In this document: positions 1 to 64,000 of the stretch, in pieces
Layout of the letters: each line of letters begins with the position of its first letter
Numbering within the stretch: the first letter of the stretch is position 1
NCBI GenBank assembly: GCA_016787895.1
Contig: JAEUTN010000020.1
Span: forward strand, 124,001 to 188,000
Reading direction: 5' to 3'
DNA from: Bacteroidia bacterium
GTDB taxonomy: Bacteria > Bacteroidota > Bacteroidia > B-17B0 > Aurantibacillaceae
Length of the DNA stretch: 64,000 nt
Notes under the pieces: model-generated
Database searches by the model: none
What the model was told of the DNA's origin: nothing
Seen by the model: only the letters and a program-made list of their open reading frames with translations
Position numbers and translations under genes: made by a program

Positions 1-74
1 TCTCCATAAATGGGGATTAGCTCTTTTTTATAATACTCCTGCATGGCTTTCAGGCTATTGTCGGAAATGCGCAT
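1..74 (-). CDS. N-terminal fragment, possibly PrmC/HemK release-factor methyltransferase
   Basis: An ATG at position 74 on the minus strand opens 24 codons that run off the left edge. The visible protein begins MRISDNSLKAM and continues through QEYYKKELIPIYG. The pattern of an amphipathic start followed by a KEL.PIYGE stretch resembles the N-terminal helical domain of Bacteroidota PrmC, which methylates the Gln of the release-factor GGQ motif, but 24 residues are too few to be sure. It lies 3 bases after the stop of the S8 protease on the same strand, so the two are probably co-transcribed. Confidence 0.4.
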   Translation of the reverse strand, partial: MRISDNSLKAMQEYYKKELIPIYG

Positions 75-77
75 AAA

Positions 78-2195
78 TCAGTCCCTGATCAATTTATAGT
101 GATAATTCCCTGTAGCGTTGCTGAGTTGCAAAAGCAAAAGACCATGATAATCATTTAATAGAAACGACAGGTTGATTTCAGAGTTGGTTTCTTTAAGTAA
201 TTGTTCCATGAGTAAACCGCCTTTGGCATCATACAATCGGGCGAGGGTTTTTTCATTTGCATTTTTTAAACGCACCGTCAATGCATCCGAAAAAGGATTT
301 GGGAAGACCAAAGCAAAATCATTTTCTGTTTGTTCGGGTACTTCCAGCACAATGGGCTCATTGCATAACAATGTGGCTTTCCCGTCGAGTTTGCCAAAAC
401 CCCAGCGGGGGTGAGGAAGCGCTAACCCGGTATAATCATCCCGGTAAGCACAATTGCGAACCGCTGAAATGATTTCCCTGTTTGTGGCGTTGGGGTTTTT
501 CTGCAAATACAAAGCGGCCAATCCTGCCACAACCGGTGAAGCCGCTGAAGTGCCTCCTGACTGAATATGAAAACTACCCTGGGCTACTACTGTGGGGTTG
601 AATTGTAGGTAATAGTTTTGATAAAATAAACACATAGGAGCCGCCACGTTATTGCCTGTAGCGCTCACATCCGGTTTCTGCCGCAAATCGCGGGTAGGGC
701 CCGAGCTGCTTTCGGGAGAAAGGTCGCCGGCAATTTCTCCGGTATTTATGGTGCCGGTGATGCTCACAAAATTGCGCGTGTTCACGTAGTTGGCCACGGT
801 AAGTATTTCATCGCTGCACTGAAAACTGCTCACCATGTTCATGCTGGAATCGGGTTTTGCATAACGCGCAATGGCTGGATACTGCAAAGAGGAAGGCAGG
901 GGCGCATCAACAAAATCAAAGTTCCAGGCATCGTGCAGGCCCTGGCCCCGGGTTTCGATGGACCATAGCAAATTGCTGCTGTCGGCTTTTATAAGAAAAC
1001 TCAATTCATATACACCATAGGAATTAATGGACGCGGCACTTTCAACAATGCCAATTCGGTTGTTATTGATTTTGAGAGTGTCCTTACGAATGGTGTTGAG
1101 TGCGTAGTTGTATGTTTTAAAACCGATGTTACCCATATACGAATAATTGCCTCTGTTGGCGCCTATACTGAATTGCAATTGTTGGATCTGATTGAGATCC
1201 CCATAAAGTGTATGTTCAAGTTGTAAGTTGTTGCTTTTGATCCAGGTGAACACTGTATCCCCATTGTGTACCTGGGCTCTGGCATGAAATGGAATGTGTC
1301 CCGCGTTTCCGGCTGCAGCCACCATCACACGACCCGCTTGGTTGGCCATCATGGCATCAATGGTTTTGGCTTCCGCGTCGGTACCATCGTGACTGCCATA
1401 ATAATTTCCAAGACTTGCATTAATCACAAAAGGTTTATTTAAAAGTATGGCTTTACTCACAATGTAATGCACTGCATCGGCCACCGTAGGCCCGGGTCGG
1501 TTAAAATCAAGCGCAACAACCAGCAAATCGCATTTTGGGGCTATACCTTCAAAACGTCCGCTTGCCAAGCCATTACCCGAAGCAATACCTGCAACGCCGG
1601 TACCATGTCCATAGTATTGCTGATCGCTGTGCGTGCAAAGGTTTGCGTTTATTTCAGCTGAGCTCCATTGTTGTCCGTAATTGTAAGGTTGAGGCGTAGA
1701 GGGATTATTAGCAAGCCGTTGATCCCAAAGAAATCGGATACGGGTATTGCCAAGGGTGTCTTTAAAATCAGGATGAGAAAAATCGATGCCGGTATCAATG
1801 ATGCCCATGAGTACGCCGTTTCCATCATAAGCCTGAGACAGGGGAGCGGTCCACACTTTTACGCCTTGCACACGGTTGCGGTAATACAGGGTATCATTAA
1901 GCGGTGTTTTATGGGCGGGAATAAGTTCGGCTCTTTCAATAATGCCGTTGCGGATGAGTTCAGTAAGGGTTTGGGCTTTGCATTGTATGGAGGCCATTTG
2001 CCCCAGCCTGTATTTTAAGTGAACGGAGCTGTAATTCGACAAGTCTTCAACTTTACCCTGAACCAAAAGGTCCAACACTTCTTCAGTACCCATGCGTTTT
2101 TCGAGGGTGAACATCAAAGGCGTGTTGTACGGACTGGTTTGAGGAAAGACAAAGCCCGGTAAAACATACAGGAACAAAAAAGCCAAGCGCCTCAT
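78..2195 (-). CDS. Secreted subtilisin-like (S8) serine protease with T9SS sorting domain
   Basis: This 705-residue protein has an N-terminal signal peptide (about residues 1-19), then a subtilase domain. The catalytic triad is visible: Asp134 in GIIDTGID, His197 in GHGTGVAGIA and Ser550 in GGTSAASP. The spacing between His and Ser is long because about 200 extra residues are inserted after AAAGNAGH (residue 300), probably a beta-rich insert of the kind found in many Bacteroidota subtilases. Residues about 627-705 form a type 9 secretion system C-terminal sorting domain (FPNPFSDALTV, then YDAKGG, then YHYKLIRD). The protein is therefore expected to be exported by Sec and secreted or anchored by T9SS. 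Its start is 50 bases from the divergent secreted protein on the right. The substrate cannot be told. Confidence 0.93.
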   Translation of the reverse strand: MRRLAFLFLYVLPGFVFPQTSPYNTPLMFTLEKRMGTEEVLDLLVQGKVEDLSNYSSVHLKYRLGQMASIQCKAQTLTELIRNGIIERAELIPAHKTPLNDTLYYRNRVQGVKVWTAPLSQAYDGNGVLMGIIDTGIDFSHPDFKDTLGNTRIRFLWDQRLANNPSTPQPYNYGQQWSSAEINANLCTHSDQQYYGHGTGVAGIASGNGLASGRFEGIAPKCDLLVVALDFNRPGPTVADAVHYIVSKAILLNKPFVINASLGNYYGSHDGTDAEAKTIDAMMANQAGRVMVAAAGNAGHIPFHARAQVHNGDTVFTWIKSNNLQLEHTLYGDLNQIQQLQFSIGANRGNYSYMGNIGFKTYNYALNTIRKDTLKINNNRIGIVESAASINSYGVYELSFLIKADSSNLLWSIETRGQGLHDAWNFDFVDAPLPSSLQYPAIARYAKPDSSMNMVSSFQCSDEILTVANYVNTRNFVSITGTINTGEIAGDLSPESSSGPTRDLRQKPDVSATGNNVAAPMCLFYQNYYLQFNPTVVAQGSFHIQSGGTSAASPVVAGLAALYLQKNPNATNREIISAVRNCAYRDDYTGLALPHPRWGFGKLDGKATLLCNEPIVLEVPEQTENDFALVFPNPFSDALTVRLKNANEKTLARLYDAKGGLLMEQLLKETNSEINLSFLLNDYHGLLLLQLSNATGNYHYKLIRD

Positions 2196-2245
2196 TTAAG
2201 ATAATTTAATGCCTAAATTAATGAAAAAGCCCGAGATTTGTGGAT

Positions 2246-2893
2246 ATGCGGGCGCTTCATACACTGTTGATTTGTTTTAATTGGATTATTTTTTCAGTAA
2301 ATGCACAAAACGACAGTAGTCTTTATCAGGTGGGCATGCCACTAAACGATGGGGTTTACCTCACTTATTGGGATTTCAGACACAATAACCCTGTTCTTAA
2401 GGAAAACATTGAATTCGGAAAAAATAAAGAGCAATTGGATTATGTTGGTAAAGCACTTGAACAGGAAAAGCTGAACTACAAACTCAATGGAAACACACTC
2501 AGCATCAACAGTAAGGAGGTTTGGGGTTATGTGCAAAACGGCACCTTTTATGTGAATTACCAGAGTAAATTTTACCGTATTCCGGTTTTTGGAGCCATCT
2601 CATTTTTAGTAGCCATGGTGGAAGTGAAACAAAGTGGTTTTTACGATCCCCGCTTTGGGGGTTATACCGGTGGAATGGTTACTACTGAGCAAAGAGAGTT
2701 TGTGATGAATTTTTACGAAGGCAAACTCAGTGAGTTAAGGCAGGATGAGGTTGAATTGCTTTTAAGTCGCGATAAGGCCCTGTATGAGGAATTTTCAAAA
2801 CTGAGCAACAGAAAACAAAAAGAACAACTTTACCGCTACATCCGCCGGTACAATCAAAATAACCCGGTATATTTTTTAAAGCCAAAAGAATAA
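2246..2893 (+). CDS. Secreted protein of unknown function
   Basis: I do not recognise this family. The ATG at 2246 gives 215 residues beginning with a clear signal peptide (MRALHTLLICFNWIIFSVNAQ); a GTG two codons upstream would add only Met-Asp. The mature part is mixed alpha/beta, with a probable beta-rich first half containing YQVGMPLNDGVYLTYWDF and a charged, helical second half (residues about 150-215) rich in Glu, Lys and Arg, ending YFLKPKE. There are no cysteines in the mature protein and no membrane segment beyond the signal, apart from a short hydrophobic stretch near residue 115 (FGAISFLVAMVEV). It is divergent from the S8 protease and stands alone, with no linked gene that hints at a role. 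Confidence 0.75.
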   Translation: MRALHTLLICFNWIIFSVNAQNDSSLYQVGMPLNDGVYLTYWDFRHNNPVLKENIEFGKNKEQLDYVGKALEQEKLNYKLNGNTLSINSKEVWGYVQNGTFYVNYQSKFYRIPVFGAISFLVAMVEVKQSGFYDPRFGGYTGGMVTTEQREFVMNFYEGKLSELRQDEVELLLSRDKALYEEFSKLSNRKQKEQLYRYIRRYNQNNPVYFLKPKE

Positions 2894-3046
2894 AGCGAAT
2901 AATTTGCCCTTTTTACTTCCAGGTATATAAACTAAAGATTAATGAATTGGAGCTTGTAAATGAGTGGAGTGGGCAATCCGCTGAATTTGGCAAGAATTGG
3001 CAGGAATTGCAGCATTTATCAATGCTTTAACAATAATTTAACAGTA

Positions 3047-3054
3047 TAAATTTG
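3047..3054 (+). promoter_or_regulatory. Probable -7 promoter element of phaE
   Basis: TAAATTTG matches the Bacteroidota -7 consensus TAnnTTTG and lies about 120 bases before the phaE start. No clear TTG at -33 was found, so the match is partial. The 280-base gap holding it otherwise contains nothing recognisable. It implies an untranslated leader of about 110 bases. Confidence 0.45.
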
Positions 3055-3173
3055 CAGGTATGACCATTAAATACCGATATTTGCGGCAGTAAATCTAGTG
3101 TTAGTGTAAATTATTGAAAATCAAAAAGATACAACTAACAGGTTGATTAACAAATATTTAACATTAAGATAAA

Positions 3174-4538
3174 ATGAAAACAACAAACCCTGTCATCGAC
3201 ACTTTGGTAGAAAACCAAACTCAATTCATGAACAATTGGATGGACTCTGCTAAAAAAATGCAGGCCGCCTTCACCAGCGGAAACATCACCAGCGAAGGTC
3301 AAAGCCTTTACAAGGAATATTTCGACAAACAAACCGAATTATTCAAAAATTTCCAGAAACAATCTACCGGTATGTTTGATACTCAGGAGAACAATCCTCA
3401 GGAGTTTTTCAAAAACTGGTTCAACCAACAAGCCAAAGTAGCCAAACAAATGGCTGACTTTAACCAGAGCATCAACAACAGCTTCCAGAATTTTGGAATG
3501 CCTGCTCAGGATTACATGGCCAACTTTAACCAGGCCAACACTGCTTTTACTAACATCTACAATGCCTGGATGAACACTTTGAACTCTACTTACGACACCA
3601 TGAGCCGCCAAATGAACAACACCTTTAACAAAGATGTGTTCAGCAACTTTATGCAAGGCAATCAGGTGTACAACAAAATGATTGAAATTTTCCAACCCAT
3701 GATGGACGCCATGCAAAAGGGTCAGTTCAATATGGATACCTTCAAAAATTTCTACAACGCTGATCAAATCAGCCACCTAACCAAACAAATGTTTGGCGGA
3801 ATGATGATGAACGAATCGTCTATTAAAGAGGTGTATGATAACAGCATCAAACAATTGCATACCTTTTTCGCAAGCCAAAATAACCTTAGCAAAGAGTACT
3901 ACGCGCAAATGCAAAACATCAGCAACAATTTCCCGAATCTCTTCGGAAACAGCGCTGCTGCTAATCTTCGTGATCTTTATGGCCACATGAGCAACGTGTT
4001 TGGCAAAACCTTCGAGCCATTGATGAAAGTGGTGAACCCGGGTAAGGAAAAAGAAAACATGGAAGAAGTTATCGCTTTAATGGACCGTATCGCTGAATAC
4101 ACCATCAAACAAGCTGAAATGCATTCTTTCCTTTCAAACACCACCAAAGCAAGTTTGGAAAAAGTTGCGGAGCAATTCGCAGCAAAATATGGTAAGATCA
4201 CTAACATGACCGAAGTACCAAGTGCCCAGGAAATGTTCAGCGAGTGGGTAAAAGTAAACGAACAATTGTTTACTGAATTATTCGCTAGTGAAGAATTCAG
4301 CAAAGTAAAAGCGGAAGCCATCAACCTTAGCCTTGATGTGAAAAAACAATTCGAAAAACAATTTGAGAACAACTTCGGTCATTTTCCGGTAGTTTTCAAA
4401 AGCGAAGTAGAAGAACTTCACAAAACCATTTATGATCTTAAAAAACAAGTGAAAGAGCTTTCCTCTAAATTGAACGGACAGGCCGTATCTTCACTTGAAT
4501 TGACTGAAGAAGGCGTTTCAAAAAGCCGCAAGAAGTAA
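3174..4538 (+). CDS. phaE: PHA synthase subunit PhaE (class III), phasin-like
   Basis: This 454-residue protein is rich in Asn, Gln, Phe and Met, has no signal peptide and is predicted largely helical, as expected for the regulatory PhaE subunit of class III polyhydroxyalkanoate synthases. The N-terminus (WMDSAKKMQAAFTSG and repeated NxFxxFNQ-like segments) resembles phasins, and residues about 415-440 (FKSEVEELHKTIYDLKKQVK) resemble the conserved C-terminal coiled coil of PhaE. It is longer than typical PhaE (about 360). The PhaC partner lies 2 kb downstream, which supports the call. PhaE is known to form a complex with PhaC on the PHA granule surface. A terminator follows, so it may be transcribed alone. 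A phasin-only role is the alternative. Confidence 0.8.
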   Translation: MKTTNPVIDTLVENQTQFMNNWMDSAKKMQAAFTSGNITSEGQSLYKEYFDKQTELFKNFQKQSTGMFDTQENNPQEFFKNWFNQQAKVAKQMADFNQSINNSFQNFGMPAQDYMANFNQANTAFTNIYNAWMNTLNSTYDTMSRQMNNTFNKDVFSNFMQGNQVYNKMIEIFQPMMDAMQKGQFNMDTFKNFYNADQISHLTKQMFGGMMMNESSIKEVYDNSIKQLHTFFASQNNLSKEYYAQMQNISNNFPNLFGNSAAANLRDLYGHMSNVFGKTFEPLMKVVNPGKEKENMEEVIALMDRIAEYTIKQAEMHSFLSNTTKASLEKVAEQFAAKYGKITNMTEVPSAQEMFSEWVKVNEQLFTELFASEEFSKVKAEAINLSLDVKKQFEKQFENNFGHFPVVFKSEVEELHKTIYDLKKQVKELSSKLNGQAVSSLELTEEGVSKSRKK

Positions 4539-4559
4539 TTTATAGTTTTCAATAAAAGA

Positions 4560-4589
4560 GGCCGTGTGTATATGCATACGGCCTTTTTT
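4560..4589 (+). terminator. Rho-independent terminator after phaE
   Basis: A hairpin begins GGCCGTGTGTA and closes TGCATACGGCC (11 pairs with two G-T wobbles) around a 2-base loop, followed by six T residues. It sits 21 bases after the phaE stop. Confidence 0.85.
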
Positions 4590-4639
4590 GTTTATTTTGT
4601 TTCGGTAAGGGGAAAGTTCTTTCCCTCAAACGAAACAAA

Positions 4640-6454
4640 GTGCATAGCAAACTCACATACCGGTTTCTGTTTTTGGGATTTTTGTGTTCCATCCTTTTTT
4701 CTTTTTTTATTATTCGTCCGCTTAATTCCCCCTGGCACCGTTTTATTGCCGGTGATGGTTTGGGTTATTACGCGTATTTGCCAGCCGCATTCATTTATCA
4801 TGACAAACAATACCATTACGAATGGTTCAATACCGCGGTGGAGAAGCACTATCAGGGCATTGGCAGTGCAAGCGCGGATGAACATTTTCTGGTAAAGTAC
4901 AAGGATAAAAAAATCAATAAATATTACCCGGGTCTGTCTTTGCTTTGGTTGCCCTTTTTTGCTTTGGCTCACGCCTGCGCCCTGGTGTTTCAGTTTCCTG
5001 CAAATGGATTTTCACTACCCTACCAATGGGGCATGGCTTGTGCATCCTTGTTCTACCTTTTCCTGGGTTTGTTCTATCTGAGGAAATTTATTTTCAGGTT
5101 CAGTGGTAAAGCCTGGATCGCCCTGGCTGTTCCGGTACTGTTGTTTTACGGCACCCCTCTTTTCGATTTCGCCATAAACCTGAATGCTTTATCTCATGTG
5201 TATTCGTTTTGTATAATCACGGCATTTGCCTATTACGCTTTTAGGTTTTTAAATGAGGAAGAAAACAGCCTGTATCATTTTTGTTTAAGCCTGTTCTTAT
5301 TGGCGGTTCTGGTTTCCATTCGTCCGCTGAATGTTTTAGTGCTGATGGTTTTACCGGCATTTATTTTTCACAAAAGCAAAATAAAATGGAACGTTTTCTT
5401 GAAACCGGGTCCCGTGCATCTCCTGCTCCTGGTATTAACATTGGGGGTTGTGCTGCGGCAATTCTATATTTTAAAAAGTGCCACTGGAGAAATATTTCCC
5501 AACACTTATAGCGGGGAGCCCTTTTATTTTTTACATCCCCAACTTCTTAAAGCAGCATTCGGGTTCCAATACGGTATGTTTTTGTATGCTCCATTGCTCC
5601 TATTGTCATTGGCCGGTGTTGGGTTCTATCCGGGAAAAATAAAACGCTGGATTTTGCCCGGATTTTTTCTCATGATGTTCTATATCTACGCATCCTGGTG
5701 GTTTTGGCCCATTACCAACAGGGCCTTAATTGATTTTTATTTTATTCCTGCCATACTTTTAAGCGTTCTTCTTTTGAGTTTATCGGCCAACCGCATGCAC
5801 AGAACTTTGGTGTTACTTGTATTTTTTTTATGTGTTGTTTATTACCAACTCAAACAATTGCAGTTCCGGAGAGGGGTATTGGATGCCAATTACACCCATG
5901 CTCAACTTTACCTGAAGCATTTTTTCAAAACACATAAAAGTCAGCAATTCGCTGTGCCTCCTTATTCCATTGTTCAACAACAGGTTTTTGAACAGGGATT
6001 TGAAGAGGCCTCCTATGAAGGGCCAAGACTTGGGGAGCCGGTTTACAAAGGAAACTTTAGTACGGTGCTGGATGATAAAAATGAGTACACCCGCGAATTT
6101 GGCGGTGCGCTTCCGGACTTCTTTTTTGAAAAGGGTCTTGCGAAAATCCGATTTTCGGTTTTTGTCCTTGTCGATGAAAGCGTTCCGGAGTTCCAGGTGT
6201 ACATGAATTTTTATACTAAAAACAAGACCCAGGCCCTTTCCATTCCATTCTATGTGAAGCAAGACGTATTAATAAATGGCCAATGGACTGAACTGCAGTT
6301 TGGACATGAATTTACCGCCGAAGAATTGACTTTGTTGAAGGATACCAAAGTAGCTGTTTACCTCTGGAACAACACCAGAAAAGGCAGGCTGTTTGTTGAT
6401 GAGGCAAATGTTGAACTATTTCTTTGTGACAGAAGCGCTGAAATCGTCCCCTGA
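4640..6454 (+). CDS. Polytopic membrane protein, glycosyltransferase GT-C-like topology
   Basis: I recognise no exact family. The 604-residue protein starts at a GTG, the first in-frame start after the phaE terminator. It has about 11-12 membrane segments in residues 8-420 and a soluble, probably periplasmic, C-terminal domain (about 430-604). The first loop carries HRFIAGDGLGYYAYLPA, an acidic, aromatic loop after helix 1 in the manner of GT-C enzymes that use lipid-linked sugars; the catalytic Asp would be Asp39 by analogy, but this is inference. The C-terminal domain looks beta-rich (FSVFVLVDESVPEFQVYM). It lies between phaE and phaC on the same strand, yet nothing in it points to PHA. Confidence 0.7.
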   Translation: MHSKLTYRFLFLGFLCSILFSFFIIRPLNSPWHRFIAGDGLGYYAYLPAAFIYHDKQYHYEWFNTAVEKHYQGIGSASADEHFLVKYKDKKINKYYPGLSLLWLPFFALAHACALVFQFPANGFSLPYQWGMACASLFYLFLGLFYLRKFIFRFSGKAWIALAVPVLLFYGTPLFDFAINLNALSHVYSFCIITAFAYYAFRFLNEEENSLYHFCLSLFLLAVLVSIRPLNVLVLMVLPAFIFHKSKIKWNVFLKPGPVHLLLLVLTLGVVLRQFYILKSATGEIFPNTYSGEPFYFLHPQLLKAAFGFQYGMFLYAPLLLLSLAGVGFYPGKIKRWILPGFFLMMFYIYASWWFWPITNRALIDFYFIPAILLSVLLLSLSANRMHRTLVLLVFFLCVVYYQLKQLQFRRGVLDANYTHAQLYLKHFFKTHKSQQFAVPPYSIVQQQVFEQGFEEASYEGPRLGEPVYKGNFSTVLDDKNEYTREFGGALPDFFFEKGLAKIRFSVFVLVDESVPEFQVYMNFYTKNKTQALSIPFYVKQDVLINGQWTELQFGHEFTAEELTLLKDTKVAVYLWNNTRKGRLFVDEANVELFLCDRSAEIVP

Positions 6455-6479
6455 GGCCCTCTGGAAGGGGAATTAATTG

Positions 6480-6487
6480 TATTTTTG
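6480..6487 (+). promoter_or_regulatory. Probable -7 promoter element of phaC
   Basis: TATTTTTG fits TAnnTTTG exactly and lies 16 bases before the ATG at 6503. It overlaps a TTG that could otherwise be read as an upstream start, so I chose the ATG. The transcript would have a very short leader of about 8-10 bases. Confidence 0.5.
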
Positions 6488-6502
6488 TTTAAAATTCAGA
6501 AC

Positions 6503-7549
6503 ATGGAAAAACTGGTACAGGAATTTACAAACATGGGTACTAAACTCATGAAAGGTTTTGACACCTTAAGTAAAATCGAAGACGTGGATATTGCCACAAG
6601 TCCTAAAACAGCTGTTTACAAAGAGGATAAACTCACCTTGTACCGTTATGACAGAGAGACTGATGCCACTTACAAAACCCCGGTTTTGATTGTGTACGCT
6701 TTAGTGAACACCTATAAAATGCTGGATCTTCAGCCTGACCGTTCGTACATAAAAAATTTACTGGCCGCCGGATTGGATGTATACCTGATTGATTGGGGTT
6801 TTCCCGGAAAAGGCGACAGGTATTTGAGCCTGGATGATTATATCAACGGTTACATCAACAATTGTGTGGATGTGATTCGTAAGAAACACCGCCTTGAAAG
6901 CATCAACATGATGAGCATTTGTCAGGGAGGCACCATGAGTGTGATTTATGCTTCCCTCTATCCGAATAAAATTAAAAATCTGGTGACGCATGTTACTCCT
7001 GTTGATTTTAAAGGCAACGATGGATTATTGTTCCGTTGGAGCAAGGACATGGATTTTGATAAGCTTGTGGATGCCAACCACGGTTTGGTTCCCGGCGATT
7101 TCCTGAATCAAGGCTTCGACATGTTAAAACCAATGATGAAAGTTCAGAAACAACAAGCCCTTACCAATTCTCTGGACGATAAAGAAAAACTTTTGAATTT
7201 TCTTCGTATGGAGAAATGGATTTCAGAAAGTCCTGACCAGGCCGGGGAGTGTTTCCGTCAGTTCATGACCGACTTGTATCAAAAAAACAAACTCGTAAGC
7301 GGGGAACTGGAAGTGGGTGGAAAAAAAGTGAATTTAAAAAACCTCACCAGTCCGCTTTTAAACATTTATGCTACCGAAGATCATTTGGTTCCCCCTTCAG
7401 CCACTATTCCTTTGAACGACCTGGTGGGCAGTACGGATAAGGAATTATACAGTTTTAAAGGCGGCCACATTGGGGTGTTTGTTGGCGGAAAGTCACAAAA
7501 GGAGCTGGCGCCGGCGGTTACAGCCTGGCTCAAGAAAAGAGACAATTGA
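6503..7549 (+). CDS. phaC: Class III PHA synthase catalytic subunit PhaC
   Basis: The 348-residue alpha/beta hydrolase joins 3-hydroxyacyl-CoA units into polyhydroxyalkanoate. The catalytic residues are visible from the ATG start: Cys140 in the lipase-box-like SICQGG, Asp293 in YATEDHLVPP and His322 in FKGGHIGVF. Length (about 350) and the small N-terminus match class III enzymes, which need PhaE, rather than class I (about 590 residues). PhaE lies upstream, separated by a membrane-protein gene. No phaA or phaB gene for precursor supply is in the window. A strong terminator follows. Confidence 0.93.
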   Translation: MEKLVQEFTNMGTKLMKGFDTLSKIEDVDIATSPKTAVYKEDKLTLYRYDRETDATYKTPVLIVYALVNTYKMLDLQPDRSYIKNLLAAGLDVYLIDWGFPGKGDRYLSLDDYINGYINNCVDVIRKKHRLESINMMSICQGGTMSVIYASLYPNKIKNLVTHVTPVDFKGNDGLLFRWSKDMDFDKLVDANHGLVPGDFLNQGFDMLKPMMKVQKQQALTNSLDDKEKLLNFLRMEKWISESPDQAGECFRQFMTDLYQKNKLVSGELEVGGKKVNLKNLTSPLLNIYATEDHLVPPSATIPLNDLVGSTDKELYSFKGGHIGVFVGGKSQKELAPAVTAWLKKRDN

Positions 7550-7562
7550 GCATTAAAAAACC

Positions 7563-7593
7563 AAAAAGGTCTGTTGTAAACAGGCCTTTTTTT
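7563..7593 (+). terminator. Rho-independent terminator after phaC
   Basis: A 13-pair stem (AAAAAGGTCTGTT with AACAGGCCTTTTT, one G-T pair) with a 3-base loop ends in a T run, 14 bases beyond the phaC stop. Confidence 0.88.
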
Positions 7594-7683
7594 ATAAAAG
7601 GATTATTCATTTGACAGATTGCCTAACGCAGGTTTAAAGATTTCTTTAATTTCGCTGCATTATCACCATTTAATACTTTACGT

Positions 7684-8619
7684 ATGGCCCAGGATATTAA
7701 AGAAAAAACAGAAATAGAAGTTTTGTTTCAGTTTCTGAAACGCTACCGAATGCCCTTGATTCTGGTGTCTTTCACCTGCGCGGTTTTATCTGCATTGGTC
7801 AGCCTGATGATTCCAAAAGAATACGAGGCCACTGCCGTGGTTTTTCCTCCGGCCAGTTTATCGCTTGATCTGAGTACCGAAAATCCAAACTTCGGTTATG
7901 ACATCGAAGCCGACCGTTTATTGCAGATTCTTCAGTCCAAAGAAATAAGGGATTCTGTTATTCGCCGTTTTAATTTGGTGGAGTATTATGAAATCAACCC
8001 AAATTCACAGGACTGGCTTTCAAAAGCTGACAGGGCCTACCGGAGGGATCTGGAGTTTAAACGAAGCACCTTTATGTCGATTGTGATAACCTGCCAAACA
8101 AAAGATCCCGAGCTTTCCGCCAATATGGTGAATTACATTCTTGAAATGGCAAATAAGGTCAGGGAAAACATTTATAAACAAAACGTTAAACTGGCCTATA
8201 ACAAAATAATGGATGAATACAGGGTTGAAAAAGCGATTACCGATTCGCTGTATGCCATACTGCAAAAGCGGTTCTCAGATGAAGGAATTTCAGGCTTGTT
8301 ACTATTGGCTCCCAATGCTCAGTTGAATTTTGATCTTCAGCAAATGACCGGAAAAAAGACAGAGGCGGGCCTTACCAGTTTGTTGGGTGCCGAGATACTT
8401 AAATACCGTTTTCATTTCGATCGCCAGAACGAATACGAGATGCGCGCCAAACGTATTGGAAAGATGCTCGAATACCCGGTTTCTCAAATTCACATTTTAG
8501 ATGCGGCTGAACCCAACTACCGTAAAACCTATCCTATGGTGACACTCAATGTTCTTATTTCCTTTGTGCTTGGGTTTTTATTCACCAGTTTTTATTTTAT
8601 CATCAAACCCCGAGTTTGA
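7684..8619 (+). CDS. Wzz-family polysaccharide chain-length / co-polymerase protein
   Basis: The 311-residue protein has the Wzz architecture: a cytoplasmic N-terminus, transmembrane helix 1 (about residues 23-45, LILVSFTCAVLSALVSLMIP), a periplasmic helical region (46-280) beginning with the typical YEATAVVFPP, and transmembrane helix 2 (about 285-305) preceded by the Pro-rich AAEPNYRKTYP motif. Proteins of this family set the length of O-antigen or exopolysaccharide. It abuts the O-antigen ligase/polymerase-like gene (stop TGA followed directly by GTG), which supports a surface-polysaccharide role. The tyrosine-kinase domain of Wzc proteins is absent. Confidence 0.85.
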   Translation: MAQDIKEKTEIEVLFQFLKRYRMPLILVSFTCAVLSALVSLMIPKEYEATAVVFPPASLSLDLSTENPNFGYDIEADRLLQILQSKEIRDSVIRRFNLVEYYEINPNSQDWLSKADRAYRRDLEFKRSTFMSIVITCQTKDPELSANMVNYILEMANKVRENIYKQNVKLAYNKIMDEYRVEKAITDSLYAILQKRFSDEGISGLLLLAPNAQLNFDLQQMTGKKTEAGLTSLLGAEILKYRFHFDRQNEYEMRAKRIGKMLEYPVSQIHILDAAEPNYRKTYPMVTLNVLISFVLGFLFTSFYFIIKPRV

Positions 8620-10086
8620 GTGTTAAGTGGATTAAATACCCGATTCAAGCAAAGTGAATTAGGTGCAGGCCTGTCTATTATTTTACTGGTACTCGCTTTA
8701 AATCTGGGTTTTGTATTTGATTACTCTGACTGGGATGTACTCATCCTTGGCCTTATTTTTTTATTTATACTAAGTTATTTACTTTTAAAGAAGAGGGAAC
8801 AACTGTATTATCTGCTGGTGTTCACTGTACCCTTAAGTGTTACGTTTCCCATAGGTGAGGGTAACACGCTGAATGGTCCATCCGAACTCATTTGCGCTTT
8901 CATGAGCCTGTACTTTCTGATTGCTTTTCTGAATGGAAAACGTATCAATAAAGACCTGATCAGACATCCCCTGAGCATTTTACTGTTGCTGGATTTGTTG
9001 TGGATGTTGATTACCGCATTGGGCAGCCAAATGCCGGAAGTGTCTGTCAAACGATGGATAATACGTGCAGTTTACCTGTGCGTGTATTATTTTATGTTCT
9101 CGGAATTCTTTTTAAAAGACACCAAAAATATTCCCCGTTTACTCGTTTATTATTGTTTGGGTTTGATTGTTCCAATTTCTTACTACCTCTACCAGCACCA
9201 GCAAATTGGTTTTGCCATTCAAGGTTCCACCGCATTCAGCAGGCCGTTTTACAACGATCACACCGTGTATGGAGCCGTGCTGGTGTTTTTTCTTCCTTTT
9301 TTGTACTATTTTACTTTTCGGCACATTCAAAATTTCACGTATCGTTTGTTTTACATTCTTCTGGCGGGTTATATTCTGGCCGCTTCCTTTTTTTCCTACT
9401 CAAGAGCCGCCTGGTTAAGTTTGCTTTGCGCGTTTGGTGTTTACCTGGTGTTTAAATGGAAGATAAAAACAAGAACCATTGTGTTAGGAACAATAGCAGT
9501 GGCAATTGCAGGATTGGTGATAAGCGGCAGCCTGATGGAATCGTTCAGCCGCAATAAGGTGAAGAGCCATGGAGGGGACGTTGGACAGCATTTTAAATCC
9601 ATGACCAACATCAGCACCGATGCTTCGAATGTGGAACGCATTAACCGCTGGAAGTGCGCCTGGAGAATGTTTCAGGACAAACCGCTGATGGGTTTTGGGC
9701 CGGGAACGTATCAGTTTTATTATGGACAGTTTCAGGTGAGCAGTGATTTAAATTACCACAGTACCTATGCCGGAGATAAAGGTCACGCGCATTCAGAGTA
9801 TTTGAATTACCTCAGTGAAACGGGATTACCGGGTTTGATTATATTTTTGCTCATAATCATTATGGTTGGCAAAACCGCTTCGCGTGGCATCCGGCAAAAT
9901 TATGCCGACAAACGCAGGAGCAATCTCGCCATGGTGCTTTACATGGGTTTAATTACATTTTACATCCATTCTTTTTTCAATGGATTTATTGAAAGTGATA
10001 AAATGGCCATGCCGGTTTTCACTTCCATAGCGGCATTGGTGGCCATTGATATTGAGTCCAGGAGGGCGGGAATCTCAAAGGCCTGA
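8620..10086 (+). CDS. O-antigen ligase / polymerase family membrane protein (Wzy_C)
   Basis: The 488-residue protein has about 11-12 membrane helices and the Wzy_C hallmark region: SYSRAAWLSL (about residue 260), a large periplasmic loop containing RWKCAWRMFQDKPLMGFGPG, and GHAHSEYLNYLSETGLPGL (about 388-406). In WaaL-type ligases a His in the last motif is essential for transfer of undecaprenyl-linked glycan; His389 or His391 would be the counterpart here. The start is a GTG directly after the upstream stop, so translation is probably coupled. Whether it ligates O-antigen or polymerises another glycan cannot be told. Confidence 0.85.
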   Translation: MLSGLNTRFKQSELGAGLSIILLVLALNLGFVFDYSDWDVLILGLIFLFILSYLLLKKREQLYYLLVFTVPLSVTFPIGEGNTLNGPSELICAFMSLYFLIAFLNGKRINKDLIRHPLSILLLLDLLWMLITALGSQMPEVSVKRWIIRAVYLCVYYFMFSEFFLKDTKNIPRLLVYYCLGLIVPISYYLYQHQQIGFAIQGSTAFSRPFYNDHTVYGAVLVFFLPFLYYFTFRHIQNFTYRLFYILLAGYILAASFFSYSRAAWLSLLCAFGVYLVFKWKIKTRTIVLGTIAVAIAGLVISGSLMESFSRNKVKSHGGDVGQHFKSMTNISTDASNVERINRWKCAWRMFQDKPLMGFGPGTYQFYYGQFQVSSDLNYHSTYAGDKGHAHSEYLNYLSETGLPGLIIFLLIIIMVGKTASRGIRQNYADKRRSNLAMVLYMGLITFYIHSFFNGFIESDKMAMPVFTSIAALVAIDIESRRAGISKA

Positions 10087-10191
10087 ATAAGAAAGTCCTA
10101 ATGGACACAACCCGAACAACAACCAATTTCTGATATTTATCATCCCCTGGGAATGACATTCGAACTTGGATTCAATTTTGACCTGTGTACT

Positions 10192-10238
10192 TTTGCCCTT
10201 TAACGGTTTTTTCTAAATTTGTTCGTAAGGAAACCGTT
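10192..10238 (+). promoter_or_regulatory. Promoter of the ccoI-like ATPase with flanking inverted repeat
   Basis: TTTG at 10192-10195 and TAAATTTG at 10214-10221 form a good -33/-7 pair with 18 bases between. An exact inverted repeat, AACGGTTT at 10202-10209 and AAACCGTT at 10231-10238, brackets the -7 element with a 21-base spacer, which would suit a dimeric repressor or activator. No similar pair was found elsewhere in the window. Confidence 0.6.
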
Positions 10239-10260
10239 CAACCTACTCAATCAGGCACAT

Positions 10261-12672
10261 ATGCTCAAAGAACCCGTTAAAGTCAATCCCCAGGCACTCT
10301 GTTACCACTGTGGTGAGGATATCATTGAAAGGGGAATACACATCGAGGACAAACATTTTTGTTGCAGCGGATGTAAAACGGTGTATGAAATCTTAAGCCA
10401 GAATAACCTCTGTGAGTACTACGATCGTGAAGCGCAACCCGGAATCAATCAAAAGCATCAGATCAGGGAGGGAAAGTTTGGTTTTCTTGATGATGAAAAC
10501 GTAACTCAAAAGTTGCTGCATTTCCGTCAGGACGAACAATGTCATGTGATGTTTTATCTGCCTCAGATGCATTGCAGCTCCTGCATCTGGTTGCTGGAAA
10601 ATCTCAACAGGGTCAACAAAGGTGTACTCAAGTCGGAAGTGGACTTCATTAAAAAAGAAGTTCGGGTGATTTTCGACAAAAGCAAAACGAGTTTACGAAA
10701 GGTTGCCGAAACACTTACTTTAATTGGATATGAGCCCCACATCAGCTTACAGGATGTGTCGGATAAAAAGGTTAAAAAGCACAATACCGCCCGTATCGTA
10801 AAGATAGGCATAGCTGGTTTTTGTTTTGGAAACATTATGATGCTGAGTTTCCCTGAGTATTTTTCCCTCAATCCTGAAGAGCATCCCGGATTGAACACCT
10901 GGTTCAGTGCTCTGAATGTGCTGTTATCCCTGCCGGTGTTTTTTTATTGTGCGTTCGAGTTTTTTGAATCGGCTTATAAGGGTTTGCGCCAGAAATTCCT
11001 AAACATTGATGCGCCAATAGCGCTGGCAATAGTGATAACCTTTGGCAGAAGTCTCTATGAAATTGGGAGTGGCACTGGTGCAGGGTATTTGGATTCCATG
11101 AGTGGCATTGTGTTTTTTATGCTGGTGGGCCGGTATTTTCAGGATAAAACCTATCAAAATCTTTCTTTTGAAAGGGATTATAAATCCTACTTCCCCCTGG
11201 GAGTAACGATTTTAGAAGACGGGGCGGTTGAACAACAAATTCCGGTTTCGGAATTAAAGCCGGGTCATCGGATCAAGATCCATCACGGTGAAATCATTCC
11301 GGCTGACTCCATTTTGTTTATGGGCAAAGCCAGTATTGACTATAGTTTTGTGAGTGGAGAATCTCTTCCGGTGGAAAAGTCGATTGGGGAAATTTTGTAT
11401 GCAGGCGGTAAGCAGTGTGGTGGCGCAATAGAACTGGAAGTGGTAAAAGAAATTTCCCAAAGTTACCTCACCCGTTTATGGAACAACGACAGTTTTAAGC
11501 AGGAAAAAGAAAGGGATAAAACATCTTTTGTACACTACCTCAGCCGGTATTTTACGTATATCCTTTTTAGCATTGCTTTATTTGCTACCGGTTACTGGCT
11601 GATGGAAGATGCTTCCAAAACATGGCAGGTATTGACAGCGGTGTTAATTGTGGCTTGTCCATGTGCCTTGTTATTAAGTGCAACCTTCACCAATGGCAAC
11701 ATGTTGCATGCTTTGGGTTCAAAAGGCATTTATGTTAAAAATGCCGGTGTGCTGGAAGACATGTCGAGTATCACTAACATTGTATTTGATAAAACTGGTA
11801 CCATCACTGAACAATCCGGCTCGGAACTCCTTTACAAGGGCGAAGAGCTGAGTGCCTATCAACAACAACTTTTCAGAACCTTATCTTCACAATCCAATCA
11901 TCCCCTCAGCAAAGGGGTTTATTACCGATTACCGGCTTCATCAAAACTTAAGTTAAGTGATTTTGTTGAAGAAAAGGGAAAAGGGCTGTCGGCAAACATC
12001 GATGGGCATGAGGTGCGTATGGGCTCAGCCGATTGGATTGCGAAGGGTTTTCAAACAGTTGACACTAAACGAAGTTCGGTTTATCTTGCCCTGGATGGAA
12101 AGGTTTTGGGCTTTTTTGAGGTTAATCACCATTACCGAAAAGGCCTTGAACAGGTGGTATCGGAATTAAGTGAATCGTACACCCTTGCGGTTGTTTCAGG
12201 CGACAATGCGGCGGAAGAACAGCGTTTAAAAGGCATCTTTGGTGAAGAATGTACGTTGCTGTTTAATCGTCAACCACAGGATAAACTCGATTACATCAAA
12301 CGTTTGCAGGCCGGAAAAAAAAGAGTGATGATGGTAGGCGATGGACTAAACGATGCCGGGGCACTACGGCAAAGTGATATAGGAATAGCCATCAGCGACA
12401 ATACCAATACCTTTTCCCCATCCTGTGATGTAATTTTTTCCGGCGCTTCTTTCCCCTTGTTTGGAAAATTTATCCGGTTTTGCAGGCGTCAGAAATTCAT
12501 AATTTATATTAGCTTTGTTTTATCAATACTGTACAATATAATAGGTTTGTATTTTGCTGTAAGCGGGCAGCTGGAACCGGTAATAGCCGCAATATTAATG
12601 CCTGTGAGTTCCATCAGCATCGTTGTATTTACGTCGGGAGCCACTTTTGTGCTGGCTAAAAGGTTAAGTTAA
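10261..12672 (+). CDS. ccoI: Copper-transporting P1B-type ATPase, CcoI/FixI type
   Basis: The ATG at 10261 gives 803 residues; a TTG 14 codons upstream falls within the -7 element and is rejected. An N-terminal cysteine-rich domain (Cys14, Cys17, Cys34, Cys35, Cys38; CYHCGED and FCCSGCKTVYEIL) precedes an HMA domain with MHCSSC (Cys105, Cys108). The membrane CPC motif is Cys466-Pro-Cys468, the phosphorylated Asp510 lies in DKTGTIT, and the hinge is GDGLNDAGAL. This domain order marks the CcoI/FixI/CtpA2 group, which exports Cu(I) to the periplasm for assembly of cbb3 oxidase. The cco genes lie 20 kb away, whereas the N2O reductase operon, another copper enzyme, follows directly. Confidence 0.93.
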   Translation: MLKEPVKVNPQALCYHCGEDIIERGIHIEDKHFCCSGCKTVYEILSQNNLCEYYDREAQPGINQKHQIREGKFGFLDDENVTQKLLHFRQDEQCHVMFYLPQMHCSSCIWLLENLNRVNKGVLKSEVDFIKKEVRVIFDKSKTSLRKVAETLTLIGYEPHISLQDVSDKKVKKHNTARIVKIGIAGFCFGNIMMLSFPEYFSLNPEEHPGLNTWFSALNVLLSLPVFFYCAFEFFESAYKGLRQKFLNIDAPIALAIVITFGRSLYEIGSGTGAGYLDSMSGIVFFMLVGRYFQDKTYQNLSFERDYKSYFPLGVTILEDGAVEQQIPVSELKPGHRIKIHHGEIIPADSILFMGKASIDYSFVSGESLPVEKSIGEILYAGGKQCGGAIELEVVKEISQSYLTRLWNNDSFKQEKERDKTSFVHYLSRYFTYILFSIALFATGYWLMEDASKTWQVLTAVLIVACPCALLLSATFTNGNMLHALGSKGIYVKNAGVLEDMSSITNIVFDKTGTITEQSGSELLYKGEELSAYQQQLFRTLSSQSNHPLSKGVYYRLPASSKLKLSDFVEEKGKGLSANIDGHEVRMGSADWIAKGFQTVDTKRSSVYLALDGKVLGFFEVNHHYRKGLEQVVSELSESYTLAVVSGDNAAEEQRLKGIFGEECTLLFNRQPQDKLDYIKRLQAGKKRVMMVGDGLNDAGALRQSDIGIAISDNTNTFSPSCDVIFSGASFPLFGKFIRFCRRQKFIIYISFVLSILYNIIGLYFAVSGQLEPVIAAILMPVSSISIVVFTSGATFVLAKRLS

Positions 12673-12810
12673 GTGTTCTGTTATTACCCATTCGGGAGAA
12701 GTTCTGGCCGATGGCAAAAGACGCCTTGTCGGTTTTAAGGTTGTGTTCAGTGTTTTGTACCCGGGGTTCTTTGACTATTTATTAAAAAGTTGACAATTCT
12801 CGCCGGAAAA

Positions 12811-12826
12811 CATGACATTGGTCATG
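12811..12826. promoter_or_regulatory. Fnr-like palindrome upstream of the nos operon
   Basis: CATGACATTGGTCATG is a perfect 6+6 inverted repeat around four bases. Its core TGAC-N4-GTCA is shared with seven other intergenic sites in the window. It lies 74 bases before the first nos gene and 27 bases before the Rrf2-type operator, so both inputs could act on one promoter. Binding by an Fnr-type regulator is inferred. Confidence 0.65.
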
Positions 12827-12844
12827 TATTTCGGTTCTCATAAA

Positions 12845-12862
12845 TCGGACATTTGAGTCCGA
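12845..12862. promoter_or_regulatory. Putative Rrf2-type operator upstream of the nos operon
   Basis: TCGGACATTTGAGTCCGA is an 18-base inverted repeat with perfect 6-base arms. The same format (TMGGAY-N6-RTCCGA) occurs upstream of norC and the Rrf2 regulator gene. A weak -7-like TAATCTTA lies at 12873-12880, so a bound protein would cover the -33 region and probably repress. Confidence 0.6.
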
Positions 12863-12899
12863 GATTATAAGATAATCTTAACCAATAAAAACCATACCT

Positions 12900-13385
12900 A
12901 TGAAAACACCAACAATTCTCTTAACAGCGCTGCTTGCCTTTATGCTTTGGTCCTGCGGTGGCAGTGAAAAACCTGCGGATGCACAAACCGGTGGCGAAGC
13001 CCCCAAAAGCATGGTGGCCGATCCCGAATCGTATGATCCAAAACGCGGGGAGGGTAAATGGACAACCGAAAACATTAATCTCGGAGCTACTTTGGATGCG
13101 GCAATGGCCACTGAAGGGGAGAAAATAAGTGGGGTGAAGTGTACCTCCTGTCACAAAATGACGGAGGAAAAATTGGTTGGTCCGGGTTGGAAAGGCGCGA
13201 CCTTAAAAAGGACTCCGGAGTGGATTATGAATTTTATTACCAATCCTGATCCAATGATTGATAAAGATCCTGAGGTGCAGGCCATGCTTGAACTTTGTTT
13301 GGTACGTATGCCCAACCAGAACCTCAGTGACACTGATGCCAGAAACATTCTTGAATACATGCGTAAAATAGACGGAGTTAAATAA
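12900..13385 (+). CDS. Monohaem cytochrome c lipoprotein of the nos operon
   Basis: The 161-residue protein has a lipoprotein signal (lipobox LWSC, Cys19) and one haem c site, CTSCH at about residues 81-85, with a likely Met axial ligand in VRMPNQNL near residue 140. Clade II nos clusters commonly carry such cytochromes, which are thought to pass electrons to NosZ; here it is the first gene of the operon, 19 bases before nosZ, which fits that role. The operon promoter region carries two palindromic sites. Electron delivery to NosZ is inferred from context. Confidence 0.88.
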   Translation: MKTPTILLTALLAFMLWSCGGSEKPADAQTGGEAPKSMVADPESYDPKRGEGKWTTENINLGATLDAAMATEGEKISGVKCTSCHKMTEEKLVGPGWKGATLKRTPEWIMNFITNPDPMIDKDPEVQAMLELCLVRMPNQNLSDTDARNILEYMRKIDGVK

Positions 13386-13404
13386 AAAAATAAAACCAAA
13401 TCAA

Positions 13405-15390
13405 ATGAAAAGCAAAATAACAACAGCAGTAATTGCGGGTTTAGCTTTGGTTTCTGTGATGGAATCCTGCAAACCAAAAAGCACCGGCAATGCCGTTAGC
13501 GGTGATGCCGCCGGTAAAGCGTATGTAGCACCCGGCAAACACGATGAATACTACAACTTTGTCAGTGGAGGTTTCAGCGGACAAATGAGTGTGTACGGTT
13601 TACCAAGCGGACGTTTGCTTCGCGTTATTCCGGTATTCGCGGTCGATCCTGAAAAAGGGTGGGGATACAGCGAAGAAACCAAACCCATGCTGAACACTTC
13701 ACATGGTATTGTTCCCTGGGATGATTTACACCACACCCAATTGTCAAAAACCGAAGGTGAAATCGACGGACGCTGGGTATTTGGTAACGCCAACAACACC
13801 CCCCGTGTAGCCAGAATTGACTTAAAAACCTTCAGAACGGCTGAAATCATTGAACTTCCGAATAGTGCCGGTAACCACTCATCCCCTTTCATCACTGAAA
13901 ATACAGAGTATGTTGTTGCCGGAACCCGTTTCAGCGTTCCTTCGGATAACGCGAATGGCGATGTTCCTATCAGTACCTATAAAGAAAATTTCAAAGGCTA
14001 TTTAAGCTTTATTTCTGTGAACAAGGAAAGCGGAGAAATGGACATTGCTTTCCAAATCGAATGCCCGGGTGTAAACTTTGACCTGAGCCGTGCCGGAAAG
14101 ATGAAATCGCACGGATGGTTCTTTTTCTCATGTTACAATACCGAACAGGCCAACACCTTGTTAGAGGTAAACGCTTCGCAACGCGATAAGGATTTTATCA
14201 TGGCTGTAAATTGGAAAAAGGCCGAAGAGTATATCAAAGCCGGGAAAGGAAAAAAAACACCTGTTAAATATGCTCATAACGTTTACAGCGATGAAAACCA
14301 TTCAGCTACTTCGACCATTAAAACGGAAGTATTGGTGTTGGATTCAAAGGAATTGGCTGACATCTGTTACATGATGCCTTGTCCTAAATCCCCGCACGGA
14401 TGTGACGTGGATCCAACCGGTGAGTACATTGTTGGTAGTGGTAAGTTAGCAGCTTTAATTCCTGTATTTAGTTTTGATAAAATGATAAAAGCCATCGCCA
14501 ATAAAGAATACGATGGGGATTATCTGGGCATACCCATCATTAAATACGAATCGGCTTTGTACGGTGAGGTTAAAAAGCCGGGTCTCGGACCTCTTCACAC
14601 CGAGTTCGACGGTAAAGGAAACGCCTATACCTCTTTCTTTGTGTCGTCTGAAGTAGTGAAATGGAACATAAAGGAATTAAAAGTGGTGGACAGGGTTCCA
14701 ACATACTATTCTGTGGGTCACCTTTGCATCCCCGGTGGTGATTCCAGAACCCCTTCGGCTAAATACCTGATTGCCTATAACAAAATCACAAAAGACCGTT
14801 ACCTGCCTACAGGTCCTGAGTTGTCGCAAAGCGCCCAATTGTACGATATCAGTGGAGAAAAAATGCAAATGATTCTCGATTTCCCGACCATTGGCGAACC
14901 ACACTATGCACAGGCGAGTCCTGCTGCCATTATCGAAAAAAATCAGCTGAAGTTGTTTAAGATTGATGAAAACAAACACCCTTATGCGGCTAAAGGTGAG
15001 GGAGAAGCAAAAGTGGTGAGAAATGGCAACCAGGTACATGTGTATATGACCTCTGTTCGTTCCCACTTTGCCCCTGATAACATTGAAGGAATAAAGGTAG
15101 GTGATGAGGTGTATTTCCACGTAACTAATCTTGAGCAAGACTGGGACGTTCCACACGGTTTCGCAGTAAAAGGTGCATCCAATGCAGAACTGTTAATCAT
15201 GCCGGGTGAAACACAAACCTTAAAATGGGTTCCTGATCGTGTGGGTATTGTGCCAATCTACTGTACCGACTTTTGCAGTGCCTTACATCAGGAAATGCAG
15301 GGTTATGTGCGGGTATCTCCTGCCGGCAGTAAAGTTCCTTTGACTTACCACGTTGGTAAAACAGCGGCTGAAATTCCGGCCTCTAACTAA
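13405..15390 (+). CDS. nosZ: Nitrous oxide reductase, clade II
   Basis: The 661-residue periplasmic enzyme reduces N2O to N2. A seven-bladed propeller domain holds the CuZ cluster; DDLHHTQLS (about residues 110-118) contributes His ligands, with further ones in NHSSPFI and SPHGCDVD. The C-terminal cupredoxin domain holds CuA: Cys620, Cys624 and His628 in CTDFCSALHQEM, with Met631. The signal peptide lacks a twin-arginine motif and ends in a lipobox-like MESC (Cys22), typical of the Sec-exported clade II (atypical) NosZ and unlike the Tat-exported clade I. A hairpin terminator follows, so nosZ and the cytochrome are probably made in excess over the maturation proteins. Confidence 0.97.
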   Translation: MKSKITTAVIAGLALVSVMESCKPKSTGNAVSGDAAGKAYVAPGKHDEYYNFVSGGFSGQMSVYGLPSGRLLRVIPVFAVDPEKGWGYSEETKPMLNTSHGIVPWDDLHHTQLSKTEGEIDGRWVFGNANNTPRVARIDLKTFRTAEIIELPNSAGNHSSPFITENTEYVVAGTRFSVPSDNANGDVPISTYKENFKGYLSFISVNKESGEMDIAFQIECPGVNFDLSRAGKMKSHGWFFFSCYNTEQANTLLEVNASQRDKDFIMAVNWKKAEEYIKAGKGKKTPVKYAHNVYSDENHSATSTIKTEVLVLDSKELADICYMMPCPKSPHGCDVDPTGEYIVGSGKLAALIPVFSFDKMIKAIANKEYDGDYLGIPIIKYESALYGEVKKPGLGPLHTEFDGKGNAYTSFFVSSEVVKWNIKELKVVDRVPTYYSVGHLCIPGGDSRTPSAKYLIAYNKITKDRYLPTGPELSQSAQLYDISGEKMQMILDFPTIGEPHYAQASPAAIIEKNQLKLFKIDENKHPYAAKGEGEAKVVRNGNQVHVYMTSVRSHFAPDNIEGIKVGDEVYFHVTNLEQDWDVPHGFAVKGASNAELLIMPGETQTLKWVPDRVGIVPIYCTDFCSALHQEMQGYVRVSPAGSKVPLTYHVGKTAAEIPASN

Positions 15391-15402
15391 AACTAGTTGG
15401 AT

Positions 15403-15435
15403 GGGAGCAGAGGCACAATCTGCTCCCTTCTTTTT
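15403..15435 (+). terminator. Hairpin with T tract between nosZ and nosL
   Basis: GGGAGCAGA pairs perfectly with TCTGCTCCC across a 7-base loop, followed by TTCTTTTT. It lies 12 bases after nosZ and 55 bases before the next gene on the same strand. It may end most transcripts after nosZ, leaving readthrough or a separate promoter to feed nosLDFY. Confidence 0.8.
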
Positions 15436-15482
15436 CCTGTGCAAAACGTACCTTTTTACCGGCCTCTATTAATACATACCTC

Positions 15483-16502
15483 ATGACTACACCATCCAAA
15501 AAAATAAGACCACTTTCAAGAGTTTTGCTTTTTCTTTCAGCTGCACTGCTTGTTGTTTCTTTGTTTCTACCCATTTGGAGAATTGATCTGGATGCGCCTC
15601 AATACCCCGAAGGGCTTAACCTGATGATTTATGCTGATAAATTGGGAGGAAATGTTGAGATTATAAACGGACTGAACCATTACATCGGAATGAAAACCCT
15701 GCACACCGAAGATTTTATTGAATTTACCGTGTTGCCATACTGCATCCTGTTTTTCGCGGCCTTTAGTTTACTCGCTGCCATTGTGGGCAGAAAACGCGTG
15801 CTGTATACGCTCTTGTCCTTATTTGTGCTTTTCGGTATAGTGGCCATGGTGGATTTCTGGCGATGGGAATACAATTACGGACACAATCTCGATCCAAACG
15901 CCGCTATCATTGTTCCGGGTATGGCCTACCAGCCTCCTTTGATTGGCTTTAAACAACTTTTGAATTTCGGCGCGTATTCAATTCCGGATAATGGCGGTTG
16001 GTTATTTATTTTAAGTGGTGTTTGTATGTTGTTGGCAACGCTTCTGGAGACTGGAGTTCTCAATAGATTTGCAAAAAATAAAAACCTTGCCTTATCATCA
16101 ATCGTGGTATTAAGTTTCGCAACGTCCTGCAGTTCTTCAGGGCCGGAACCTATTGCCCTAAACAAAGACAATTGTGACTATTGTAAGATGACCATTTCCA
16201 ACGTTCGTTTCGCGACGGAACTCATCACTTCCAAGGGCAGGGTGTATAAGTTTGACGACGTTTCCTGTATGATCAATTACAAAAAGGAAAATTCAAATAT
16301 GGCATCCGCTAAATTCTATATCAGCGATTACCTTGAACCGAATGCCTTATTAAAGGCCGACTCTCTGTTTTATGTTTCCGGAGAAGCAGTCGGAAGTCCG
16401 ATGGGTGGGGACATAGCCGCTTTTTCGAATTCCGATAGTGCTCAGGCTTTTTTGGTTAGATTATCGGCTCAACCCCTTTCCTGGGCTCAAATAAGCGAGT
16501 AA
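15483..16502 (+). CDS. nosL: Four-helix membrane domain fused to NosL copper chaperone
   Basis: One continuous 339-residue frame joins two proteins that are usually separate. Residues 1-195 hold about four membrane helices (near 13-31, 84-101, 106-124, 173-190), a membrane protein type seen next to nosL in Bacteroidota. Residues about 197-339 are NosL: a hydrophobic stretch ending in a lipobox-like LSFATSC (Cys216), then CDYCKMTI with Cys231, Cys234 and Met236 that would bind Cu(I), then KFDDVSCMI. NosL is known to deliver copper for assembly of the CuZ site. The internal lipobox suggests either a retained fusion or cleavage and lipidation of NosL. nosD follows after 3 bases. Confidence 0.88.
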   Translation: MTTPSKKIRPLSRVLLFLSAALLVVSLFLPIWRIDLDAPQYPEGLNLMIYADKLGGNVEIINGLNHYIGMKTLHTEDFIEFTVLPYCILFFAAFSLLAAIVGRKRVLYTLLSLFVLFGIVAMVDFWRWEYNYGHNLDPNAAIIVPGMAYQPPLIGFKQLLNFGAYSIPDNGGWLFILSGVCMLLATLLETGVLNRFAKNKNLALSSIVVLSFATSCSSSGPEPIALNKDNCDYCKMTISNVRFATELITSKGRVYKFDDVSCMINYKKENSNMASAKFYISDYLEPNALLKADSLFYVSGEAVGSPMGGDIAAFSNSDSAQAFLVRLSAQPLSWAQISE

Positions 16503-16505
16503 GTT

Positions 16506-17741
16506 GTGATCAGAATCTTTTATATTTTCCTGCTATTTTTTTCGGCTTTCCTCTCGCAAGCAAACAATGTTCATGTTGGAAAAAGCCAGGTTTTTTCAAC
16601 TATAAAAGAAGCCATAGCCAAATCCAATGCGGGGGATACCATTTGGGTTCACGAAGGCATTTACCGGGAAGGAAATCTGGTAGTGGATAAACGTCTGATA
16701 TTAATCGGGAAAAATTACCCCATACTTGATGGAAATAAAAAGCACGAAGTGTTGTCGGTAAAAGCCGATTTTACCTGCGTGAAAGGGTTTAAAATACAAC
16801 ATTCAGGCTACGCTTCGCTTGACGATCCCTGTGGAATTAAGGTTTACGAAAGCAGGGGAGTAGAGATCACCGATAACATTCTGGATGATAATTTTTTTGG
16901 CATTTATATTCAGTATGGGAAACAATGTGTGGTGAAAAACAACCGCATCAGGGCTTACGGGGTGGAGGAACAGCAAATCGGCAACGGCATACACTGCTGG
17001 AAAAGCGATAGTTTATTAATCATTGGCAATAGGATTGAAGGGCACCGCGATGGTATTTATTTTGAATTTGTCACCAATTCGGTGATCTGGAGAAACCGGT
17101 CCTTTAACAATATCCGCTATGGTCTGCATTTTATGTTTTCCAACAACGATGCATATATCACCAATTATTTTAAACACAACGGCGCGGGGGTGGCCGTAAT
17201 GTTTACTAAAAATGTGAAAATGTTCAATAACAGTTTTGAAGAGAACTGGGGAGACGCTGCGTATGGACTGATGCTTAAAGAAATATCAGATAGTTACATC
17301 ACCGGAAATCATTTTTTGAAAAACACAACCGGCATTTACATGGAGGGCACTAACAGAATTCTGGCAGAGCATAACACCTTTCAAGCGAATGGATGGGGAA
17401 TGAAAATTCAGGCGAGTTGCATGGACAACGAAATTCGTTCGAATAATTTTATTGGAAACACTTTTGATGTCAGTACCAATGGCAGCACAGTATTAAACAC
17501 CTTTAACGGCAATTATTGGGATAAATACAACGGGTATGATCTGGATAGAAACAAAACCGGAGATGTACCTTACCACCCCTTGAGTGTGTTTTCGGTCATT
17601 GTTGAACAAACCCCGCCGGCCATGTTATTATTTCGTAGTTTTATGGTGGATCTTTTGGATAAATCAGAAAAAATAGCCCCCAGTTTGACGCCTGATCATT
17701 TTGTGGACAATCAACCACTTCTTCATTCTCTCCCCCTGTAA
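16506..17741 (+). CDS. nosD: NosD, periplasmic beta-helix protein for CuZ maturation
   Basis: The 411-residue protein starts at GTG, 3 bases after nosL. A signal peptide (MIRIFYIFLLFFSAFLSQA) is followed by a right-handed parallel beta helix of the CASH type, seen as repeated N/G-rich turns such as NNRI, GNRIEGHRDGIYF and TGIYMEGTNRI. NosD acts with the NosFY ABC transporter in assembling the copper-sulfur CuZ centre. Its C-terminal end (residues about 365-411) leaves the repeat pattern. Length and operon position fit the family. Confidence 0.95.
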   Translation: MIRIFYIFLLFFSAFLSQANNVHVGKSQVFSTIKEAIAKSNAGDTIWVHEGIYREGNLVVDKRLILIGKNYPILDGNKKHEVLSVKADFTCVKGFKIQHSGYASLDDPCGIKVYESRGVEITDNILDDNFFGIYIQYGKQCVVKNNRIRAYGVEEQQIGNGIHCWKSDSLLIIGNRIEGHRDGIYFEFVTNSVIWRNRSFNNIRYGLHFMFSNNDAYITNYFKHNGAGVAVMFTKNVKMFNNSFEENWGDAAYGLMLKEISDSYITGNHFLKNTTGIYMEGTNRILAEHNTFQANGWGMKIQASCMDNEIRSNNFIGNTFDVSTNGSTVLNTFNGNYWDKYNGYDLDRNKTGDVPYHPLSVFSVIVEQTPPAMLLFRSFMVDLLDKSEKIAPSLTPDHFVDNQPLLHSLPL

Positions 17742-17744
17742 ATT

Positions 17745-18458
17745 ATGATTGTTGTAGAAAATCTGTGCAAGCAATTCGGAAAGCTGCAGGTGTTGGACCA
17801 TGTTAACCTGACCTGCAGCAAAGGGGAGTGTATAGCACTCATTGGGCCAAACGCTTGTGGAAAAACCACCCTGATAAAAAGTATTCTGGGCATGGTGATA
17901 CCTGACAGCGGCTCCATCCGATTCAATGGTGAATTCATTAACCGGCAATACCTTTACCGGAACAGCATTGGGTATATGCCTCAAATTGGCCGTTACCCCG
18001 ACAATATGTCGATTGGCCAGATAATGGAGATGATCAGGGAAATACGAAATTACCAGTCGAATACAGATGAAGAACTTCTTGAGGCATTTAAACTCAAAGA
18101 TTTGTTTCAAAAGCGCATGCGTACCCTTTCAGGCGGCACCACGCAAAAAGTAAGTGCTACCCTGGCTTTTTTGTTTCATCCTCAGGTACTGATATTGGAT
18201 GAACCTACAGCAGGACTCGATCCACTGGCCTCTGAAATTTTGAAAGAAAAAATTGTTAAGGAAAAGAAAAACGGACGTTTAATACTCATTACCTCTCACC
18301 TTTTAAGTGAATTGGACGATTTGGTGACGCAGATTGTATTTATGCAAGAAGGCAGGGTGCATTTTCACAAAACAGTTGAAGCGCTTAAATTGGATACGGG
18401 TGAAGAAAAACTTTCCAAAGCCATTTCCTCAATTTTAAAACAAAGTCAGCATGAATAG
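17745..18458 (+). CDS. nosF: NosF, ABC transporter ATPase
   Basis: The 237-residue ATPase shows Walker A GPNACGKT (34-41), the signature LSGGTTQ (128-134), Walker B VLILDEP (148-154) and the switch His185 in ITSHLL. It powers the NosDFY complex that matures NosZ. It starts 3 bases after nosD and its last 8 bases overlap the start of nosY, so the three are translationally linked. Confidence 0.95.
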   Translation: MIVVENLCKQFGKLQVLDHVNLTCSKGECIALIGPNACGKTTLIKSILGMVIPDSGSIRFNGEFINRQYLYRNSIGYMPQIGRYPDNMSIGQIMEMIREIRNYQSNTDEELLEAFKLKDLFQKRMRTLSGGTTQKVSATLAFLFHPQVLILDEPTAGLDPLASEILKEKIVKEKKNGRLILITSHLLSELDDLVTQIVFMQEGRVHFHKTVEALKLDTGEEKLSKAISSILKQSQHE

Positions 18459-19218
18459 GATTATCAAATTTGTGATCCTGGATATTTTGAAGAACAAGGT
18501 GGTAGTGGTGTATACCTTTATTTTGGCTGCACTTTCCTGGAGTGTTTTTGCCCTTGAAGACAACAGCACGAAAGGTTTACTCACGCTTTTGAATGTGGTT
18601 TTGTTGATTGTACCCCTGGTGTCGGTTATTTTCTCAACCATCTATTTGTACAACAGCTCTGAATTTATTGAGTTGTTGCTCAGCCAGCCGGTAAAACGAA
18701 GTAAGATCTGGTTCAGTCTTTTTATTGGTTTGAGCCTATCGTTGTTGTTTGCGTTTTTTGTTGGTGCCGGTATTCCCATTCTGATTTATGCTCCGCCTGA
18801 TGTAAGTCTTATGATGCTGGTGATGGGCATTATTATTTCTACTGTATTTGTATCCATCGCGTTTTTAGGTTCAGTATTTACACGTGATAAAGCAAAAGGT
18901 ATAGGGATTGCCATCCTGCTCTGGCTCTTTTTTGCCCTCTTGTTTGATGGTCTGCTTCTTTTTCTGTTGTTTCAGTTCTCCGACTATCCCATTGAAAAAG
19001 TAGTGGTGTTTATTTCCGCCTGTAACCCCATTGATCTTGCCAGAATTATGATTCTTCTGCATTTGGACGTTTCAGCCATGATGGGTTACACGGGGGCGGT
19101 GTTTAAGGACTATTTCGGAAGCCGCTCGGGCAGTGTTGTTGTGCTTTTGATTCTTACGGTATGGGTGTTTTTGCCCTATGCCATTTCCCTGTCAAAATTT
19201 AAAAAAAAGGATCTTTAA
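18451..19218 (+). CDS. nosY: NosY, ABC transporter permease
   Basis: This 255-residue protein has six hydrophobic helices (near 20-36, 50-70, 90-112, 118-140, 148-172, 228-246) in the ABC2 permease pattern and begins inside the end of nosF. It completes the NosDFY maturation complex. Its stop codon is immediately followed, with no spacer, by the stop of ric on the opposite strand, so no terminator separates the convergent genes. Confidence 0.93.
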   Translation: MNRIIKFVILDILKNKVVVVYTFILAALSWSVFALEDNSTKGLLTLLNVVLLIVPLVSVIFSTIYLYNSSEFIELLLSQPVKRSKIWFSLFIGLSLSLLFAFFVGAGIPILIYAPPDVSLMMLVMGIIISTVFVSIAFLGSVFTRDKAKGIGIAILLWLFFALLFDGLLLFLLFQFSDYPIEKVVVFISACNPIDLARIMILLHLDVSAMMGYTGAVFKDYFGSRSGSVVVLLILTVWVFLPYAISLSKFKKKDL

Positions 19219-19986
19219 CTATATCATATCTCGTACAGCGATTTCCAGATTAATACATTTTGGAAACAAGATGTTGTTTTCGAGATGAATGTGTTGGTGC
19301 AGGTCTTCTTCAAATTCATTGAGTTTTGCAAAACTAACCCTGTAAGTTGCACAGGCTTCTGCCGGTGGAGTGTAATTATCGGTTAAGATCCTGATGGATT
19401 TAAACAATTCACCTACCGTTTCGTGTTCCAGCTCCATCATGCGAATGGGTTGTTGTGCGGATGAAAATGCCGGAAAATGGCGAAATTCGGGATTCGCATG
19501 ATTGGTGCTTAGTTGTTTGATATAGGGAAAGAGCACCTGTTCTTCTTTGTACATATGGGCGGTCAGTTCCTCAGCGGCTTCAGCAAATAAAGTGGCGATG
19601 TCTATTAATTCCGGGTGCTCCTGGCCATGTACCCGGGCTACTTTATTGGTGTATTCAATTAGTAATGGGATGGCGGACTTGACATACCGGTGATGAGTAT
19701 GTACAATGTAATCCGCCAAAAATCCTGCATCCCAGGTTTGGAAATTTTGAGAGGCTGTTCCTGCCTGGCCTTCTACCTTAGTTAATTCGCTCCTGATTTC
19801 CGTATAATTTAGATTTTTTTGACGACAGACACTTGAAAGTGTTTTGTTTCCGCCACAACAAAAATCAATGTTGTATTTTTTGAACACCTCCGCTTTGCGG
19901 TAATTTTCAGCTACTTCTTGTCCAATCGTGTTTTCAGTGTCTTCTGCCACGGACAACTGGTATTCAAAGCTTTCACTATTTTTCAT
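19219..19986 (-). CDS. ric: Iron-sulfur cluster repair di-iron protein (RIC/YtfE/ScdA)
   Basis: The 255-residue protein has the ScdA N-terminal domain with DFCCGG (Cys43, Cys44) and a haemerythrin-like domain whose His and Glu ligands are visible in HTHHRYVKS, HMYKEEQVLFPYI, ELEHETVGE and HQHIHLENNILFP. RIC proteins repair Fe-S clusters damaged by NO or oxidants and may release iron. Its place between the nos and nor operons fits nitrosative-stress defence. No TGAY-N4-GTCA or Rrf2-type site was found upstream; it may be read from the thioredoxin-fold gene 40 bases before it. Confidence 0.94.
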   Translation of the reverse strand: MKNSESFEYQLSVAEDTENTIGQEVAENYRKAEVFKKYNIDFCCGGNKTLSSVCRQKNLNYTEIRSELTKVEGQAGTASQNFQTWDAGFLADYIVHTHHRYVKSAIPLLIEYTNKVARVHGQEHPELIDIATLFAEAAEELTAHMYKEEQVLFPYIKQLSTNHANPEFRHFPAFSSAQQPIRMMELEHETVGELFKSIRILTDNYTPPAEACATYRVSFAKLNEFEEDLHQHIHLENNILFPKCINLEIAVRDMI

Positions 19987-20026
19987 GATACAATGGTTTT
20001 AATACAAATGGTAATTGAATACGATT

Positions 20027-20644
20027 TCAGCGATTGACATTTGTTTCTTTAAGAAGTCCCCATTCAGAGAACAGACTAAGAAATTCTTCCTGCAGGGATT
20101 GCGTTTTGTCGCGGGCGTACCATAGATGCAGGTTTTTGTTGAATTCGTCTTTTGTGCCAGTGGGATTCAGCAATTTGTATTCCGTTACACGGTCCTGTAT
20201 TAAGGCGGGCCTGGGTCCCCAGGTTCCTATCACCTTTTGTGAAGCATCGTGTACGCAGATGAGTTTTGGAATAGCACGTTTACCATTGCTCAGAAATTCA
20301 TTCATAATTTCAGGATGTTCGTCTCTGAACAATAAACGTATCTCCAGGTTCGGGGAAGCGTTTGCGATTTTTGCCAGAACAGGGGTATTCTGAGCGCTGT
20401 CGCCGCACCAGGCTTCGGTAATCACAAACCAGGTGTGTTTTTCACTAACCAAAGAAGCCATCTCTGCCAGTTGGGGTAGTAGTTCACATTGATGATCGAT
20501 GCGTTTCATTCGCTGTGCATTAATCAAGGTGGCTTGTATGTGCTCTTCAGTTTGTTCTCCCGAAGTTTGTCCATGGGCGGCAAGCTGAAGCACTTTGTCG
20601 CGGTATTCGTTGTAGCTGAGTGTGTTGATTTTTGATATTAACAT
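20027..20644 (-). CDS. Thioredoxin-family protein (single-Cys type)
   Basis: I chose the ATG at 20644, giving 205 residues (MLISKINTLSYNEY); upstream in-frame codons run into a terminator hairpin. The central domain carries TEAWCGDSAQNTPVL, where the usual CxxC is reduced to a single Cys followed by Gly-Asp-Ser, and the cis-Pro region RAIPKLICV. This form is typical of the Thioredoxin_9-like family in Bacteroidota, of unknown role. There is no signal peptide, so it is cytoplasmic. It lies upstream of ric on the same strand. Confidence 0.85.
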   Translation of the reverse strand: MLISKINTLSYNEYRDKVLQLAAHGQTSGEQTEEHIQATLINAQRMKRIDHQCELLPQLAEMASLVSEKHTWFVITEAWCGDSAQNTPVLAKIANASPNLEIRLLFRDEHPEIMNEFLSNGKRAIPKLICVHDASQKVIGTWGPRPALIQDRVTEYKLLNPTGTKDEFNKNLHLWYARDKTQSLQEEFLSLFSEWGLLKETNVNR

Positions 20645-20690
20645 GCAGGTGCAATTTTTGTATGAATTATTTTTCGTTGAATACAGTCTA

Positions 20691-20721
20691 TAAAAAGAGA
20701 CCGCCGTTGCCGGGCGGTCTC
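20691..20721 (-). terminator. Terminator of the FAS1 lipoprotein gene
   Basis: GAGACCGCC and GGCGGTCTC form a perfect 9-pair stem with a 7-base loop; on the minus strand it is followed by TTTTTATAGA. It lies 35 bases beyond the FAS1 stop. Confidence 0.85.
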
Positions 20722-20756
20722 CAACCAATCAAAAGGCCCGAAAAGAGAAACGTTTC

Positions 20757-21326
20757 TTATTGACCGGGCAACAAAACCTCATCAATCACATGTATTATGC
20801 CGTTAGAAGCAGGAATAGACGCGATAATATGAGCTTTGCCGTTGATTAGGGGTTTACCATCTTGCATGCTAATTGTGATGTCTTTTAAATTCACCTGATT
20901 GAATTTTTGCCCATCTTTCAGAGATTCGGCTTGTAATACACCTACAAAAACGTGGTATTCCAATATATCCGTGAGAGCTTCCAGTTTTTCAGGTTTTAAC
21001 AGTCCTTCTACGGTACCGGCAGGTAGTTTGTCAAAAGCGGCGTTGGTAGGAGCGAATACAGTGAAGGGTCCGGCGTTACTGAGAGCATCTACTAAACTGG
21101 CAGCTTTAACAGCGGCCACAAGCGTGGTATGATCTTTACTGCCCGCAGCAATCTGAACCACATTCGGGTTGGAAATATTGTCCTGTACCCCCGACTGACC
21201 TACGGCCGGACTTTGCGTTTCAGAGGCCGCGGCGTTTGTTTCGCTTGTGGCACTTTGCTCATTGCTCCCACAAGAGAACAGGCCGATGAGCCCCGACATA
21301 AGTAGTAGTTTAAATGGTGTTTTCAT
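20757..21326 (-). CDS. Fasciclin (FAS1) domain lipoprotein
   Basis: The ATG at 21326 gives 189 residues with a lipobox (LFSC, Cys20 region) and a Ser/Thr/Ala-rich linker to about residue 55. The FAS1 fold follows, with its H1 and H2 boxes recognisable as GPFTVFAPTNAAFDKLPAG and NGIIHVIDEVLLPGQ at the very C-terminus. FAS1 proteins of this size are often secreted adhesion or stress proteins. The gene is divergent from norC across a 224-base region that holds both types of palindrome, so it may be co-regulated with nitric oxide reductase. Its function there is unknown. Confidence 0.9.
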   Translation of the reverse strand: MKTPFKLLLMSGLIGLFSCGSNEQSATSETNAAASETQSPAVGQSGVQDNISNPNVVQIAAGSKDHTTLVAAVKAASLVDALSNAGPFTVFAPTNAAFDKLPAGTVEGLLKPEKLEALTDILEYHVFVGVLQAESLKDGQKFNQVNLKDITISMQDGKPLINGKAHIIASIPASNGIIHVIDEVLLPGQ

Positions 21327-21378
21327 AGGTTTAATTTTAAATCTGACACAAAGTAACAACCGGGCGTTCCATCGTCAC

Positions 21379-21392
21379 ATGACTTAAGTCAT
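21379..21392. promoter_or_regulatory. Fnr-like palindrome between FAS1 and norC
   Basis: ATGACTTAAGTCAT is a perfect 14-base palindrome with the TGAC-N4-GTCA core. It is 53 bases from the FAS1 start and about 80 bases from the presumed norC transcription start, so it could serve either gene. Confidence 0.65.
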
Positions 21393-21420
21393 TAAACGTT
21401 CATAAGAAAGATGATTTAAA

Positions 21421-21460
21421 TCGGATAAAAGTATCCGAATTAATCAAATTGTTACATTTA
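21421..21460 (+). promoter_or_regulatory. norC promoter with Rrf2-type operator
   Basis: TCGGATAAAAGTATCCGA at 21421-21438 is an inverted repeat with perfect 7-base arms, and TACATTTA at 21453-21460 is a near match to the -7 element. The operator would cover the -33 region, the same geometry as at the Rrf2 gene (32 versus 34 bases from operator start to -7 element). Confidence 0.65.
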
Positions 21461-21550
21461 CGGCAAAATCCAAACCCAGAGAAACTGTTGGGGGTTTCAA
21501 TCAGCTTGAAAGAAAGAGGATTTTGGTCGTATAACAAATACCTGAAAAGA

Positions 21551-21976
21551 ATGAAGTTCAATTCGATGATAAGGTGGGTTTACTTTTTCCTGTGCACCCT
21601 GTTTATTGGTTATTCGTTAGTACTCTATCAAGCTTCAGGTACCCCGGATTCGGTGGATTACGATGTTAAAAAAGCCGCTTCAGGCCATTTGGTCTGGCAA
21701 AAATACAATTGCCAGGCCTGTCATCAGCTGTACGGATTGGGAGGATACCTTGGCCCCGACTTAACCAATGTGTATTCCGTGAAAACAAAAGGCCCGGATT
21801 ACATCAGGGCGCTGATCCGGTCGGGTTCAAAACAAATGCCGGGTTTTCAATTAACGGAGGGAGAAATGAACGAGCTTCTTGAGTTTTTGAAATCAACGGA
21901 TGAGAGCGGAGTAGCCGATCCCAGGGAGTTTAAAACAACAGCATCAGGCATGATACAGGCAAATGAAAAACACTGA
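21551..21976 (+). CDS. norC: NorC-like membrane-anchored cytochrome c
   Basis: The ATG at 21551 gives 141 residues: one N-terminal membrane anchor (about 8-25, VYFFLCTLFIGYSLVLY) and a periplasmic monohaem domain with CQACH (about 53-57) followed by LGGYLGPDLTNV, the usual NorC pattern. The likely Met axial ligand is in KQMPGFQL. NorC passes electrons to the haem b of NorB. The last 14 bases overlap the norB start, so the subunits are translationally coupled. The upstream region carries both palindromes. Confidence 0.92.
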   Translation: MKFNSMIRWVYFFLCTLFIGYSLVLYQASGTPDSVDYDVKKAASGHLVWQKYNCQACHQLYGLGGYLGPDLTNVYSVKTKGPDYIRALIRSGSKQMPGFQLTEGEMNELLEFLKSTDESGVADPREFKTTASGMIQANEKH

Positions 21977-23309
21977 ATTTTCGATAGCCAGACTATACTT
22001 GTACAGCGCTTTATTACTGTTGGTTCTGGGCTTGTGTTTTGGCCTTCTTGGTGCCATAGTTTATGTGAAGCCTGATTTTTTAAAGGATAACCTCGGCTTC
22101 GTTTCCTTGCGCCCCATGCACGTGAGCTCCGTTTTATTTTGGATTCTGCTGGGTGCTACAGGTGGTATTTACGCTTCCTTACACGCGCTTGTGCCGGGAT
22201 TTCAGAAGCCGGGTCTGGCGAAATTACAATGGGTGCTCTGGCTTATTGCTATCGCAGGCATCTATGGTTCGTATATTACAAAAAACTTTGGCGGGAGGGA
22301 GTACTGGGAATTTACACCCATCTGGGCACTTCCAATTGGAATGGCCTGGTTGTTTTTTGTTTGGAACGTGCTGCGTGTTTTGCGAAGAATAAAAGATTGG
22401 CCGGTGTACCTGTGGATGTGGCTGACGGGTTCCGTATTTTTCTTTTTTATTTTTATAGAAAATTACCTTTGGCTCTTCCCTTATTTCAGGCAGCATTTTG
22501 TGAGCGACATGACCATACAATGGAAGGTGAATGGCTCCATCGTTGGTGCCTGGAATCAACTGCTATATGGCGCCTTATTTTACCTGATGGACCGCATTTC
22601 GGGGAATACCGGTACCGGCCGCAGTAAACTTGCTTTTTTTATGTATTTCCTTGGGCTGTTCAACCTGATGTTCAATTGGGGGCACCATATTTATACACTG
22701 CCCACGCAGGCTTATGTTAAATATGTTGGATACGCGGTTAGTATGACAGAATGGATATTTTTAATCAAAATCATCTATAACTGGAGGTCAACCGTAAGCG
22801 CTGCACAAAAACACGGCCACTACTTTCCGTATCGTTTTGTAATGGCTTCTGATTTTTGGGTGTTCATCAATTTATTACAAGCCCTTATGATGTCGATTCC
22901 GGCGATTAATATTTACACACACGGCACGCATGTTACCGTTGCGCACGCCATGGGCACTACCATAGGTATTAACAGCATGATTCTGTTGGCCCTGTGTTTC
23001 GAATTTCTTTTACCATCAAAACAAAACGAAGGGACAAGGCCCGGCATCCTTAATTTTGCATATTGGACCCTTCAGGTTTCACTTTTTATCTTTTGGTTAT
23101 CACTTTTACTGGCAGGGATTAAAAAAGGGCTTTGGCAAATGAGTGCAACGCAAACTGTGTATTCGAAAATGATGGATTCGCTGCAGCCGTATTTTATAAG
23201 CTTTCTGGTTGCCGGTTGTGCTTTGTTTTTGGCACTTTTTGTTTTGGCCGGAATATTGGTTAAACCACTTTTTACAAAACGCCAACCAGAAGCTGCCAGA
23301 AATGCCTGA
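21963..23309 (+). CDS. norB: NorB-like nitric oxide reductase catalytic subunit with altered metal ligands
   Basis: The 448-residue, about 12-helix protein belongs to the NOR branch of the haem-copper oxidase superfamily and pairs with NorC. Conserved residues by position against Pseudomonas cNOR are His53 (low-spin haem), His241-His242 (FeB), Glu263 (cNOR Glu280) and His328 (haem b3). Three expected positions differ: cNOR His207 corresponds to Asn190, Glu211 to Val194 and Glu215 to Asn198, in VNGSIVGAWNQ; cNOR His349 corresponds to Met330 in AHAMGTT. The spacing (51 residues from Asn190 to His241) matches cNOR exactly, and Gly195 and Trp197 are conserved. It is thus a non-canonical NOR, or a relative with another activity. 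It overlaps norC and the next small gene. Confidence 0.85.
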   Translation: MKNTEFSIARLYLYSALLLLVLGLCFGLLGAIVYVKPDFLKDNLGFVSLRPMHVSSVLFWILLGATGGIYASLHALVPGFQKPGLAKLQWVLWLIAIAGIYGSYITKNFGGREYWEFTPIWALPIGMAWLFFVWNVLRVLRRIKDWPVYLWMWLTGSVFFFFIFIENYLWLFPYFRQHFVSDMTIQWKVNGSIVGAWNQLLYGALFYLMDRISGNTGTGRSKLAFFMYFLGLFNLMFNWGHHIYTLPTQAYVKYVGYAVSMTEWIFLIKIIYNWRSTVSAAQKHGHYFPYRFVMASDFWVFINLLQALMMSIPAINIYTHGTHVTVAHAMGTTIGINSMILLALCFEFLLPSKQNEGTRPGILNFAYWTLQVSLFIFWLSLLLAGIKKGLWQMSATQTVYSKMMDSLQPYFISFLVAGCALFLALFVLAGILVKPLFTKRQPEAARNA

Positions 23310-23487
23310 AGAAGTATACTATAGTGTGTTTGCTATTGCCTGGTTGCTGTTTGCCTGGCTGCTTGGCAAATACATCCGCATGAAAGGCAGGGCATTAAAA
23401 CAACAGGTGGTGATTGGCTTTGGAGCTTTGCTCGTTTTTTATTTTTTGGGTTTGATTATTCTGTTCATTGGAATAATGACTTCCTGA
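23302..23487 (+). CDS. Small two-helix membrane protein of the nor operon
   Basis: The ATG overlaps the last codons of norB (stop at 23309) and opens a 61-residue protein, MPEEVYYSVFAIAWLLFAWL, with two membrane helices (about 6-22 and 36-58) joined by a basic loop GKYIRMKGRALKQQ. I do not recognise the family. The overlap means it is almost certainly co-translated with norB, and it could be a small accessory subunit. It converges on the radical SAM gene 13 bases away. Confidence 0.7.
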   Translation: MPEEVYYSVFAIAWLLFAWLLGKYIRMKGRALKQQVVIGFGALLVFYFLGLIILFIGIMTS

Positions 23488-23500
23488 AAAACGACAGTAC

Positions 23501-24274
23501 TTAGAGGTAAACTTTGCAGGGAATTCCTTCCTTTTCTACCCGTTTGCAAATCATGTCCAGTACGGCAGGCTGTACTTTTTCAAGCTCAGGTTCGGGCGCA
23601 GGACGGTCGAGCGTATAAATCATCACCGATTCCGGATGAATTTCCTTAATGGCATTTAACCATAATTCCAGTTCTTTTTCTTCCGTGTTGTCAAGACTTT
23701 TCCCATTGTGTTTTCCTTTTAAAAAGATACTCTGAATAATCAGGCGACCCTTAAAGGCTTTCAGTTTTGAGATGTGCCAGTCGAGTGATTTTCCTGAAAG
23801 TGGCTGATCGATCTTCCGGAACATAATGTCCGATCCTGCATCCAGTTTTAATACCCTGAGGTCGGCTTTTTGGAGGGCATCAAACACCTTTTTATTTCCG
23901 GCCAGGGCGGCATTTGATAATACAACAATGGGCTTGCCGGGAAGGTAATGATTCCGGTATTCAATTACTGTGTCAATGATTTCATTAAATCTGGGGTGCA
24001 TGGTAGGCTCCCCGTTTCCGGCGAAGGTAATACAATCGATGGGAAGTGAGTTCTGAGCCAGGGTATTAAAAGCCTCTTTGATCTTTGCACAAATTACCTC
24101 ATAGGGAAAATACACAACGGATTGGGATTTAAGGTTGGTCCAGCCGCATTCGCAATACACACAATTAAAGTTGCAAACCTTATTGGTGAGAGGAAGTAAA
24201 TTGATTCCAAGGGAATGGCCAAAACGCCGGCTCTGAACCGGACCAAACACAATACTATCGAACAACAAGGCCAT
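23501..24274 (-). CDS. Radical SAM protein
   Basis: The ATG at 24274 gives 257 residues starting MALLFDSIVFGPVQSRRFGHSLGI; the longer frame would need a TTG. The [4Fe-4S] site is CNFNCVYC (Cys34, Cys38, Cys41), followed by the GNGEPTMHP glycine-rich SAM region. The opening FGPVQSRRFGHSLGINL is typical of a bacterial family whose members are annotated only as radical SAM proteins. There is no signal. It is divergent from the Rrf2 regulator gene, and the intervening operator might affect both. Its product is not known. Confidence 0.88.
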   Translation of the reverse strand: MALLFDSIVFGPVQSRRFGHSLGINLLPLTNKVCNFNCVYCECGWTNLKSQSVVYFPYEVICAKIKEAFNTLAQNSLPIDCITFAGNGEPTMHPRFNEIIDTVIEYRNHYLPGKPIVVLSNAALAGNKKVFDALQKADLRVLKLDAGSDIMFRKIDQPLSGKSLDWHISKLKAFKGRLIIQSIFLKGKHNGKSLDNTEEKELELWLNAIKEIHPESVMIYTLDRPAPEPELEKVQPAVLDMICKRVEKEGIPCKVYL

Positions 24275-24387
24275 AGACAAGTTTACGCCGGAATAGCCCT
24301 GTAAAAAATGAGCCAAATCATTCTAACAAAATATTAACCAAACAAATATCAGTATTGGCTATTTACCGCAAGCTGTTTATAACTAAA

Positions 24388-24429
24388 TAGGATAAAAATA
24401 TCCGATTAAAATCAGCTGCATTACTTTTG
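24388..24429 (+). promoter_or_regulatory. Promoter and putative autoregulatory operator of the Rrf2 gene
   Basis: TAGGATAAAAATATCCGA (24388-24405) repeats the operator seen at norC with one change per outer arm, and TACTTTTG (24422-24429) is an exact TAnnTTTG -7 element. The operator sits over the -33 position, which suits repression. It may also control the divergent radical SAM gene and, by readthrough, nrdD and nrdG. Confidence 0.7.
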
Positions 24430-24444
24430 GAAAAACACTTTTTT

Positions 24445-24882
24445 ATGATTTTCTCAAAAGCCATCGAGTACGGGATCAAAGCCAGTATTTATGTTGCGCA
24501 GCAATCCATGAATGGATACAGGTCGAATCTTAAAGAGATTTCCGAGCATATAGATTCCCCTGAGGCGTTTACAGCTAAAATTCTGCAGCAATTGGTAAAA
24601 GGAGGAATCATACACTCCATAAAAGGAGCAGGAGGGGGATTTGCTCTGGAAATTAAGGAAATAAAAAAAATTAAACTGGCTGATATTGTACTGGCACTGG
24701 ATGCTGATTTTTTGGATAGCACCTGTGTTTTAGGCCTGAAGCATTGTTCTGAAACCAATCCTTGTCCTGTTCACCACAAATACAAAGGCATTAAAAAGGA
24801 GACCCTGTATCTTTTAAAAAATACAACATTACTCGAAATGTCTACTAATCTCGATAAAGGATTGGCTTATCTTAAAAATTAA
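24445..24882 (+). CDS. Rrf2-family Fe-S transcriptional regulator (NsrR-like)
   Basis: The ATG at 24445 gives 145 residues (MIFSKAIEYGIKASIYVA), the usual Rrf2 size and start; an upstream TTG lies within the -7 element. A winged helix-turn-helix occupies residues 1-70 (LKEISEHIDSPEAFTAKILQQL as two helices, then IKGAGGGFAL as wing). Three cysteines, Cys94, Cys101 and Cys107, have spacing C-x6-C-x5-C, like the cluster ligands of NsrR and IscR. NsrR senses NO through its cluster. Here the gene carries what looks like its own operator, shared with nos and nor, so NO-responsive control of denitrification and anaerobic ribonucleotide reduction is likely though inferred. Confidence 0.9.
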   Translation: MIFSKAIEYGIKASIYVAQQSMNGYRSNLKEISEHIDSPEAFTAKILQQLVKGGIIHSIKGAGGGFALEIKEIKKIKLADIVLALDADFLDSTCVLGLKHCSETNPCPVHHKYKGIKKETLYLLKNTTLLEMSTNLDKGLAYLKN

Positions 24883-24915
24883 ACGAAATAAAGCACATAC
24901 ACATCATTAAGCGAT

Positions 24916-27048
24916 ATGGAAAAGTACGTCATTAAAAGAGATGGGGAATACCAGGTCATGAAGGAATTTAAAATCCGTGATGCTATAACGAAAGGTTTTG
25001 AAAGTGTGAACTCGAAGCCGGATCTGCTGGTGCATACAAAGGTAATGGAAAAACTTCAGGAAAAAGATACCTGGAGTGTAGAAGAGATACAGGACGCCAT
25101 AGAGCAGGAACTATACCGGCGGGGGCATTTTGAGGTCATGCGTTCGTTTATGCTTTACCGGCACACCAGAAAATTGCAGCGCAACCACCTGGCGCAGATC
25201 GATACCGCAACAACTTACGTTAACAGCACACAAACCATTGAGGAATACACCGGAGAAACGGATTGGAGAGTAAATGCAAATGCCAATACCTCCTTTTCAA
25301 ATGCGGGATTGGTGAACAATGTGGCAGGTAAGGTCATCGCCAATTATTGGCTTGATAAGGTGTATTCACCGGAGGAAGGCGCGGCTCACCGCAGAGGCGA
25401 CATTCACATCCATGACCTGGATTGTTTAACCGGGTATTGTGCGGGCTGGAGTTTAAGAGTGCTTTTGAACGAGGGATTCAACGGGGTTCGTGGAAGAGTG
25501 GAAAGTCGCCCCCCATCACATTTCAGAGAGGCTCTCGGTCAGATGGCTAATTTCCTGGGGATATTGCAAAGCGAATGGGCAGGGGCTCAGGCTTTCAGTT
25601 CATTTGATACCTATCTGGCGCCGTATGTGTTTAAGGATAAACTCTCTTATTCAGAAATACTAAAAGCCGTTCGGAGCTTTGTATACAATTTGAATGTACC
25701 GGCACGCTGGGGACAGTCGCCATTCACTAACATTACCCTCGATTGGGTGGTTCCGTCTGACCTTAAGGAGCAAATTCCCACCAGAAACAACAGGCACCTG
25801 TTTGAGGATTTGCAGGATGAGAATCTTGTCCTGCAAGCGCAATCAAGAGGTGCAGAACACCTTACGGATTTAAAATACGAGCACTTTCAAAACGAAATGA
25901 ATCTGATCAATAAGGCGTATTATACGGTGATGACAGAAGGAGACGCGCAAGGACAACCCTTTACCTTTCCCATCCCAACCGTTAACATCACCGAAGATTT
26001 TGACTGGTATGGTGAAAACACCGATTTGCTGTTTGAAAACACCGCAAAAATAGGGTCCTCGTATTTCCAGAATTTTATTGGTAGTCAATACACCCTGGAT
26101 GCGAATGGCAATCGCGTGGAGAACGAAAGTGCCTACAAACCCAACGCGGTGCGAAGCATGTGTTGCCGTTTGCAATTGGATTTAAGAGAACTGCTAAAGA
26201 GAGGGAATGGTTTGTTTGGTAGTGCAGAGATGACTGGCAGCATAGGGGTGGTGACGCTCAACATGGCTCGCCTGGGTTTCCTTTATAAAGGAAACGAAAC
26301 GGGTTTGTTTGAAAGACTAAATGAGTTGCTTGAATTGGCGAAATCAACCCTTGAGAAAAAAAGAGCGTTTATACAGAACATGTTTGACAGAGGTTTATAC
26401 CCTTATACAAAAAGGTATTTAAGTCATTTCAGAAATCACTTTTCAACGATAGGGGTGAATGGCATGAACGAGATGATTGTGAATTTTACTTCGGGTAATG
26501 ATACTATCAGTACCGAAAGTGGTATTGGTTTTGCTGCCCGGGTTCTCGACTTCATTCGAAACAAAATGAAGGTCTTTCAAACCGAAACAAGCAATTTGTA
26601 TAATCTGGAGGCTACACCGGCAGAAGGTACCACCTACCGCTTTGCCAAGGAAGACAAAAAACGTTACCCTGAAATTTTACAATCCGGACAAGGCGAAAAC
26701 ATTTATTATACCAACAGTTCACAGCTGCCGGTCGATCATACCGAAGATCCTTTTGAAGCCCTGCTCTTGCAGAACGAACTGCAGTGCAAATATACCGGTG
26801 GTACCGTTCTTCACCTTTACATGCGTGAAAAACTAAGTTCACCCGAAGCCTGCAGGAACCTGGTTAAAAAAGTGATTTCCGGGTTTAGTCTGCCATACAT
26901 TACCATAACCCCGGTGTTCAGTGTTTGCCCTAAACACGGGTACCTTTCCGGTGAACACACGTATTGCCCTCAATGTGACGAGGACCTGATCAAACAATTA
27001 ACACAAAACCTAATAACTTATGAAAACAGCAACACAACACCTGCTTGA
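24916..27048 (+). CDS. nrdD: Anaerobic ribonucleoside-triphosphate reductase NrdD, lacking the glycyl-radical segment
   Basis: This class III reductase makes dNTPs without oxygen. The 710-residue frame has an N-terminal ATP-cone (YVIKRDGEYQVMKEFKIRDAI), the catalytic barrel (for example SMCCRLQLDLRELL and LFGSAEMTGSIGVVTLNM) and the C-terminal zinc-binding pair of Cys motifs (CPKHGYL, then CPQC). It stops 24 residues after the last Cys without the essential RVxGY glycyl-radical loop. That loop is encoded in the +1 frame by the short overlapping gene that follows. Either the gene is split, a frameshift joins the two, or one base is wrong in the assembly. The Rrf2 gene is 33 bases upstream and probably in the same operon. 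Confidence 0.95.
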   Translation: MEKYVIKRDGEYQVMKEFKIRDAITKGFESVNSKPDLLVHTKVMEKLQEKDTWSVEEIQDAIEQELYRRGHFEVMRSFMLYRHTRKLQRNHLAQIDTATTYVNSTQTIEEYTGETDWRVNANANTSFSNAGLVNNVAGKVIANYWLDKVYSPEEGAAHRRGDIHIHDLDCLTGYCAGWSLRVLLNEGFNGVRGRVESRPPSHFREALGQMANFLGILQSEWAGAQAFSSFDTYLAPYVFKDKLSYSEILKAVRSFVYNLNVPARWGQSPFTNITLDWVVPSDLKEQIPTRNNRHLFEDLQDENLVLQAQSRGAEHLTDLKYEHFQNEMNLINKAYYTVMTEGDAQGQPFTFPIPTVNITEDFDWYGENTDLLFENTAKIGSSYFQNFIGSQYTLDANGNRVENESAYKPNAVRSMCCRLQLDLRELLKRGNGLFGSAEMTGSIGVVTLNMARLGFLYKGNETGLFERLNELLELAKSTLEKKRAFIQNMFDRGLYPYTKRYLSHFRNHFSTIGVNGMNEMIVNFTSGNDTISTESGIGFAARVLDFIRNKMKVFQTETSNLYNLEATPAEGTTYRFAKEDKKRYPEILQSGQGENIYYTNSSQLPVDHTEDPFEALLLQNELQCKYTGGTVLHLYMREKLSSPEACRNLVKKVISGFSLPYITITPVFSVCPKHGYLSGEHTYCPQCDEDLIKQLTQNLITYENSNTTPA

Positions 27049-27187
27049 ACAGCACAATAACCTGCGCACCAAGTGCCTTGTATACACAAGGGTTATGGGG
27101 TACCACAGACCGGTAGAGAGTTTTAACATTGGAAAAAAGGGTGAACACAAACAACGAAAACACTTCGAAGAACGTCGCTGCGAATAA
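27020..27187 (+). CDS. nrdD: Glycyl-radical C-terminal module of NrdD in a separate frame
   Basis: A 55-residue frame with its own ATG overlaps the last 29 bases of nrdD. It begins MKTATQHLLEQHNNLR and contains RVMGYHRPVESFNIGKK, which matches the glycyl-radical loop and tail of NrdD; Gly27 would carry the radical made by NrdG. Two tandem stop codons (TAATAA) precede its ATG in this frame, so any join to nrdD by frameshift must occur between 27017 and 27045. A separate subunit would recall the YfiD spare part of pyruvate formate-lyase. A simple sequencing error is the main alternative. Its last 47 bases overlap nrdG. Confidence 0.75.
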   Translation: MKTATQHLLEQHNNLRTKCLVYTRVMGYHRPVESFNIGKKGEHKQRKHFEERRCE

Positions 27188-27857
27188 AGTAATTTATAAC
27201 ATCAGCCCGTTTACACTGCTTGATTATCCCGAAAAAACGGCTTGTATTTTCTGGTTTGCAGGTTGCAACATGCGTTGTTTGTATTGCTACAATCCGGAGA
27301 TTGTGTATGGCAAGGGAAGTATAACCTATGAGCAAGCATTGATTTTCCTTAAATCTAGGAGAGGACTATTGGATGCCGTTGTTTTAAGTGGGGGGGAATG
27401 CAGCTTACACCAACACCTTCCGGAATTTATAACAGAAATCAAACGTCTGGGATTTTTGGTGAAGATGGATACCAATGGGTCTAAGCCGGGGCTATTGCGT
27501 TACCTTTCGCAGAAGGGATTGTTGGACTATGTAGCGCTTGATTTTAAAGCACCTAAACATAAATTTAAGAGCCTCACTACATCAGACCTTTATCTTCACT
27601 TTAGGGAGAGCCTTAGAGTGCTTGTAAACTCTGGTATCCGCTTTGAAGTTAGAACAACCATACACTCGGAGTTGTTGAATCAAAACGATGTGGATGAGAT
27701 GATGGAAGTGTTGAACGCGGAAGGTTATCAGGGAACCTATTACTTACAACATTTCAGGAATGGTTCTGATACTTTAATAGAACTGCCGGAGTCCAAACCC
27801 GATTACCTTCATAAGGTGATCGGAAAACAGGACATTAATGTCCGATTTAGGGGATAA
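27141..27857 (+). CDS. nrdG: NrdG, NrdD-activating radical SAM enzyme
   Basis: The GTG at 27141 gives 238 residues (a TTG four codons upstream is also possible); no ATG is available early in the frame. The CNMRCLYC motif (Cys42, Cys46, Cys49) binds the [4Fe-4S] cluster, and VVLSGGECSL is the GGE motif. The enzyme uses SAM to create the glycyl radical on NrdD. The start overlaps the short glycyl-radical frame, so the three genes form one unit. The last codons contain a palindrome like the Rrf2-type operators. Confidence 0.93.
   Translation: MNTNNENTSKNVAANKVIYNISPFTLLDYPEKTACIFWFAGCNMRCLYCYNPEIVYGKGSITYEQALIFLKSRRGLLDAVVLSGGECSLHQHLPEFITEIKRLGFLVKMDTNGSKPGLLRYLSQKGLLDYVALDFKAPKHKFKSLTTSDLYLHFRESLRVLVNSGIRFEVRTTIHSELLNQNDVDEMMEVLNAEGYQGTYYLQHFRNGSDTLIELPESKPDYLHKVIGKQDINVRFRG
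27828..27845. promoter_or_regulatory. Palindrome resembling the Rrf2-type operator, at the end of nrdG
   Basis: CAGGACATTAATGTCCGA contains the perfect palindrome GGACATTAATGTCC and fits the NMGGAY-N6-RTCCGA pattern of the three intergenic operators. It lies within the last codons of nrdG and about 80 bases before the promoter of the copper uptake genes. Coding constraint could also produce it. Confidence 0.35.
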
Positions 27858-27905
27858 ACTGAGCAGAATTAGGCATTAGAGGGGCAGAACCTGAGAATTA
27901 TCATC

Positions 27906-27933
27906 TTGCGTAATTAATATTTACTTACATTTG
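27906..27933 (+). promoter_or_regulatory. Promoter of the copper uptake genes
   Basis: TTG at 27906-27908 and TACATTTG at 27926-27933 form a -33/-7 pair with 17 bases between. The GTG start of the next gene is 14 bases beyond. Confidence 0.55.
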
Positions 27934-27946
27934 CGGAGCAATTATT

Positions 27947-28351
27947 GTGAAAGTTTCTTTGTTTATAATTCTGGTGTTAAGTATCATGCTGCAAAGCTTC
28001 AGCAAAATCATTGTGGTGTCCAATTATTTGCTCAACAAACAGGAGATTACACTTCGGTATTGCGAAAATAAAGCTAAACCCGCTTTGCGTTGTCAGGGCA
28101 TGTGTCATTTAAAGAAACAACTCGCAGAAGAAAATGCCAAAAACAGTCAGAGCAGGTCACCGGGAAGTGAATTGGGCGAAGTCGTTTTGTTTCAGGTGGA
28201 AACCGAATCTTTAATAAAATTTCCTTTTGTCACTAAATTGCACAACTACCCCGCTTGTCCTGGCGTGGAAACAACAAGCTACACGAATGCCATTTTCCAT
28301 CCCCCTTCCGTCAATCGCGGCTTCTATCGTATGAGCACCAGGCCTTGCTGA
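27947..28351 (+). CDS. Small secreted Cys-containing protein of unknown function
   Basis: The 134-residue protein starts at GTG and has an N-terminal hydrophobic signal (VSLFIILVLSIMLQSFSK). The mature part begins NYLLNKQEITLRYCENKAKP and continues RCQGMCHLKKQL, with Cys39, Cys49 and Cys53 forming a CxxxCH-like cluster, and further cysteines at YPACPG and the terminal TRPC. I recall similar small proteins next to metal TonB receptors in Bacteroidota, but can name no function. Here it is followed by a YtkA-like lipoprotein and a copper-type TonB receptor, so a metal-related role is an inference from context. Confidence 0.7.
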   Translation: MKVSLFIILVLSIMLQSFSKIIVVSNYLLNKQEITLRYCENKAKPALRCQGMCHLKKQLAEENAKNSQSRSPGSELGEVVLFQVETESLIKFPFVTKLHNYPACPGVETTSYTNAIFHPPSVNRGFYRMSTRPC

Positions 28352-28451
28352 CATTAGTCTAGGGCTGTGAATTAATTACTGTATTTTAATTATCATTATT
28401 TAATCTGGAAATGCACATAACTAGTGTGCGTGTAACATTATATTATACATT

Positions 28452-29297
28452 ATGAAAAATCGAATTCGAATTCTGCTATTGTTTTTAGCAGCAGGTCTTT
28501 TTACCGTAGGTTGTAAAAAAGAAGAAACAAAGCCTGCCCCAAGCCCAACACCGCCCACTCCAACACCAACTGAAACGATGACCAAAGTGGGTGAAACCTA
28601 CCTGGCAGGATCAGGAGCAAAAGCCATTGTTTACGCGAAGAAGGCTTTTGAAACCGGTTACAATGAAGTATATGTGGCACTTTACGATTCCGCAGATGGC
28701 AGCAAACTCAGCCGGGGGCACTTTGAAGTGCTTCCAATGATGGACATGGGAATGATGCAACATGCCTGTCCCGTTGAAAACACGGAGGATACCACAACAA
28801 CAAACGGTTATTTTGCATCCGTTGTTTATTTTTCAATGGCAGGCACCTCCTCCCAGTGGAGTCTGAACTTCAGTTTTCATAACCATAAAAATGAACGACA
28901 TGGGGAAGGCAGTTTAGGTGTTGAGGTCAAAGCTAGTTCACCGTCAAAGTTCAAAACAACCATGTTAAGTTTAGATAGCAACAAGGTTTTGTTTTTGTCT
29001 TTTGTTGAGCCTTCAAAACCTGTGGTGGGAATCAATAATCTTGAAATTGTACTTCACCATAAAAAATCAGGTATGGAGTATGTGCCAGTTGAGAATTACA
29101 CCATTGAAATTGAACCCAACATGCCAAGCATGGGCCATGGTTCTCCCAACAACGTCAATCCGGTTCACATGGGCCAAGGGCACTACAAAGGAAAAGTGAA
29201 TTACACGATGACCGGTTTGTGGCAAATCAAGTTGAAGATTTACAAAGCAGGGGTATTGATAAGCGATGATCAGTTTTTTGAAATGACCCTGGATTGA
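28452..29297 (+). CDS. Met/His-rich YtkA-like lipoprotein, probable copper handling
   Basis: The 281-residue lipoprotein (lipobox TVGC, Cys21) has a Pro/Thr linker to about residue 40. It carries Met/His clusters MMDMGMMQHAC (about 97-107) and a C-terminal YtkA-like beta domain with PNMPSMGHGSPNN, HMGQGHYKG and MTGLWQIKLKI. YtkA/FixH-type domains occur in copper-protein assembly genes. The stop overlaps the ATG of the TonB receptor (TGATG), so the pair is translationally coupled. I infer that it binds copper delivered by the receptor. Confidence 0.82.
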   Translation: MKNRIRILLLFLAAGLFTVGCKKEETKPAPSPTPPTPTPTETMTKVGETYLAGSGAKAIVYAKKAFETGYNEVYVALYDSADGSKLSRGHFEVLPMMDMGMMQHACPVENTEDTTTTNGYFASVVYFSMAGTSSQWSLNFSFHNHKNERHGEGSLGVEVKASSPSKFKTTMLSLDSNKVLFLSFVEPSKPVVGINNLEIVLHHKKSGMEYVPVENYTIEIEPNMPSMGHGSPNNVNPVHMGQGHYKGKVNYTMTGLWQIKLKIYKAGVLISDDQFFEMTLD

Positions 29298-31294
29298 TGT
29301 TCAAACGAGCCATTTTAATTTTGTTCTGGTTTTTTACCGGGAGTCTTTGTTCGCAAACCACGGACAAGGACTCTTTGGTTAAAACCATTGATTTGGAGGA
29401 AGTATGCATCATCAAGGATGGGGATAAAAATCAGTCTTTTGGTTTTTTTCGCAGCAGTAAACTGGCCAGCACCGAGGATATTCTGGCCCGAATGCCGGGG
29501 GTGAATCTTACCAGGCGCGGCGCTTATGGATTAGAACCCGGTCTGCGCAATTACAATGGAACGCAGAGCAATTTGGTGATTGATGGTATGCGCATGTATG
29601 GGGCCTGCACCGACAAAATGGATCCGGTTTCCATATACATTGAACCGGGCAACCTGCAAAGCATTGAAATTGCGCAGGGCGCTTCAGGGGCCCGGGCCGG
29701 CAGCACCATTGGAGGACAGATTAACATGATCATGCGGGAACCGGAGATCAATTGTCACAACCGTTTCAAAGGTGTGTTGGCACAATCGTATATGAGTGTA
29801 AACAAAGGGTACAACAGCAATTTTAATTTCGAACAGTCTTCTGCCAAATGGGCTTATCGCCTGAGCGCTACTTACAGAACAGCCGGAAATTATATGGCAG
29901 GTGGAGATAGCCTGATTGAGCACTCAGGTTATACCAAAGCCAATCTTTCGGCGAATGTGTTGTACCGGATCAATGAAAAACACCGGCTCAAACTGGATTT
30001 GCTGGGTGACTGGGGCAGAAACATAGGATACCCGGCTTTGCCCATGGATGTGGGAAGAGCGGATGCCGGAATTTACGCCTTAACGCACAACTTAACAATC
30101 CAAAATGGCGTGTTTAAACAAAACGAATTAAAAGTGTATTACAATTCTGTGTATCACGAAATGGATGACACCCAACGCCCCGAGGCGCCTATGCACATGG
30201 ATATGCCGGGCTGGAGTCAAACACTCGGTTTTTATAATGAATTAAGCGGCAGAGGAAATCTGAAATTGCGTTTAGATTATCACCAGGTTTATACCAGAGC
30301 TGATATGACCATGTACCCGCCTAACGAAGCGGTAATGTACATGCAAACCTTACCTGAAAATAATTTGCATGATGTGGGAATCGCAGCCGGAAAAACCTTT
30401 CAGTTTCAGGAGCAGCAACAAATTCTTATGAATTTCAGAATGGATTTTTACGCCCAGGCAGCGGTCGATGGTTTTGGCGCGTCGCAGTGGACCGTTTATG
30501 ATGAGAACATCACGATCACTCAAAACAATCTTTTGAAAAACGCCAGCCTCAGTTACTCTAAAAAAATCAAACAACACAGCCACTTGCTTTTCACCCTGGC
30601 TTATGGAGAACGCATTCCAAGTTCCAACGAACGTTACGGGTATTATTTATTTAACCGCCAGGATATGTATGACTACCTTGGGAATCAGCACCTGAAGCCG
30701 GAACAATCCATTCAGGGAGAACTACGTTTTGAACAAAAATTTAAAAACATAGAGTACTTCGCGAATTTATTTTACCATCATAATGTTAATTACATTTATG
30801 CTTACCGTTTGGATGGCTACAGCCAGATGACCATAGGCGCTCTGGGATTAAAAACCTATAAAAATATTTCTTACGCAGTCACTCAGGGATTTGAAGCAGG
30901 GGCTAAAGCCTCTTTAGGTGAATCGTTTTTTTATATCGCGAATTTAAAGTTTGTTTTGGCTCAAACTTATGAGGGCAAAGCCCTTCCATTGGTGCCTCCC
31001 TTTAAATTACAACATGCTTTAAGGTACAGCTATAAATTGTATCAGTTTCAATTAGAGCATGATTTTGGCGCAGCGCAGAACAGAATCAATCCGGATTTCG
31101 GGGACAAAGCAACGCCGGCCTTTAACTTGATTAATTTAAGAGCTTCCCGTAATTTTATCATCAGGAACAAAGTCCTTCAACTGGCCCTGGCCTGTGAAAA
31201 TGTGTTCGATCTTTTGTACCATGAGCACCTCGATATTGCTCAGGTGCCCCGTTTCGGCAGAAACCTGATGATTAACCTGAATTTTATTTTTTAA
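29297..31294 (+). CDS. TonB-dependent outer-membrane copper receptor, OprC/NosA-like
   Basis: The ATG at 29297 gives 665 residues: signal peptide, a short plug domain (about 30-150; LARMPGVNLTRRGAYGLEP, then VIDGMRM) and a 22-strand barrel ending in Phe (NLMINLNFIF). Cys104 and Met108 in GACTDKMDP and His287 and Met289 in YHEMDD match the CxxxM and HxM residues that bind Cu(I) in Pseudomonas OprC. OprC and its relative NosA supply copper, in NosA's case for nitrous oxide reductase. The gene therefore probably feeds NosZ and cbb3 oxidase encoded nearby. The MHMDM cluster at 299-303 may add ligands. Confidence 0.9.
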   Translation: MFKRAILILFWFFTGSLCSQTTDKDSLVKTIDLEEVCIIKDGDKNQSFGFFRSSKLASTEDILARMPGVNLTRRGAYGLEPGLRNYNGTQSNLVIDGMRMYGACTDKMDPVSIYIEPGNLQSIEIAQGASGARAGSTIGGQINMIMREPEINCHNRFKGVLAQSYMSVNKGYNSNFNFEQSSAKWAYRLSATYRTAGNYMAGGDSLIEHSGYTKANLSANVLYRINEKHRLKLDLLGDWGRNIGYPALPMDVGRADAGIYALTHNLTIQNGVFKQNELKVYYNSVYHEMDDTQRPEAPMHMDMPGWSQTLGFYNELSGRGNLKLRLDYHQVYTRADMTMYPPNEAVMYMQTLPENNLHDVGIAAGKTFQFQEQQQILMNFRMDFYAQAAVDGFGASQWTVYDENITITQNNLLKNASLSYSKKIKQHSHLLFTLAYGERIPSSNERYGYYLFNRQDMYDYLGNQHLKPEQSIQGELRFEQKFKNIEYFANLFYHHNVNYIYAYRLDGYSQMTIGALGLKTYKNISYAVTQGFEAGAKASLGESFFYIANLKFVLAQTYEGKALPLVPPFKLQHALRYSYKLYQFQLEHDFGAAQNRINPDFGDKATPAFNLINLRASRNFIIRNKVLQLALACENVFDLLYHEHLDIAQVPRFGRNLMINLNFIF

Positions 31295-31326
31295 TGAGCA
31301 TTCAAAACCTTGAATTACCTGACGGC

Positions 31327-32562
31327 TTAGGTCAGTGGAAATTCAATTTCTGATCTGCGTTTAAATTGAGAGACAAATAAAAAGAAAGCCCCGGCTGACA
31401 GGAGTAGTGCCACTATAAACAAGGTTTCATTCACATTGGGAATTACAAAGTAGCTGAAGGAAGCAACACCCTGTATCGCTAATACCAGCTCATTAAAAAA
31501 CACTCCGGATAAAAACAACACAAATCCCAATGCACTCAGGTGGTTTCTTTGAATTAAATTCTGCACATAACTGTACACCAGTAAAAATACACTGATTACG
31601 GCCAATAGCACAAGGTGCAGGTAAGCAATAACAATGGGCCTGAAGCCAAAGGCCAGTTTCGCGATAATAGGCACTGTTGAGCCCAGTTGCAATAGCAATT
31701 TTATACTGAAGCCCAGTATCACAAACAGGAACACATACACACTGAGTTTATCGGGAGCTGAAACCTGCACCTTTAATTTTTTGAGGTGTGTCAGCACTTT
31801 TATCCATCCGAAAAGTTGCACCAAAGCGGCCAGGATAACAAGGATGTATAACCACAACGGTATGTTGGCCCATAGTACAGAGAGAAAGTAAGCAGGAATA
31901 GCTGAAGTAAAAAACAAAGTAAAAATGCTTTTGCTGTATGGAATTTGTGGGAATTTTTCTTTCAGTGCATTAAGTGCCAATCCAAGGCAAGAGAAGAGAA
32001 AAAAGCCATTGTATTGAAAATGCAGGTAAAAGTAAACGGCGGCCAGATACCAGTTTTCATTAAAGTTTCGTGTGGCCATAATGTAAGCAAGGTAAAGCGT
32101 GCCTACCGATGAAAGGATGTTAAACCAAAGAGCAGCCCTGAACCAGTTGTTTTCCCTGTCATTCTCTTCTGTCTTACGAAGGTCTCTGAAAAAATAATAG
32201 GCAAAAAAGCAGGCAATAACAATTGTACCCGAAGATAAAACAATGGAACTGATGGAATATCCATACACAAAAAACGAGAGGAGCATACCGTAGGAACAAA
32301 GCAGGTTGCAGGCTAATAAACGGTTGTAGGGTTGGGGTGAAATGACGTTGTTTTTTTGGTGCAGGTACCAAACCAGCAAGGCATAGATGGTTTGGCTGAT
32401 CCAACCGGCGAAAGCAAAGTGAGAATGGGCGTATTGAATGTATTTTTGATTAAAATAGGGAAACTCAAAACCTATCTTGTAACGCATGAGTGTACCTAAA
32501 AGTGCTACTATAAAAAGATTAAGTAGTGAAAAGCCAAGCCAAAAACGCGTTCTGAATATCAT
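31327..32562 (-). CDS. Degenerate haem-copper-oxidase-like membrane protein
   Basis: The 411-residue protein has about 12 membrane helices and no name that I can assign. Three of its His positions follow the spacing of CcoN from this window: His48 in YAHSHFAFAGWISQ (CcoN His59, low-spin haem), His181 in YFYLHFQYNGFF (CcoN His206, CuB) and His316 in AYLHLVLL (CcoN His344/346). Intervals are 133 and 135 residues against 147 and 140. The His-His pair expected near residue 231 is missing (AYFLSVLWANIP). It could be a haem-binding relative such as an NnrS-like protein or an inactive subunit. It is divergent from the HMA protein, sharing an Fnr-like site. Confidence 0.72.
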   Translation of the reverse strand: MIFRTRFWLGFSLLNLFIVALLGTLMRYKIGFEFPYFNQKYIQYAHSHFAFAGWISQTIYALLVWYLHQKNNVISPQPYNRLLACNLLCSYGMLLSFFVYGYSISSIVLSSGTIVIACFFAYYFFRDLRKTEENDRENNWFRAALWFNILSSVGTLYLAYIMATRNFNENWYLAAVYFYLHFQYNGFFLFSCLGLALNALKEKFPQIPYSKSIFTLFFTSAIPAYFLSVLWANIPLWLYILVILAALVQLFGWIKVLTHLKKLKVQVSAPDKLSVYVFLFVILGFSIKLLLQLGSTVPIIAKLAFGFRPIVIAYLHLVLLAVISVFLLVYSYVQNLIQRNHLSALGFVLFLSGVFFNELVLAIQGVASFSYFVIPNVNETLFIVALLLSAGAFFLFVSQFKRRSEIEFPLT

Positions 32563-32695
32563 ACGTACCTGTTAATTCTTTTTCTCCTGCCATCCTTTAT
32601 TAATCCGGGTTGTGAACCTAAAGGTAGGGCCAGTCAACCTGCAGTGTGCCTGGCTTTTACTTCCCGAAGGTATTCCGGAGAACAAGATAAAAGCA

Positions 32696-32759
32696 TGACA
32701 TTTGTCAGTTCAATATCACGCATTTATCAACAGGCGGTTCATTGTGTGATATACCTTTG
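32696..32759 (+). promoter_or_regulatory. Fnr-like site and promoter for the HMA protein gene
   Basis: TGACATTTGTCA (32696-32707) is a palindrome with the shared core, and TACCTTTG (32752-32759) is an exact -7 element 32 bases before the TTG start. The site centre lies about 64 bases before the expected transcription start, a position at which Crp/Fnr proteins can activate. It also lies 133 bases upstream of the divergent HCO-like gene. Confidence 0.65.
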
Positions 32760-32791
32760 CATTGTTTTTATAAATTTAAACTGTTATTGCC

Positions 32792-33085
32792 TTGGAATCA
32801 CTTAAAATACAGGTCGAAAACCTGAAGTGCGGAGGTTGTGCCAACACCATTAAAAATGGCATTCGCGAATTGAAAGGGGTAAATGAGGTGTTGGTGAATC
32901 CCGAAGAACAATGGGTGGAAATCCGCCATGAAAAGGCCATTGACGAGAACGGCATTCTTGAGAAGCTGAAAGCCATGGGTTACCCCAAAGCGGGAACCAC
33001 AGAAGGCCTGGAGAAGTTTGGAAGAAATCTAAAATCCTACTTTAGTTGTGCCATTGGCAGGCTGGAAGGGGAGGATGAAAAGTAG
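32792..33085 (+). CDS. Heavy-metal-associated (HMA) domain protein
   Basis: The 97-residue protein starts at TTG because no ATG lies in range. An HMA ferredoxin-like fold occupies residues 1-66 with the metal site CGGC (Cys13, Cys16) in NLKCGGCANTI; a short tail with FGRNLKSYFSCAIGRLEG follows. Such proteins are cytoplasmic copper chaperones that can load P1B ATPases. Its position just ahead of the cbb3 genes and the ccoI-like ATPase elsewhere in the window suggest that role, which is inferred. Confidence 0.88.
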   Translation: MESLKIQVENLKCGGCANTIKNGIRELKGVNEVLVNPEEQWVEIRHEKAIDENGILEKLKAMGYPKAGTTEGLEKFGRNLKSYFSCAIGRLEGEDEK

Positions 33086-33111
33086 GTTCTGATCTCGGTC
33101 ATTCGCTTAAC

Positions 33112-33154
33112 TGATATAAGTCATTATAAAATACCATTTCCCCGATTACTTTTA
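33112..33154 (+). promoter_or_regulatory. Fnr-like site and promoter of the cbb3 oxidase genes
   Basis: TGATATAAGTCA (33112-33123) has the shared core with T for C in the first arm. TACTTTTA (33147-33154) is a near-match -7 element only 8 bases before the ccoS ATG. The site centre is about 43 bases before the presumed start of transcription, the class II activation position of Fnr. Confidence 0.6.
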
Positions 33155-33161
33155 CCACCCG

Positions 33162-33353
33162 ATGAGCGTGATGTTTATATTGATTTCAGCCAGCCTGGTA
33201 CTCGCTATTGGCTTTCTTATAGCCTTTATCTGGTCAGTGCGCAGCGGACAATACGAAGACGATTATACCCCATCGGTGCGTATGCTTTTTGAAGAAACAA
33301 AACCAGCTAACAATAAACAGGAACCCCAAAACCAAGAAATAGAAAACAATTAA
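33162..33353 (+). CDS. ccoS: CcoS, cbb3 oxidase assembly protein
   Basis: This 63-residue protein has one N-terminal membrane helix (about 3-24) followed by the family signature WSVRSGQYEDDYTPS (about 28-42). CcoS is needed to insert haem and copper into the catalytic subunit of cbb3 oxidase. It opens the cluster, 10 bases before ccoNO, and the presumed promoter leaves almost no leader. Confidence 0.92.
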   Translation: MSVMFILISASLVLAIGFLIAFIWSVRSGQYEDDYTPSVRMLFEETKPANNKQEPQNQEIENN

Positions 33354-33363
33354 ACCCAGTCTT

Positions 33364-35493
33364 ATGGAATTACAAAAATTCAGCTACGACAACAAAATTG
33401 TAAAACAGTTCGCTTACGCCACCATGCTGTGGGGGCTTGTGGGCATGCTGGTCGGACTTATCGCTGCGCTGCAGCTGTTTATCCCGGCCTTAAATTTTGA
33501 TTTGCCTTACACCAGTTTCGGCAGATTAAGACCCATTCATACCAATGCTGTCATCTTTGCCTTTGTGGGGAATGGAATTTTTATGGGCGTGTATTACTCC
33601 CTGCAACGCCTTTTAAAGGCACGAATGTTCAGCGATTTTTTAAGTGCCATTCATTTCTGGGGGTGGCAGCTGATCATTGTTCTGGCTGCATTAAGTCTGG
33701 CACTGGGTTACACCACCGGCAAAGAGTACGCCGAGCTGGAATGGCCAATTGATATTTTAATCACCTTAATTTGGGTAGTGTTCGGCTGGAACATGTTTGG
33801 TACCATAATACGCCGTCGCGAACGTCACCTTTATGTTGCCATCTGGTTTTACATTGCCACTTTGGTGACCGTAGCCATGCTCCACATAGTAAACTCTATT
33901 GAAATTCCGGTTTCTCTGACAAAATCCTATTCCTGGTATGCGGGGGTGCAGGATGCTCTGGTGCAGTGGTGGTACGGCCACAATGCGGTGGCATTTTTCC
34001 TTACCACTCCGTATTTGGGTTTGATGTATTATTTTATTCCCAAAGCGGCCAATCGCCCTGTATACTCATACCGTTTGTCCATCATCCATTTTTGGGCTTT
34101 AATTTTCCTTTACATCTGGGCCGGCCCTCACCACTTGTTATACACTTCTGTTCCTGATTGGGCACAATCTCTTGGTGTGGTATTTTCGGTGATGCTCATC
34201 GCGCCGTCGTGGGGAGGCATGATCAACGGTTTGCTCACCCTTCGCGGTGTGTGGGACAAGGTGCGTGAAGACATTGTTTTGAAATTTATGGTGGTGGCCG
34301 TTACCGCTTATGGTATGGCCACTTTTGAAGGACCAATGCTTTCTCTTAAAAGCGTAAATGCCATTGCCCACTTTACCGATTGGATTGTAGCACACGTGCA
34401 CGTTGGGGCCCTGGGCTGGAATGGTTTCCTCACATTTGGTATCCTGTATTATCTCATTCCAAAAATGTTCAACACCCGTTTGTACTCCAACAAACTGGCC
34501 AATCTGCATTTCTGGATAGGAACACTGGGTATTTTACTCTACGCTGTGCCTATGTATTGGGCCGGTTTCATGCAAAGTTCCATGTGGAAAGATTTCACTC
34601 CTGAAGGCCAATTGAAATGGCAGTTTCTGGATACGGTGACCAAAATGATTCCTTTCTATGCCGCACGTGCAGTGGGCGGAACCTTGTACCTCACCGGTGT
34701 AATTATCATGACTTATAACCTGATTAAAACCGTTAAAATGGGTTCTTTCACCGCAAATGAGGAAACAGAAGCCATGGCTTTGAGCGGTGAATATCATTCT
34801 CACGCAAAAGACCACTGGCACCGCTGGATAGAGCGCAAACCCATACAATTTATGATTGTGAGTTTGGTGGTAGTAGCTATAGGTGGTGTAATTGAATTTG
34901 TACCTGCCTTTTTGGTAAAATCCAACATCCCTACCATTTCAAGTGTGAAACCCTATACGCCGCTTGAGTTGGAAGGTCGCGATATTTATGTGCGTGAAGG
35001 ATGTTACACCTGCCACTCTCAAATGATACGGCCTTTCAGAAGTGAAACCGCCAGGTACGGAGAATACTCAAAAGCCGGAGAATTTGTTTACGATCATCCT
35101 TTCCAGTGGGGTTCAAAACGCACTGGTCCGGATTTGGCACGCGAAGGCGGCAAGTACCCCGACAGCTGGCATTACAATCACATGTTGGAACCCAACTCCA
35201 TGTCTCCCGGTTCCATTATGCCTACCTACAGTTGGCTGTTGGATGATGACTTCCAGGCCTCAGGAATTGGAGCAAAAATCAGGGCGATGCAAACCCTTGG
35301 TGTTCCGTATCCTGAAGGCTACGATAAAATTGCCGAAGCCGACATGATGAAACAAGCAGAACAAATTGCCGCTAGTTTAAAGAAGGATGGAATTGAGACG
35401 GATGCACAAAAGGAAATTGTGGCCGTGATCGCTTACCTGCAACGATTGGGTAAGGACATCAAAAACGCAGATCAAACATTAACCACCAAATAA
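33364..35493 (+). CDS. ccoN: Fused cbb3 cytochrome c oxidase subunits I and II (CcoN-CcoO)
   Basis: The 709-residue protein reduces O2 to water with high affinity. Residues 1-460 are CcoN, with low-spin haem ligand His59, CuB ligands His206, His256 and His257, and the haem pair His344 and His346. A linker helix (about 495-518) leads into a CcoO domain with the haem c motif CYTCH (547-551) and the downstream MSPGSIMPTYSWLL Met ligand. Fusion of the two subunits is common in Bacteroidota and removes the need for a separate ccoO. All catalytic residues are present. It follows ccoS and precedes ccoQ. Confidence 0.97.
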   Translation: MELQKFSYDNKIVKQFAYATMLWGLVGMLVGLIAALQLFIPALNFDLPYTSFGRLRPIHTNAVIFAFVGNGIFMGVYYSLQRLLKARMFSDFLSAIHFWGWQLIIVLAALSLALGYTTGKEYAELEWPIDILITLIWVVFGWNMFGTIIRRRERHLYVAIWFYIATLVTVAMLHIVNSIEIPVSLTKSYSWYAGVQDALVQWWYGHNAVAFFLTTPYLGLMYYFIPKAANRPVYSYRLSIIHFWALIFLYIWAGPHHLLYTSVPDWAQSLGVVFSVMLIAPSWGGMINGLLTLRGVWDKVREDIVLKFMVVAVTAYGMATFEGPMLSLKSVNAIAHFTDWIVAHVHVGALGWNGFLTFGILYYLIPKMFNTRLYSNKLANLHFWIGTLGILLYAVPMYWAGFMQSSMWKDFTPEGQLKWQFLDTVTKMIPFYAARAVGGTLYLTGVIIMTYNLIKTVKMGSFTANEETEAMALSGEYHSHAKDHWHRWIERKPIQFMIVSLVVVAIGGVIEFVPAFLVKSNIPTISSVKPYTPLELEGRDIYVREGCYTCHSQMIRPFRSETARYGEYSKAGEFVYDHPFQWGSKRTGPDLAREGGKYPDSWHYNHMLEPNSMSPGSIMPTYSWLLDDDFQASGIGAKIRAMQTLGVPYPEGYDKIAEADMMKQAEQIAASLKKDGIETDAQKEIVAVIAYLQRLGKDIKNADQTLTTK

Positions 35494-35501
35494 ACCAAGC
35501 C

Positions 35502-35681
35502 ATGAAATTCATTAATTATCTCCAATCCATAGCCGGTATAGGTATCTATCCGCTGATTTCATTGCTTTTGTTTTTTGTTTTTTTTGCAGCGGTCACCTGG
35601 TATGTTTTCAGGGTTGACAAAGCCTACGTTGAACGCGCCAGTCGTATTCCTGTGAACGAAGAACCAAATTCAGAACTCTAA
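35502..35681 (+). CDS. ccoQ: CcoQ/FixQ small cbb3 subunit
   Basis: A 59-residue frame starting MKFINYLQSIAGIGIYP has a single membrane helix (about 16-37) and the juxtamembrane WYVFRVDKAYVERASRIP that is usual for CcoQ. The family stabilises the cbb3 complex. It sits 8 bases after ccoNO and 38 bases before ccoP, the usual position. Confidence 0.82.
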   Translation: MKFINYLQSIAGIGIYPLISLLLFFVFFAAVTWYVFRVDKAYVERASRIPVNEEPNSEL

Positions 35682-35719
35682 ATAGTCAATCAATATCATA
35701 TCCAATAAAATTGTTTTAT

Positions 35720-36883
35720 ATGAAATACATGAGTAATACAAAATGGCTGTTTCTGATGATGATGGCCCCTGTGTTTGGATGGGCCCAGCAAAGCCAGAGC
35801 GCAGGAAGTACCTACTTCTCCAACGCTTTATTTAACACCTTAATGGTGGTAATCATCATGTTATTGATACTGGTGATTGTGTTAAGCAACTCTATCCGCA
35901 ACATCATTCAAAGTGATTACTTTAAGGAGCGCTATAAAAAAATGAGGGAAATGCAATCCGGAAAAAACCTGATGGTTCTGTTTTTGGTTTTATTCGCTTC
36001 ACAGGTGCAAGCCCAAACCGCAGTTGCGGCCGACAGCAGAATCGGCGGACTTGATCAGTTCACTTTTTATTTCCTGCTCTCCATTATTCTTCTGGAAGTA
36101 ATTGTGGTGATTTTGTTGTTCAACATTTTAAGAACCTATACAAAAAATGAATTGAGCGTGGTGATGCAGCCTGATGCCCAGGCCGCTCCGGCTAAACCGG
36201 AAAGAACCATCATGGATGTGTTCAATGCTTCGGTTGAAATTGAGAAGGAAGAAGAGATTATGCTTGACCATGATTACGATGGAATCAAGGAATTGGATAA
36301 CAATCTGCCGCCCTGGTGGAAGTATGGCTTTTACCTTACCATTTTAGTGGGTGTTGTATATCTCATTCATTACCATGTTACCGGTACCGGCGATCTTCAG
36401 GTAGCAGAATACAACAAAGAAGTGGCCAAAGCCAAATTGGAGGTAGAGGAATTTATGCGCACTTCGGCAAACAATGTGGATGAAACTTCGGTAAAATACC
36501 TCACCGCAAGTACCGATTTGGATGCCGGCAGCAAAATATTTGTAGCAAACTGTGTGGCTTGTCATGGCAAAGCGGGTGAAGGGAATACCGTGGGTCCAAA
36601 CCTTACTGACAATTATTGGTTACACGGTGGCAGTATTGTTGACATTTTCAAAACAGTTAAATACGGCTGGCCTGATAAAGGCATGAAATCGTGGAAAGAA
36701 GATTTTTCACCCATGCAAATTGCACAAGTGGCCAGTTACATAAAATCTTTGGTGGGCTCAAATCCTCCGAATGCCAAAGCGGCGCAAGGCGATTTGTTCA
36801 ACGAAGGCGCAGCGCCGGCTCCTGCTGACAGCACCCAGACCGGTGCAACAACGGCCCCTGCCGATAGCTTGCAGAAAAAATAG
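35720..36883 (+). CDS. ccoP: CcoP, cbb3 oxidase cytochrome c subunit III (one haem site)
   Basis: The ATG at 35720 gives 387 residues. An N-terminal signal-like segment (1-22), a membrane helix (40-57) and two further ones (about 85-98 and 115-137) precede the classic CcoP start DHDYDGIKELDNNLPPWW (183-200) and its helix (203-219). Only one haem c motif is present, CVACH (278-282), whereas proteobacterial CcoP has two; single-haem forms occur in Bacteroidota. A low-complexity Ala/Pro/Thr tail follows. The extended N-terminus with extra helices looks like another small subunit fused on. Confidence 0.93.
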   Translation: MKYMSNTKWLFLMMMAPVFGWAQQSQSAGSTYFSNALFNTLMVVIIMLLILVIVLSNSIRNIIQSDYFKERYKKMREMQSGKNLMVLFLVLFASQVQAQTAVAADSRIGGLDQFTFYFLLSIILLEVIVVILLFNILRTYTKNELSVVMQPDAQAAPAKPERTIMDVFNASVEIEKEEEIMLDHDYDGIKELDNNLPPWWKYGFYLTILVGVVYLIHYHVTGTGDLQVAEYNKEVAKAKLEVEEFMRTSANNVDETSVKYLTASTDLDAGSKIFVANCVACHGKAGEGNTVGPNLTDNYWLHGGSIVDIFKTVKYGWPDKGMKSWKEDFSPMQIAQVASYIKSLVGSNPPNAKAAQGDLFNEGAAPAPADSTQTGATTAPADSLQKK

Positions 36884-36894
36884 AACTTAGAAGA

Positions 36895-38307
36895 ATGGAA
36901 CCCGAAGAACAACAGGAAAGTTTTCGTGACAGCATAGCAACCATAGATAAATCAGGCAAACGTGCCTGGATTTATCCAAAAAAACCCTCCGGCCGCCTCT
37001 TTAACCTGAGGGCGTATTTGAGTTACGTTTACATTTTAGTGTTCTTCGGGCTGCCCTTCCTTAAATTTCAGGGTGAACCTCTTTTTCTTTTTAATGTAAT
37101 GGAAAAAAAGTTCATCCTGTTTGGCATGATTTTCTGGCCACAGGACTTTTTTATTTTCGGGCTGGGCATGCTCATTTTTATTGTATTTATTGCCTTGTTC
37201 ACAGTGGTTTTCGGACGTGTGTTCTGCGGCTGGGCCTGTCCCCAAACGATTTTTATGGAAATGCTGTTCCGCAGAATAGAATATTGGGTGGACGGGGATT
37301 ATAACCACCAACGAGCTTTAAGCAAAGCGCCCTGGGATAGAAAAAAGATCTGGAAACGTACCTTAAAATATACTCTGTTTTTTTTACTGTCTTTTGTTAT
37401 TGCCAATGTATTTTTAAGTTACCTCATCGGAATGGAGGATGTGCTTAAATTGGTTCAGGAGCCCATCGCGCAGCATAAAGGCGGTTTTATTTCCATGAGC
37501 ATTTTTACAGGCGCTTTCTTTTTTGTGTATTCCTACATGCGCGAACAGATTTGTTTGATTGTTTGTCCTTATGGTCGTATGCAGGGGGTATTGCTGGATA
37601 AAAATTCCATAGTAGTGGCCTACGATTATGAAAGAGGAGAGCCCCGTCATAAATTCAAAAAAAATGAAGAAAGAGGGAAAGGGGATTGTATTGATTGCGG
37701 GCTCTGCGTGAAAGTGTGTCCAACCGGTATTGACATACGACATGGAACACAATTGGAATGTGTGAATTGTACGGCTTGTATCGACGAATGTGATCACATG
37801 ATGGAAAGTGTGGGTCTTCCCCCTAAACTTATTCGTTATGATTCCGAAAATGGTATTAAAAATAAAACGAAACTCAGCATCACCACCCGCATGCTGGCCT
37901 ATTCCGCCGTGTTGCTCGTATTAATGGGCATTGAAGGATTTCTATTGGCTACACGTTCGGATTACGATGCCACCGTGCTGCGCGCGAAAGGCATGTTGTA
38001 TCAGGAGCAGGGAGTTGACAGCATCAGTAATTTGTACACCATTAAGCTTGTAAATAAAACCAGAGATAGTTTACCTGTGGAACTTAGGGTTGAAAATTAC
38101 AATGCGGTAATCCGTATTGTGGGAAAACCCATAGTGGTGAAAAGAGAGGGAGTTTCTGAAGGCACATTTTTTGTTGTGATGAGCAAAAACGAACTGTTTG
38201 ACAGAAAATCCAAACTTCAGATAGGAGTTTACTCCAATCATGAAAAAATCAAAACGGTAAAAACCAATTTTCTAAGTAACATTTCACGCAAATCAAAAAA
38301 ACAATGA
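36895..38307 (+). CDS. ccoG: CcoG/RdxA, membrane ferredoxin of cbb3 assembly
   Basis: The 470-residue protein has five to six membrane helices with CGWACPQ (111-117) and a ferredoxin domain with two 4Fe-4S motifs, CIDCGLCVKVC (265-275) and CVNCTACIDEC (289-299). The C-terminal region after the last helix is a periplasmic Ig-like domain (about 350-470). CcoG is thought to reduce Cu(II) for delivery to cbb3 oxidase. It starts 11 bases after ccoP and ends overlapping ccoH by 4 bases. Confidence 0.95.
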   Translation: MEPEEQQESFRDSIATIDKSGKRAWIYPKKPSGRLFNLRAYLSYVYILVFFGLPFLKFQGEPLFLFNVMEKKFILFGMIFWPQDFFIFGLGMLIFIVFIALFTVVFGRVFCGWACPQTIFMEMLFRRIEYWVDGDYNHQRALSKAPWDRKKIWKRTLKYTLFFLLSFVIANVFLSYLIGMEDVLKLVQEPIAQHKGGFISMSIFTGAFFFVYSYMREQICLIVCPYGRMQGVLLDKNSIVVAYDYERGEPRHKFKKNEERGKGDCIDCGLCVKVCPTGIDIRHGTQLECVNCTACIDECDHMMESVGLPPKLIRYDSENGIKNKTKLSITTRMLAYSAVLLVLMGIEGFLLATRSDYDATVLRAKGMLYQEQGVDSISNLYTIKLVNKTRDSLPVELRVENYNAVIRIVGKPIVVKREGVSEGTFFVVMSKNELFDRKSKLQIGVYSNHEKIKTVKTNFLSNISRKSKKQ

Positions 38308-38738
38308 GCTGGGGAATTCGTATAACACTTCTGTATCTCGGTTTTGTGGCCATGATTGTTACCATGGTGATACTAACTACACGTGAGAATATTGATCTGG
38401 AATACAAGGATTATTATTCACGTGAACTGAAGTATCAGGACAAGATTGACGCGATGGCGAATGAAAAAGCGTTAAGTCAGAGTATAGAACATCAGGTGCA
38501 AAGCGAAGCAATTGTGTTGACGGTACCCATGAGTTTTTTAACGAACGGATTCAGGGGCGAATTGCATTTTTATTGTCCTGCCGATGCGGCCAAAGATGTA
38601 GTGATGCCAATGGAATTTGACTCTAAAGGTGTGTTTCTGATAAACAGAGCCGGTTTGAGCAAGGGCATGTACAAATTACGCATGAGCTGGAATATGCACG
38701 ATAAAGGTTATTTTAAAGAAGTGGTTGTGAATCTTTAA
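38304..38738 (+). CDS. ccoH: CcoH/FixH, cbb3 assembly protein
   Basis: The 144-residue protein has an N-terminal membrane helix (about 5-27) and a periplasmic FixH domain with the opening YKDYYSRELKYQDKIDAM and MPMEF, KGMYKLRMSW in the beta domain. FixH/CcoH is required for stable cbb3 oxidase. Its ATG overlaps the ccoG stop (ATGA). Confidence 0.92.
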   Translation: MSWGIRITLLYLGFVAMIVTMVILTTRENIDLEYKDYYSRELKYQDKIDAMANEKALSQSIEHQVQSEAIVLTVPMSFLTNGFRGELHFYCPADAAKDVVMPMEFDSKGVFLINRAGLSKGMYKLRMSWNMHDKGYFKEVVVNL

Positions 38739-38740
38739 AC

Positions 38741-39508
38741 ATGGTTGAGTGGATTGCTGCCATAAGTTTAGGATTGCTGGGAAGTTTCCATTGCCTGGGC
38801 ATGTGCGGGCCTATTGCCCTGGCTTTGCCCATACACCATCAAACACCTGCTATAAAGTTTTTTTCGGTTCTTTTGTACAACCTGGGCCGGGCGTTTACCT
38901 ATTCTGTGTTTGGATTGCTGTTCGGGCTGCTGGGTCAGGGTTTTTTTGTAGGTGGTTTTCAACAGGTGCTTTCCGTGGTAGTAGGGTCACTTTTATTGAT
39001 CTCTGTTTTGTATTCTCTTCTCTTTTCAAAAGGGTTTTTTAATATCAGCGCCATCAATGGTTTTGTGCTTCGACTGAAAGCCGGGTTTGGAGATTTATTC
39101 CGATTAAAAAGTTTGTCTTCTATGTTTCTAATAGGCTTGTTAAACGGTCTTTTGCCTTGCGGATTAGTGTACGTAGCAATTGCCGGAGCAACCGCTACAG
39201 GACACTTTATAAATGGGGCTTTATTTATGTTTTTATTTGGCCTTGGAACTCTGCCCATGATGCTGAGCCTTTCCCTCTTCGGTCAGTTTATACAGGCAAA
39301 ATACCGTAACCTGATGCGAAAAGCCGTGCCTGTTTTTGTTTCAGCCATGGCCATAATGATGATTTTAAGAGGTTTAAATTTGGGAATTCCGTATGTAAGC
39401 CCAAAAATTGAAGAAAAGGAAACATCCGGAATGGAGTGCCACAGCCAGGGCACAGAAAAAGTTATGAAGTGCTGCGCCAAGCCGGGCAGCACCGGAGAAG
39501 GCAATTGA
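38741..39508 (+). CDS. TauE/SafE-like (DsbD-type) membrane protein, probable copper-related
   Basis: The 255-residue protein has six membrane helices and the HCLGMCGP motif (His17, Cys18, Cys22) that marks the DsbD_2/SafE-like family often found at the end of cbb3 clusters. The cytoplasmic or periplasmic C-terminal tail is Cys- and His-rich (GMECHSQGTEKVMKCC), which suits metal binding. It starts 2 bases after the ccoH stop. A copper transport or assembly role is inferred. Confidence 0.88.
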   Translation: MVEWIAAISLGLLGSFHCLGMCGPIALALPIHHQTPAIKFFSVLLYNLGRAFTYSVFGLLFGLLGQGFFVGGFQQVLSVVVGSLLLISVLYSLLFSKGFFNISAINGFVLRLKAGFGDLFRLKSLSSMFLIGLLNGLLPCGLVYVAIAGATATGHFINGALFMFLFGLGTLPMMLSLSLFGQFIQAKYRNLMRKAVPVFVSAMAIMMILRGLNLGIPYVSPKIEEKETSGMECHSQGTEKVMKCCAKPGSTGEGN

Positions 39509-39637
39509 ACCTTCGTTTCTTTGCTCTTAAATCAACACGTGAATGAACCCACTAACAATATTGTAGTCAATCCGAAAATAAGCTTCACCACTTTACAAAC
39601 CTTCTAAACCTTCAACCTTCCAAACCATCAAACCAAA
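39509..39637 (+). other. Purine-poor, C/A/T-rich leader ahead of the decarboxylase gene
   Basis: The last 45 bases before the ATG read as degenerate copies of AAACCTTC and AACCATCAAACC on the coding strand, almost free of G. No hairpin or clear promoter was seen. It may be an unstructured leader that aids translation, or a decayed simple repeat. Confidence 0.4.
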
Positions 39638-40885
39638 ATGTTCTGGGAAAAGTATCCATACACAACCTTAAAAACCAAGGTATTCGAAGCTTTGAGTAAA
39701 AACACCAATTACAGAACCGAAAACATTTTGGGTATTCCCGGCACGTTTCTCGATACGGATATCTTTTACGAAGACGCTCCATTTTTGAGAGATGCTCCGT
39801 TTTTGTCAACACTAATCGCGAATCCTAATCACATCGGTGTGCACACACTTGGGGATGAGCACGAGGAGTTTTTTGCCGGGACCCAGGAGATTGAAAAGGA
39901 TTTAATAAAAATTTGTGCTGAAGAAATTTTTGGTGCAGAACCCCACACATACGATGGTTATGTGGCCAGTGGCGGTACCGAAGCCAACATACAAGCCTTG
40001 TGGATTTACCGCAACTATTTTGTAAAGCAACACGCTGCCACAGTGGATGACATTGCGGTGGTGTATTCCCGCGATACGCATTATTCTATTCCAAAGGGTT
40101 TAAATCTATTGAGCCTACAAGGCATTGAGATTGCGGTGGACGAAAACACGCGGGAAATTTTGATGAAGGACCTTGAAGAAAAGTTAGAGGACGCTATTAC
40201 CGCAGGCTACAAGTATTTTATTGTAAACGTAAACATGAGCACCACCATGTTTGGTTCGGTGGATGATATTGATAAAATCACCGATTTATTGAATCTCTTG
40301 CGTTTGAATTACAAACTGCATGTGGATGCCGCTTACGGAGGATTTATCTTTCCGTTTACCTGTAAGCACCATGCCTTCAGTTTCAAGAATAAAAATGTGA
40401 GTTCATTTTCCATTGATGGTCACAAAATGCTTCAGGCGCCCTACGGTACGGGTATTTTTCTCATTCGAAAAGGGTATATGCATTATACCTTGACCGATGA
40501 AGCAGCTTACGTGAAGGGAAAAGATTATACTCTGGTGGGAAGTCGTTCCGGTGCCAACGCGGTTTGCGTGTGGATGATTCTGCGTATCCATGGCTCCATG
40601 GGATGGAGTGTAAAAATGCACCAGTTGCTGGATAAAACCAGTTTTATCTGTGAAAAGCTGAAAGAGTGGGGAGTTAAGTATTACCGCCACCCTGATTTGA
40701 ACATCATCACCATTCGTTCACAATACATGAGCGCAGCCCTTGCTGAAAAATATAATCTTGTTCCTGATCAACACGGGGAAAAAGCCAACTGGTACAAAAT
40801 AGTAGTCATGCCCCATGTAAAACAAGGAATTATTGACACATTTTTAATGGAATTAAAAAGCGAATTGCACAGAATGGATAGATGA
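39638..40885 (+). CDS. PLP-dependent group II amino-acid decarboxylase
   Basis: The 415-residue enzyme is a fold-type I decarboxylase related to glutamate, aspartate and aromatic amino-acid decarboxylases. The PLP lysine is Lys263 in SIDGHKMLQAPYG, the cofactor-ring Asp is Asp230 in HVDAAYGG, and His148 in RDTHYSIPK stacks on the ring. GYVASGGTEANIQA (108-121) binds phosphate. It is shorter than typical glutamate decarboxylase (about 460). The substrate cannot be read from the sequence. It stands between the cbb3 cluster and hemN. Confidence 0.9.
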   Translation: MFWEKYPYTTLKTKVFEALSKNTNYRTENILGIPGTFLDTDIFYEDAPFLRDAPFLSTLIANPNHIGVHTLGDEHEEFFAGTQEIEKDLIKICAEEIFGAEPHTYDGYVASGGTEANIQALWIYRNYFVKQHAATVDDIAVVYSRDTHYSIPKGLNLLSLQGIEIAVDENTREILMKDLEEKLEDAITAGYKYFIVNVNMSTTMFGSVDDIDKITDLLNLLRLNYKLHVDAAYGGFIFPFTCKHHAFSFKNKNVSSFSIDGHKMLQAPYGTGIFLIRKGYMHYTLTDEAAYVKGKDYTLVGSRSGANAVCVWMILRIHGSMGWSVKMHQLLDKTSFICEKLKEWGVKYYRHPDLNIITIRSQYMSAALAEKYNLVPDQHGEKANWYKIVVMPHVKQGIIDTFLMELKSELHRMDR

Positions 40886-40943
40886 TGGGAGGCTGATCAG
40901 TCAATACCTCACAATTGAAAATTTGCAATCAACGGAAAAGAAA

Positions 40944-42290
40944 ATGGATTTGGTAAAACTCGATATTCCCGCACCCCGCTACACCAGTTACCCCACTGTG
41001 CCTTATTGGGAAAACAATCTGAATGAGGATTTATGGAAACAAAAAGTTCGTCAGGCTTCTGAACAATACGGAGCAGAAGGCATAAGCCTGTATTTGCATT
41101 TACCGTATTGTGAGAGTTTATGCACTTATTGCGCCTGCAACACCCGAATAACTGTGAATCACGCGGTGGAAGAAGGGTATATTCAGTCCTTATTAAAGGA
41201 ATGGGACTTGTACCTGCAACAATTTACAGGCAAACCCATCATCAAAGAAATTCACCTGGGCGGAGGCACACCTACTTTTTTTTCGCCTGAGAACCTCCAT
41301 TTCCTGTTAAAACGTATTCTTTCCGGGGCAACACAACATGAACATTTTGATTTTAGTTTTGAAGGACATCCCTCCAACACCACGCATGAACATCTGAGAG
41401 TATTGAATACACTGGGCTTTAAGCGGGTGAGCTTTGGGGTGCAGGATTTTGACGAAACCGTTCAGGAAGCCATTCACCGGTTCCAGAGTTTTGAAGAAGT
41501 AAAAAATGCCATGGATAACGCGCGGGAACTTGGTTACCGCTCGGTTAACGTAGATTTGGTGTACGGTTTGCCATTTCAAACAGAAGCCACGGTAAAAGAC
41601 ACCATCGAAAAAGTGATTGCCTTGAAACCGGAGCGCATTGCTTTTTACTCATATGCCCATGTGCCCTGGTTAAAACCCGGACAAAGAAAATATTCGGAAA
41701 AAGATCTGCCGGCGGATGCCGTTAAACGCAGCCTTTACAACCTGGGCAAACAACTTTTTGCAGAAGCGGGCTATGAAGATGTGGGTATGGATCATTTTGC
41801 CCTTCCCGGAGACGACTTGTATGAAGCCGCCAAAAAAGGGAATCTGCACCGCAACTTTATGGGATACACGGCGCAGCACACCCATCTTCTGATTGCGCTA
41901 GGGGCTTCTTCCATCAGCGACACCTGGGACGCCTTTGCGCAAAACATTAAATCGGTGGAGGAGTACCAGAAAAAAGTAGCGGAGGGAAAATTTCCCATCA
42001 TGAAAGGCCATGCCTTAAGCGAAGAGGACCTGCTGATTCGTGCTCATATACTTGACCTTATGTGCCGGTACCAAACCGGGTGGAGAGTTGAACACAGATG
42101 GGAAGAGCTTTACGCGCGGATAGCTCACAGACTGCAGGCATTTGTCGGAAAAAATTGGATAGAAATCCGGGACAATTCCATTTATATTAAAGATCAGGGA
42201 AAACCTTATCTGCGCAACATTTGCCTGGCATTTGACGAACGTTACTGGAACAAAATACCGGAAAAACAGGTGTTCAGCACCACAGCCTGA
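40944..42290 (+). CDS. hemN: Oxygen-independent coproporphyrinogen III dehydrogenase HemN
   Basis: The ATG at 40944 gives 448 residues (MDLVKLDIPAPRYTSYPTVP); a TTG seven codons upstream is less likely. The radical SAM site is Cys56, Cys60, Cys63 with Cys65 (YCESLCTYCACN), the HemN form that distinguishes it from HemW. GGGTPTFF is the second SAM motif. It converts coproporphyrinogen III to protoporphyrinogen IX without oxygen and so supports haem supply for cbb3, NorBC and cytochromes c at low oxygen. Confidence 0.95.
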   Translation: MDLVKLDIPAPRYTSYPTVPYWENNLNEDLWKQKVRQASEQYGAEGISLYLHLPYCESLCTYCACNTRITVNHAVEEGYIQSLLKEWDLYLQQFTGKPIIKEIHLGGGTPTFFSPENLHFLLKRILSGATQHEHFDFSFEGHPSNTTHEHLRVLNTLGFKRVSFGVQDFDETVQEAIHRFQSFEEVKNAMDNARELGYRSVNVDLVYGLPFQTEATVKDTIEKVIALKPERIAFYSYAHVPWLKPGQRKYSEKDLPADAVKRSLYNLGKQLFAEAGYEDVGMDHFALPGDDLYEAAKKGNLHRNFMGYTAQHTHLLIALGASSISDTWDAFAQNIKSVEEYQKKVAEGKFPIMKGHALSEEDLLIRAHILDLMCRYQTGWRVEHRWEELYARIAHRLQAFVGKNWIEIRDNSIYIKDQGKPYLRNICLAFDERYWNKIPEKQVFSTTA

Positions 42291-42366
42291 GGAAAGATAA
42301 GAACGCGCAAATACAATTTCTGTAAAAAGGCTTAAATTCGACTATGAATTCCTCAATCCGATTCCT

Positions 42367-42840
42367 ATGATGTCACGTGTCAGAAATCCATTGGTTGTAA
42401 GTTGCGTTTTTTTGTGGGTGGGCTTTGTGTGTGCCATCAGTTTTATGGAGGCCTGGTTGAAATTTCAGGCGCCCGGCCTTACACTCCCTGTTGGACTTGG
42501 CATCGGACGCTTAGTGTTTAAAGCCCTGAATCAAATCGAATGGGTTTTTGCAATAGCAATTGTATTAAATTTTGTAGTTCGACGTATCCGCAGGGCCAAT
42601 AACAAAATGATATTTTTGGTCATCCCTCTGATGATTCTTACCGTTCAAACTCTTGAACTGCTCCCGGAACTGGATGCAAGAGCCTTGAAGGCCATTCAGG
42701 GCGGTGTTCTGGAGCCGTCGTATATGCACACGGTTTACATTGTACTGGAGGCGGTAAAAGTAATTTCACTTTTGATTTTTGGCAGCACCTTATTTTTACA
42801 ACCCCGGCATAAAGTTGTCCCCACCGAGCCCCAACACTAA
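42367..42840 (+). CDS. Four-helix membrane protein of unknown function
   Basis: The 157-residue protein starts MMSRVRNPLV and has four membrane helices (about 10-27, 50-68, 80-100, 120-143), with a short basic loop RRIRRANNK between the second and third. I recognise no family; the SFMEAWLKFQAPG segment after helix 1 resembles small conserved membrane proteins of Bacteroidota. Its last 45 bases overlap the patatin gene tail-to-tail. Confidence 0.78.
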   Translation: MMSRVRNPLVVSCVFLWVGFVCAISFMEAWLKFQAPGLTLPVGLGIGRLVFKALNQIEWVFAIAIVLNFVVRRIRRANNKMIFLVIPLMILTVQTLELLPELDARALKAIQGGVLEPSYMHTVYIVLEAVKVISLLIFGSTLFLQPRHKVVPTEPQH

Positions 42841-43584
42841 TTCCGGCTGCAATACACTTTTCGCCTTTGAGTAACCAATCTCAATCAATTGAGGTACCGT
42901 TTTGGTTTCAAACATCGAATGGGTACTGAGTTTTTCAGGTTCAATGTAAACACTACATTCTTTGGAAGCTTCCATGGTTTTTTCAAGCAAAAGCAAATGC
43001 ATGTTGTGATCAATTTTTTGGGTAAGGCTCTTTTTAGTACTTCTGAGCAGGGGGTTTACATGAATGCCCAAAAGCGGGAGATTTTTTTCTTTTAAAGGCG
43101 CTGTGGGCAGATTGCGGCTTACACCCCCATCAACATAAAGTTTGTTCTCAATTTTAACAGGTTTGTACAACAAGGGAATTGCTGAAGAAGCCAGTACGGC
43201 CGGCAGAAGTTTACCACTGCTCAGGTATTCGGGTTGTCCGGTTTGGTAATCGGTAACACACACGTATAAAGGGATTTTTAAATCATCAAAGTTCTTGCTT
43301 CTGAGGTATTTTTTCAGGATGTCCTCTATGCGTTTGGAGCTCAGCAAGGCTTCGGAAAACCGCAGGTAATTAAAATCAAAACCAAATTTGCTTTTTATGA
43401 AAATACTTTGGATTTCATCGGAATTGTAACCATCGGCTATCAAAACGCCGATAATGGCGCCAATGCTGGTGCCTGAAATAAACCGGGCCTGAATAGAGAG
43501 TTCCTCCAGACGCTTGAGCACACCAATGTGGGCACAGCCGCGCATGCCCCCCCCTGATAATACGAGTGAAATGTTGATAGACAT
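42796..43584 (-). CDS. Patatin-like phospholipase
   Basis: The 262-residue protein carries the oxyanion motif GGGMRGCAH (11-19), the nucleophile Ser40 in GTSIG and the catalytic Asp152 in DGGVSRNLP. Bacterial patatins hydrolyse phospholipids or other acyl esters. No signal peptide is seen, so it is probably cytoplasmic or membrane-associated. Its 3' end overlaps the preceding gene on the other strand. Confidence 0.93.
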   Translation of the reverse strand: MSINISLVLSGGGMRGCAHIGVLKRLEELSIQARFISGTSIGAIIGVLIADGYNSDEIQSIFIKSKFGFDFNYLRFSEALLSSKRIEDILKKYLRSKNFDDLKIPLYVCVTDYQTGQPEYLSSGKLLPAVLASSAIPLLYKPVKIENKLYVDGGVSRNLPTAPLKEKNLPLLGIHVNPLLRSTKKSLTQKIDHNMHLLLLEKTMEASKECSVYIEPEKLSTHSMFETKTVPQLIEIGYSKAKSVLQPELVLGLGGDNFMPGL

Positions 43585-43637
43585 GCGTTAAAAATACGAA
43601 AGCAAGTGAGTACTTGACGAAAGTTTGAACCAAAATA

Positions 43638-43680
43638 TGATAAATGTCAAAACAGATGGGTTTTTTGCCCATTAATTTTG
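43638..43680 (+). promoter_or_regulatory. Fnr-like site and promoter of hsp20
   Basis: TGATAAATGTCA (43638-43649) has the shared TGAY-N4-GTCA core and TAATTTTG (43673-43680) is an exact -7 element. The site centre is about 43 bases before the presumed transcription start, a class II activator position. The leader would be about 23 bases. Confidence 0.65.
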
Positions 43681-43709
43681 TACCAGTTAAATCCCTAAAA
43701 CCAAAAGCC

Positions 43710-44156
43710 ATGAGTTCACTAATTAAAAAAACCGAGAACTTCCCTTATTTCGGAAGCTTATTCGATGATTTTTTCTCAAAGGATGTGTTTGACTGGAATG
43801 CCAAAAATTTCTCCCAAATGGGTTCCACGCTGCCTTCGGTTAATGTGAAAGAAACCGAATCTGATTTTCAGGTAGAACTGGCGGCACCCGGAATGAAAAA
43901 GGAGGATTTTAAGATTGAATTAAACAACCACATCCTCAGCATCTCTTCTGAAAAAAAAGACGAAAAGGAAGAAAAGAAGGAAAAGTACACCCGCCGGGAG
44001 TTTAATTATCAGAGTTTTACCCGCTCTTTTACTTTGCCGGATTCAGCCTCAGCCGATGGCATTCAGGCAAGTTATCAGGATGGGGTTTTGAACCTCCGGA
44101 TTCCCAAAAAAGAAGTTGCCAAAACTCCACCCAAACAAACCATACCGGTAAAATAG
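43710..44156 (+). CDS. Hsp20-family small heat-shock protein
   Basis: The ATG at 43710 gives 148 residues (MSSLIKKTENFPYFGSLFDD). The alpha-crystallin domain spans about 45-140 with VNVKETESDFQVELAAPGMKKEDF at its start and the closing GVLNLRIPK before an I-x-V-type tail (TIPVK). It is a holdase chaperone. The upstream Fnr-like site suggests induction under low oxygen. A terminator follows directly. Confidence 0.95.
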   Translation: MSSLIKKTENFPYFGSLFDDFFSKDVFDWNAKNFSQMGSTLPSVNVKETESDFQVELAAPGMKKEDFKIELNNHILSISSEKKDEKEEKKEKYTRREFNYQSFTRSFTLPDSASADGIQASYQDGVLNLRIPKKEVAKTPPKQTIPVK

Positions 44157-44162
44157 TCCAAG

Positions 44163-44184
44163 GCCCCTTTCGAGGGGCTTTTTT
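44163..44184 (+). terminator. Terminator after hsp20
   Basis: GCCCCT and AGGGGC form a perfect 6-pair stem around TTCG, a stable tetraloop, followed by six T residues. Confidence 0.88.
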
Positions 44185-44258
44185 CAGGAATAACCGTCTT
44201 TGGAATTATGTAACATTTGTTTCCGTTTGTTCAGGCTTTCTCTTAGTATCTTTGTCAT

Positions 44259-44486
44259 ATGATAAACAGGTTCATCCAAAAACACCGGAAAGAATGGATA
44301 GGCGCCATAGCAGGTGCTTTAGCCGGTGGTTTATATTATTATTTCGTTGGTTGCAAGAACGGTACCTGCGTCATTGCCTCTAATCCCTTCATAAGCATTC
44401 CTTACGGTGCTGTATTGGGCTATTTATTCGCCGGTATTTTTTCTAAAAAAGAACAAGTAAAGTCAGAAGTTCATGAAAATTCTTAA
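44259..44486 (+). CDS. Small two-helix membrane protein (DUF6132-like)
   Basis: The 75-residue protein has two Gly/Ala-rich membrane segments (about 14-30 and 45-62) flanking CKNGTC (Cys32, Cys37), with a charged C-terminal tail. It resembles DUF6132 proteins of Bacteroidota, of unknown function, and often lies with rhodanese and thioredoxin genes as here. Its end overlaps the next gene by 14 bases. Confidence 0.8.
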   Translation: MINRFIQKHRKEWIGAIAGALAGGLYYYFVGCKNGTCVIASNPFISIPYGAVLGYLFAGIFSKKEQVKSEVHENS

Positions 44487-44868
44487 CATCCTTTATTCAA
44501 CTGTTATGAATAAATGCCCGCGCTGTCATGAAGGCCAGGTGTTCGAATACAATAACCCATACCGTTTAGGCAGTATGTTTAAGATTCATAAAAACTGCAG
44601 CCATTGTGACCTTAAATACGAAAAAGAGCCCAGCTTTTTTTATGGAGCCATGTACGCGTCTTACGCCTTAACCTCAGGATGGTTCATCGTATGGTTTTTT
44701 ATTGATATGTTTTTTCTGCACATGGACACCCTTGGCTTTGCGGTGTTTATCACCCTCAGTATCATTGCGCTGAGCCCGCTTACCATTCGTTTTTCACGCT
44801 TGTTATGGCTTAATTTTTTTAACAAGTTTGATAAACGTTTCCAAAAGAAGGAATTAACCGGCATTTAA
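44473..44868 (+). CDS. DUF983 zinc-ribbon membrane protein
   Basis: The 131-residue protein begins with a CPRC and CSHC pair (about 15-18 and 42-45) that would bind zinc, then has two membrane helices (about 60-82 and 86-106). DUF983 proteins are of unknown function. It overlaps the start of the operon's first gene and is followed after 26 bases by a rhodanese gene. Confidence 0.87.
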   Translation: MKILNILYSTVMNKCPRCHEGQVFEYNNPYRLGSMFKIHKNCSHCDLKYEKEPSFFYGAMYASYALTSGWFIVWFFIDMFFLHMDTLGFAVFITLSIIALSPLTIRFSRLLWLNFFNKFDKRFQKKELTGI

Positions 44869-44894
44869 TCACTAAACTCTAATCACAAATATTT

Positions 44895-45212
44895 ATGATA
44901 AGCACACTCAAAAAACTGATGGGTCTTGGACCAAAGCAGGATTTTAAAGCACTTGTAAAAAGCGGAGCTAAAATTGTGGATGTAAGAACCCGCGGTGAGT
45001 ATGCTTCAGGTCATATCAAAGGCAGTATAAATATCCCCTTAAACGAATTAAATAAAGTACCCAAAAATCTGAAGCCGGAGATGACAGTCATTACCTGTTG
45101 TGCCAGTGGAATGCGCAGCGCCGCGGCAAAATCTCAATTAAAAGCCATGGGGTTTTCAAATGTGTACAATGGCGGAGGATGGTACTCCTTAAACAATAAA
45201 CTTCACCAATGA
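44895..45212 (+). CDS. Single-domain rhodanese
   Basis: The 105-residue protein is one rhodanese domain. The active loop is Cys69 in CASGMR, preceded by VDVRTRGEYASGHIKGSINIP (part of the CH2A motif). It would carry a persulfide sulfur. It overlaps the next gene, a two-helix DUF2892 protein, by 4 bases. Together they correspond to the two halves of E. coli YgaP, a membrane-anchored rhodanese. Confidence 0.93.
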   Translation: MISTLKKLMGLGPKQDFKALVKSGAKIVDVRTRGEYASGHIKGSINIPLNELNKVPKNLKPEMTVITCCASGMRSAAAKSQLKAMGFSNVYNGGGWYSLNNKLHQ

Positions 45213-45391
45213 AAGCACTTTTATTAAAAGGCTGGACCACCTGGAGGCTCCTTAAATTGGTGTTAGGACTGTTTTTTATAGGTTCCGGCATTTACCGCAT
45301 GGATAGCATCCTGATCGTTGGGGGCATTTATTTATCGGCCATCAGTTTGTTCAACCTGGGCTGTTCCGGAGGGTCCTGCTCAATTAATTAA
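45209..45391 (+). CDS. DUF2892 two-helix membrane protein
   Basis: The 60-residue protein has two membrane helices (about 14-28 and 34-50) and the C-terminal GCSGGSCSI with two Cys. DUF2892 is the membrane part of YgaP-type rhodaneses. Its ATG overlaps the stop of the upstream rhodanese, so the two probably act together as a split YgaP. Confidence 0.87.
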
Positions 45392-45398
45392 ATTAAGC

Positions 45399-45695
45399 AT
45401 GAAAAGTTTTCAGGATATCATTCAATCCGATGTGCCGGTACTGGTGGATTTTTTTGCCGAATGGTGCGGTCCATGTAAAATGATGGCGCCCATCTTGTCA
45501 GAAGTAAAACAACAAGTTGGCGATAAGGCACTTATCTTAAAAGTGGATGTGGATAAAAACCCGGAAGCAGCCGCGGCCTACCAGGTACGCGGTGTGCCGA
45601 CCCTTATTTTATTTAAAAAGGGTCAGGTGCTCTGGAAACAATCGGGGGTAGTACCCGCAGCTGAACTCAGCCGATTGATTCAATCCAAAGTGTAA
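45399..45695 (+). CDS. Thioredoxin
   Basis: The ATG at 45399 gives 98 residues, the length of thioredoxin. The active site is WCGPCK with Cys23 and Cys26, and the cis-Pro loop is GVPTLILF. It is the last gene of a five-gene unit with rhodanese and DUF2892, so it may reduce persulfides formed there. A bidirectional terminator follows. Confidence 0.95.
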
Positions 45696-45701
45696 AAAAC
45701 A

Positions 45702-45732
45702 AAAAACCGGTAAGAACATCTTCCGGTTTTTT
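45702..45732. terminator. Bidirectional terminator
   Basis: AAAAACCGG and CCGGTTTTT pair across a 12-base loop, with T runs on either strand, between two convergent genes. Confidence 0.85.
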
Positions 45733-45753
45733 TTATAAGCTGGTTTGAATTCC

Positions 45754-46137
45754 TTACATCCACTTGGATGCAAAGCGTTTAAATTCGCTCCTGATTTCAT
45801 TCATGTTTTTTTCAAAGCCGGTCACAAGGTCTTTTTCTTTGTTGTGGTAGTCCACTTTGCGATGGTCAACAGCAGTCGGATTGTTTTTTATATCCGCCAT
45901 GAGTTTTTCCTCATTCATTTTTACTTCGTGCGAAATCCTGTCAATGTTGTCTCTCTGAATAATGAATTGATTTTGAAAATGCTCCACTTCCTTCATCACC
46001 TCCTGATTGTTGTTTTTTGAGGCAATTTCTGCAAGCCGCGCCTTAAGCAGATCCAATTCTTCTTTGTAGAATTTTAAAGCGCTGTTCCACTCCATATTCT
46101 CGTTGTGCTGTGTGTAGATTTTTTCTTGTTCTTTCAT
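45754..46137 (-). CDS. Small coiled-coil protein of unknown function
   Basis: The 127-residue protein is highly charged and almost wholly helical, with heptad-like stretches (ALKFYKEELDLLKARLAEIA and EVEHFQNQFIIQRDNIDRIS). It lacks a signal peptide, membrane helix and cysteines. I do not recognise a function. It converges on the thioredoxin gene, and its 249-base upstream region holds an Fnr-like site shared with the divergent DoxX gene. Confidence 0.8.
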   Translation of the reverse strand: MKEQEKIYTQHNENMEWNSALKFYKEELDLLKARLAEIASKNNNQEVMKEVEHFQNQFIIQRDNIDRISHEVKMNEEKLMADIKNNPTAVDHRKVDYHNKEKDLVTGFEKNMNEIRSEFKRFASKWM

Positions 46138-46279
46138 GGGTTATTGGGTTAATTGTGGGATGGTTAAATTTATCGGTTAATTCGTTTTTGGTGCTGTATA
46201 ACGCGGAGGGAGCGCCACCGGTTGACTTGGTGAAAACCTCTCCTGTTGCAAAGATGCACAGCTTTTAAGCGTTCGGGTA

Positions 46280-46291
46280 TGACAAGGGTCA
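46280..46291. promoter_or_regulatory. Fnr-like site ahead of the DoxX-UspA genes
   Basis: TGACAAGGGTCA, flanked by A and T to give perfect ATGAC arms, lies 95 bases before the DoxX start and 143 bases before the coiled-coil gene. A loose -7 element TACCTTTTG lies at 46364-46372. Confidence 0.6.
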
Positions 46292-46386
46292 TGTGGCCGC
46301 ATGATGCTTCTCAGCCCTCTTCAGGAACCGAAAGATGATATTTGTTAAATTGAAATAAATAAGTACCTTTTGGTAAAATTTTAACC

Positions 46387-46803
46387 ATGGATGCCAGCTT
46401 AAAATATCAGTTTCTTGAATTGATCATCCGCCTTTTTTGCGGGATTATTTTTATGTTTCAGGGCTACGATAAACTTTTTGTTGTGAAGATCAAAGGCGTG
46501 GTTGAACTTTTTCAGCGCGATGCCCGGCAAAGGCGTATCCCTGAGTTTTTGCAATACGGCATGTCGTTTTACACTTCGGCCATGGAGTTTTTTGGCGGTA
46601 TCCTCCTGGTGCTTGGTTTGTTTAAAAATATCGTACTGGTACTGCTTGGATTTGATGTTATACTGGTTGCCCTGGCGTTCTCGGTACTTGAACCGGTTTG
46701 GGACATGCGTCATGTTTTCCCCAGATTGCTTATCATTTCTGTTTTATTGGTTATGCCTGAGGAATGGAGCCGCTTTACTCTGGATTTCTATTTAAATAAA
46801 TAA
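46387..46803 (+). CDS. DoxX-like membrane protein
   Basis: The 138-residue protein has four membrane helices and the family's GIIFMFQGYDKLF opening (about 19-31) followed by SFYTSAMEFFGGILLVLGL. DoxX proteins are linked to quinone or thiol-redox functions, with no settled role. It is 8 bases ahead of the first UspA gene and probably co-transcribed with both. Confidence 0.85.
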   Translation: MDASLKYQFLELIIRLFCGIIFMFQGYDKLFVVKIKGVVELFQRDARQRRIPEFLQYGMSFYTSAMEFFGGILLVLGLFKNIVLVLLGFDVILVALAFSVLEPVWDMRHVFPRLLIISVLLVMPEEWSRFTLDFYLNK

Positions 46804-46811
46804 CTCAATTT

Positions 46812-47636
46812 ATGACAACACAACAAAAAAGTAAAAAAATTCTGGTGGGGATTGATTATACCAAATCCTCTCTGAACGCATTGGAATATGCGGTCGGTCT
46901 CGCCAAACAATCCCGCGCCTCCCTCATTTTGTTTCATGTGTATGAATTTCCGGTAGTGCATACAAATGCCGGCTTATACATGGTGGATTACAAAGCCATT
47001 AAACGGGATGATCTGGCGAAACTCGAGCAGCTTAAAGCCAAAACTCTGGCAAAACATAAAGGAATAGAAATAGAGGTCGGTAATTCCAACATGTCATTTA
47101 AGTCTTACGTTGAGGAACTGGCCTCGAAAAAGAAAATCCATGTAGTGGTGCTTGGTTTGGAAACCAAGAGTAAAATTTCCAAGTTCATTTGGGGATCAAC
47201 TGGCGTTGACATTGCCGGAAAAATCGATTGTCCGGTGGTGATTGTTCCTGAATCCTACCATCAGCACCGTTATGCCAGCATTCTTGCCGCGGTGGATTAC
47301 AAACAGGATTTGAAACGCGTGGTAATTCGTAAGGCGGAACAATTTGCCAAAGACCACAAAATGAAAGCCGATTTGGTGCATATTCAAACCGACGATGAAT
47401 TGGATTTTGGACTTGAAGCAGGGCAAAGAAGAAAGGAAGCTGAAAAATGGAATATTAAAATTTTTAAAGCCAAAGGGTTCTCAGAAGGCATCAAAAAATA
47501 CGTGAGTCAGAATAAATCTGACCTTGTGGTGTTATTCAGCAGAAAACACAACCTGGTGTACCGTTTGTTTAATGAAACCAACACCAAAACCATTGCTTTT
47601 AATTCAAATGTTCCGGTAATGTCGGTTCACGCTTAA
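46812..47636 (+). CDS. Tandem universal stress protein
   Basis: The 274-residue protein holds two UspA domains (about 8-150 and 154-274). The first starts KILVGIDYTKSSLNALEYA and has a GSTG segment near residue 135; the second is more divergent (SILAAVDYKQDLKRVVIRKA). UspA proteins aid survival in stress and stasis. It is second in the doxX-usp-usp unit. Confidence 0.92.
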   Translation: MTTQQKSKKILVGIDYTKSSLNALEYAVGLAKQSRASLILFHVYEFPVVHTNAGLYMVDYKAIKRDDLAKLEQLKAKTLAKHKGIEIEVGNSNMSFKSYVEELASKKKIHVVVLGLETKSKISKFIWGSTGVDIAGKIDCPVVIVPESYHQHRYASILAAVDYKQDLKRVVIRKAEQFAKDHKMKADLVHIQTDDELDFGLEAGQRRKEAEKWNIKIFKAKGFSEGIKKYVSQNKSDLVVLFSRKHNLVYRLFNETNTKTIAFNSNVPVMSVHA

Positions 47637-47649
47637 ACCTTTATATCCT

Positions 47650-48540
47650 ATGATCAAATTTAATCCCAAGCGCATTTTAATGCCCTATGATTTTTCGAAA
47701 AATGCTGACAAAGCCTTGAGTCACGCTGCATTTATGTCCTCTCTGCTGAAGTGCGAGCTTTACCTTCTCCATGTCATCAGTAAATCTGAAATGTTAGACA
47801 TTTTATTGCCGGTGTTCAAGATGAAGAACAATCAGGTACTTGTCAATCTGGTAAATGAAAAGCTGGAAACAGTGTGTGTCAAAGTTCGCAAGGAGTATGG
47901 AATTAAAGCAAAATCTCTTGTCTCAACCGGAAGCATTACTTCGGAAATTGTTGAAATGTGTGACGAAAACAAAATTGACCTGGTGGTGATGGGTACTCAA
48001 GGTTCCAACTCCAAGTCGGACTTGTTTTTAGGAAGCAACGCCTACCGCCTGATTACAAAATCTGAAATACCGGTGATGACGGTTAAAGAACCATCGAATA
48101 AAAAGGGGTATTCAAACATTTTATTGCCCATCGACCTTTCTGATCACACCCGTCAAAAGGTGGATTATGCGGTGAGTATGGCAAAGGCTTTCAAAGCTAA
48201 AATTACTGTTCTTGGATTGTATGATGAAAATGAAAAGGAGCACAAATTTAAGTTAGAGACCTTTGCGAAACAGATTGAAAGCCTGTGTAAGGGACAAAAA
48301 GTAAGCGTAGAGACCTTTGTTGACAAAACCAGTCACAGGGTAGGAAAAACCAATACTTTTGCCAAAAAACACAAGGTAGATCTGATTATTACCATGACCG
48401 ATCAAAAAAGGGGTGGTAAATTACTGGAGTTGAATTCTTACGATCACGAGTTGGTACACAGTTCAAAAATCCCAGTCATTTCAATTCATCCCCAGCTGAG
48501 CGGAATACTATCAGACACTTCAGTAGGATTACCTTTTTAA
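47650..48540 (+). CDS. Tandem universal stress protein, ATP-binding type
   Basis: The 296-residue protein has two UspA domains (about 6-145 and 155-290). The first carries the ATP-binding pattern G-x2-G-x9-GS at 115-129 (GTQG...GS). It follows the previous usp after 13 bases. It converges on the receiver-Crp/Fnr regulator gene, 8 bases away. Confidence 0.93.
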   Translation: MIKFNPKRILMPYDFSKNADKALSHAAFMSSLLKCELYLLHVISKSEMLDILLPVFKMKNNQVLVNLVNEKLETVCVKVRKEYGIKAKSLVSTGSITSEIVEMCDENKIDLVVMGTQGSNSKSDLFLGSNAYRLITKSEIPVMTVKEPSNKKGYSNILLPIDLSDHTRQKVDYAVSMAKAFKAKITVLGLYDENEKEHKFKLETFAKQIESLCKGQKVSVETFVDKTSHRVGKTNTFAKKHKVDLIITMTDQKRGGKLLELNSYDHELVHSSKIPVISIHPQLSGILSDTSVGLPF

Positions 48541-48548
48541 AGGAAAGC

Positions 48549-49607
48549 TCAGGCCTTTAATGACCTGATTTTTTCGATGTTGAGTATCGTGATGTTGCTT
48601 CCGCGAATTTCAACCAGTTTTTCCTCCTTAAAATCACTTAAGGTACGGATGAGGGATTCGGTTGCAGTGCCCACAATGTTGGCAAGGTCTTCCCTTGAGA
48701 GGGATATGCTGAAGTTCTGATCGCTTTCGCGGCTGTATCTTTCGTACAACAATACCAGGGCTTCCGCAACACGTTTTCTTACCGTACTGTAAGCCAGGTT
48801 CACCAGTTGTTTTTCCTTTTCTAGAATGTTGTCGGAAAGCAGCTTCACGAATGCCTTCATCACTTCCATGTTGTTATAAATGAGAGCGAAAAAATCCTCT
48901 TTGGGTATCAATACCACTTCGCAATCCTCAAGGGCCTCTGCAGAATCAGTATACGCCTGGTTTTCCAGCAACGCGGTGTAACCTAAAAAGTCTCCATCTT
49001 TATACAGTGTTGTAATAAATTCTTTGCCGTACTCGTGGGCCTTAAAGGTTTTGATTTTGCCTTTGGATAAAAAATAAAGGTAGTTGGGCTGGTTGCCTTC
49101 GCTGAAAACCAATTCTTTCTTTTTGAAATGTTTCACGCGCCTTTGCGAGGACAGGTTTTTGAGTTCTTCCAGTTTTTTAACGTCGTCGAAAAACTTGTTC
49201 AGGCCTTCAACACTTTTAGAGAATTCAGCGCGCAGCATCTCATTTTTTTTGAGTCTGCTTTCTACGGCATTCAGCAATTCGATATCACTGAAAGGTTTGG
49301 TAATGTAATCGTCGGCCCCCATTTCCATGCCTTTTCTGAGGTCGGTTCTTTCACTTTTTGCAGTGAGAAAAATGAACGGAATACCGGCTGTAACAGGCGA
49401 TTTGTTCAGAAGGTGAATAACCCCGTAACCATCCAACACCGGCATCATGATGTCGCAGATGATGAGGTCGGGCTTTTTCTGTTGTGCCAGTTCTACGCCA
49501 ATTTTTCCATTCTCCGCCTGCAGAATCTTGTAGTTGGCCAATTCAAGAATTTCTGCTGTATTTTCTCTTACGTCGCGGTTGTCTTCTATGATTAATATTG
49601 TTTTCAT
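48549..49607 (-). CDS. Response regulator with receiver and Crp/Fnr domains
   Basis: The 352-residue protein has a receiver domain (1-120; Asp52 in CDIMMPVLDG is the phosphorylation site, Lys in TKPFSD near 104), a short coiled linker, a cyclic-nucleotide-binding fold (about 160-270) and a Crp-type HTH (about 300-345, LSREDLANIVGTATESLIRTL). The recognition helix has the Glu-x3-Arg pattern of Fnr (E-S-L-I-R), which in Fnr reads TGA-type half sites. This makes it the best local candidate for the TGAY-N4-GTCA sites. There is no Cys cluster for oxygen sensing; input would come from the overlapping histidine kinase gene. Confidence 0.93.
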   Translation of the reverse strand: MKTILIIEDNRDVRENTAEILELANYKILQAENGKIGVELAQQKKPDLIICDIMMPVLDGYGVIHLLNKSPVTAGIPFIFLTAKSERTDLRKGMEMGADDYITKPFSDIELLNAVESRLKKNEMLRAEFSKSVEGLNKFFDDVKKLEELKNLSSQRRVKHFKKKELVFSEGNQPNYLYFLSKGKIKTFKAHEYGKEFITTLYKDGDFLGYTALLENQAYTDSAEALEDCEVVLIPKEDFFALIYNNMEVMKAFVKLLSDNILEKEKQLVNLAYSTVRKRVAEALVLLYERYSRESDQNFSISLSREDLANIVGTATESLIRTLSDFKEEKLVEIRGSNITILNIEKIRSLKA

Positions 49608-50824
49608 GTTTGGTGTTGCAAAGGAATGGAAATTCTAAAAGTAGTGCCTTTGTTCAATTCACTTTCAAATTCAATGGTGCCGTTCATGGCTTCAAGGTAT
49701 TTGCTCACGATATTCAGACCAAGGCCTGTTCCCTGAATATTGGTGACATTTTTTGCCCTGTAAAACCGTTCAAACATGTGTTCCTGTTCCTCTCTGGGAA
49801 TCCCCATGCCCTCATCAGCAATGGTTATCAGAGCCTGGTTTCTCTGAATACCGGTTCGGATAGTAATGGTTTTGTTTTCCTCTGAAAATTTTATGGCATT
49901 TGAAATCAGATTAATAAAAATGTTTTTCATCATCTGAGGGTCAAGTTCAAGTTCCTGTTCACCTTCGTGTTTGTAGTCAAGGCGCTGCCCCTGTTTCAGA
50001 ATGCCGTGCATTTCGATGAGTGTTTCGTTCATGAGGTCCTTGATCGAAAATACACTGTATTTGGCTGAAATGCGTCCATCCTCCAAACGTTCGGCCGAAA
50101 GAAAATCGTTGAGGATGAGGGTCATATTAGTAACCGCTGACTTAATACGCTGAACGTGTTTTTGCCGTTTATCATCGTCTTCCGTTTGGGTGTATTTGGC
50201 AATCAGTGAAATCGATGAAAGAATAGTGCTGAGCGGGGTTCTGAATTCGTGTGAAGCCATGGTAACAAAACGCGATTTCAGATCGTGTAATTCCTTTTCA
50301 TGCTTCAAAGCATGTTTCAAATCCTCCTTTGAACTTTCCAATTGAATGAGGGCTTCCTGCAATACACTGGTCCTTTCCTTTACCTTCAGCTCCAGGTCGA
50401 AGTTCATTTTTTTAATTCTCTCTTCATTCTGGGCTCTTTCAGTGATATCAATGATAAACGCGATAACATAGGTTTTGTCTTCCTTTTTGTAATAACTTAA
50501 GCTGATTTCTACCGGAAATTCCTTATTGTCTTTTCGTTTAGCACTCAGTTGAAAATCCTTGCCCATTGCCCTCGAGTGGGGCGATTTTACATAATGGCTG
50601 CGGTGCGATTCGTGTTTGTTAGCGTAACGCAATGGCACCAGGGTTTCTACTGGCAAACCTTCCAGCTCTCCTGGTGAATAGGCAAACATTTTGCAAGCAC
50701 TGGGATTTACTCTAATCATGAGGCCTTCGTGGTTCACAATAATAATCCCTTCTGTGGCATGCTCAAACAAGGCATTAATGCTTTCCATTTGGATGGTAGA
50801 GTATGAAGAACCTAATGTAGGCAT
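49604..50824 (-). CDS. PAS-domain sensor histidine kinase
   Basis: The 406-residue cytoplasmic kinase has a PAS domain (about 13-130; EHATEGIIIVNHEGLMIRVN), a coiled-coil linker, the phosphoacceptor His192 in ASHEFRTPLSTI and the ATPase boxes NLISNAIKF, DEGMGI and GTGLGL. There is no membrane helix, so the signal is internal; the PAS ligand is unknown. Its stop overlaps the ATG of the receiver-Crp/Fnr gene by 4 bases, which pairs the two. A one-mismatch Fnr-like sequence lies 53 bases upstream. Confidence 0.94.
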   Translation of the reverse strand: MPTLGSSYSTIQMESINALFEHATEGIIIVNHEGLMIRVNPSACKMFAYSPGELEGLPVETLVPLRYANKHESHRSHYVKSPHSRAMGKDFQLSAKRKDNKEFPVEISLSYYKKEDKTYVIAFIIDITERAQNEERIKKMNFDLELKVKERTSVLQEALIQLESSKEDLKHALKHEKELHDLKSRFVTMASHEFRTPLSTILSSISLIAKYTQTEDDDKRQKHVQRIKSAVTNMTLILNDFLSAERLEDGRISAKYSVFSIKDLMNETLIEMHGILKQGQRLDYKHEGEQELELDPQMMKNIFINLISNAIKFSEENKTITIRTGIQRNQALITIADEGMGIPREEQEHMFERFYRAKNVTNIQGTGLGLNIVSKYLEAMNGTIEFESELNKGTTFRISIPLQHQT

Positions 50825-50920
50825 TAATTTTCCGACCTCAAAAACCGAAAATAAGTGTTGTGCTCAAATCAAAACATGAGGAAGGTCAGTTTTTTGCGAA
50901 TTTTTAAAACAAAAGGAGGC

Positions 50921-52324
50921 TCAGGCCAACACAAAACTTTCCCCTTTTTCAGGGATGATCACTTCTTTGTAGCCTTCCCTTGCCAAAAGGCTTCTGAAGC
51001 CGATTTTCGACTCAGGTTCACCATGCACCAGGAACACCTTCTTTACCTTTTCTTTGTCCTGACAGGACAGAAAACGGAGAAGGTCAGTGGAATCGGCGTG
51101 AGCACTCAGGGATTGTATGGATTCCACTCCTGCTTTCACATCAAACACCTCCCCGAAAATGTGAACCTGCTGATGGCCTGCCAGGAGGTCGGCTCCAAGC
51201 GTTCCGGGAGAGCAGTAGCCGGCAATGAGAACGGTGTTGTTGGGATTGCCGATGGAATTGCTCAGGTGGTGTTTTACCCGTCCGGCATCGCCCATTCCCG
51301 AGGCTGAAATAATAATGCAGGGCTCCTGGATGTCATTCAGGAACTTGGATTCATCGGAATCCTCAATGTATTTCAGGTCTTCAAAATCAAAAGGATCGGG
51401 GTCGTGATGCAATGAGGTTTTAACCGTTTCATTAAAACACTCGGTGTGTTTACGCATCACCTGGGTTGCTTTAGAGGAAAGCGGACTATCGACAAATACT
51501 TTAATTTTAGGAAGCAGGTGTTTGTTTTTGAGATTATTGAGAAGAAACACCAGTTCCTGTGTGCGGCCAAGGCTAAACGCCGGTATAATGAGTTTACCCT
51601 TTTTTTCAATACAGGTAGTCAGAATAATGTCGAGCAGTTTTTTTTCGGTGTTTTCAGGATTTTCATGTATGCTATTGCCGTAGGTCGATTCGCAAATGAT
51701 GTAATCAGCCTGTGCAAAATCATCCGGCGCTTTTAAAATTAAATCATTGTAACGCCCCACATCCCCGCTAAAACTGAGTCGGATTTTTTTCCCCTCTTCG
51801 TTTGCGCATAACTGCACTGCGGCGGCTCCAATGATGTGACCGGCATCGGTAAAATGAAAAGACAATTCATCACACAGGTGAAATTCGTGGTTATAGGGCA
51901 AGGGTCTGAAACGTTTGAGGCACTCTTCGGCGTCTTTTGTTGTGTAGAGGGGTTTTAAAGGGTCGAAACCTCTTTTCAAACGCCGTTTGTTGATGTAACG
52001 TATGTCGCTTTCATGAATGTGGGCGCTGTCAAGTAATAGTATTTCGCAGGCATCGAAGGTGGCAGGGGTGCAATAAATTTTTCCTTTAAACCCGTTTTTT
52101 ACGAGGTAGGGCAGGTTGCCCGAATGATCAATGTGGGCATGAGAAAGCACAACAGCTTCTATGTGCGATGGATTTATGCCCAGGTGACGGTTCAGTTCGT
52201 CTGTTTCCTTGCCCAAACCCTGATACAAACCACAGTCGAGTAAAAATTGTTTTCCTTTTTCGGTAAGGATAAGGTGTTTGCTTCCGGTAACCGTTTCGGT
52301 GGCCCCGATAAATTTAAGTTTCAT
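50921..52324 (-). CDS. MBL-fold beta-CASP nuclease-like protein
   Basis: The 467-residue protein is a metallo-beta-lactamase with an inserted beta-CASP domain, as in RNase J and CPSF73-type nucleases. The zinc motif is HAHIDH (62-67), followed by FTDAGHIIGA, SFSGDVGR and the C-terminal SLSAHAD and VLFHG-like FLVHGEPES. Members process or degrade RNA, though some act elsewhere. It is located upstream of the sensor kinase on the same strand. Confidence 0.93.
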   Translation of the reverse strand: MKLKFIGATETVTGSKHLILTEKGKQFLLDCGLYQGLGKETDELNRHLGINPSHIEAVVLSHAHIDHSGNLPYLVKNGFKGKIYCTPATFDACEILLLDSAHIHESDIRYINKRRLKRGFDPLKPLYTTKDAEECLKRFRPLPYNHEFHLCDELSFHFTDAGHIIGAAAVQLCANEEGKKIRLSFSGDVGRYNDLILKAPDDFAQADYIICESTYGNSIHENPENTEKKLLDIILTTCIEKKGKLIIPAFSLGRTQELVFLLNNLKNKHLLPKIKVFVDSPLSSKATQVMRKHTECFNETVKTSLHHDPDPFDFEDLKYIEDSDESKFLNDIQEPCIIISASGMGDAGRVKHHLSNSIGNPNNTVLIAGYCSPGTLGADLLAGHQQVHIFGEVFDVKAGVESIQSLSAHADSTDLLRFLSCQDKEKVKKVFLVHGEPESKIGFRSLLAREGYKEVIIPEKGESFVLA

Positions 52325-52342
52325 ACGAAAAAATCAGAGCAT

Positions 52343-52744
52343 TCAGGATTTCGAGTAATAGATGGGATCACCCTTCAAGGGCTCAATGTCCTTTGCAAAT
52401 TTTTGATAGAGCGCATTTTCTTCGGCCGTTACAGGGGGGAAAGCCTCCGCAATGCTTTTCATGATTTTTAAAGCACACTCTTTAAGGTCAGGACTAAGAT
52501 AATGGCTGTTGGTTTTCAGCTCATGCATGGCCCAGTTGTAAACTGTTTCAGGGTCGCGTTTGTCCTTATCCAGTATTTTAAAAATGATGTCAGACACATC
52601 GTAATTGAAGTTTTTTTGCCTGAAGCCTGACAAAACAATCTGTTCAAATTTTTTACGCTCTTCGGGATTTACTTTTCCGTCAATTTTGGCAAATGCATAG
52701 GCCAATTCACCTATTGCATAATGAATGTTTTGAAATGGTGTCAT
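52343..52744 (-). CDS. TerB-like helical protein
   Basis: The 133-residue helical protein has the TerB-like opening AYAFAKIDGKVNPEERKKF, in which the DGKV...E acidic loop resembles the metal-binding helix turn of TerB, and later AEAFPPVTAEENALYQKF. Function is unknown; TerB relatives occur in tellurite and stress operons. It lies 18 bases ahead of the MBL gene, probably in one transcript. Confidence 0.72.
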   Translation of the reverse strand: MTPFQNIHYAIGELAYAFAKIDGKVNPEERKKFEQIVLSGFRQKNFNYDVSDIIFKILDKDKRDPETVYNWAMHELKTNSHYLSPDLKECALKIMKSIAEAFPPVTAEENALYQKFAKDIEPLKGDPIYYSKS

Positions 52745-52867
52745 GCTTACATCGTTTTAAATTATACTCGATGGAATAAGGCACTAAGTGCCTGTTAAAA
52801 CCGAAGACCAATTTAGCAATTTAGGCCTGAAGACACAAACCGAATGTTAAGCTGTTTTTGAGAAGGT

Positions 52868-53233
52868 TCAGGATTCACTCAGTTCCTTGCCCTGTTCGTT
52901 TTGCTTTTCAAGCGTCCAGCCATCGGTAATGGTGGTTTCAAGCCAAACTTTGCCCGACTTACGAAAAACCTGTATCGAAAGGCCGTAAACATCCATGAAG
53001 CGTTGCTCAAGCTCATCCACCGTCATTTCCGGGCTAATGGTGATGCTTCCTTTGTTGTGAATGGTGCGGCATTCGCCCAGGGTTTTGCTGCTCGATTTCA
53101 TCATCTTTTTTGATGAGGGGCCCCCGCTGGCGTGTGGTTTTGAGAAAAACTCAATTTTTAAATAAGGAAATACCTCGTTGAACTCGTCTTGAATGGCGTG
53201 TATTTTTCGGTGGTCGTTGATGCTGATCTTCAT
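52868..53233 (-). CDS. Conserved small protein of unknown function
   Basis: The ATG at 53233 gives 121 residues (MKISINDHRKIHAIQDEFNE). A Lys/Ser-rich loop (KKMMKSSSKTLGE) sits between an N-terminal alpha/beta part and a C-terminal part with GLSIQVFRKSGKVWLETT. I recall similar proteins in Bacteroidota beside universal stress genes, without a function. It follows the UspA gene by 32 bases. Confidence 0.75.
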   Translation of the reverse strand: MKISINDHRKIHAIQDEFNEVFPYLKIEFFSKPHASGGPSSKKMMKSSSKTLGECRTIHNKGSITISPEMTVDELEQRFMDVYGLSIQVFRKSGKVWLETTITDGWTLEKQNEQGKELSES

Positions 53234-53265
53234 GGGATTTTCCTTTAAACTATGTAACATGCTGA

Positions 53266-54102
53266 TTATTGGTGTAAGGTTAAAATAGGTGTTTGCAAAT
53301 GGTATATGATGTCCTGAACGTTGTTTTTTCGGAACAGGGATTCAAAAAATCCGTGATGTCTGGCCAAAGCGACACTCAAATCAATGTTGTGCTGTTTGGC
53401 AAAAGCGTTCAATCCTTCAGTTAAATTAGGCGCGGTCATCTCAAAAAAATGATGTGTGATGCCCTCGAAGTAATGATCCAGCCGAAGGCCTCCAACAGCC
53501 GCTTCCTGCCCGGGCAAGTCTTTTTCGTCCTTGTTTACATGCAGTATGTAAATCTCCGCCTTATAAATTCCGGCCAGCGTTTTCAGGGGATCAAGCAAAT
53601 TCAGGGATTTTATTTCTTTGTTGTCGCTGGCAAACAAAATGCGTTTGATGGGACTGTATTTCAATTCGTGGTGTACAATCATTACCGGGCTGCTGCAATC
53701 GTTTACCATTTCATAAGCGTTGCTGCCAATCACCTTTTCGTTAAAGAAGCCTCCACCCTGTAAACCCATCACCACAAGACCGGCTTTCTGTTTTTCAGCC
53801 TGTGTTTTGATAATTTCCCCGGCAAAACCATGTAAACAAAGCAAATCAACGGATTTGAGTCCGGGATACGTTTTTCTCACACGGGTTTCAGTTTCCCTTA
53901 ATTGTTGTAGCCCCTCTTTTTCGAGCTCGTTCAGGGTAAACATCAGGGTAGGCACTTCCGAAGCCACAAGAGGAACATGGTAGGCGTTAAGTATCACCAA
54001 ACCTACCCCGCACTGTAACGCCAGTGCCGCAGCATAATCCACTGCATTTTCTGCACTTTCAGAGAAGTCGGTGGCCGCTAATATGGTACCTAAATTTGAC
54101 AT
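53266..54102 (-). CDS. Tandem universal stress protein
   Basis: The 278-residue protein has two UspA domains; the first holds the ATP-binding pattern GLQG-x9-GS (about 119-133) and begins ILAATDFSESAENAVDYAA. An Fnr-like site lies 99 bases upstream, in line with the usp genes at 46.8-48.5 kb. It probably leads the transcript containing the small conserved gene. Confidence 0.93.
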   Translation of the reverse strand: MSNLGTILAATDFSESAENAVDYAAALALQCGVGLVILNAYHVPLVASEVPTLMFTLNELEKEGLQQLRETETRVRKTYPGLKSVDLLCLHGFAGEIIKTQAEKQKAGLVVMGLQGGGFFNEKVIGSNAYEMVNDCSSPVMIVHHELKYSPIKRILFASDNKEIKSLNLLDPLKTLAGIYKAEIYILHVNKDEKDLPGQEAAVGGLRLDHYFEGITHHFFEMTAPNLTEGLNAFAKQHNIDLSVALARHHGFFESLFRKNNVQDIIYHLQTPILTLHQ

Positions 54103-54200
54103 TCAACGGGATAGTTCTCACCCCTTGAAGAGGGGGTATAGTTCACACGAAATTACAATTAAGAGAGGGGGAAAAACCTGACAGAAGTCAATTTCGTTGC

Positions 54201-54212
54201 TGATTAAAGTCA
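54201..54212. promoter_or_regulatory. Fnr-like site upstream of a usp gene
   Basis: TGATTAAAGTCA carries the shared core, 99 bases before the minus-strand usp gene. It is in the 243-base gap between that gene and the M13 peptidase terminator, which otherwise shows nothing distinct. Confidence 0.5.
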
Positions 54213-54283
54213 AACAGTGGCATGGCCATCTGTCCGGGTTCTTTTCACTCCTCAGATTTGGTCCTGAAGAGGCGAGGTCAGAC

Positions 54284-54320
54284 ACAAAAACAAAAGGCCC
54301 GGAAACCATCCGGACCTTTG
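54284..54320 (-). terminator. Terminator of the M13 peptidase gene
   Basis: On the minus strand CAAAGGTCCGG pairs with CCGGGCCTTTTG (one G-T pair) across a 7-base loop and is followed by TTTTTG. Confidence 0.8.
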
Positions 54321-54345
54321 TTGAATTTTAAACAGCAATAAGCAC

Positions 54346-56379
54346 TTACCAGATTTTCGCTCTTTTATCAGGGGCGATGTACATCTTATCTCCTTCTTTT
54401 ACACCGAAGGCGATGTAAAAAGGATCAAAGTTGGAAGCTGGTCCGTTTACACGGTACATTTCCGGACTGTGAGGATCGGTTGTAATGCGACTTCTCAGAT
54501 TTTCGTCCCTGCTCTTCATGCGCCAAACTTGTGCATAGCCCAGGAAAAACCGCTGGTCAGGCGTGAACCCGTCAATTTTTGTCGTGTCTTGTCCTTGTTT
54601 GGTCATTTTAAAGGCATCGTAAGCAATCGCTAAACCACCCACATCGGCGATGTTTTCGCCTAAGGTTAAGTCGCCTTTAACATGAAGGTTATCCAGAATG
54701 GTATATGAACTGTAGAGGTCTACCAAACCTGTAGTTTTTGTTTTAAATTTCTCTCCGTCTTCTTTTGTCCACCAGTTCACCATGTTGCCCTGGTGGTCGT
54801 ATTGACTGCCCTGGTCATCAAAACCATGAGTCATTTCATGGCCTATTACCATTCCAATAGCGCCGTAATTAATGGCATCATCGGCATTCGCATCAAAGAA
54901 AGGAAACTGTAATATTCCGGCAGGGAATACAATTTCATTGTTGCTGGGGTTGTAATACGCGTTCACGGTTGGTGGACTCATGCCCCATTCGGTTCGGTCA
55001 ACGGGTTTGTTAATTTTCGCAAGTTCTTCTTTCTGGTGATGCATGCGCACAGAAAGTGCATTGGCGAAGAAGTTGGTTCTGTCAATACTTACATCATCAA
55101 AATTTTTCCACTTGTTAGGGTAACCAATCTTTTTCATGAATGAATTTAACTTGGTCATGGCCTTTTCTTTGGTTTCAGGACTCATCCAGTCCAGCTGCTG
55201 AATGCGCGCAGCAAAGGCTTTTTGAAGATTGTTCACCAGTTCATCCATGCGTTGTTTAGCCGTATCGTTAAAGTATTTTTTCACGTACAGTTGTCCAAGC
55301 AGTTCACCCAATCCACCATCCACGCGTGACACCATTTTTTTCCAACGGCTGCTTTGTTTTTTCTGCCCGCTGAACACACGATCGAATTCAAAGTTGGCAG
55401 TAATAAAGGCTTTGCTGAGTAAATTGGCGTTGGTACTGATATAATCGTACTTAAGTTTGGTTTTCCAGGCGGAGATGGGTTGTGAGACTAACAGTTTGCT
55501 CAAACTTTCGTAATACGCCGGTTGACCCACGTTTACGCTGTCGGTTGAAATGCCGATGGCGCCAAACAATTCTTTCCAGTTGATATTTGGGCTGCGTTTT
55601 TGAAGTTCAGCCACCGGCATTTTATTGTAATTTAATTGTGGGTTGCGCAATTCAACAGGGCTTCGGTGGCTTTTAGCCATCTCGGTTTCCAAGGCAAGAA
55701 TAATTCCGGCATTTTTTTCGGCAATGGTTTTTTCTTCTCCACAGAGTACAAACAGGTCGGTGATGTGTTTTTTCATGGCCAGTCTTGAAGCTTCCGTTGC
55801 GCTGTCGGTGCGGGTATAATATTCTTTTTCAGGCAGGGTTAAACCACTTTGATACATGGTTAAAATGTTCATGGCGCTGTTTTTATCATCAGCACCTACA
55901 TAATACCCAATCAGATAATCTTCACCACTGGCTGCAAATTTGCCAACCAGTTTCATCAGGCTGTTGTGATCTGTTACCGCGTCAATTTTAGCAAGAGCCG
56001 GTTTGAGAGGTTCAGCTCCGAGTTTTTCAATCGTGAGGGTATCCATGCCACTGGCATAATAATCTCCCACTTTTTGCTCAAGACTCCCTTTTTCAGATTT
56101 GGAAGCGGCGGCTTCTTCAAGAAGGCCTTTTAGTTTGTTCAGGTTTTCCTGATACAGTGTATAAAAACTTCCCCAGGCACTTTGGTCATCGGGGATTTTA
56201 CTGTTCTTTAACCAGGTACCATTCACGTATTCGTAAAAGTTATCGCCGGGTTTAACACTGGTGTCCATTCCGCTTACGTCGAAATAAGACTTTTGTGCAG
56301 TTTCAGAATCGGACTTGTTTTTGCAGGACTGGCTCATAACTAGCGCAAATGCTGCAAAGGGAAGTAAACTGTATTTCAT
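54346..56379 (-). CDS. M13-family zinc metallopeptidase lipoprotein (neprilysin/PepO-like)
   Basis: The ATG at 56379 gives 677 residues with a lipobox (SQSC, Cys19). The zinc site is HEMTH (514-518) with the third ligand Glu575 in GENIAD, and NAYYNP is the substrate-binding motif. The family cleaves small peptides outside the cytoplasm. It is a typical length and stands alone with its own terminator. Confidence 0.95.
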   Translation of the reverse strand: MKYSLLPFAAFALVMSQSCKNKSDSETAQKSYFDVSGMDTSVKPGDNFYEYVNGTWLKNSKIPDDQSAWGSFYTLYQENLNKLKGLLEEAAASKSEKGSLEQKVGDYYASGMDTLTIEKLGAEPLKPALAKIDAVTDHNSLMKLVGKFAASGEDYLIGYYVGADDKNSAMNILTMYQSGLTLPEKEYYTRTDSATEASRLAMKKHITDLFVLCGEEKTIAEKNAGIILALETEMAKSHRSPVELRNPQLNYNKMPVAELQKRSPNINWKELFGAIGISTDSVNVGQPAYYESLSKLLVSQPISAWKTKLKYDYISTNANLLSKAFITANFEFDRVFSGQKKQSSRWKKMVSRVDGGLGELLGQLYVKKYFNDTAKQRMDELVNNLQKAFAARIQQLDWMSPETKEKAMTKLNSFMKKIGYPNKWKNFDDVSIDRTNFFANALSVRMHHQKEELAKINKPVDRTEWGMSPPTVNAYYNPSNNEIVFPAGILQFPFFDANADDAINYGAIGMVIGHEMTHGFDDQGSQYDHQGNMVNWWTKEDGEKFKTKTTGLVDLYSSYTILDNLHVKGDLTLGENIADVGGLAIAYDAFKMTKQGQDTTKIDGFTPDQRFFLGYAQVWRMKSRDENLRSRITTDPHSPEMYRVNGPASNFDPFYIAFGVKEGDKMYIAPDKRAKIW

Positions 56380-56503
56380 AGCTGGTGTTGGTTTAACATT
56401 CAAATGTAAGGATTCAAAGGCGGAGATGAACGAGGCCTTTTGAGTTTTACACAAGCGGCAAATTTAAAGGAATGCCGTTAAATTAAAAGCATGAATTGCG
56501 GGC

Positions 56504-56725
56504 TTATTTTCTTAGCCAGTTGTAAAACCGTTTTTGTATAAAGGGGATGTAGAACCACACCATGAGGGGCACAAGAATTAAACTGATGCTTAGGGTACGG
56601 AGGGGTCCGGGTAAAAATTGCAGGTGAGGAAGCAGGAACATGGAAACCAGGGTGATCATCGGATAAATGAAACACCAAACCAAAAAGGCGAATTTCCATT
56701 TTTTGAAAGGAGGAGGTGGGGTCAT
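56504..56725 (-). CDS. Small two-helix membrane protein
   Basis: The 73-residue protein MTPPPPFKKWKFAFLVWCFI has two membrane helices (about 10-30 and 42-60) and a basic tail FIQKRFYNWLRK. I recognise a recurring Bacteroidota form but no function. It starts 25 bases after the Crp/Fnr gene and is probably in its transcript. Confidence 0.72.
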   Translation of the reverse strand: MTPPPPFKKWKFAFLVWCFIYPMITLVSMFLLPHLQFLPGPLRTLSISLILVPLMVWFYIPFIQKRFYNWLRK

Positions 56726-56750
56726 AATAAGGATTGGGGAAAAGCTCAGA

Positions 56751-57383
56751 TCAAAACGTACTGAGCAGTTTTATTTCATTTCGGTAAAGCAAAAGTTTTT
56801 TGTCGTTTTCCAGCTGTTTCAGCAAACGCGAAATCACCACCCGGCTGGTTCCCATTTCTTCGGCAATTTGATTGTGCGAAAGCAAAATGGATGATTTGCC
56901 GGTGACCCTGGATTTGTTTTTTAAGTATTTGATCAAACGTTCGTCGAGCTTGTGAAACGCGATGCTCTCAAGCGATTTCAGCAGTTCATTGAATCTTTGG
57001 GTAAAACTATTGAAGATGTAACTTTTCCAGCTGGGGTATTTTACCAGCCACTCATCCAGTTTTTCGTGCGGAATGGAAATAAGTTCCACATTGTCTTCGG
57101 CAATGGCTTTGATTTCACTTTTTCTGGCTTCCATACAACAGGTATAGGCCATGGCACAACTTTCATTCGAACTAAGGTAATACAACAGCAATTCGTGTCC
57201 ATCTTCGTTTTTTCGCATCACCCGTATGGTTCCGCTGACGATTAAGGGCATAAATTTGATTTCTTTGTTGTAATCAATAATCACGTCCCCCTCTTTGAAG
57301 GACATCACCTTACATCCTTCGACGATTTCGTCAATGAGTTTAAGTTCTAAAAAATGTTTCAGTTTCTCTTTAAGCCCGGTCAT
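56751..57383 (-). CDS. Crp/Fnr-family transcriptional regulator
   Basis: The 210-residue protein has a cyclic-nucleotide-binding fold (about 15-130) and a Crp HTH (168-190, LSHNQIAEEMGTSRVVISRL). The recognition helix has Val where Crp and Fnr have Glu, so its target should differ from TGA-N6-TCA. Cys76, Cys82 and Cys83 (SCAMAYTCC) recur in Bacteroidota members and may serve redox or NO sensing; this is inference. An inverted repeat AACTTCT-CA-AGAAGTT directly abuts its start codon. It sits between the sulfur operon and the M13 gene. Confidence 0.92.
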   Translation of the reverse strand: MTGLKEKLKHFLELKLIDEIVEGCKVMSFKEGDVIIDYNKEIKFMPLIVSGTIRVMRKNEDGHELLLYYLSSNESCAMAYTCCMEARKSEIKAIAEDNVELISIPHEKLDEWLVKYPSWKSYIFNSFTQRFNELLKSLESIAFHKLDERLIKYLKNKSRVTGKSSILLSHNQIAEEMGTSRVVISRLLKQLENDKKLLLYRNEIKLLSTF

Positions 57384-57399
57384 AACTTCTCAAGAAGTT
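57384..57399. promoter_or_regulatory. Inverted repeat at the start of the Crp/Fnr gene
   Basis: AACTTCT and AGAAGTT, with two bases between, lie directly before the ATG, and a near-match -7 element (TACCTTTA on the minus strand, overlapping its first arm) is adjacent. A protein bound here would block transcription start, so autorepression is plausible. Confidence 0.5.
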
Positions 57400-57425
57400 A
57401 AAGGTATCCAAAAAAACAGTTCAAA

Positions 57426-59147
57426 TTAACGGAACTCATAAGTGGTGCCTTTTAATTGGGTAAGCAGGGTGTTTGGCTCGTCGGTAGCTGTTGCTCTGCC
57501 TTCAATTTTTGGGGCTACCGGCGAATGTTGGGCAAGGTATTCAATAATTACATCGTGTAAAAAAATGGGTGTTTTTTTTGGATTTCTTACGTGTTCAATT
57601 CTGCACAAGGTATCTTCCGGATCGCCTTCTCTCTCGCAAGCCACAATGCTGTATTCTTTTTCCGGTTCAAGCGGTTTTCCTCCAATTTTAACCGTATTGA
57701 CTCTTTTACCCAGTTCATTGCCAATGGTAAAATTCACTTCCATTCCGCTGTAACGCACGAACCATCCTCCAAATCGTTTGGAGGGGTCTTTGGCAAATGC
57801 ATTTTGAAGTTCCTTTTCAAGCCAATCCCAAATTTGTTTGCCACTTACTTTTGCAGTTTTGGCCTCACTGTTTACCGGAAGCATGTTCCACAAAAATTCT
57901 TTGGTTATACTGGCAAGTCCGGTTTTAGAATCCACAGCCAGGGGCTGACAAAAGCGAAATCCGTTGGACAAAGCTATATCAGGTCCAAATTTCCACTTGA
58001 TGGCGTCGGTTATCAAATTGTCCATAGGGGTTTCCATTACGAAATACCTCACCAAAGGAGTTTTGCTTGTGCCTATTACTTTATCTAATTCTTTTCTATA
58101 AGGTTCATAGGCGGCGTCCACCATTTTTTGAAGCTTTTTATCGGCAGGGTATTTTACCGGGTCCACATCCATCAACTCATAGTTCATCTCCTTTAATTTG
58201 CCTTCTTCGATATACAGATCAAGTTTTCCCAGAAAAGAACCAAAGGCTCCGCATTCAATCACTTTGGCATATTTTCCCTGAATGGGTACTCTCACACGTT
58301 CATGTGTATCAGCACCCATAATGATGTCAACACCTTCGCAAGCCTTATTGTTGGCCAAACCCACCTGTTGGGCCAAACCCATGTGTGTGGCTACAATCAC
58401 CACCGAGCAGCCTTCAACCTCTCTCAAAAGCGTAACGTATTTTGCCAGATTTTTTTCGGCATGCTCAAATTTTAATCCTTCGCTGTAGGCAGGGCTTTGA
58501 CGTTTAGGTATTAAATGATCGGTGTAACCAATAAAACCAATTTTCGTTCCGGATATGTATTTTATCCAGTAGGGAGGATAAACCAATTCCCCGTTGGTTT
58601 CGTCCTTGGTACTGTGGTACATGTTAGCGCAGATTTTTGCGGCATTGGCATGGCCCATGTCGTAAAGCATTTTCTTTTTCTTGTACACCACTTCCCAGTT
58701 ACCGGGCAACATCAGGTCATATCCCAGTTCGTTAAAAATCGGAATGAGCGCTTCTCCTTCGGTAAGTGAGGCTACAGCGTGACCGTGAAAATAATCTCCT
58801 CCATCATACAAAAGAGTGGTTTCAGGACTTTTTTTTCTGAAGGAATCAATCATGGTTTTTAACACCGCAAGGCCTCCGCGTTTTTTATAAACAGCCTGAT
58901 TGTTTTCCCAAAAAAACTCATCGTGTGTAAAAAGCTGCGCGTGTATATCGGTGGTTATTAAAATGCTGATGGTTTTGTTTTTTGAGCCTTCTGATAATTT
59001 TACGTTCTCCAAATCATTGTTTTCCATGGCCTCAGCGCCAATCAAGTCAGAAACCGGACTTAATACACCGGCCAGGCCGGCCAGCGTGGTTTTTTTCAGA
59101 AATTCTCTTCTGTTGTCTCCTCCTTTCGGGTTGTTTTTATTTTTCAT
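57426..59147 (-). CDS. SoxB-like / 5'-nucleotidase-family metallohydrolase with Tat signal
   Basis: The 573-residue protein begins with a Tat signal (RREFLKKTTLAGLAG). Its metallophosphoesterase domain shows TTDIHAQL (Asp67, His69), LLYDGGDYFHGH, GNWEVVY, ATHMGL and GADTHERV; a 5'-nucleotidase C-terminal domain follows (about 355-550). The W-E in GNWE is like SoxB (GxWEFxYG) and unlike GNHEFD of nucleotidases. SoxB hydrolyses sulfate from the SoxY-bound intermediate, but no soxYZ or soxAX is present here. It ends a sulfur-related operon, which supports the SoxB side. Confidence 0.8.
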   Translation of the reverse strand: MKNKNNPKGGDNRREFLKKTTLAGLAGVLSPVSDLIGAEAMENNDLENVKLSEGSKNKTISILITTDIHAQLFTHDEFFWENNQAVYKKRGGLAVLKTMIDSFRKKSPETTLLYDGGDYFHGHAVASLTEGEALIPIFNELGYDLMLPGNWEVVYKKKKMLYDMGHANAAKICANMYHSTKDETNGELVYPPYWIKYISGTKIGFIGYTDHLIPKRQSPAYSEGLKFEHAEKNLAKYVTLLREVEGCSVVIVATHMGLAQQVGLANNKACEGVDIIMGADTHERVRVPIQGKYAKVIECGAFGSFLGKLDLYIEEGKLKEMNYELMDVDPVKYPADKKLQKMVDAAYEPYRKELDKVIGTSKTPLVRYFVMETPMDNLITDAIKWKFGPDIALSNGFRFCQPLAVDSKTGLASITKEFLWNMLPVNSEAKTAKVSGKQIWDWLEKELQNAFAKDPSKRFGGWFVRYSGMEVNFTIGNELGKRVNTVKIGGKPLEPEKEYSIVACEREGDPEDTLCRIEHVRNPKKTPIFLHDVIIEYLAQHSPVAPKIEGRATATDEPNTLLTQLKGTTYEFR

Positions 59148-59158
59148 GCTTGCTGAGA

Positions 59159-60580
59159 TTAAATCCTGAAGTCAATAATTAAATTGAAATTTAACATGTT
59201 CACTTTACTGTAAATGTACTTTAAATCGTCGTAGGTTTCACCTTGTTTTATTTTCGATACCACAAGCATTCGCAGCTCCATGCCCTTTAAAAAGTGCTGA
59301 AAGCGATAAGCGGCATCCAATGTGAGGTGGTGATACGAGGGCATCCCGTATTTGTTAAGCCGGTAATTTTTTACGTCGGGCAAATGGTAATAGCCATATC
59401 CCATTCCGGCGGTTAAACTGTTTTTGAACACGCTAAGACTGCTTTTAATGCTAATGGCATGTATATTGCCAAACCCTTCGTTTCGTTCGCGGGGTAAAAA
59501 GGTGTAAAACGGATCCCTTCCCCATTCTCTGGGCATCAGGTATCTGCCGTCGCCGGTAATATGGGTGTAATTCACTGAAGTGTTAACCCTTTTGTTTTTT
59601 ATTCCCAGCTGTGCGCTGATAATGTTTGATTGAGCGCCTTTGTCAATATAGGATTTGCTGGGATTTTCATTTCCTCCTGAACGAATGGCATCCTGATGCA
59701 TAAACATCAGTCCCTGGTAAAAGCTGTGGTTATTGTTCAAGGATTTATTTGCGTTGACTTCTACCATGGCGGTGTTCATGATGTTTTCAAGAAAACCATT
59801 CCAAAGATTAATTTTTAGTTTTTCGCTGGGCCGGTAATACACATTAGCAATGAACATACCGGCACTGCTGAGGTTGGAATAATAATCCGATTTGCTGCCC
59901 GAAGTGGTGATTCCTGAAGGATTAATGCCGATGGATTGGGCAATTTGAAACCACTGTACGGTAGAACGCGGCGATACTTCCCAAATCCATCCTCCGTTAA
60001 AACCGAATGTTTTGGATTCGTTGATGTTGATCCAAACACCTTCCTCCAGGGTTGGGCGCATTCTTCCGTCCTGAGGGTTAAGAAAAGGCGTGTTGATGTT
60101 GATTTTTCCAAAAGTAATAGAGCTTTTTGACAATGTGTATTTAAGATAGAGTTCTTCCAGCCGGTCTAAATCGTTTTTATTACCAGGATTCAGAATATCA
60201 AACAAACCAAGTTCATAGCGGTTGGAAGCTTTGGTTTGTGGATCGGGCTGATCGATATCGGAAGAGAGCAGATTGTAAATAAAAAACCCACTGAGGCCAA
60301 CCTGAAACCCGTACAGGGGTTTGGTAAGCACGCCAATTCCGGCACCGGCTGCCAAGGCATAATCGTCCTTTAAATCACCTTCATTGGTTGTGCTCATTAA
60401 AAATGAGCGGATATGTGCGTGCCAGTGCGCATTTAAAATGGTGTTTTTCAAGTACAAACTGTCTTCTTTTTGGTTCAAAGGCACGTGGTGTACATCCACC
60501 CCATCTTTATTTGACACTTCCTCCTGAGCCTTCAAAGAGTAACCCAGAAGGAAAAGGACTAAAAGAAGAAAATGTTTCAC
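59159..60580 (-). CDS. Outer-membrane porin-like protein
   Basis: The 473-residue protein has a signal peptide (1-18, ends LKAQ) and alternating beta strands with aromatic girdles to the C-terminus (LNFNLIIDFRI), typical of an OprD/OprP-like barrel. The C-terminal residue is Ile, not the usual Phe. It starts 26 bases after the DsrE gene and ends 11 bases before the SoxB-like gene. I infer that it admits a sulfur anion such as thiosulfate or tetrathionate. Confidence 0.82.
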   Translation of the reverse strand: MKHFLLLVLFLLGYSLKAQEEVSNKDGVDVHHVPLNQKEDSLYLKNTILNAHWHAHIRSFLMSTTNEGDLKDDYALAAGAGIGVLTKPLYGFQVGLSGFFIYNLLSSDIDQPDPQTKASNRYELGLFDILNPGNKNDLDRLEELYLKYTLSKSSITFGKININTPFLNPQDGRMRPTLEEGVWININESKTFGFNGGWIWEVSPRSTVQWFQIAQSIGINPSGITTSGSKSDYYSNLSSAGMFIANVYYRPSEKLKINLWNGFLENIMNTAMVEVNANKSLNNNHSFYQGLMFMHQDAIRSGGNENPSKSYIDKGAQSNIISAQLGIKNKRVNTSVNYTHITGDGRYLMPREWGRDPFYTFLPRERNEGFGNIHAISIKSSLSVFKNSLTAGMGYGYYHLPDVKNYRLNKYGMPSYHHLTLDAAYRFQHFLKGMELRMLVVSKIKQGETYDDLKYIYSKVNMLNFNLIIDFRI

Positions 60581-60606
60581 GTGCTAATTACTTTATGGGA
60601 ATGGGT

Positions 60607-61035
60607 TTAATTTCCCGCTTTGATATAGCTCCAGCCTTGTTCTTGTTTGGAAACAATTTCTACAATGCCCGCCGGAACATAACCTGCTGTTTTTAAAATG
60701 GTGTTGCGGTCAATTTTGCGTTCTTTTATGGAAAACTCACAGGCATAAAACACTACACCGCGTTTTGCAAGCGCTTCTATTTTATTCTCTACAATAGTTT
60801 TCCCTGAAATCAGAAAGTCCATACCGGCTCCATGGCACACCAGTTCAATTTGAGTGCCTGGCGACACCGTTAAAATGTTATTGAATTGTTTCACGAGTTG
60901 TTTGTGAACCGTGGTGTCTCCGCTGGTGAGCTGAAAAACAATTTTATGCTCCGGCGTTTTAACTTCAGTGTTTTGTGCGAATAAACCGGTGTTCAGGCAG
61001 AACGCAAAAGCAATCAGGTATAAAAAATGTTTCAT
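60607..61035 (-). CDS. Periplasmic DsrE-family protein
   Basis: The 142-residue protein has a signal peptide (1-20, ends LFAQ) and a DsrE/F fold with VCHGAGMDFLIS (about 65-76) and CEFSIKERKI, where Cys66 and Cys98 are the conserved cysteines. DsrE proteins carry persulfides in sulfur metabolism. Its export to the periplasm and place in a thiosulfate-like operon suit handling of extracytoplasmic sulfur. Confidence 0.9.
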   Translation of the reverse strand: MKHFLYLIAFAFCLNTGLFAQNTEVKTPEHKIVFQLTSGDTTVHKQLVKQFNNILTVSPGTQIELVCHGAGMDFLISGKTIVENKIEALAKRGVVFYACEFSIKERKIDRNTILKTAGYVPAGIVEIVSKQEQGWSYIKAGN

Positions 61036-61046
61036 TGAATTAAAAT

Positions 61047-62147
61047 TTAAGTGGGTTTATTTTTTTTGTTAAGTAGCTTCTGCTTTTCAAGTATCACTTT
61101 AAAGGGTCCGTATTTGTGTTGTGTTTCGTCAAAACCGTCGGCATAAGGACCAAAAGGATGATCGAAGGGTTTTTCTTCAAGTTTTGGCCAATCGTTTTTG
61201 ATGTCCATCATTGGCCGGGATTGAGAGTTGACAAAGGCGGCCACGTCCCAAGCTTCCTCATCGCTGAGTTGGCTTGAGTGATGCGAAGCACCCAAAGGCA
61301 TGTTGTACTTTACATATTTTGCAAAATTGGATAAACGGAAAAGGCCGGCTCCTGCATTGTAGCTTTTTGGTCCCCAAAGCGGAGGATAGGTGAAAGCTGT
61401 CTTATCTCCGTTCATTAAACCCAATCCATCTTTTTGATGGCAGCTCTGACATTTTTCGGCATACACAACAGCACCTTTCCCGGGGTTGGCAGCGCGATCC
61501 AGAAAACGCATGTCTTTAAATCCTGAACCGGCGGCTTTTTTTCCTTTCTCTGTGTTTTTACCAAGCCAGTAGATATAGGCAATAATGGCTTTCATTTCGG
61601 TTGAATTGCTGTCGAGTGTCTGGCCATTCAAACTTCTTTCAAAACAATCGTTCACGCGTTTTGTGATGTTTTCCATGGTGCCTGAACGGGCACGATATTT
61701 GGGATATGTTGAAGCCACAGAACCGTAATTGTTACCAAAAATCTTTGTGCCGGCTTCGAGATGACAGTTTTGGCAATTCATCCCATTTGTTGCACCTGCA
61801 TTCACCCGGCCCTTGTCTCCAAAATAAAGCGCGGTATTAACAATCAAATCTTTGCCGTAAAGAATCTGGGCTTTGTTTTTTTCGCTTTCCAGTTCTGAAT
61901 CATCCGGTGCCTGCCAAAACATGGATTTCATTAACTTTTGCCTGAATTCTTCCCTGGCCGCTTCAGTAAACAACCCGTTGCTATCGGCTTGTGGCGGTTT
62001 TACGTCGAGGGTTTTTCGTTCCGGCAATTGAATATCAAAAATCAAAACCAGGAAGGTAATGAGAAGTAGAACCAGTGAAATGGCAATGGTGTTGCTTAAC
62101 TTAAACACTACCGAAGCGGTTCTTTCTATTTCTTCCTGCTCTTTCAT
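61047..62147 (-). CDS. TsdA-like dihaem cytochrome c (thiosulfate dehydrogenase family)
   Basis: The 366-residue protein has an N-terminal membrane anchor (20-38) and two haem c motifs, CQNCH (125-129) and CQSCH (233-237). The CFERSLNG segment (Cys168) matches the region of TsdA that gives the unusual Cys haem ligand, and PPLWG, SYN and AGAGLFRL are further TsdA hallmarks. TsdA interconverts thiosulfate and tetrathionate. The direction of catalysis cannot be told from sequence. It is flanked by YeeE-type transporter genes and DsrE. Confidence 0.87.
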   Translation of the reverse strand: MKEQEEIERTASVVFKLSNTIAISLVLLLITFLVLIFDIQLPERKTLDVKPPQADSNGLFTEAAREEFRQKLMKSMFWQAPDDSELESEKNKAQILYGKDLIVNTALYFGDKGRVNAGATNGMNCQNCHLEAGTKIFGNNYGSVASTYPKYRARSGTMENITKRVNDCFERSLNGQTLDSNSTEMKAIIAYIYWLGKNTEKGKKAAGSGFKDMRFLDRAANPGKGAVVYAEKCQSCHQKDGLGLMNGDKTAFTYPPLWGPKSYNAGAGLFRLSNFAKYVKYNMPLGASHHSSQLSDEEAWDVAAFVNSQSRPMMDIKNDWPKLEEKPFDHPFGPYADGFDETQHKYGPFKVILEKQKLLNKKNKPT

Positions 62148-62153
62148 GTCAAC

Positions 62154-62660
62154 TTAATGCGGCAGTTTTTCTCTGAATTTTCCGTAAGTCCAGGTTCCTA
62201 AAATCGCACTTAGTAATGTGATGATAACCACTGTTGAGCCGGAGCCGATTTGGGCAAAAAGCGGACCGGGACATGCGCCGGTGATGGCCCAGCCAATTCC
62301 AAACATTAATCCTCCGTAAACATTGCCTTTGTTGAACGCTTTAGGATGGATTTCTACTTCTTCACCATAAATGGTTTTGATGTTGAATTTCCGGATAAGG
62401 AAAACGCTGATTAATCCAACCACCACTGCCGAACCAATAATTCCGAACATGTGGAAAGATTGAAAGCGAAACATCTCCTGAATACGGAACCAGGAAATAA
62501 TCTCGGCTTTAATAAAAATCAAGCCAAACAAAAGGCCCACTGCTGCGTATTTAAAATTATACCACCAGGGGTGGTTGAGCTCAGACTCGTTGACACACAT
62601 GGTGTCGGTGGCCCTGATTTTAAACTCTTCTGATTCTTTTGTAATATCTTCTATTTTCAT
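62154..62660 (-). CDS. YeeE/YedE-type sulfur transporter, second half
   Basis: The 168-residue protein has about four membrane helices and the YeeE signature GACPGP (about 125-130). Relatives import thiosulfate or selenium compounds. With the adjacent 186-residue gene, it forms a split transporter whose two halves each carry one conserved Cys motif. It ends 6 bases before the cytochrome gene. Confidence 0.92.
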   Translation of the reverse strand: MKIEDITKESEEFKIRATDTMCVNESELNHPWWYNFKYAAVGLLFGLIFIKAEIISWFRIQEMFRFQSFHMFGIIGSAVVVGLISVFLIRKFNIKTIYGEEVEIHPKAFNKGNVYGGLMFGIGWAITGACPGPLFAQIGSGSTVVIITLLSAILGTWTYGKFREKLPH

Positions 62661-62664
62661 ACGA

Positions 62665-63225
62665 TTAAAGACTTAAAATAAAGGGTAACACATAATTGGC
62701 GAAGAGGATGCCTCCGGCCATAAAACAACAGGTGGCAACCAGCGATGGCCATTGCAAAGTGGACAAACCCATGATGGCGTGTCCGCTTGTACAGCCGCCG
62801 GCGTAGCGGGTTCCAAAACCCACTAAAAAGCCACCTGCTACTATCATCAAAAATCCTTTTAATGTGAACAAGCTGGTCCAGTTAAAAAGGTCGGCAGGCA
62901 CCAATCCTGAAAAATCAGCGATGCCATAGCTGTTTAATTCTGCTGCCAATTCAGGGTGTATTTCTACAGGACCGGCGTTGGGTATAAAAGCACTGGTGAG
63001 AACTCCACCCAATAAGATGCCTCCTACAAAAAACAAATTCCAGGTTTCTTTTTTCCAGTCGTATTTAAAAAACGGAATATTGGCTGGAATACAGGCGGCA
63101 CAAATGTGTCTTAAAGAAGAGCTGATGCCGAATGATTTATTGCCAATCAATAGCAGGATTGGAACAATTAATCCAATCAAAGGGCCGGCGACATACCAGG
63201 GCCAGGGTTCAAATATCCAATTCAT
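62665..63225 (-). CDS. YeeE/YedE-type sulfur transporter, first half
   Basis: The 186-residue protein has about five helices and the YeeE signature GGCTSGH (about 145-151). It is followed after 4 bases by the second half. It is the first gene of the operon that runs to the SoxB-like gene; an Fnr-like palindrome lies just upstream. Confidence 0.92.
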
Positions 63226-63247
63226 AGTGTTTAGTTTATTGCGAAGT

Positions 63248-63263
63248 TATGACAAAAGTCATA
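63248..63263. promoter_or_regulatory. Fnr-like palindrome upstream of the sulfur operon
   Basis: TATGACAAAAGTCATA is a perfect 6+6 inverted repeat with the shared core, only 22 bases before the YeeE gene on the minus strand. That closeness would suit repression, or activation only if the promoter lies nearer the gene. Confidence 0.6.
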
Positions 63264-63333
63264 TGAGTTATGTCACTTTTGTAACACTGAAAGTTCTTTT
63301 TACAAAAGAGAGGACGATATCAGGGAGGAAAAC

Positions 63334-63363
63334 CCGGTTTAACGAATTAATTCGTTAAACCGG
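63334..63363. repeat. Perfect 30-base palindrome with no spacer
   Basis: The sequence starts CCGGTTTAACGAATT and continues as its exact reverse complement to position 63363. It lies midway in the 253-base gap between the rhodanese and YeeE genes. A T-tract is missing on either side, so it does not look like a terminator. Confidence 0.85.
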
Positions 63364-63478
63364 AAAGGTTATTATTGTTTTCAGAAGAGAGGAAAGACGC
63401 TTCCCTATATCGAATGCATCCTTGGCCTGATGCCGGATGATAAATAAAGGGAAGTTTAGATTTTTAATTTGGTTTTTC

Positions 63479-63841
63479 TTAATTGGCGCAGGACACGTTC
63501 TGCCAGGGACCAAGATTTTCTACATTCTTAATGCCTGCCGCTTCCAGCATGCGTTTGGCGCTACCTGCACGTCCGCCGCTTCTGCACACCAGCACAACAT
63601 GGTCGTAGGCTTTTAGTTCATTGATCTTATCCTGTAACTGATCGAGCGGGTAGTTTACTGAACATTCAGCATGTCCGTCGTATTGCCATTCTTCAGGTGT
63701 GCGAACATCTACTATGATTTCTTTACTCGTTTTCATTTCTTTGGTATTTGATGATGTTGGTTTTTGTGTTTGAGAGTTGCAAGCCCAGGTCATTGTTACG
63801 ATGACCAGGAGCATGACAAGTTTTAATCCTTTTTTTTGCAT
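63479..63841 (-). CDS. Rhodanese-domain lipoprotein
   Basis: The ATG at 63841 gives 120 residues with a lipobox (TWAC, Cys21), a short linker and one rhodanese domain whose active loop is CRSGGR with Cys86; the opening VDVRTPEEW is also typical. It is therefore a periplasmic or outer-membrane sulfurtransferase. It starts 1 base after the stop of the partial gene at the right edge, and lies upstream of the sulfur operon on the same strand. Confidence 0.93.
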   Translation of the reverse strand: MQKKGLKLVMLLVIVTMTWACNSQTQKPTSSNTKEMKTSKEIIVDVRTPEEWQYDGHAECSVNYPLDQLQDKINELKAYDHVVLVCRSGGRAGSAKRMLEAAGIKNVENLGPWQNVSCAN

Positions 63842-63842
63842 G

Positions 63843-64000
63843 TTATGATTTCTGAAGTTTGCTTTGACAAACAAAATTGGTTTTAGGTACTTCAGTTGCG
63901 GAGATGGCTTTAAATCCTCCATCCACTTCTTTGAAGTTATGGATGCCTCTGGCCTTGAGTATACTTGCAGCAATCATGCTTCGGTAGCCACCGGCACAAT
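63843..64000 (-). CDS. C-terminal fragment ending in a rhodanese domain
   Basis: The frame enters from the right edge and reads CAGGYRSMIAASILKARGIH, then VDGGFKAI, ending QKS. CAGGYRS is the rhodanese active loop, with its Cys in the first whole codon. Such an end fits a metallo-beta-lactamase-rhodanese persulfide dioxygenase or a plain rhodanese; too little is present to decide. It is followed after 1 base by the rhodanese lipoprotein. Confidence 0.75.
   Translation of the reverse strand, partial: CAGGYRSMIAASILKARGIHNFKEVDGGFKAISATEVPKTNFVCQSKLQKS

Follow-up and report, generated by a model that had tools for sequence, protein, structure and literature searches.

NorBx, an NO-reductase-like membrane protein family, mainly from Bacteroidota, in which two signature histidines of the haem-copper superfamily are replaced

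Results

The norCx-norBx locus

The window, a 64,000-nucleotide stretch of a Bacteroidia bacterium contig, encodes a gene pair, norCx-norBx, that adjoins a nosZ cluster, a gene for the RIC repair protein, an Rrf2-family regulator gene and anaerobic nrdDG (Table 1; the family name NorBx, with norBx for the gene and norCx for its partner, was coined in the present analysis). The norBx reading frame is intact and its product matches COX1 with 114 bits, the best NCBIfam match being cbb3, below threshold. The norCx frame opens at 21449, with a likely start at about 21551, and overlaps norBx by 14 nt. Its product carries a haem motif (CQACH) and a Met ligand in QMPGF, and resembles NorC subunits of known structure by phmmer (3o0r_C, 9e-12; 4xyd_B, 3e-6). 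In the nos cluster, NosZ was recognised by TIGR04246 (935 bits), NosL by its domain, and NosD, NosF and NosY by sequence and gene order. The short hydrophobic ORF at the end of norBx has weak matches in a few other norBx loci besides the counterpart listed in Table 1.

Table 1. Features of the window around norCx-norBx
Feature	Position	Strand	Description
nos cluster	12900..19218	+	cytochrome c, clade II (Sec) nosZ, NosL-domain protein, nosD, nosF, nosY
NosL-domain fusion	15483..16502	+	between nosZ and nosD; N-terminal membrane segment fused to NosL domain
RIC/ScdA iron-sulphur repair di-iron protein	19219..19986	-	TIGR03652, 246 bits; NO-stress gene
norCx	21551..21976	+	NorC-like membrane-anchored cytochrome c
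norBx	21963..23309	+	NorB-like haem-copper-superfamily subunit, 448 aa
His53	22119..22121	+	retained low-spin haem ligand; 70/70
Helix VI segment K188-N198	22524..22556	+	N190 (His207 position), V194 (Glu211), N198 (Glu215); K188 invariant
His241-His242	22683..22688	+	retained metal-B ligand pair; 70/70
Glu263 (cNOR Glu280 position)	22749..22751	+	retained; 70/70
His328-Ala329-Met330	22944..22952	+	H328 and M330 70/70
61-aa hydrophobic ORF	23302..23487	+	overlaps norBx end; 57% identical ORF at same place in L002/L082
Rrf2-family regulator	24427..24882	+	NsrR-like candidate; TIGR00738
411-aa membrane protein	31327..32562	-	HSHFAFAGW motif

We collected 80 norBx loci from genome contigs (47-78% identity), nearly all from Bacteroidota MAGs; two are named Thermoanaerobaculia and Competibacteraceae and may be mis-binned. 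The norCx gene precedes norBx in every locus, and in 78 the two are immediate neighbours on one strand. RIC is present in 31/80 loci, the Rrf2 regulator in 38/80, and nos genes lie no more than 10 kb from norBx in 11/80. In L013, L015 and L071 nirK stands beside the pair, and a cNOR operon occurs together with it in L013-L015 and L023, the order in L014 being norC-norB-RIC-hemerythrin-norQ-norD-unknown-TPL-norCx-norBx. Since some carriers thus have cNOR in the same operon, NorBx is not merely a substitute for it.

Several other neighbours recur. A tyrosine-phenol-lyase homologue (TIGR02618; L014:8166-9572) lies directly upstream of the pair in 24/80 loci, and nadA/nadB or proline dehydrogenase genes flank it in others. 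A protein of about 604 aa (L002:6428-8197, L014:6289-8097 and 37 other loci) is encoded near norBx in 39 loci and co-occurs with it in 13/16 genomes, the window's genome being one from which it is absent. Cysteines are conserved in the C-terminal half of this protein, which has no Pfam or NCBIfam match; its structural model gave weak Foldseek matches to the FMN barrels of nitronate monooxygenase and enoyl-reductase and no clear tie to NO. The 411-aa membrane protein of Table 1 recurs in 14/80 norBx loci, likewise has no Pfam or NCBIfam match, and is possibly another distant haem-copper-oxidase-like or NnrS-like haem protein.

Ligand positions and alignment register

An earlier note on this DNA had placed Asn190, Val194, Asn198 and Met330 of NorBx at the positions of cNOR His207, Glu211, Glu215 and His349, with His53, His241, His242, Glu263 and His328 retained. 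Comparison with cNOR of known structure upheld this pattern in full. By phmmer the best solved relatives are 4xyd_A (9e-14) and 3o0r_B (8e-9), and N190 pairs with H207, V194 with E211, N198 with E215 and M330 with H349, while the kept ligands H241-H242 pair with H258-H259 and H328 with H347. The register was unchanged when a profile of 70 NorBx sequences was aligned to 4xyd_A (9e-26), in hhalign profile-profile comparison with Bacteroidota cNOR, and in MAFFT alignment with cNOR, qNOR and cbb3 rows. A one-residue slide of helix VI is possible when NorBx is aligned to cbb3; it rescues no ligand, because residues 185-199 contain neither His nor Glu, whatever the register. Neither of the two findings that would have undone the note's reading, another His and Glu at the FeB site or a close likeness to ordinary cNORs, was made; identity to cNOR is only about 22%.

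NorBx retains only the HH pair of the cNOR FeB ligand set (His207, His258, His259, Glu211), and four of the six haem-copper signature histidines, the other two being replaced family-wide. The substitutions recur in the 80 loci and in the 19 matches among the related genomes described below. His328 sits at the retained proximal ligand position of the high-spin haem, and Met330 takes the place of the low-spin haem ligand His349.

Conservation and selection

In an alignment of 70 NorBx sequences about 64 columns are strictly conserved, among them H53, Q186, K188, G191, G195, N198, Y202, N234, N238, H241, H242, Y244, E263, H320, H328 and M330 (each 70/70). By contrast, the His207 column drifts: position 190 is Asn in 50 sequences, Tyr in 19 and Ser in one, with Gly or Leu in outer members. 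Residue 190 can thus bind no metal, and the idea of Asn190 as an alternative ligand was dropped. At the Glu211 position Val occurs in 67 of the 70, with Ile, Ser and Thr once each. Met330, fixed in all, is a credible haem ligand as judged from the alignment.

The norBx gene is under purifying selection (dN/dS 0.08-0.31, with dS above 1 and near saturation). A mutation in one gene, chance, sequencing error and a pseudogene were rejected on the strength of dN/dS and conservation across the family. NorBx is a large, apparently undescribed family of NO-reductase-like membrane proteins and not a single oddity. We found no description of it in the papers searched, although the supplement of the PNAS 2024 survey (Murali et al.) may contain the family, and a search of a plasmid collection returned only ordinary, uninformative NorB-like matches at 25% identity.

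Fold and descent

Structure modelling, which the note had proposed, agreed with membership of the superfamily. The AlphaFold model (pLDDT 88.7, pTM 0.90, lower around residues 241-250) has the subunit I fold of the haem-copper oxidases and matches cNOR and cbb3 along the whole chain (Foldseek against cNOR 3o0r_B, 6.5e-12); its structural Z scores for cbb3 (39.3) and cNOR 4xyd (38.9) are tied.

In a tree with an aa3 outgroup, NorBx formed a clade (97/98) outside cNOR plus qNOR (100/100). A second tree, with NOD-like rows added and no aa3 outgroup, placed NorBx outside cNOR, qNOR and the NOD-like proteins together (99/97); as one of its rows (L152) is a wrong reading frame, we treat this tree as supportive only. 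The cNOR clade excluded NorBx in both trees (99/99 and 100/99), and in neither did NorBx fall within the qNOR clade. As to a sister relationship with cNOR plus qNOR or with cbb3, support was 89/50 with the aa3 outgroup and 96/65, for cbb3, without it. With this position outside cNOR plus qNOR, NorBx cannot count as a cNOR or as one of the known NO dismutases (NODs).

Many Bacteroidota also encode qNOR-like proteins of 770-850 aa with SHN for the HH pair and FSTLQ for FSALE, a putative NOD signature; HH to HN is the substitution given by Ettwig et al. for putative NO dismutases (PMC3413370). Such genes lie close to norCx-norBx at L018:2472-4886, L030:1305-3782, L046:1087-3429, L066:7197-9551, L079:7220-9547 and L080:6070-8442, and the signature is found in further rows (L141-L150, L152-L156).

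Distribution with nosZ, nitrite reductase and other NO reductases

The window's genome (99.99% complete) encodes four COX1-family proteins, namely two A-type oxidases, one cbb3 and NorBx, and therefore has no other NO reductase of this family. It has nosZ; searches for nirK and nirS in it found neither. Among 60 related genomes, this one included, 19 have a NorBx match, 22 have NosZ and 17 have both (Fisher p 9e-9; the p-values given here ignore relatedness). Within the genus, nosZ is present in 10/10 norBx carriers versus 1/27 non-carriers, and some NosZ genomes are without norBx. The association of norBx with nitrite reductase in the 60 genomes is weak (p 0.1), whereas cNOR and qNOR-like proteins taken together do follow it (p 1e-4).

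In a set of 50 carrier genomes, sharing a few members with the 60 relatives, NosZ is found in 43 and is missing from seven. NirK, the nitrite reductase looked for in this set, occurs in 16 with partial genes counted. Eight have cNOR and 12 more a qNOR-like protein, all of the HN type, so that an ordinary cNOR or qNOR is missing from 42/50. The search for NO reductases covered the C-type enzymes, and in seven nirK genomes, six of these with nosZ, NorBx is the only one of that type; G038 is a further nirK genome with norBx and no other C-type NO reductase.

NorD belongs to the chaperone through which cNOR receives its FeB. It occurs in four of the 60 related genomes, every one with cNOR, and in none of those with NorBx but without cNOR, the window's included; a NorBx that needs no classical FeB inserted would give this pattern. 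Since qNOR likewise lacks NorQD (PMC9976466), this absence is weak evidence.

Discussion

A candidate NO reductase with a rebuilt site

The fold, residue pattern, conservation, gene pairing and distribution of NorBx described above are the ground from which we infer the haem content, Met ligation, state of metal B, electron direction and reaction of NorCxBx. The pair would form a two-subunit complex that handles NO and belongs to the C-type branch of the haem-copper superfamily. The NorC-like cytochrome c is the most likely point of electron entry; from there electrons would go to a low-spin haem with His53 and Met330 as ligands, then to a high-spin haem on His328. As the distal site keeps His241-His242 without the first His and the carboxylate, it would hold no non-haem metal, or one bound differently. 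NO would be reduced, most likely to N2O, which NosZ would then remove, and NorCxBx could be the cell's only NO reductase or could work alongside cNOR.

The earlier note had called the protein a NorB of an atypical NO reductase, perhaps with a different metal or mechanism. Its identity as the NorB of a cNOR did not survive the trees, but the substitutions are real and an atypical reductase is still the most likely reading. Neighbours linked to NO and N2O in many loci, the selection on norBx, the donor subunit and the status of NorBx as the only NO-to-N2O candidate found in several genomes make an NO reductase with a rebuilt distal site the best single explanation. On the other side, FeB-free cNOR of Paracoccus has its full haem complement but no activity (PMC9976466), so that a mere absence of FeB should put an end to NO reduction, and the distribution of norBx follows nosZ much more closely than nitrite reductase, unlike that of a denitrification NO reductase. 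On balance we give an even chance to NorBx being a third C-type NO-handling lineage, most likely an NO reductase, with a site rebuilt without the classical FeB.

This bears on genomes with nir and nosZ but no nor, reported for 9% of Bacteroidota with denitrification genes (PMC12569097) and for a third of nirK+nosZ Bacteroidetes (PMC4250227). The first survey removed sequences without conserved ligands and so would have discarded NorBx; the gene overlooked in such surveys may be norBx. A fuller proposal is put forward tentatively, at somewhat less than an even chance: NorBx would be a third, previously undescribed C-type NO reductase lineage that does without the classical FeB site, has His/Met ligation of its low-spin haem, and supplies the "missing" enzyme of nir+nosZ Bacteroidota without a recognised nor.

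Alternative readings

The main rival, which we consider unlikely, is that NorCxBx has ceased to be a reductase and supports N2O respiration as a haem complex for electron transfer or protection, for example by carrying electrons between NosZ and the quinol pool or periplasmic cytochromes, or by capturing NO that would otherwise poison NosZ. Its appeal lies in the link to nosZ, much stronger than that to nitrite reductase (17/19 and 43/50 carriers), and in a distal metal site that looks dismantled. However, 7/50 carriers are without NosZ, some NosZ genomes are without norBx, and nos genes are near norBx in so few loci (11/80); the retained HH pair, high-spin haem ligand and Glu263 would also go unexplained. 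No haem-copper oxidase is known to serve as a quinol-to-cytochrome conduit.

A sensor of NO or redox state, or a structural relic without catalysis, is improbable. Three residues that the cNOR active site cannot do without are gone, and a regulator gene is present in 38/80 loci, both of which would fit such a role, but an electron-donor subunit has been kept, and the strictly conserved columns include polar residues that are new and invariant (K188, N198, Y202, N234, N238).

Less probable still is an NO dismutase (2 NO to N2 and O2) or other non-reductive NO chemistry. A His-to-Asn change together with a missing Glu is reminiscent of putative NODs (PMC3413370), and a NOD-like gene is close by in at least six loci. 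Yet NODs belong inside the qNOR clade, from which the trees separate NorBx, and they change HH to HN and Glu280 to Gln, two sites that NorBx keeps; a NorC electron donor would be useless to a dismutase, and the presence of NosZ suggests N2O. That NorBx is an ordinary cNOR, its alignment misread and its site occupied by a different His and Glu, is scarcely credible given residues 185-199 and the low identity, and no point in its favour was found.

Significance

The loss of two signature histidines across a whole family challenges the view of a His-ligated binuclear site as indispensable in the haem-copper superfamily. NorBx carriers consume the greenhouse gas N2O, often without another known NO reductase. 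If NorBx reduces NO, many genomes now taken as incomplete or as N2O sinks only would turn NO via N2O into N2, and models of N2O emission would change. NorBx makes the question of the missing nor directly testable.

Comparison with known systems

With cNOR (NorCB; 3o0r, 4xyd) NorBx shares fold, size, a NorC-like cytochrome c partner, the THGT motif, His53, the HH pair, the proximal His and the Glu280 position. It differs in lacking His207, Glu211, Glu215 and His349, in its new invariant K188, N198, N234, N238 and M330, in its place outside the cNOR clade, and in the absence of NorD from genomes that have NorBx but not cNOR. With qNOR (3ayf) it has in common the C-type branch and the core fold, but it has no fused N-terminal domain (448 aa, with a separate NorC-like subunit), has lost ligands and forms a separate clade. 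NOD (Ettwig 2012, PMC3413370) resembles NorBx in a metal-B His turned to Asn and a lost catalytic Glu; however, in NOD a His of the HH pair and Glu280 are gone and HxxxE is retained, while NorBx has lost HxxxE but retains the HH pair and the Glu280 position, and pairs with a cytochrome c subunit. The cbb3 subunit CcoN (3mk7) shares the fold (Z 39) and a QW motif where helix VI begins and is the best NCBIfam match, but NorBx has no CuB ligand His in helix VI and lacks the six-His signature.

The note had also called for placement against eNOR, sNOR, bNOR, gNOR and nNOR, all proposed or shown alternative NO reductases with, like NorBx, changed active sites. The trees, which covered cNOR, qNOR, cbb3 and NOD-like rows, put NorBx outside cNOR plus qNOR; the five families we compared by their descriptions, and the best structure and profile matches of NorBx are to cNOR and cbb3. 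These families are related to B-family oxidases (PMC11388526), and sNOR, gNOR and eNOR are described with a cupredoxin second subunit and a polar Asn, Asp or Gln in the active site (PMC8756737); NorBx has Val at that position and a cytochrome c for a partner. By these descriptions NorBx does not appear to fit eNOR, sNOR, bNOR, gNOR or nNOR.

Follow-up and report, generated by a model that had tools for sequence, protein, structure and literature searches.

Haem-copper oxidases have a fold with pseudo-threefold symmetry and hold their haems in the periplasmic half of the membrane. The members of this superfamily with which the protein described here is best compared are the nitric oxide reductase subunit NorB (PDB 4xyd and 3o0r) and the cbb3 oxidase subunit CcoN (PDB 3mk7 and 8smr). 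Two further membrane proteins are relevant, namely NnrS (PF05940), the gene for which is in Proteobacteria a core member of NO regulons together with dnrN (ric), nor and nos (PMC1274295), and NosB of clade II nos clusters, which is still uncharacterised and the gene for which is fused to nosL in some flavobacteria (PMC9697520). In a survey of Danish sewage sludge, more clade II nosZ carriers belonged to the Bacteroidota than to any other group (PMC11409646).

The window, i.e. the whole stretch of 64 000 bp that was analysed, is from a Bacteroidia bacterium (Aurantibacillaceae; contig JAEUTN010000020.1 of assembly GCA_016787895.1, positions 124 001 to 188 000) and is a denitrification island. 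Genes for a nos-type cytochrome c (12900–13385), nosZ (13405–15390, nos_propeller), a nosB-nosL fusion (15483–16502) as in the flavobacteria, and nosD, nosF and nosY (16506–19218) lie on the plus strand and are followed by ric, encoding a di-iron repair protein of the ScdA/DnrN type, on the minus strand (19219–19986) and by norC and a non-canonical norB on the plus strand (21449–23309). The island also includes Rrf2, nrdDG, ccoNO and ccoP genes. Names were assigned using Pfam, while ccoP, ccoG and nrdDG were named from their sequences. The norB product (21963–23309) is missing the helix-6 FeB histidine (WKVNGSIVGAWNQ), retains the helix-7 His-His pair and has H-x-M, not H-x-H, in helix 10, which suggests that its low-spin haem may be His/Met-ligated; these peculiarities are conserved in Bacteroidota homologues.

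The gene of interest here, an intact open reading frame of 411 codons on the minus strand (31327–32562), is approximately 16 kb from nosZ and beside cco. On one side is a plus-strand block (27947–31294), possibly for copper uptake for NosZ, of genes for a 134-aa protein containing a cysteine/histidine motif, a YtkA-like protein and a TonB receptor rich in Met. On the other are a divergently transcribed gene for an HMA-domain protein (32792–33085, plus strand) and a ccoNO fusion (33364–35493, plus strand; COX1 407 bits, and FixO). A genuine cbb3 subunit I is encoded by the latter; it is the intact counterpart of our protein, which is not itself a CcoN that has all its ligands and belongs to a ccoNOP operon. 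A preliminary description made from the sequence had the gene share an Fnr-like site with the HMA-cco genes. This could not be upheld, as TTGATNNNNATCAA with up to two mismatches has no match in the gap between them (32563–32791), and its 63 matches over the whole window are no excess over the 60 expected from shuffled sequences.

Of the 60 genomes sampled (that of the window and those of relatives), 18 carry a copy, and 532 relatives were confirmed by scanning GTDB genomes. Judged by their labels, the best 80 of the 532 are nearly all from Bacteroidota, one being a MAG labelled Bifidobacterium, probably wrongly. Within the family, identity declines smoothly from 79 % to 24 % with no damage to the frame, and R27, H46, W54, H181, Q183, K288, Q292, H316 and E358 are identical in all 97 sequences compared. 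Therefore, this is a maintained gene, neither a chance open reading frame nor one in decay. Searches of Pfam and NCBIfam with the single sequence and the family returned nothing meaningful, and no match was found in the PDB by sequence, using either the single sequence or a family profile. The copy found on a Tunicatimonas plasmid bears the annotation 'hypothetical protein', and no description of the gene was found in the open-licence literature.

An AlphaFold (AF2) model built on 70 homologues (pLDDT 90.9, pTM 0.92) has 12 long helices, in agreement with the approximately 12 counted previously, and the only high-probability PDB matches to it found with Foldseek were haem-copper oxidases. Compared using VIA, the model matches the nitric oxide reductase 4xyd_A with Z 34.6 over 396 residues at 3.3 Å, CcoN (3mk7_D) with Z 34.2 over 402 residues, and aa3-type oxidases with Z around 30, and the 12-helix subunit I fold spans the whole chain. 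Hence, an unrelated fold, which would have spoken against the oxidase-subunit origin proposed earlier from haem-type histidines lacking a CuB site, was looked for and not found, and the protein is, by its predicted fold, a member of the haem-copper oxidase superfamily, best called a new, unnamed variant of it.

The sequences are much further apart, with only approximately 11–14 % identity to NorB. Pfam COX1 (PF00115) does not match the protein at E≤10 and matches only one of 18 relatives (0.058), and hhalign comparisons of the family to each oxidase family singly were insignificant. Only a combined NorB+CcoN profile produced an in-order, full-length alignment, which covers 391 columns and scores 37.5 (P 7e-4), against 17.6–36.6 for controls that were reversed, circularly shifted or block-shuffled. 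In our own dynamic programming alignment of profiles, the in-order arrangement scored 76.1, other rotations 53–64 and within-helix shuffles 29.4 (sd 5.7). Thus, the sequences agree weakly with the oxidase fold.

As the fold is pseudo-threefold symmetric, the in-order register carries a caveat. A circular permutation was considered, as the helix-2 motif AHSHFAFAGW resembles AHVHVGALGW of helix 10, and was set aside as the leading reading because the in-order arrangement wins against both the combined NorB+CcoN and the NorB profiles. With CcoN alone the in-order and rotated arrangements tie, and with CtaD and a 430-aa oxidase-like family the best scores are at other rotations, which would reassign the haem ligands. 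This second unnamed family (A3; 420–450 aa) is of similar length to ours, is weakly similar both to it and to COX1, and is likewise found in nosZ genomes (nosZ is present in 17 of 18 strong carriers). It differs in its His motifs, in adjoining the gene for a DUF1858/DUF2249 protein, near qNOR or nos, and possibly in its helix order. Its weak COX1 match pairs its helix 2 with oxidase helix 10, and its profile scores favour an order rotated relative to the oxidases, so it may be circularly permuted. Examples are at L195:1549-2835, L196:7182-8474, L198:1323-2597, L199:975-2273, L219 and L225, and on pSymA of S. meliloti (L237:8232-9590).

In the in-order register, the pair of histidines in helices 2 and 10 that ligate the low-spin haem is present. 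The first ligand is predicted to be His46 (codon 32425–32427, minus strand, as are all codons that follow), which is invariant (70/70 in alignment A2; 97/97 overall) and aligns with the helix-2 His of NorB and CcoN. The second is predicted to be the invariant His316 (31615–31617), aligned to the second residue of the helix-10 HxH/HxM motif in a context, F-x-x-x-[IV]-x-A-[HY]-x-H, that is shared with CcoN. The earlier choice of His48, His181 and His316 was correct in that all are present and the last two are invariant in the 97 sequences. It missed His46, which, rather than His48, occupies the ligand position; His48 (32419–32421), the second histidine of an HSH motif, is 98 % conserved (68/70 in alignment A2, with Asn in the other two). 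The helix-6 His of NorB also has a counterpart, His181 (32020–32022), which by eye and by comparison of motifs by hand corresponds to the CuB/FeB histidine, and the H-x-x-x-[E/N]-G pattern around it resembles that of NOR. The remaining ligands are gone, as they are relative to both NorB and CcoN. In the same register, the position of the proximal histidine of the high-spin haem is occupied by Tyr314 (31621–31623; Tyr in 96 % of the family, Phe in divergent members). Of the three CuB/FeB histidines H181 alone remains, as helix 7 (residues 211–229, 31876–31932; limits from the model) contains no histidine. The absence of a His-His pair for CuB, remarked on previously, extends to helices 3 and 11. 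With H46 and H316 retained and the Tyr314 ligand and helix-7 pair lost, one low-spin haem site looks intact on this alignment, and the usual binuclear centre cannot be formed. Most conserved polar residues of the bundle are in its periplasmic half.

Our best guess is, therefore, a catalytically dead member of the haem-copper oxidase/nitric oxide reductase superfamily, i.e. an oxidase subunit that has been retained without its binuclear centre. That the protein is nevertheless active as an oxidase or NO reductase, through an unusual active site, might be argued from the subunit I fold, the invariant H181, and Asn185 and Gln249, which by-hand comparison places near the positions of Glu211 and Glu280 of NOR. 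This we regard as scarcely credible, given that there is no in-order proximal histidine for a high-spin haem, that no His-His pair is found in helix 3, 7 or 11, so none is recovered by any four-helix rotation, and that the sampled relatives also have true COX1 enzymes.

The preliminary description had proposed a survey of co-occurrence with nor and nos, and the link proved to be strong. Among the 60 genomes, nosZ is in 16 of the 18 carriers and in 6 of the 42 non-carriers (p 6e-8). A set of 296 genomes from across the phylum includes 44 strong carriers, of which 35 have nosZ and 41 at least one of nosZ, qNOR and cNOR (odds ratio 32, p 9e-16). These p-values ignore relatedness and so measure the strength of the association rather than independent events. 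The family is also found in qNOR genomes that do not include nosZ. Conversely, no copy is detectable in 49 of 100 nosZ-positive genomes, so the gene is not universally required. A nos, norB/norC, ric or cytochrome c marker lies within 10 kb in 68 of the 80 loci, and co-occurrence and operon structure together support an accessory role in the respiration of N2O and NO by Bacteroidota.

In 67/80 loci the gene directly follows a Crp-family gene of the same strand, often touching it, and in 41/80 a fasciclin-domain gene is next downstream. The Crp-family gene would suit a redox, NO or O2 sensor that signals to the adjacent Crp/Fnr regulator, a role raised in the preliminary description for which we found no specific support. 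It is very improbable, as the protein has no signalling domain, it is with ric and cytochrome c that the versions in nos operons are linked, no Crp gene adjoins the copy in the window, and the operon pairing is more simply explained by co-regulation. An assembly factor or a carrier of metal or haem for NosZ, NOR or cbb3, for example of copper together with the HMA, YtkA and TonB proteins, would account for the position in the window between the 134-aa/YtkA/TonB block and the HMA gene with ccoNO beyond it, for the recurrence of that block in 23–30 of the 80 loci, and for the conservation of the HSH motif and H181. We consider this unlikely, as the block is missing at most loci and presence of the gene tracks nosZ and NOR, whereas COX1 is in 60/60 sampled genomes.

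Other arrangements link the gene directly to nos. On the Tunicatimonas plasmid (Cytophagales) and in G329, the order is Rrf2-ric-gene-cytochrome c-nosZ-nosB-nosL-nosD-nosF-nosY (for the plasmid also summarised as ric-gene-cytochrome c-nosZ-(nosB)-(nosL)-nosD). In G048, which has nosZ and no NOR-like COX1 hit, the gene heads a cytochrome c-nosZ operon. In two species of one genus (G132 and G250), the gene runs on into the cytochrome c gene without interruption of the frame, directly ahead of nosZ. The linker of 29 codons includes no stop or indel but has no third-position bias, so an internal start may still yield two proteins and separate translation is possible. This adjacency to the cytochrome c is the best argument for a relay of electrons, and it is quite possible, though we propose it tentatively, that the protein is a dead oxidase homologue serving as a haem-b accessory that passes electrons from quinol to the nos cytochrome c in N2O and NO respiration. 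Against a relay stand the nosZ-positive genomes that have no copy, the unbiased linker and the distance from nosZ in the window, as well as several nosZ-less genomes of the Flavobacterium type where the gene is found with qNOR and ric and no cytochrome c is needed.

The latter genomes (e.g. G079 and G226, where the gene follows qNOR and ric) fit better with the main rival to the relay, which is protection from NO in the manner of NnrS. A haem-containing membrane protein, induced with ric, NOR and nos, would bind or buffer NO or shield iron centres, doing the job of NnrS in Proteobacteria. NnrS was absent from the 60 sampled genomes, and our protein is not itself NnrS, as there is no match to PF05940 and no profile similarity in either direction. 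The two are alike in length, in having many membrane helices and a His-rich helix 2, and in accompanying genes for NO stress and denitrification. Thus, of the NnrS-like role suggested earlier, it is the genomic niche that stands and not the sequence relationship. For this role speak the Rrf2-ric-gene, qNOR-ric-gene and Crp-gene-norC-norB arrangements (the gene precedes norC-norB in G036), the copies in qNOR genomes without nosZ, and the globin-family and hemerythrin-like genes that recur nearby. The gene is in the company that nnrS keeps in Proteobacteria (PMC1274295). However, the gene is in the nos operon of G048, a genome without a NOR hit, the in-order alignment leaves no five-coordinate haem site for NO, and neither operon adjacency to nor in-frame continuity with the nos cytochrome c is explained. 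We therefore view NO protection as a serious alternative that is rather doubtful.

The relay would operate as follows. The protein would hold one bis-histidine low-spin haem b, ligated by H46 and H316, in the membrane, in its periplasmic half. It would transfer electrons between the quinol pool and a lipoprotein, the cytochrome c for which the gene next to nosZ codes; this cytochrome would in turn feed NosZ and, where present, a cytochrome-c-dependent NOR. It could in this way take the place of NosR or NosGH, and no NosR- or NosGH-like electron module was seen in the nos clusters examined. We infer haem binding, the feeding of NosZ and, from gene context, the transfer of electrons from quinol via haem to the cytochrome c. 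The stricter version, in which an oxidase/NO-reductase fold without a catalytic centre has become a dedicated quinol-to-cytochrome c relay for the clade II N2O reductase of Bacteroidota and is the missing electron-supply module of this lineage, is on balance unlikely. On either the relay or the protective role, the protein is probably an unrecognised helper, as electron carrier or nitric-oxide protectant, of the greenhouse-gas-consuming NO/N2O pathway. A conserved, unannotated protein with an oxidase fold in nos operons is a concrete target for knock-out, and one that bears on how the greenhouse-gas sinks formed by Bacteroidota are wired or protected.

NosB is likewise a membrane protein from clade II nos clusters that has yet to be characterised, but the protein described here is not NosB, as the LNHYIGM and YGHN motifs (PMC9697520) are absent from it and are in the product of the nosB-nosL fusion, which also includes the NosL domain. 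A further protein of approximately 604 aa with no Pfam match (L044:4740-6554 and homologues) recurs in nos/nor islands, at 23 of the 80 loci. At two loci, two copies of our family flank a single nos operon, and in both cases one copy is beside nosY; the other is with the cytochrome c gene in L229 (G091) and with ric and a hemerythrin-like gene in L230 (G178). Finally, the 98-kb plasmid of Tunicatimonas pelagia (NZ_CP120684.1; L248) carries a complete clade II nos operon including ric and the gene, and this operon lies near a Tn3-family transposase gene, providing a route for horizontal transfer.
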